From Ruminococcaceae bacterium UBA6364 (GTDB lineage: Bacteria > Bacillota > Clostridia > Oscillospirales > Acutalibacteraceae), in contig DJRI01000122.1 in assembly GCA_002440045.1 (NCBI GenBank), positions 1 through 8,817 of the forward strand: a DNA stretch of 8,817 nucleotides. Direction: 5' to 3'. Position 1 is the stretch's first letter; each line of letters starts with the position of its first letter. The notes beneath the pieces are model-generated. The model saw nothing but the letters and a program-made list of their open reading frames with translations, was not told where the DNA came from and did not search any database. The translations under genes and the position numbers were made by a program. Positions 1 to 8,817 of the stretch are shown in pieces.

Positions 1-2
1 TC

Positions 3-368
3 ATCAAAAACGGCATGATCCACAGCGACCTCGGCGAGGACGATGAAATTCTCACCATAACCCACAAGGCCAAGTATGAGGTCGGCGTCATTGAGCGTTC
101 ATTGCCGAAATCTATCCGCGAAAAATCCGTCAGCACGGCGCTGATGGTCCTTTCAAGGGAAAAAATTCAAAACGAATGTGAATGTTCGGTCGAAGAAAAG
201 GACGGCGGCTACCGCGTCAGCTTTGCAATCGGAGACGTCGGCGTTGAGCTTTTGCGGCTTTCCGTTTTTGTTGCGGATTTTTCTCAGGATGAAACCGTTA
301 AGAAGAACTTTTTTGAAAACGCCGCAGCACTGTATTCAGACATAATTTCGACTCTCACCGTTGAATAA
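3..368 (+). CDS. DUF4364-like protein, 3' part (5' end outside window)
   Basis: The frame is open to the left edge, so this is the C-terminal part (121 residues visible) of a longer protein. The ATG at 15 has no room for a visible ribosome binding site and is probably internal. The pattern resembles the DUF4364 family of Clostridia: a wing-like stretch ending in 'LTITHKAKYEV', then an acidic/basic helix starting 'SLPKSIREKSV', then a beta-rich part ('GGYRVSFAIGD', 'LLRLSVFVADFSQ'), and a final helix ending 'LYSDIISTL'. From memory, that family is about 170-180 residues with an N-terminal winged-helix-like region, so roughly a third is missing here. No membrane segment or catalytic motif is seen. 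The function is unknown; a DNA-binding or regulatory role is only an inference. The downstream gene starts 21 nt after the stop, so the two are probably co-transcribed. Assignment is from remembered family pattern, not from a search. Confidence 0.65.
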   Translation: MKNGMIHSDLGEDDEILTITHKAKYEVGVIERSLPKSIREKSVSTALMVLSREKIQNECECSVEEKDGGYRVSFAIGDVGVELLRLSVFVADFSQDETVKKNFFENAAALYSDIISTLTVE

Positions 369-389
369 GGTTACGGAGGTTACATATCA

Positions 390-827
390 ATGAAAAAATT
401 CCTTGCTTTCTTTTCTGTTGTTGTCATTCTTTTTGCCGCCGTCGGCGGGTTATATCTCAAGTATATCCATCAGTCGGAATACAACGTTTTTGTTGAAAGC
501 TACGCCCACGGCAAAATGACCCTTGAGGGCGGCGGAGACAAAGACGGCACGGCAAAAAAATTCCGCGTAACGTGCAAAAAAGGCTCAACCGTCACGGTTA
601 AAATTGCGCCGGAGCGCACAAAAAAAGCCTACTATAACCTTGCACATTTCACGGTCAACGGCGTTGACCTGACTGACGAGGTCAAGGATTCGCTTGAATA
701 TGAATTCAAGGTTGAAAAAAAGACGAACATCGTTGCAACCTTCAAAAAGGGCAAAAAGTCTTCTTCAAAAACCAAGACAACTTCAAAAGCAACAAAGGCT
801 GCCTCAACTTCAAAGAGTGCGGATTGA
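390..827 (+). CDS. Small membrane-anchored protein with InlB/Flg_new-like beta domain
   Basis: This is a 145-residue protein. Residues 1-3 (MKK) and a hydrophobic stretch at about 4-25 form a signal anchor or uncleaved signal peptide; no lipobox cysteine is present. Residues about 31-119 look like one divergent beta-repeat of the InlB B-repeat/Flg_new type. The pattern is a 'GSTVTVKIAPE' strand, then 'AHFTVNGVDLTDEV', then a closing strand 'TNIVATFKK' (compare G-x-T-V-T-L-x-A-x-P ... F-x-x-W-x-x-N-G ... T-V-T-A-x-F in the family). Residues about 120-145 form a Lys/Ser/Thr/Ala-rich low-complexity tail, probably disordered. The start is set by GGAGG at 375-379, 10 nt before the ATG. The gene lies 21 nt after the DUF4364-like gene. 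The likely location is the outer face of the membrane, with the basic tail able to contact anionic wall polymers; that role is a guess. No enzyme motif is visible. Confidence 0.75.
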   Translation: MKKFLAFFSVVVILFAAVGGLYLKYIHQSEYNVFVESYAHGKMTLEGGGDKDGTAKKFRVTCKKGSTVTVKIAPERTKKAYYNLAHFTVNGVDLTDEVKDSLEYEFKVEKKTNIVATFKKGKKSSSKTKTTSKATKAASTSKSAD

Positions 828-836
828 TTTTCCTCA

Positions 837-860
837 TAAGACTGCATTGTGCAGGTCTTA
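837..860 (+). terminator. Hairpin after the small anchored-protein gene, weak terminator candidate
   Basis: TAAGACTGCA (837-846) pairs with TGCA-GTCTTA (850-860) around a three-base loop, with a single bulged G. It begins 10 nt after the stop codon, where a terminator would be expected. However, only a short CAATTT follows, not a clear T-run, so it may be a weak terminator or a 3'-end stabilising hairpin. Confidence 0.4.
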
Positions 861-920
861 CAATTTCGCGGTAATATTTTGTGCAGTTTTTCATGACAAT
901 GCCGTTTTTTGAAATAACTG

Positions 921-949
921 TTGACAAACACATCACGCCGCGATATAAT
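921..949 (+). promoter_or_regulatory. Consensus SigA-type promoter of the lysine transporter operon
   Basis: The -35 box TTGACA (921-926) and -10 box TATAAT (944-949) both match consensus exactly and are separated by 17 nt. Transcription should start near 956, a few bases before the riboswitch aptamer. An unregulated, perfect promoter fits a system whose control comes after initiation, in the leader RNA. Confidence 0.9.
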
Positions 950-960
950 CAAGTCAAATT

Positions 961-1148
961 TAAGACAGCACCTGATAGAGGATGCGGATGAGATGAGTAC
1001 CTTGCGATTTAACGCCGGCAAGCGTTCGTGAGCGAAAGGTGATTCCGCCGAAGTTTTCAAGCCGGTTGCCGCCGGGTTGGAGCTGGGGTTGCGTTTAACA
1101 GACGCCGCACTGTCATATAGTTTTTATATGGAGCGCTATCATTAAGTG
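961..1148 (+). promoter_or_regulatory. Lysine riboswitch aptamer (L box)
   Basis: The leader carries the L-box landmarks in order: TGATAGAGG at the 5' side of P1, GAGTA at 995-999, CCGCCGAAG at 1045-1053, then CTGTCA and GGAGCGCTATC near the 3' end. P1 pairs TGATAG (973-978) with CTATCA (1136-1141). P2 ends in a hairpin AACGC/GCGTT (1011-1015/1022-1026) with loop CGGCAA (1016-1021), and has a probable kink-turn with tandem GA pairs (GAT at 1006-1008 opposite TGA at 1029-1031). P3 pairs CAA-CCGG (1058-1065) with CCGG-TTG (1072-1079), with one G-G mismatch, around loop TTGCCG (1066-1071). P4 pairs GCGTTT/AGACGC (1091-1096/1100-1105) and P5 pairs CATATA/TATATG (1114-1119/1125-1130). The P2 and P3 loops are exactly complementary over six bases, as known for this riboswitch class. 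The class senses L-lysine and usually switches lysine synthesis or uptake off; here it precedes an amino acid ABC transporter. Confidence 0.93.
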
Positions 1149-1179
1149 ATATTTTCGCTATTTTTAAGTAACGAACTTA

Positions 1180-1226
1180 AAGCCTGTGATACCTCATTGA
1201 AAAAAGGTGCACAGGCTTAAATTTTT
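1180..1226 (+). terminator. Riboswitch expression-platform terminator
   Basis: AAGCCTGTG (1180-1188) pairs perfectly with CACAGGCTT (1210-1218). An inner ACC/GGT helix (1191-1193/1206-1208) lengthens the stem, and AAATTTTT follows. A competing antiterminator can be drawn. TATCATTAAG (1137-1146) includes five bases of the 3' strand of P1 and can pair with CTTAA (1176-1180) and TGATA (1187-1191), bulging six bases and breaking the terminator stem. Lysine binding would hold TATCA in P1 and so release the terminator. The terminator is seen directly; the switching scheme is inferred. Confidence 0.8.
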
Positions 1227-1234
1227 ATATTTCA

Positions 1235-1254
1235 CGGGCAAAGCCCGAATTTTT
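1235..1254 (+). terminator. Second terminator-like hairpin just before the binding-protein gene
   Basis: CGGGC (1235-1239) and GCCCG (1243-1247) form a compact five-pair stem with an AAA loop, followed by AATTTTT. It sits 17 nt after the first terminator stem and 6 nt before the ribosome binding site. It could be a backup terminator or a leader hairpin that affects translation. The stem is short, so termination is likely only partial. Confidence 0.5.
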
Positions 1255-1272
1255 GAAACAGGAGTGTTTTGT

Positions 1273-2199
1273 ATGAGTAACGTAAGAAGAATTATGGCAG
1301 TAGTGCTTGCAGCTGTTCTCTGTGCCCTCTGCTTTACAGCCTGCGGCGGCAGCGGAGATTCAACCACCGCACCGGCAAGCGGCGACGCAAACGCAGCAGT
1401 CACCGGAATTGCAGCCGCAAAATCAATCGCAGACCTCAAGGGCATGAAGATTGCCGCCCAGACCGGCACCTTCCACGCCGACGCACTTAATCAGATTCCG
1501 GATGTTCAGGGCAGCACGCTCCCCGACTTCACCGAGCTTCTCAACGCTGTTAAGAGCGGAACCATCGACGGCTACATCGCCGAAGAGCCGACCGCAATTT
1601 CAGCCTGCAGAATGAACAGCGACCTTGATTACCTTCACCTCAAGAACAACGACACAGGCTTCACCGCAACGGCAGCCGACGTCGGAATCGCAATCGGCCT
1701 CAAGAAAGGCTCCGATCTCCTTGATAAGATGAACGAAGTCATCAAGGGCATCACCGAAGAGCAGAAGGAACAGCTCATGGAGCAGATCATCGCCGTTAAG
1801 GCCGGCGACACCGTTGAAAAGTTCGCCCTTGAAAGCGAAGAACCCGCAAACCCGACCGGAACGCTCAAGGTTGCAATGGAATGCGCCTATGAACCGTACA
1901 ACTGGACCGAGACTTCGTCTGACACCCGCACCCTCGGCGCTGTTGCAATCAGCGGCGAAGGCAAGGAAGGCCAGTATGCAAACGGCTACGACGTTCAGGT
2001 TGCAAAGTATGTTGCAAACAAGCTTGGCATGAAGCTTGAGGTTTATTCCTACGACTGGGATTCACTTATTCCGGCTCTCAACTCCGGCACAGTTGACGCG
2101 ATCGTTGCAGGTATGAGCCCGACAGCAGAGCGTAAGGAACAGATCGACTTCACCGAAACCTACTACGAATCAAACCTCGTTGTAATCTTCAAGAAGTAA
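1273..2199 (+). CDS. Lysine-type ABC transporter substrate-binding lipoprotein, circularly permuted
   Basis: This is a 308-residue extracytoplasmic binding protein of the polar amino acid uptake family. The ATG at 1273 is chosen because AGGAG (1260-1264) lies 8 nt upstream and the signal peptide follows at once; the frame extends to 1207 but would add an odd leader overlapping the terminator. Residues 1-23 are a lipoprotein signal peptide with Cys24 in 'CFTACGG', and a short Gly/Ser/Thr/Ala linker follows. Domain order is unusual. Residues 50-123 are the second-lobe segment ('SIADLKGMKIAAQTGT' to 'IDGYIAEEPTA'). Residues 136-175 are the return segment that normally ends the protein ('VGIAIGLKKGSDLL'). 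Residues 197-308 are the segment that normally begins it ('LKVAMECAYEPYNW', 'GYDVQVAKYVANKLG', 'AGMSPTAERKEQIDFTETYY'). Ligand-type residues persist (Arg287; Thr64-Gly-Thr66; Glu104/Glu105 where Asp is common). The lysine riboswitch upstream suggests lysine as substrate. The family call is very secure; the permutation rests on remembered family order. Confidence 0.93.
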   Translation: MSNVRRIMAVVLAAVLCALCFTACGGSGDSTTAPASGDANAAVTGIAAAKSIADLKGMKIAAQTGTFHADALNQIPDVQGSTLPDFTELLNAVKSGTIDGYIAEEPTAISACRMNSDLDYLHLKNNDTGFTATAADVGIAIGLKKGSDLLDKMNEVIKGITEEQKEQLMEQIIAVKAGDTVEKFALESEEPANPTGTLKVAMECAYEPYNWTETSSDTRTLGAVAISGEGKEGQYANGYDVQVAKYVANKLGMKLEVYSYDWDSLIPALNSGTVDAIVAGMSPTAERKEQIDFTETYYESNLVVIFKK

Positions 2200-2217
2200 A
2201 TTTTTAAAAGCAGAAAC

Positions 2218-2252
2218 TTGCGGCAGGCGGTTTTGAAAATCGCTTGCCGCGA
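2218..2252 (+). promoter_or_regulatory. Stable intercistronic hairpin between binding-protein and permease genes
   Basis: GCGGCAGGCG (2220-2229) pairs with CGCTTGCCGC (2241-2250) with one G-U pair, and the helix can continue inward through TTT/AAA. No T-run follows (GAATAAAATAAC), so it is not a standard terminator. Such hairpins between a binding-protein gene and its permease commonly protect the upstream mRNA, giving more binding protein than membrane subunits. That role is inferred here. Confidence 0.7.
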
Positions 2253-2283
2253 ATAAAATAACTAAAGTTTGGCGGAATTTGAA

Positions 2284-3048
2284 ATGAGTTTTTTACAGGA
2301 TGTCCTTAATATTTTTACCAAATACTATCCCCAGCTGCTAAAGGGTGTCGGCAACACAATGCTGCTCGCCCTTGTCGGTACCGTTGTGGGTCTTGCAATC
2401 GGCCTTCTGACAGGTATCATCCGAACAGCACCGATGTCGAAAAATCCCGTTCTTCGTATTCTCCATAAGATTCTGAACGCAATCATCGCCGTTTATGTTG
2501 AAATCTTCCGCGGAACACCGATGATGGTTCAGTCAATGGTCATCTATTGGGGCTATGCTTTTGCAACAAACGGAAAAACGCTTGCGCTCATCCCCTCCGG
2601 TATTCTCATCGTTTCGATCAACACCGGTGCATATATGGCGGAGATAGTCCGCGGCGGAATCATTTCAATTGACAAGGGACAGTTTGAGGGTGCAATGAGT
2701 ATCGGTATGACCCATGCACAGACTATGTTCAAGGTCATCATTCCGCAGGTTATGCGCAACATTCTCCCCTCGGTCAGCAACGAGTTCGTCATCAACATCA
2801 AGGACACCTCTGTTCTTAACGTTATCGGCGTTACGGAGCTTTACTACTTCGCCGGAATCATCAAAAGGCAGACCTTTGAAACCTTCCAGACCTATCTCAT
2901 CGTCTGCGTCCTTTATTTCATTCTGACGTTCACAATAACAAGACTGCTTCGCCTTGTTGAAAAGAAGCTGGCCGGAAAAGAAACCTACACCGTTTTCGGT
3001 TCGCAGTCAAACAGTGCTGCGGAAATTCATGTTTCAAAGGAGGCGTAA
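2284..3048 (+). CDS. Polar amino acid ABC transporter permease (probable lysine uptake)
   Basis: This is a 254-residue inner membrane subunit of the His/Glu/Gln/Arg/Lys-type uptake transporters, the usual length for the family. About five membrane segments are visible, near residues 22-46, 62-92, 100-122, 150-175 and 205-230. Family landmarks include '[17 protein letters not shown]' at 21-37, '[11 protein letters not shown]' at 73-83 and the cytoplasmic coupling (EAA) loop '[11 protein letters not shown]' at 132-142, which docks on the ATPase. The ATG at 2284 is preferred because GGCGGA (2271-2276) lies 7 nt upstream. An in-frame TTG at 2269 would add five residues but lacks a binding site. 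It is the only permease gene here, so the channel is expected to be a homodimer. Its stop lies 4 nt before the ATPase gene, and its last codons contain that gene's ribosome binding site, so translation of the two is probably coupled. Confidence 0.93.
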
Positions 3049-3052
3049 GACC

Positions 3053-3793
3053 ATGGCTGAAAAAGTGATTGAATTGAAGGGGCTTGAAAAAAGCTTCGGC
3101 GAAAACAGCGTTCTCAAAGGAATCAGCCTTTCGGTTGAAAAGGGCGACGTTCTCAGCATAATCGGCGCTTCCGGCTCCGGAAAAAGCACCATGCTGCGCT
3201 GCATAAATCTCCTTGAAACTCCGACAAAGGGACAAATACTTTACCACGGCAAGGACGTTGCCGCAGGCGAGGTTCAGCTTTCAAGATACAGAGCAAAGGT
3301 CGGAATGGTTTTCCAATCCTTCAACCTTTTCAACAACATGACTGCCCTTGAGAACTGCATCACCGGCCAGGTTTCGGTCCTCAAGCGCAACCGCAAGGAA
3401 GCGAAGGAGATTGCCATGAAGTACCTTGAAAAGGTCGGCATGGCACCGTATATCGAAGCAAGACCGGCTCAGCTTTCCGGCGGACAGAAGCAGCGCGTTG
3501 CAATAGCGCGCGCACTGGCTATGAACCCCGAGGTGCTTTTGTTCGATGAGCCCACAAGCGCGCTTGACCCGCAAATGGTGGGCGAGGTTTTAAGCGTTAT
3601 GCGAACGCTGGCGGCAGAGGGGCTTACAATGATAGTTGTAACTCACGAAATGGCTTTTGCGCGCGACGTTTCAAACAACGTTGTGTTTATGACCGACGGC
3701 GTTATTTGCGAAAGCGGCTCTCCCAAAGAAATTTTTGAGTCGCCGAAAAAAGCAGAAACAAAAGATTTCCTTTCGCGCTTTTTGGCAAACTGA
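3053..3793 (+). CDS. Polar amino acid ABC transporter ATP-binding protein (probable lysine uptake)
   Basis: This 246-residue cytoplasmic ATPase powers uptake through the adjacent permease. All nucleotide-binding motifs are intact: Walker A 'GASGSGKST' (38-46), Q-loop Gln88 in 'VFQSFNLF', ABC signature 'LSGGQ' (141-145), Walker B 'VLLFDE' (161-166), D-loop 'SALD' (169-172) and switch His198 in 'VTHEM'. Length and motif spacing match GlnQ/HisP-type subunits. The ATG at 3053 is chosen because AAAGGAGG (3036-3043) lies 9 nt upstream; longer in-frame readings run into the permease gene. It is the last gene of the riboswitch-controlled operon and is followed by a strong terminator. Nothing appears truncated. 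Substrate choice is not encoded in this subunit; lysine is inferred from the leader RNA. Confidence 0.96.
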
Positions 3794-3828
3794 AAAGTTA
3801 AACATAATACAACAAAACAAAACAAAAC

Positions 3829-3871
3829 GCTTCGCAGTATTCGGAAAAAACGTTTACTGCGAAGCTTTTTT
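3829..3871. terminator. Bidirectional intrinsic terminator between convergent operons
   Basis: GCTTCGCAGTA (3829-3839) and TACTGCGAAGC (3855-3865) form a perfect 11-pair stem. On the + strand six T residues follow (3866-3871). On the - strand the stem is followed by the complement of CAAAA repeats (3813-3827), read as TTTTG repeated. It therefore can stop both the transporter operon and the opposing kinase operon, whose stop codon is at 3885. Confidence 0.9.
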
Positions 3872-3884
3872 AATGAGAAAATTA

Positions 3885-5135
3885 CTATGCTCTTAATTCA
3901 AGAGTGAAAATTATTGTTTCGGGCTTTTTATAATCGCAGGAAAGCCTTCCGCCGTTAATTTGAGCGAGGGAACGGGCGGCTGAAAGCCCTATTCCGCATC
4001 CGCCGCTTGTTTGCGTGCGTGCTTCGTCCGCTCTGTAAAAGCGTTCAAACAGCCTTTCGGGCGGCGCTTTCGGCAAAGCTGAGCAGGTGTTTTCAAAAAT
4101 TGCCGTAACTTTTTTGCCGTCTTTTTTTAACGAAAACATGAATGTGCCGCCGTCGTTTGCGTATTTTGCCGCATTGTCAAAAAGCAAAAGGAAAATGCGC
4201 TCAACATCGTTTTTGTCCGCCGTTGCAAAAACATCTTTTTCTATATCTTCTTCGGCTGTGATGTTTCTTAAAGCAAAGCGCTCTGCAAATTGGCTAAAGG
4301 TGTTTAAAGAAAGCTTTGACAAATCGAATTTTTCGGCTTTTTTCGTTTCTTTAAGCTCGTCTGCCTTTGCAAGCGTCAAAAGGTTCTCTGTCAGCCCCGA
4401 CAGACGCTTCGTTTGCTCTTTTATGTTTTCGGTCTTTTTAGAAACGCCCTGCGTCAGCTCAAGCGCCTCGGTGTTTGCAAGAATTATTGCAAGCGGAGTT
4501 TTGATTTCGTGCCCAGCGTTTGTAACAAATTGTTTTTGCTTTTCAAAATTTTCGGCAAACGGCTTTACAGCTCTTTTTGAAAGAAGCGTCAGCGTGACAA
4601 GCATTACCGCAATACAGATTAAGCCGACAAAAAGCGAAATAAGCAAAACACGAAGCATTGCGGCAAGCTCTTCTGAGGTGTCAAGAAAAATCAGCGTGAC
4701 TTTGCCGTCGTCCGAAGAAGCTTTAATGTATTTGTACTTTTCGAGCCGTCCGCTTTCATTTTTTGAGTCGAGGGCTTTTTTTGCAAGTGCTTTTGCTTCC
4801 TCCGACGAAACCGCCGACGTTCTGCTTGTATCTGTAAAAATAACGTTTTTGTCGCTGTCTGTGCGCACCGTGAAGAAGTTGGACGACAAAAACATATCGT
4901 GTTCGTTTTTCGGCGCGCGAAGATTTCGCGGCACGCCGGGCGGGGCAGGGGTGTTTTTGTCTGGCAGCTTGTCAATATCGCCCTCGCTTCTTGCAATCAG
5001 CGAAAGCTTTTCGTCGGTTTGCTTTGCGGTCATAGCGGCGTTTGTCAGGTTAATTACGCCTAAAAGCACGGCAATAAGCGCGATTATTGCAATCATTGCG
5101 GTAACGACAAATCTTTTTTGAAGCGCTTTAATCAT
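3885..5135 (-). CDS. Membrane sensor histidine kinase
   Basis: This 416-residue kinase would autophosphorylate and pass phosphate to the regulator encoded just upstream. Membrane helix 1 is at about 9-33, an extracellular sensor region at about 34-160 (with a Pro-rich stretch near 58-75), and helix 2 at about 161-185. There is little room for a HAMP domain: only about 15 residues separate helix 2 from the H-box. The phosphoacceptor is His209 in 'FVTNAGHEIKTPL'. The ATPase part has an N-box 'LLFDNAAKYAN' (Asn321), a weak G1 site 'FENTCSALP' in place of the usual D-x-G-x-G, an F-box 'LFERFYRADEAR' (362-373) and G2 'GGCGIGL' (378-384). The start at 5135 has GGAGG (5147-5143) 7 nt upstream and overlaps the regulator stop as ATGA, implying coupled translation. 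A longer reading to 5237 would overlap the regulator heavily and is rejected. The signal sensed is unknown. Confidence 0.93.
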   Translation of the reverse strand: MIKALQKRFVVTAMIAIIALIAVLLGVINLTNAAMTAKQTDEKLSLIARSEGDIDKLPDKNTPAPPGVPRNLRAPKNEHDMFLSSNFFTVRTDSDKNVIFTDTSRTSAVSSEEAKALAKKALDSKNESGRLEKYKYIKASSDDGKVTLIFLDTSEELAAMLRVLLISLFVGLICIAVMLVTLTLLSKRAVKPFAENFEKQKQFVTNAGHEIKTPLAIILANTEALELTQGVSKKTENIKEQTKRLSGLTENLLTLAKADELKETKKAEKFDLSKLSLNTFSQFAERFALRNITAEEDIEKDVFATADKNDVERIFLLLFDNAAKYANDGGTFMFSLKKDGKKVTAIFENTCSALPKAPPERLFERFYRADEARTQTSGGCGIGLSAARSLAQINGGRLSCDYKKPETIIFTLELRA

Positions 5136-5806
5136 TTTGTTTCCTCCAATTTGTAGCCGATTCCGCGTTTTGCTTTTATCGTGACGTTTGCGCCCGCGCA
5201 TGACAGTCGGCGGCGCAAGGTGGAAATATAGACCCACACCGTGTCAAGCGGCGTGTCGGTGTCATAGCCCCAAACTTTTGTTAAAATATCCTCACCCGAA
5301 ATGTAAATATCTTTGTTAAGCATAAAAAGCTCTAAAATGCGGTATTCGGTTTTTGAAAGAGTAATGCTTTCTTTCTCTGAAGAGAGCACAAAAGTCTGCA
5401 TATTAAGCGAGGCGTTGCCGAATTTAAGCTCGTTCGGGGTGTATTCTTCGCGACGGCGAAGCATGGCGCGCACCCTTGCAAGAAGCTCGCCTGTGTTAAA
5501 GGGCTTAACAAGATAATCGTCCGCGCCGAGGTCAAGACCCAAAATGCGGTCGTCAATATCGGATTTTGCCGTCAGAAGCAAAACGGGCGTGTTTATGCCT
5601 TTTTTTCGTATTTCTTTTAAGACTTCAAGACCGCTCATCTTCGGCATCATAATGTCAAGAATTGCACCGTCGTATTTTTCGTTTTCAAGATAATACAAAG
5701 CGTCCTCTCCGTTATAAACGGCGTCTACAGTGTATTTGTAAAAATCAAGAATTTCCGAAACAGCGTCCGACAGAGCTTTTTCGTCCTCTGCATAAAGAAG
5801 CTTCAT
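5132..5806 (-). CDS. OmpR/PhoB-family response regulator
   Basis: This 224-residue DNA-binding regulator is the standard length for the family. The receiver domain (about 1-115) has the acidic pair Glu7/Asp8, phosphoacceptor Asp51 in 'AILDIMMPK', Thr79 in 'VLLLTAK' and Lys101 in 'YLVKPF'. The C-terminal winged helix (about 128-222) shows 'LSKTEYRILELFML', 'VWGYDTDTPLDTVWVYISTL' and the wing 'TIKAKRGIGYKLE'. AAAGGTG (5820-5814) lies about 7 nt before the ATG, next to the stop of the glycosidase gene (12 nt gap). It is therefore likely expressed from the glycosidase promoter and translated in step with the kinase. Its targets are not shown here; the inverted repeat at 7972-7992 is a candidate for autoregulation, without direct evidence. 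Confidence 0.96.
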   Translation of the reverse strand: MKLLYAEDEKALSDAVSEILDFYKYTVDAVYNGEDALYYLENEKYDGAILDIMMPKMSGLEVLKEIRKKGINTPVLLLTAKSDIDDRILGLDLGADDYLVKPFNTGELLARVRAMLRRREEYTPNELKFGNASLNMQTFVLSSEKESITLSKTEYRILELFMLNKDIYISGEDILTKVWGYDTDTPLDTVWVYISTLRRRLSCAGANVTIKAKRGIGYKLEETK

Positions 5807-5818
5807 AAACTCACACCT

Positions 5819-7942
5819 TTAAAAAACAACTTCTATTTCTTTCGGAATGTCATAAACAGGCTCTTTTTCGCGCTCAAGCTTGATTTTTATTTCGCCGAAC
5901 GGCGTCGGAATACAAACGTCTGCAAACTCAAGCCCCAAAAGCGACGGCGAAAGGCGGATTTTTTTAAAGCCGGGTTCAAGAATTTCAAGCCCCGAAAGAG
6001 CCTTCGGAACAGAATAAAGCGGCGAGCCGCCCCACGCGTGGCTGTGGTCAAAAGAATATGTCGGCTCGGGCGCAATAAACCCTTCGACAAGCCCTTTTTT
6101 GCATTTTTTTACAGGCTCTTTCCAACGCTCCGAGAGTTTTAACGTGTATTCGTCGCGCAGACCGTTTTTAAAAATCGCTTCAAACAGAAAATGCGCGAAA
6201 TACGGCTGAAAATCGCCGAGAGAGTCGTTTTCAAAAGCTTCTTTTATAAGATGCCTTGCAGTGCTCTCACTGCATATTCCGAAGCACGCCGCGAGTATGT
6301 TCGCGTGCTTGCGGTAATAACGCAAAGCCGTGTTTTGAGGCATATAATACGCCAAAAGCTTTTTGTCGGTCGGCGTGTTAAGCCCCTCAAAATAAAGCTC
6401 TTTTTCGCTGTCATAAAGAAGCGTGTTAACGGCTTTTTTAATGCTTTCGGAAAGGCTCTTAACGTCGGCTGCCAAAGCGCTTTCGTGCAGCTCGCCGAAA
6501 ATTTTCTCAGCCGTTTTAAGCATTGCAAAAAAGTAAATGTTAAGGCACGTTTGCCCAAGCGCCTTCGGCGGGTGATGAAGCGAGATGCCGTCTGTGTATA
6601 TCCAATCAATAAACATATAGTCGGGCGGCGTTTCAATAAGTCCGTTATCGCCGAGATACGTTTTAAACCGCTCAATAAGCATAACAAGCGCGTCAAGCGT
6701 GTTTTCTAAAAGCGATTTGTCGCCCGTTAGCATATACACATCATAAAGCATAAGCACCCAAATAAGGCTGTAGGTTGTGTGGAACATTCTGCCGCCGTGA
6801 TAACGGAGAAGCTCTGCCGTTCTTAAAATATCGGCTTTTGCAAGGCTCATATCGCCGAAAGAAAACGCCGTCATAAGGCTTTCTATGTAATAGTCGCCCG
6901 TGCAGGCAAGCGGCTCGCAGTGGCGCGGCGAATCAAGGTGAATAAGCTGGCGGCACTGCTTTAAAGTGTGGGCGCATACGTCTAAAACGTCGTTAAGCTC
7001 GCTGTCGGAAAGGCGCGTTTTGCTCTCGTTAAAAACGGGGTAAAACGTGTTTATAATTCCGACATCGACCGTGCAAGGCTCATTACCGAGATTTTCAGCC
7101 TCTATAAAAAGTCCGCCGATGCTGTGAAGCTCAATTCCGCGGTAGCTTGAAAATCCTTTAAGAATGACCGTTTCTTTTGTGCCTTCTTCGTCTGTTTCAA
7201 AGCATCTTACAGAAAGCTTTACGGGGGAGTGGGAGCCGTTTTTAAACGATAAAAACGCCGCATAGATTTTATTAAACTCAAACACAAAGGATTTCTTTTC
7301 AAACGGTGCAAGAAAAAGCTTGCCGCCGTTTTCGGGAGCCAAAAAGACTTCGGTGCGCGCTTCCAAAGGCAGTGTTTTGCAGTGCCAAATGTTTTGAATT
7401 TCTGCGGCGGGAGAAAACTCGTCCGCACTCTTTAGCCCGTCATAATAATACGGCCTTTCATATGCGCCGTTTCTTCGGACGCACCACGTTTTGTCGGTGG
7501 AAATATATGTTTTTGAGCCGTCCGAAAAAACAACCTCGCCGCTTAGCATAAACCCGCCGTGACCCGAAGAATATTCGCATATTTTCACGGGCATAAGCTT
7601 AACTGTCGCAAAGAACGCCGCGGTTTTGCCGCCTATATCGGCAGAAAGCGTCGAAGCGTAGTGCGACGGGCGCGCTTCGTCGTTAAAAAGAAAATCGCCG
7701 CCCACAGGGATAGGGCCTGTTATTGCGGCTTTGCCGTTTATATAAAGGCAAAATTCAGTGTCGCCGCTTACAAAGAGATTAATTTTATCAACCTCTTTTT
7801 CAAATTTGTATTCTTTAAAAAATTCTGCGACGGCATAGTTTCCGCACTCTTCTTTTTTGTCGCTGAATCCGCTGTAAACCGTGTTTCTGTAGTCTTTGTA
7901 ACGCGCTTCGTCAAGCCAAATCCATTTTTCGCAAAACTCCAT
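5819..7942 (-). CDS. Cytoplasmic GH78-type glycosidase (alpha-L-rhamnosidase-like)
   Basis: This is a 707-residue enzyme without signal peptide, so it should act in the cytoplasm on imported glycosides or oligosaccharides. It begins 'EKWIWLDEARYKDYRN', an N-terminal beta-sandwich as in rhamnosidases (about 1-300). An (alpha/alpha)6 barrel follows (about 305-640) and a closing beta domain (about 640-707). The barrel has 'LDSPRHCEPLACTGD' (336-350), matching the GH78 pattern D-x-P-x4-E-x6-G-D with Glu343 and Asp350 in the acid-residue positions. It also has 'DHSHAWGGSPLY' (632-643) and 'LEPGFKKIRLSP' (655-666), both typical of the family's end. Glu626 is one candidate for the second catalytic carboxylate. 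The canonical Cys/Arg/Trp of the 'DCP...GWTGD' form are Ser/Cys/Cys here, so substrate could differ from plain rhamnosides. AGGGAG (7955-7950) is 7 nt before the ATG. It is the first gene of the unit with the two-component system. Confidence 0.78.
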   Translation of the reverse strand: MEFCEKWIWLDEARYKDYRNTVYSGFSDKKEECGNYAVAEFFKEYKFEKEVDKINLFVSGDTEFCLYINGKAAITGPIPVGGDFLFNDEARPSHYASTLSADIGGKTAAFFATVKLMPVKICEYSSGHGGFMLSGEVVFSDGSKTYISTDKTWCVRRNGAYERPYYYDGLKSADEFSPAAEIQNIWHCKTLPLEARTEVFLAPENGGKLFLAPFEKKSFVFEFNKIYAAFLSFKNGSHSPVKLSVRCFETDEEGTKETVILKGFSSYRGIELHSIGGLFIEAENLGNEPCTVDVGIINTFYPVFNESKTRLSDSELNDVLDVCAHTLKQCRQLIHLDSPRHCEPLACTGDYYIESLMTAFSFGDMSLAKADILRTAELLRYHGGRMFHTTYSLIWVLMLYDVYMLTGDKSLLENTLDALVMLIERFKTYLGDNGLIETPPDYMFIDWIYTDGISLHHPPKALGQTCLNIYFFAMLKTAEKIFGELHESALAADVKSLSESIKKAVNTLLYDSEKELYFEGLNTPTDKKLLAYYMPQNTALRYYRKHANILAACFGICSESTARHLIKEAFENDSLGDFQPYFAHFLFEAIFKNGLRDEYTLKLSERWKEPVKKCKKGLVEGFIAPEPTYSFDHSHAWGGSPLYSVPKALSGLEILEPGFKKIRLSPSLLGLEFADVCIPTPFGEIKIKLEREKEPVYDIPKEIEVVF

Positions 7943-7971
7943 ACCGTTTCTCCCTGTGTTTTGATGATTTT

Positions 7972-7992
7972 TATAATATTACCGATATTATA
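7972..7992. repeat. Inverted repeat over the -10/start region, operator candidate
   Basis: TATAATAT (7972-7979) and ATATTATA (7985-7992) are perfect 8-base arms around a five-base centre TACCG. The repeat covers the -10 box and the predicted start point of the - strand promoter. That is a position from which a bound repressor would block transcription. The AT-only arms could arise by chance in such DNA. Confidence 0.5.
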
Positions 7993-8015
7993 TAAAATTA
8001 GTATTGTAAAATCAA
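7987..8015 (-). promoter_or_regulatory. SigA-type promoter of the glycosidase/two-component operon
   Basis: Reading the - strand, TTGATT (8015-8010), a 17 nt spacer and TATAAT (7992-7987) form a good promoter. Transcription would start near 7980, about 38 nt before the glycosidase start. The surrounding DNA is very AT-rich, which makes chance -10 matches more likely, but box spacing and position are right. Confidence 0.7.
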
Positions 8016-8022
8016 TATAAAA

Positions 8023-8051
8023 GCGGCTGTAAAAATTGTTTTTACAACCGC
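8023..8051 (-). terminator. Intrinsic terminator of the deacetylase gene
   Basis: Arms 8023-8035 and 8039-8051 form a 13-pair stem with one G-U pair and a three-base loop. On the - strand it starts 6 nt after the deacetylase stop and is followed by TTTTATATTG. It separates that gene from the glycosidase promoter immediately downstream. Confidence 0.85.
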
Positions 8052-8057
8052 CGGTAT

Positions 8058-8817
8058 TTATATTATTTTGCCTTTTCTGATGTCAACAAGGTCGCGATAG
8101 CTTATAAGCTCAACGCCGCTGTCTTTAAACGCCTTGTGAACCTCGGGGTCTTTCATAACAAGGTATTCCCAATAGCGCCTTTGCCATCTTCCCGTAATTG
8201 CTTTCATTTCGTCGGTGTCAAGCGCGGGGTGGACGTATGTTTCGCAAATTCCCTCGGGAATATTTGTGAGATAGTTAATAAAATTCGCCTTAAAGCCTTC
8301 GTATGTATCGGCGTCTTTTATCTGCTCGGGGAAGATAAGGTAATCGGGCATGGGTACTTTGTTTATCTTCCCGAAAAATCCCGAAAAACGGCAAGCCGCT
8401 TTAAAAAGCCACATCGGGGTGCCGTCGGGGCACTGAGAGGGCAGGGGCTTTGAGAACATTCTGAACGGATAGCCCTTTTTGCCGCAAAGCGCAAGCGTTT
8501 TGGGGAGCATTTTAAGCTTTCCGTTAAGACCGTACAAAGCACCCATGTGCGAGTCAACGTGCGAGGGCTTCATACCCTTTTTTTCGCAATATTCAATCTG
8601 CGCAAGGCTTTCTTTAACAGCTTCGTCATAGTCGCAGTGGGCTTCAAAATCTTCGCTTTCGGGCCACATTCTTCCCTCGGGGGTCATAAGGCTTTTGCCG
8701 TTTGTCAAGGGCTTCCAGGGGAAGCGCTCTTTCCATTCGTTTGTGTGCGTAAGATGAACGCCTATAGCATATTGCGGATGCGCCTTTGCAAACTCAATTG
8801 CGGCGTCTGCGGCGGGG
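8058..8817 (-). CDS. ChbG/YdjC-like carbohydrate deacetylase, C-terminal part (5' end outside window)
   Basis: The frame stays open to the right edge, giving 252 visible residues. The start and the first metal-binding acidic residues lie outside. A TTG at 8708 is internal, because clear family sequence precedes it: 'YAIGVHLTHTNEW' at visible residues 16-28 corresponds to the G-x-H-L-x-L-T strand. Next comes 'SHVDSHMGALY' (85-95), matching the family's H-x-D-S-H, with His86 and His90 as likely metal or catalytic ligands. 'CETYVHPALD' (191-200) matches the late H-P motif (His196). The family removes acetyl groups from N-acetylated oligosaccharides such as chitooligosaccharides, using a divalent metal. 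The substrate here is not determined. It ends in its own terminator and so is likely a separate unit from the glycosidase genes, although the shared carbohydrate theme is suggestive. Confidence 0.82.
   Translation of the reverse strand, partial: PAADAAIEFAKAHPQYAIGVHLTHTNEWKERFPWKPLTNGKSLMTPEGRMWPESEDFEAHCDYDEAVKESLAQIEYCEKKGMKPSHVDSHMGALYGLNGKLKMLPKTLALCGKKGYPFRMFSKPLPSQCPDGTPMWLFKAACRFSGFFGKINKVPMPDYLIFPEQIKDADTYEGFKANFINYLTNIPEGICETYVHPALDTDEMKAITGRWQRRYWEYLVMKDPEVHKAFKDSGVELISYRDLVDIRKGKII

What the first reader, a model, noticed from the sequence alone, without database searches (positions are those of the whole stretch)
1273..2199. Circularly permuted amino acid-binding lipoprotein
In ordinary polar amino acid binding proteins the mature chain starts with the 'LKVGxxxxYxPFxW ... 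GYDVDIAKxIAxxLG ... AGMSxTxERxxxIDFSxPYY' segment, crosses to lobe 2 ('SxxDLKGKKIGVQxGT ... VDAxIxDxPxA'), and returns to lobe 1 ('GIAVKKGNxxLxxxIN'). Here the lobe 2 segment (residues 50-123) and return segment (136-175) come first, right after the lipobox. The usual first segment (197-308) comes last, ending at the hinge strand 'LVVIFKK'. The cut lies exactly at the first hinge crossing. The old ends are bridged by about 20 residues (176-196) rich in Glu, Pro, Ala and Thr. All blocks of one complete fold appear once, so this looks like a whole permuted domain and not two gene fragments. The lipid anchor would then hold lobe 2 rather than lobe 1, which could change how the protein docks on the permease. 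I do not know of a description of this arrangement in this family, but cannot exclude one.
Basis: partly seen in the sequence, partly recalled or inferred. Interest (0 to 1): 0.87.

Follow-up and report, generated by a model that had tools for sequence, protein, structure and literature searches.

The report
Circularly permuted lysine-importer binding protein
A bacterium carries an amino-acid-binding lipoprotein whose two halves come in swapped order, encoded between a lysine riboswitch match and the permease and ATPase genes of an importer, so it likely captures lysine; relatives are cut at other points of the chain, which would make this family a natural experiment on where such a protein is tethered.

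Summary
Residues 47-176 match lobe 2 plus the return segment of polar amino-acid binding proteins, residues 197-308 the usual first segment, each once. Rotating the chain joins the pieces into one 216.5-bit match. AlphaFold predicts a confident model (pLDDT 91, pTM 0.82).

It is no assembly artefact: 118 of the 120 listed homologues align collinearly over at least 94% of the query, and 56 of 80 named genome loci share the order. A lysine riboswitch precedes the gene and also 24 of 24 window-type loci, 9 of 9 normal-order loci and 4 of 4 loci cut at two other points. Permease, ATPase and pocket residues are shared across these orders. I read it as the binding protein of a lysine ABC importer, re-cut without changing its job; binding is untested.

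Four break points occur in the wider family, all apparently in lobe 2; trees need several separate changes. Correction: the break lies one strand past the first hinge crossing. Permuted binding proteins are known (OpuAC, TpMglB-2), so this is a new variant of a known kind; I found no description for this family.

The parts
968..1146 (+). Lysine riboswitch aptamer (RF00168) upstream of the binding-protein gene
   Evidence: Rfam match 88.9 bits against a gathering score of 30, full model 1-182; same element precedes the gene in relatives
1273..2199 (+). Circularly permuted amino-acid-binding lipoprotein, 308 aa
1273..1344 (+). Signal peptide and lipobox-like FTA-C24 (residues 1-24)
   Evidence: read from the sequence; lipobox rule recalled (F at -3 is not the commonest letter); C24 invariant in 19 homologues; helix 4-21 in the model
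1345..1410 (+). Tether, residues 25-46, mostly predicted disordered
   Evidence: pLDDT under 50 at residues 24-39
1411..1677 (+). Lobe 2 segment, residues 47-135, normally in the middle of the chain
   Evidence: VIA match of residues 44..131 to domain 2 of TmArgBP, 6gpm
1678..1800 (+). Return segment to lobe 1, residues 136-176, normally the C-terminal end
   Evidence: helices 149-158 and 162-176
1801..1860 (+). Bridge joining the old C- and N-termini, residues 177-196
   Evidence: gap between the pieces, median 19 residues in 56 window-type proteins; confidently modelled, pLDDT blocks about 96-98
1861..2196 (+). Lobe 1 segment, residues 197-308, normally the N-terminal start; SBP_bac_3 match at residues 235-307
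   Evidence: PF00497 84.9 bits against a cut-off of 26.4
2176..2193 (+). C-terminal strand, residues 302-307, probably entering lobe 2 just before the break
   Evidence: strand in the model; lobe 1 matches end at 299-305; placement in lobe 2 inferred
2269..3048 (+). ABC importer permease of the polar amino-acid type (start codon as listed mechanically)
   Evidence: PF00528; TIGR01726 HEQRo_perm_3TM above its cut-off
3053..3793 (+). ABC importer ATPase
   Evidence: PF00005; best NCBIfam matches TcyN, GlnQ, HisP-like, below their cut-offs

Best explanation
This is a circularly permuted lipoprotein of the polar amino-acid binding family, with lobe 2 and the return segment before the usual first segment, which is predicted to fold as one two-lobed domain and likely captures lysine for the ABC importer encoded next to it. 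The order, the single copy of each block, the riboswitch match, the operon and the unchanged pocket residues are shown by calls. The working model, inferred: the N-terminal Cys is lipidated and a flexible tether of about 20 residues holds lobe 2; the old ends are bridged by residues 177-196; both hinge strands are kept because the break lies in a lobe 2 loop just past the first hinge; the cleft closes on lysine as in ordinary members and delivers it to the permease. When lysine is plentiful the riboswitch would lower expression. In the same riboswitch-controlled operon the protein exists in normal order and with three different breaks, so the rearrangement likely left the job unchanged and moved the tether from lobe 1 to lobe 2. 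How it arose is inferred: duplication of the binding domain and loss of the two outer pieces, as the collinear match to the middle of the tandem GlnPQ domains suggests.
Confidence: 0.78

Rival explanations
1. It is a permuted binding protein for another polar amino acid (e.g. arginine, ornithine, glutamine); the riboswitch only ties import to lysine levels.
For: NCBIfam and PDB matches are to lysine/arginine/ornithine, glutamine and arginine binding proteins, none above a family cut-off; pocket shows E where GlnBP has D10 and D157 (equivalence recalled), shared by the whole subfamily.
Against: Lysine riboswitch upstream in 37 of 37 subfamily loci tested; a survey finds lysine riboswitches upstream of COG0834 lysX-lysY ABC transporters in Firmicutes and takes them as lysine transporters (PMC5584792, passages).
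Confidence: 0.15
2. The swapped order is an assembly, binning or gene-calling artefact, or two fragments of broken neighbouring copies.
For: The window comes from a fragmented genome (180 contigs, 81% complete), and such MAGs do contain misjoins.
Against: Single open frame; the same order in 56 of 80 named loci and in the listed homologues from several sources, one cluster on 285 contigs; no second lobe copy matched on C133; the operon continues directly downstream in 47 of 47 loci with room.
Confidence: 0.01
3. The chain forms a domain-swapped dimer or an unlatched two-domain protein, so that each binding cleft is built from two chains or binding is weak, and the permutation changes function.
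For: The break is next to a hinge strand; a broken strand could exchange between molecules. AlphaFold was run on one chain only.
Against: High confidence throughout residues 45-308 as a monomer; the same pocket letters and operon in the normal-order relatives.
Confidence: 0.08

Closest known systems
SBP_bac_3 / polar amino-acid (PAAT) binding proteins such as GlnH, HisJ, LAO, ArtJ, TmArgBP
   Same: PF00497 match above cut-off, both lobes homologous, operon with permease and ATPase, pocket letters shared with normal-order kin
   Different: Lobe order swapped; lipid anchor would hold lobe 2; old termini bridged by about 20 residues
OpuAC of Bacillus subtilis (glycine betaine binding protein, PDB 2B4L)
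   Same: A type II binding protein reported as a circular permutant of ProX, molybdate-binding proteins and CysB (PMC2395249, passages); best sequential structural match to the window model
   Different: Other family and ligand; 10-13% identity in the top rows; no PF04069-type match to the window protein was reported at E <= 0.001 (accession recalled)
TpMglB-2 (Tp0684), 'Type Ic / Cluster Bc'
   Same: Natural circular permutation in a tethered binding lipoprotein; its authors suggest that tethering may explain it (PMC4990184, passages and Discussion)
   Different: Type I fold, sugar ligand; its permutation adds a fourth hinge crossing, whereas here the two crossings are probably kept
GlnPQ tandem binding domains (PDB 6H30)
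   Same: The middle of the tandem (SBD1 lobe 2, linker, SBD2 lobe 1) aligns in one stretch with the permuted profile, 101.8 bits
   Different: GlnPQ domains are each in normal order and fused to the permease; the window protein is a free lipoprotein
Lysine-riboswitch lysX-lysY ABC transporters (COG0834)
   Same: Lysine riboswitch in front of an ABC amino-acid transporter gene (PMC5584792, passages)
   Different: That survey's passages do not mention permuted binding proteins; identity with lysX-lysY was not tested

Membership tests
SBP_bac_3 / PAAT binding proteins | PF00497 profile match above gathering score | tested here: met
   84.9 bits against 26.4, residues 235-307, profile 20-91 of 132
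SBP_bac_3 / PAAT binding proteins | Homology in both lobes to solved amino-acid binding proteins | tested here: met
   Two stretches each on 4ymx and 4zv1; A2 profile
SBP_bac_3 / PAAT binding proteins | Usual order: lobe 1 segment, lobe 2, return to lobe 1 | tested here: not met
   Order is lobe 2, return, lobe 1 segment. I therefore file it as a circularly permuted branch, not an ordinary member; Pfam itself does not define membership by order
SBP_bac_3 / PAAT binding proteins | Operon with PAAT-type permease and ATPase | tested here: met
SBP_bac_3 / PAAT binding proteins | Binds a polar or basic amino acid | not testable with these tools
   Pocket letters conserved but no binding data
Circularly permuted two-lobed domain | Each block once, ends joined, new ends elsewhere | tested here: met
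Circularly permuted two-lobed domain | Folds as one domain | tested here: inconclusive
OpuAC glycine betaine binding family | Pfam match to that family | tested here: not met
   Only PF00497 and PF10613 reported at E <= 0.001
TpMglB-2 Type Ic sugar-binding proteins | Type I (Cluster B) fold and sugar ligand | tested here: not met
   Sequence homology is to type II amino-acid binding proteins
Lysine-riboswitch ABC lysine importer | Lysine riboswitch upstream of the transporter operon | tested here: met
   88.9 bits, 968-1146
Lysine-riboswitch ABC lysine importer | Lysine transport | not testable with these tools
   needs uptake assay

The most novel reading that the evidence does not exclude
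Polar amino-acid binding proteins of Bacillota have been circularly permuted again and again, at four different loops all in lobe 2, as free lipoproteins and as permuted tandem domains fused to the permease. Within one lysine-riboswitch importer lineage the protein exists in normal order and with three different breaks. Nature has thus repeatedly moved the membrane tether from lobe 1 to lobe 2 of a working importer.
Probability: 0.65. Interest if true: 0.82.

Novelty: new variant of a known kind. Interest (0 to 1): 0.72.

Why it matters
Binding proteins of this family are textbook Venus flytraps and widely used as sensor scaffolds, and their chain order is taken for granted by domain models: the current Pfam profile matches only the lobe 1 segment here. 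A lineage in which the same importer, riboswitch and pocket come with the chain cut at four places (normal plus three) makes it directly testable what tether position and chain order do to folding, lobe closure and docking. It also offers naturally tolerated break points for sensor design, and a warning that two half matches may be a permuted whole.

Tried and rejected
Single hinge crossing: I first thought that a break at the hinge would leave one covalent crossing. Lobe 1 structural matches end at model residues 299-305 and recalled GlnBP hinge residues (85-89, 181-185) put strand 302-307 past the hinge, so I dropped it.

Fossil of duplication at the ends: apparent leftovers in L187 (40 columns) and L121 (65) were set aside, the first because the near-identical L186 has none in its shorter reading, the second because it starts at a contig end inside a probable tandem array; median overlap is 0 in alpha and alpha-prime, -2 in beta, 1 in gamma. 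L027 (11) remains unexplained.

One origin of all breaks in the lysine subfamily: AU test p 0.045 (marginal, and the group was named after the tree was seen); alpha with beta p 0.012; alpha with gamma p 0.153, not rejected, so alpha and gamma may share a permuted ancestor and a second rearrangement.

Tether-length comparison was discarded, because a simple Cys pattern picked wrong cysteines.

Literature: ten searches of the held library. Those bearing on permutation are 30 of 38 papers listed; 10 of 36; 15 of 36; 10 of 42. None of the listings shows circular permutation in SBP_bac_3 proteins; most hits are engineered sensors. Subscription journals and unheld preprints were not searched. PMC10927120 and PMC3597751 (passages) and PMC9732360 (passages) had nothing on this. 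No solved chain with the permuted order was seen in the 60 best of 80, 102 and 423 sequence matches, apart from the tandem 6h30; the rest of those lists was not seen.

Sampling bias: loci were fetched with permuted queries, so the 99 permuted to 69 normal distinct proteins (ORFs over 620 aa left out there) are no estimate of frequency. In 249 phylum genomes most listed matches were in two pieces, i.e. normal order (the list was cut). The 77-row tree is a quick one, with long branches L005 and L188 of unsure place.

Full report
What is there. The gene at 1273-2199 encodes 308 residues with a signal peptide ending in a lipobox-like FTA-C24 (rule recalled), a low-confidence tether (24-39 under pLDDT 50), then lobe 2 (from about 47), the return segment (to 176), a bridge (177-196) and last the usual first segment (197-308). 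PDB sequence matches fall in two stretches in swapped order on single canonical chains. The current Pfam SBP_bac_3 model matches only the lobe 1 segment, 84.9 bits, cut-off 26.4. I built a profile from normal-order proteins only, doubled it, and scored every ORF: the window runs from column 98 to column 308 of 2 x 214. Rotating the chain in silico changes three pieces (84.7, 17.4, 113.8 bits) into one match of 216.5 bits.

It is conserved. Of 6130 homologues with E <= 0.001 among 8000 scored, 120 were listed; 118 align over at least 94% of the query in one local alignment, the other two are shorter. A scan of one genome per species found 109 relatives and kept 80: 56 have the window's order, 20 the normal order and 4 have lobe 2 split around lobe 1. 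The scan used patterns from permuted proteins, so these numbers are not frequencies. The named records are mostly Clostridia MAGs, with a few labelled Erysipelotrichaceae.

What it likely does. A lysine riboswitch lies at 968-1146 (RF00168, 88.9 bits, gathering 30). The same element lies upstream of the gene in 24 of 24 window-type loci and in 13 of 13 others, 9 normal, 1 beta and 3 gamma. It is present at six more of 20 sources (L009, L011, L014, L016, L033, L035; L011 and L035 are the same place) and absent from 14, among them the distant permutants L018-L022, L024, L026, L027, L032 and L034, and the normal-order kin L010/L031, L012 and L013. Permease and ATPase follow in 47 of 47 window-type loci with more than 2.2 kb downstream (of 56), 19 of 20 normal, 3 of 3 gamma and 1 of 1 beta; permeases beside normal-order proteins are 57-69% identical to the window's. 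Pocket positions E203, R287, T66 and E104 are identical in all 83 rows; W262 is W in 54 of 56 alpha rows and F in two (equivalence to GlnBP recalled). A survey reports lysine riboswitches upstream of lysX-lysY ABC transporters in Firmicutes (PMC5584792, passages). Hence the reading: a lysine importer whose binding protein was re-cut. Binding, lipidation and transport are untested.

How many times. On rotated sequences a quick tree of 77 rows needs 14 changes between normal and permuted, at least 6 of them forced by starred branches. In the careful tree of the lysine subfamily (39 rows) alpha is one clade (100/98), gamma one (100/99) beside two normal proteins (95/83), and beta sits with normal proteins (91/91); three changes in all. 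Holding all permuted rows together gives AU p 0.045, alpha with beta 0.012, alpha with gamma 0.153. Alpha and gamma may therefore share a permuted ancestor, but different cuts still need separate rearrangements.

How it may have arisen. The profile of permuted proteins aligns in one stretch with the middle of the tandem GlnPQ domains, SBD1 lobe 2 to SBD2 lobe 1 (101.8 bits). Duplication followed by loss of the outer pieces would give exactly the window's order. No leftovers of such an event were found at the ends.

Place among known things. Permuted binding proteins are known (OpuAC; TpMglB-2, PMC4990184, passages and Discussion, whose authors also suggest tethering as a reason). I found no description in the polar amino-acid family in nine searches of the held library. 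So: a new variant of a known kind, of unusual interest because the break point varies within one riboswitch-controlled importer lineage.

Noticed in passing
G000:C120 (L034:2419-3279 and L034:4985-5896): The window's own genome has two more binding proteins of this family that are classed as permuted: one gamma (break inside lobe 2) and one alpha-like but very divergent; no riboswitch was found in L034.
   Followed up: partly
G000:C79 (L033:1535-2395, riboswitch L033:1273-1444): The same genome also has a normal-order paralogue behind its own lysine riboswitch, a natural control for the permuted one.
   Followed up: partly
L176:620-4288, L183:1029-3290, L188:1837-3429: Permease fusions whose binding domains start with lobe 2 and end with the lobe 1 segment, one to about four units, then the permease domain.
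   Followed up: partly
L094:5809-7608: A gamma-type permuted binding protein fused in frame to its permease (600 aa), behind a lysine riboswitch.
   Followed up: partly
L023:1536-2045 and 2062-5049: Two neighbouring frames that together look like an interrupted lobe 2 / lobe 1 array with permease and ATPase; left apart.
   Followed up: no
3885-5806, minus strand: Histidine kinase (HisKA, HATPase_c) and response regulator (Response_reg, Trans_reg_C) genes facing the transporter operon.
   Followed up: partly
5819-7942, minus strand: 707-aa protein with a weak-to-moderate match to the rhamnosidase 6-hairpin domain PF17389 (36.8 bits, cut-off 24.5).
   Followed up: partly
8058-8816, minus strand: YdjC-like protein running off the window end (PF04794).
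   Followed up: partly
390-827: 145-aa protein with a hydrophobic N-terminus and a Lys/Ser/Thr-rich tail, no Pfam match at E <= 0.001.
   Followed up: no
L095:1429-1688: Group II intron pieces upstream of a gamma-type locus; L092 and L095 also carry a COG3943 RNA downstream.
   Followed up: no
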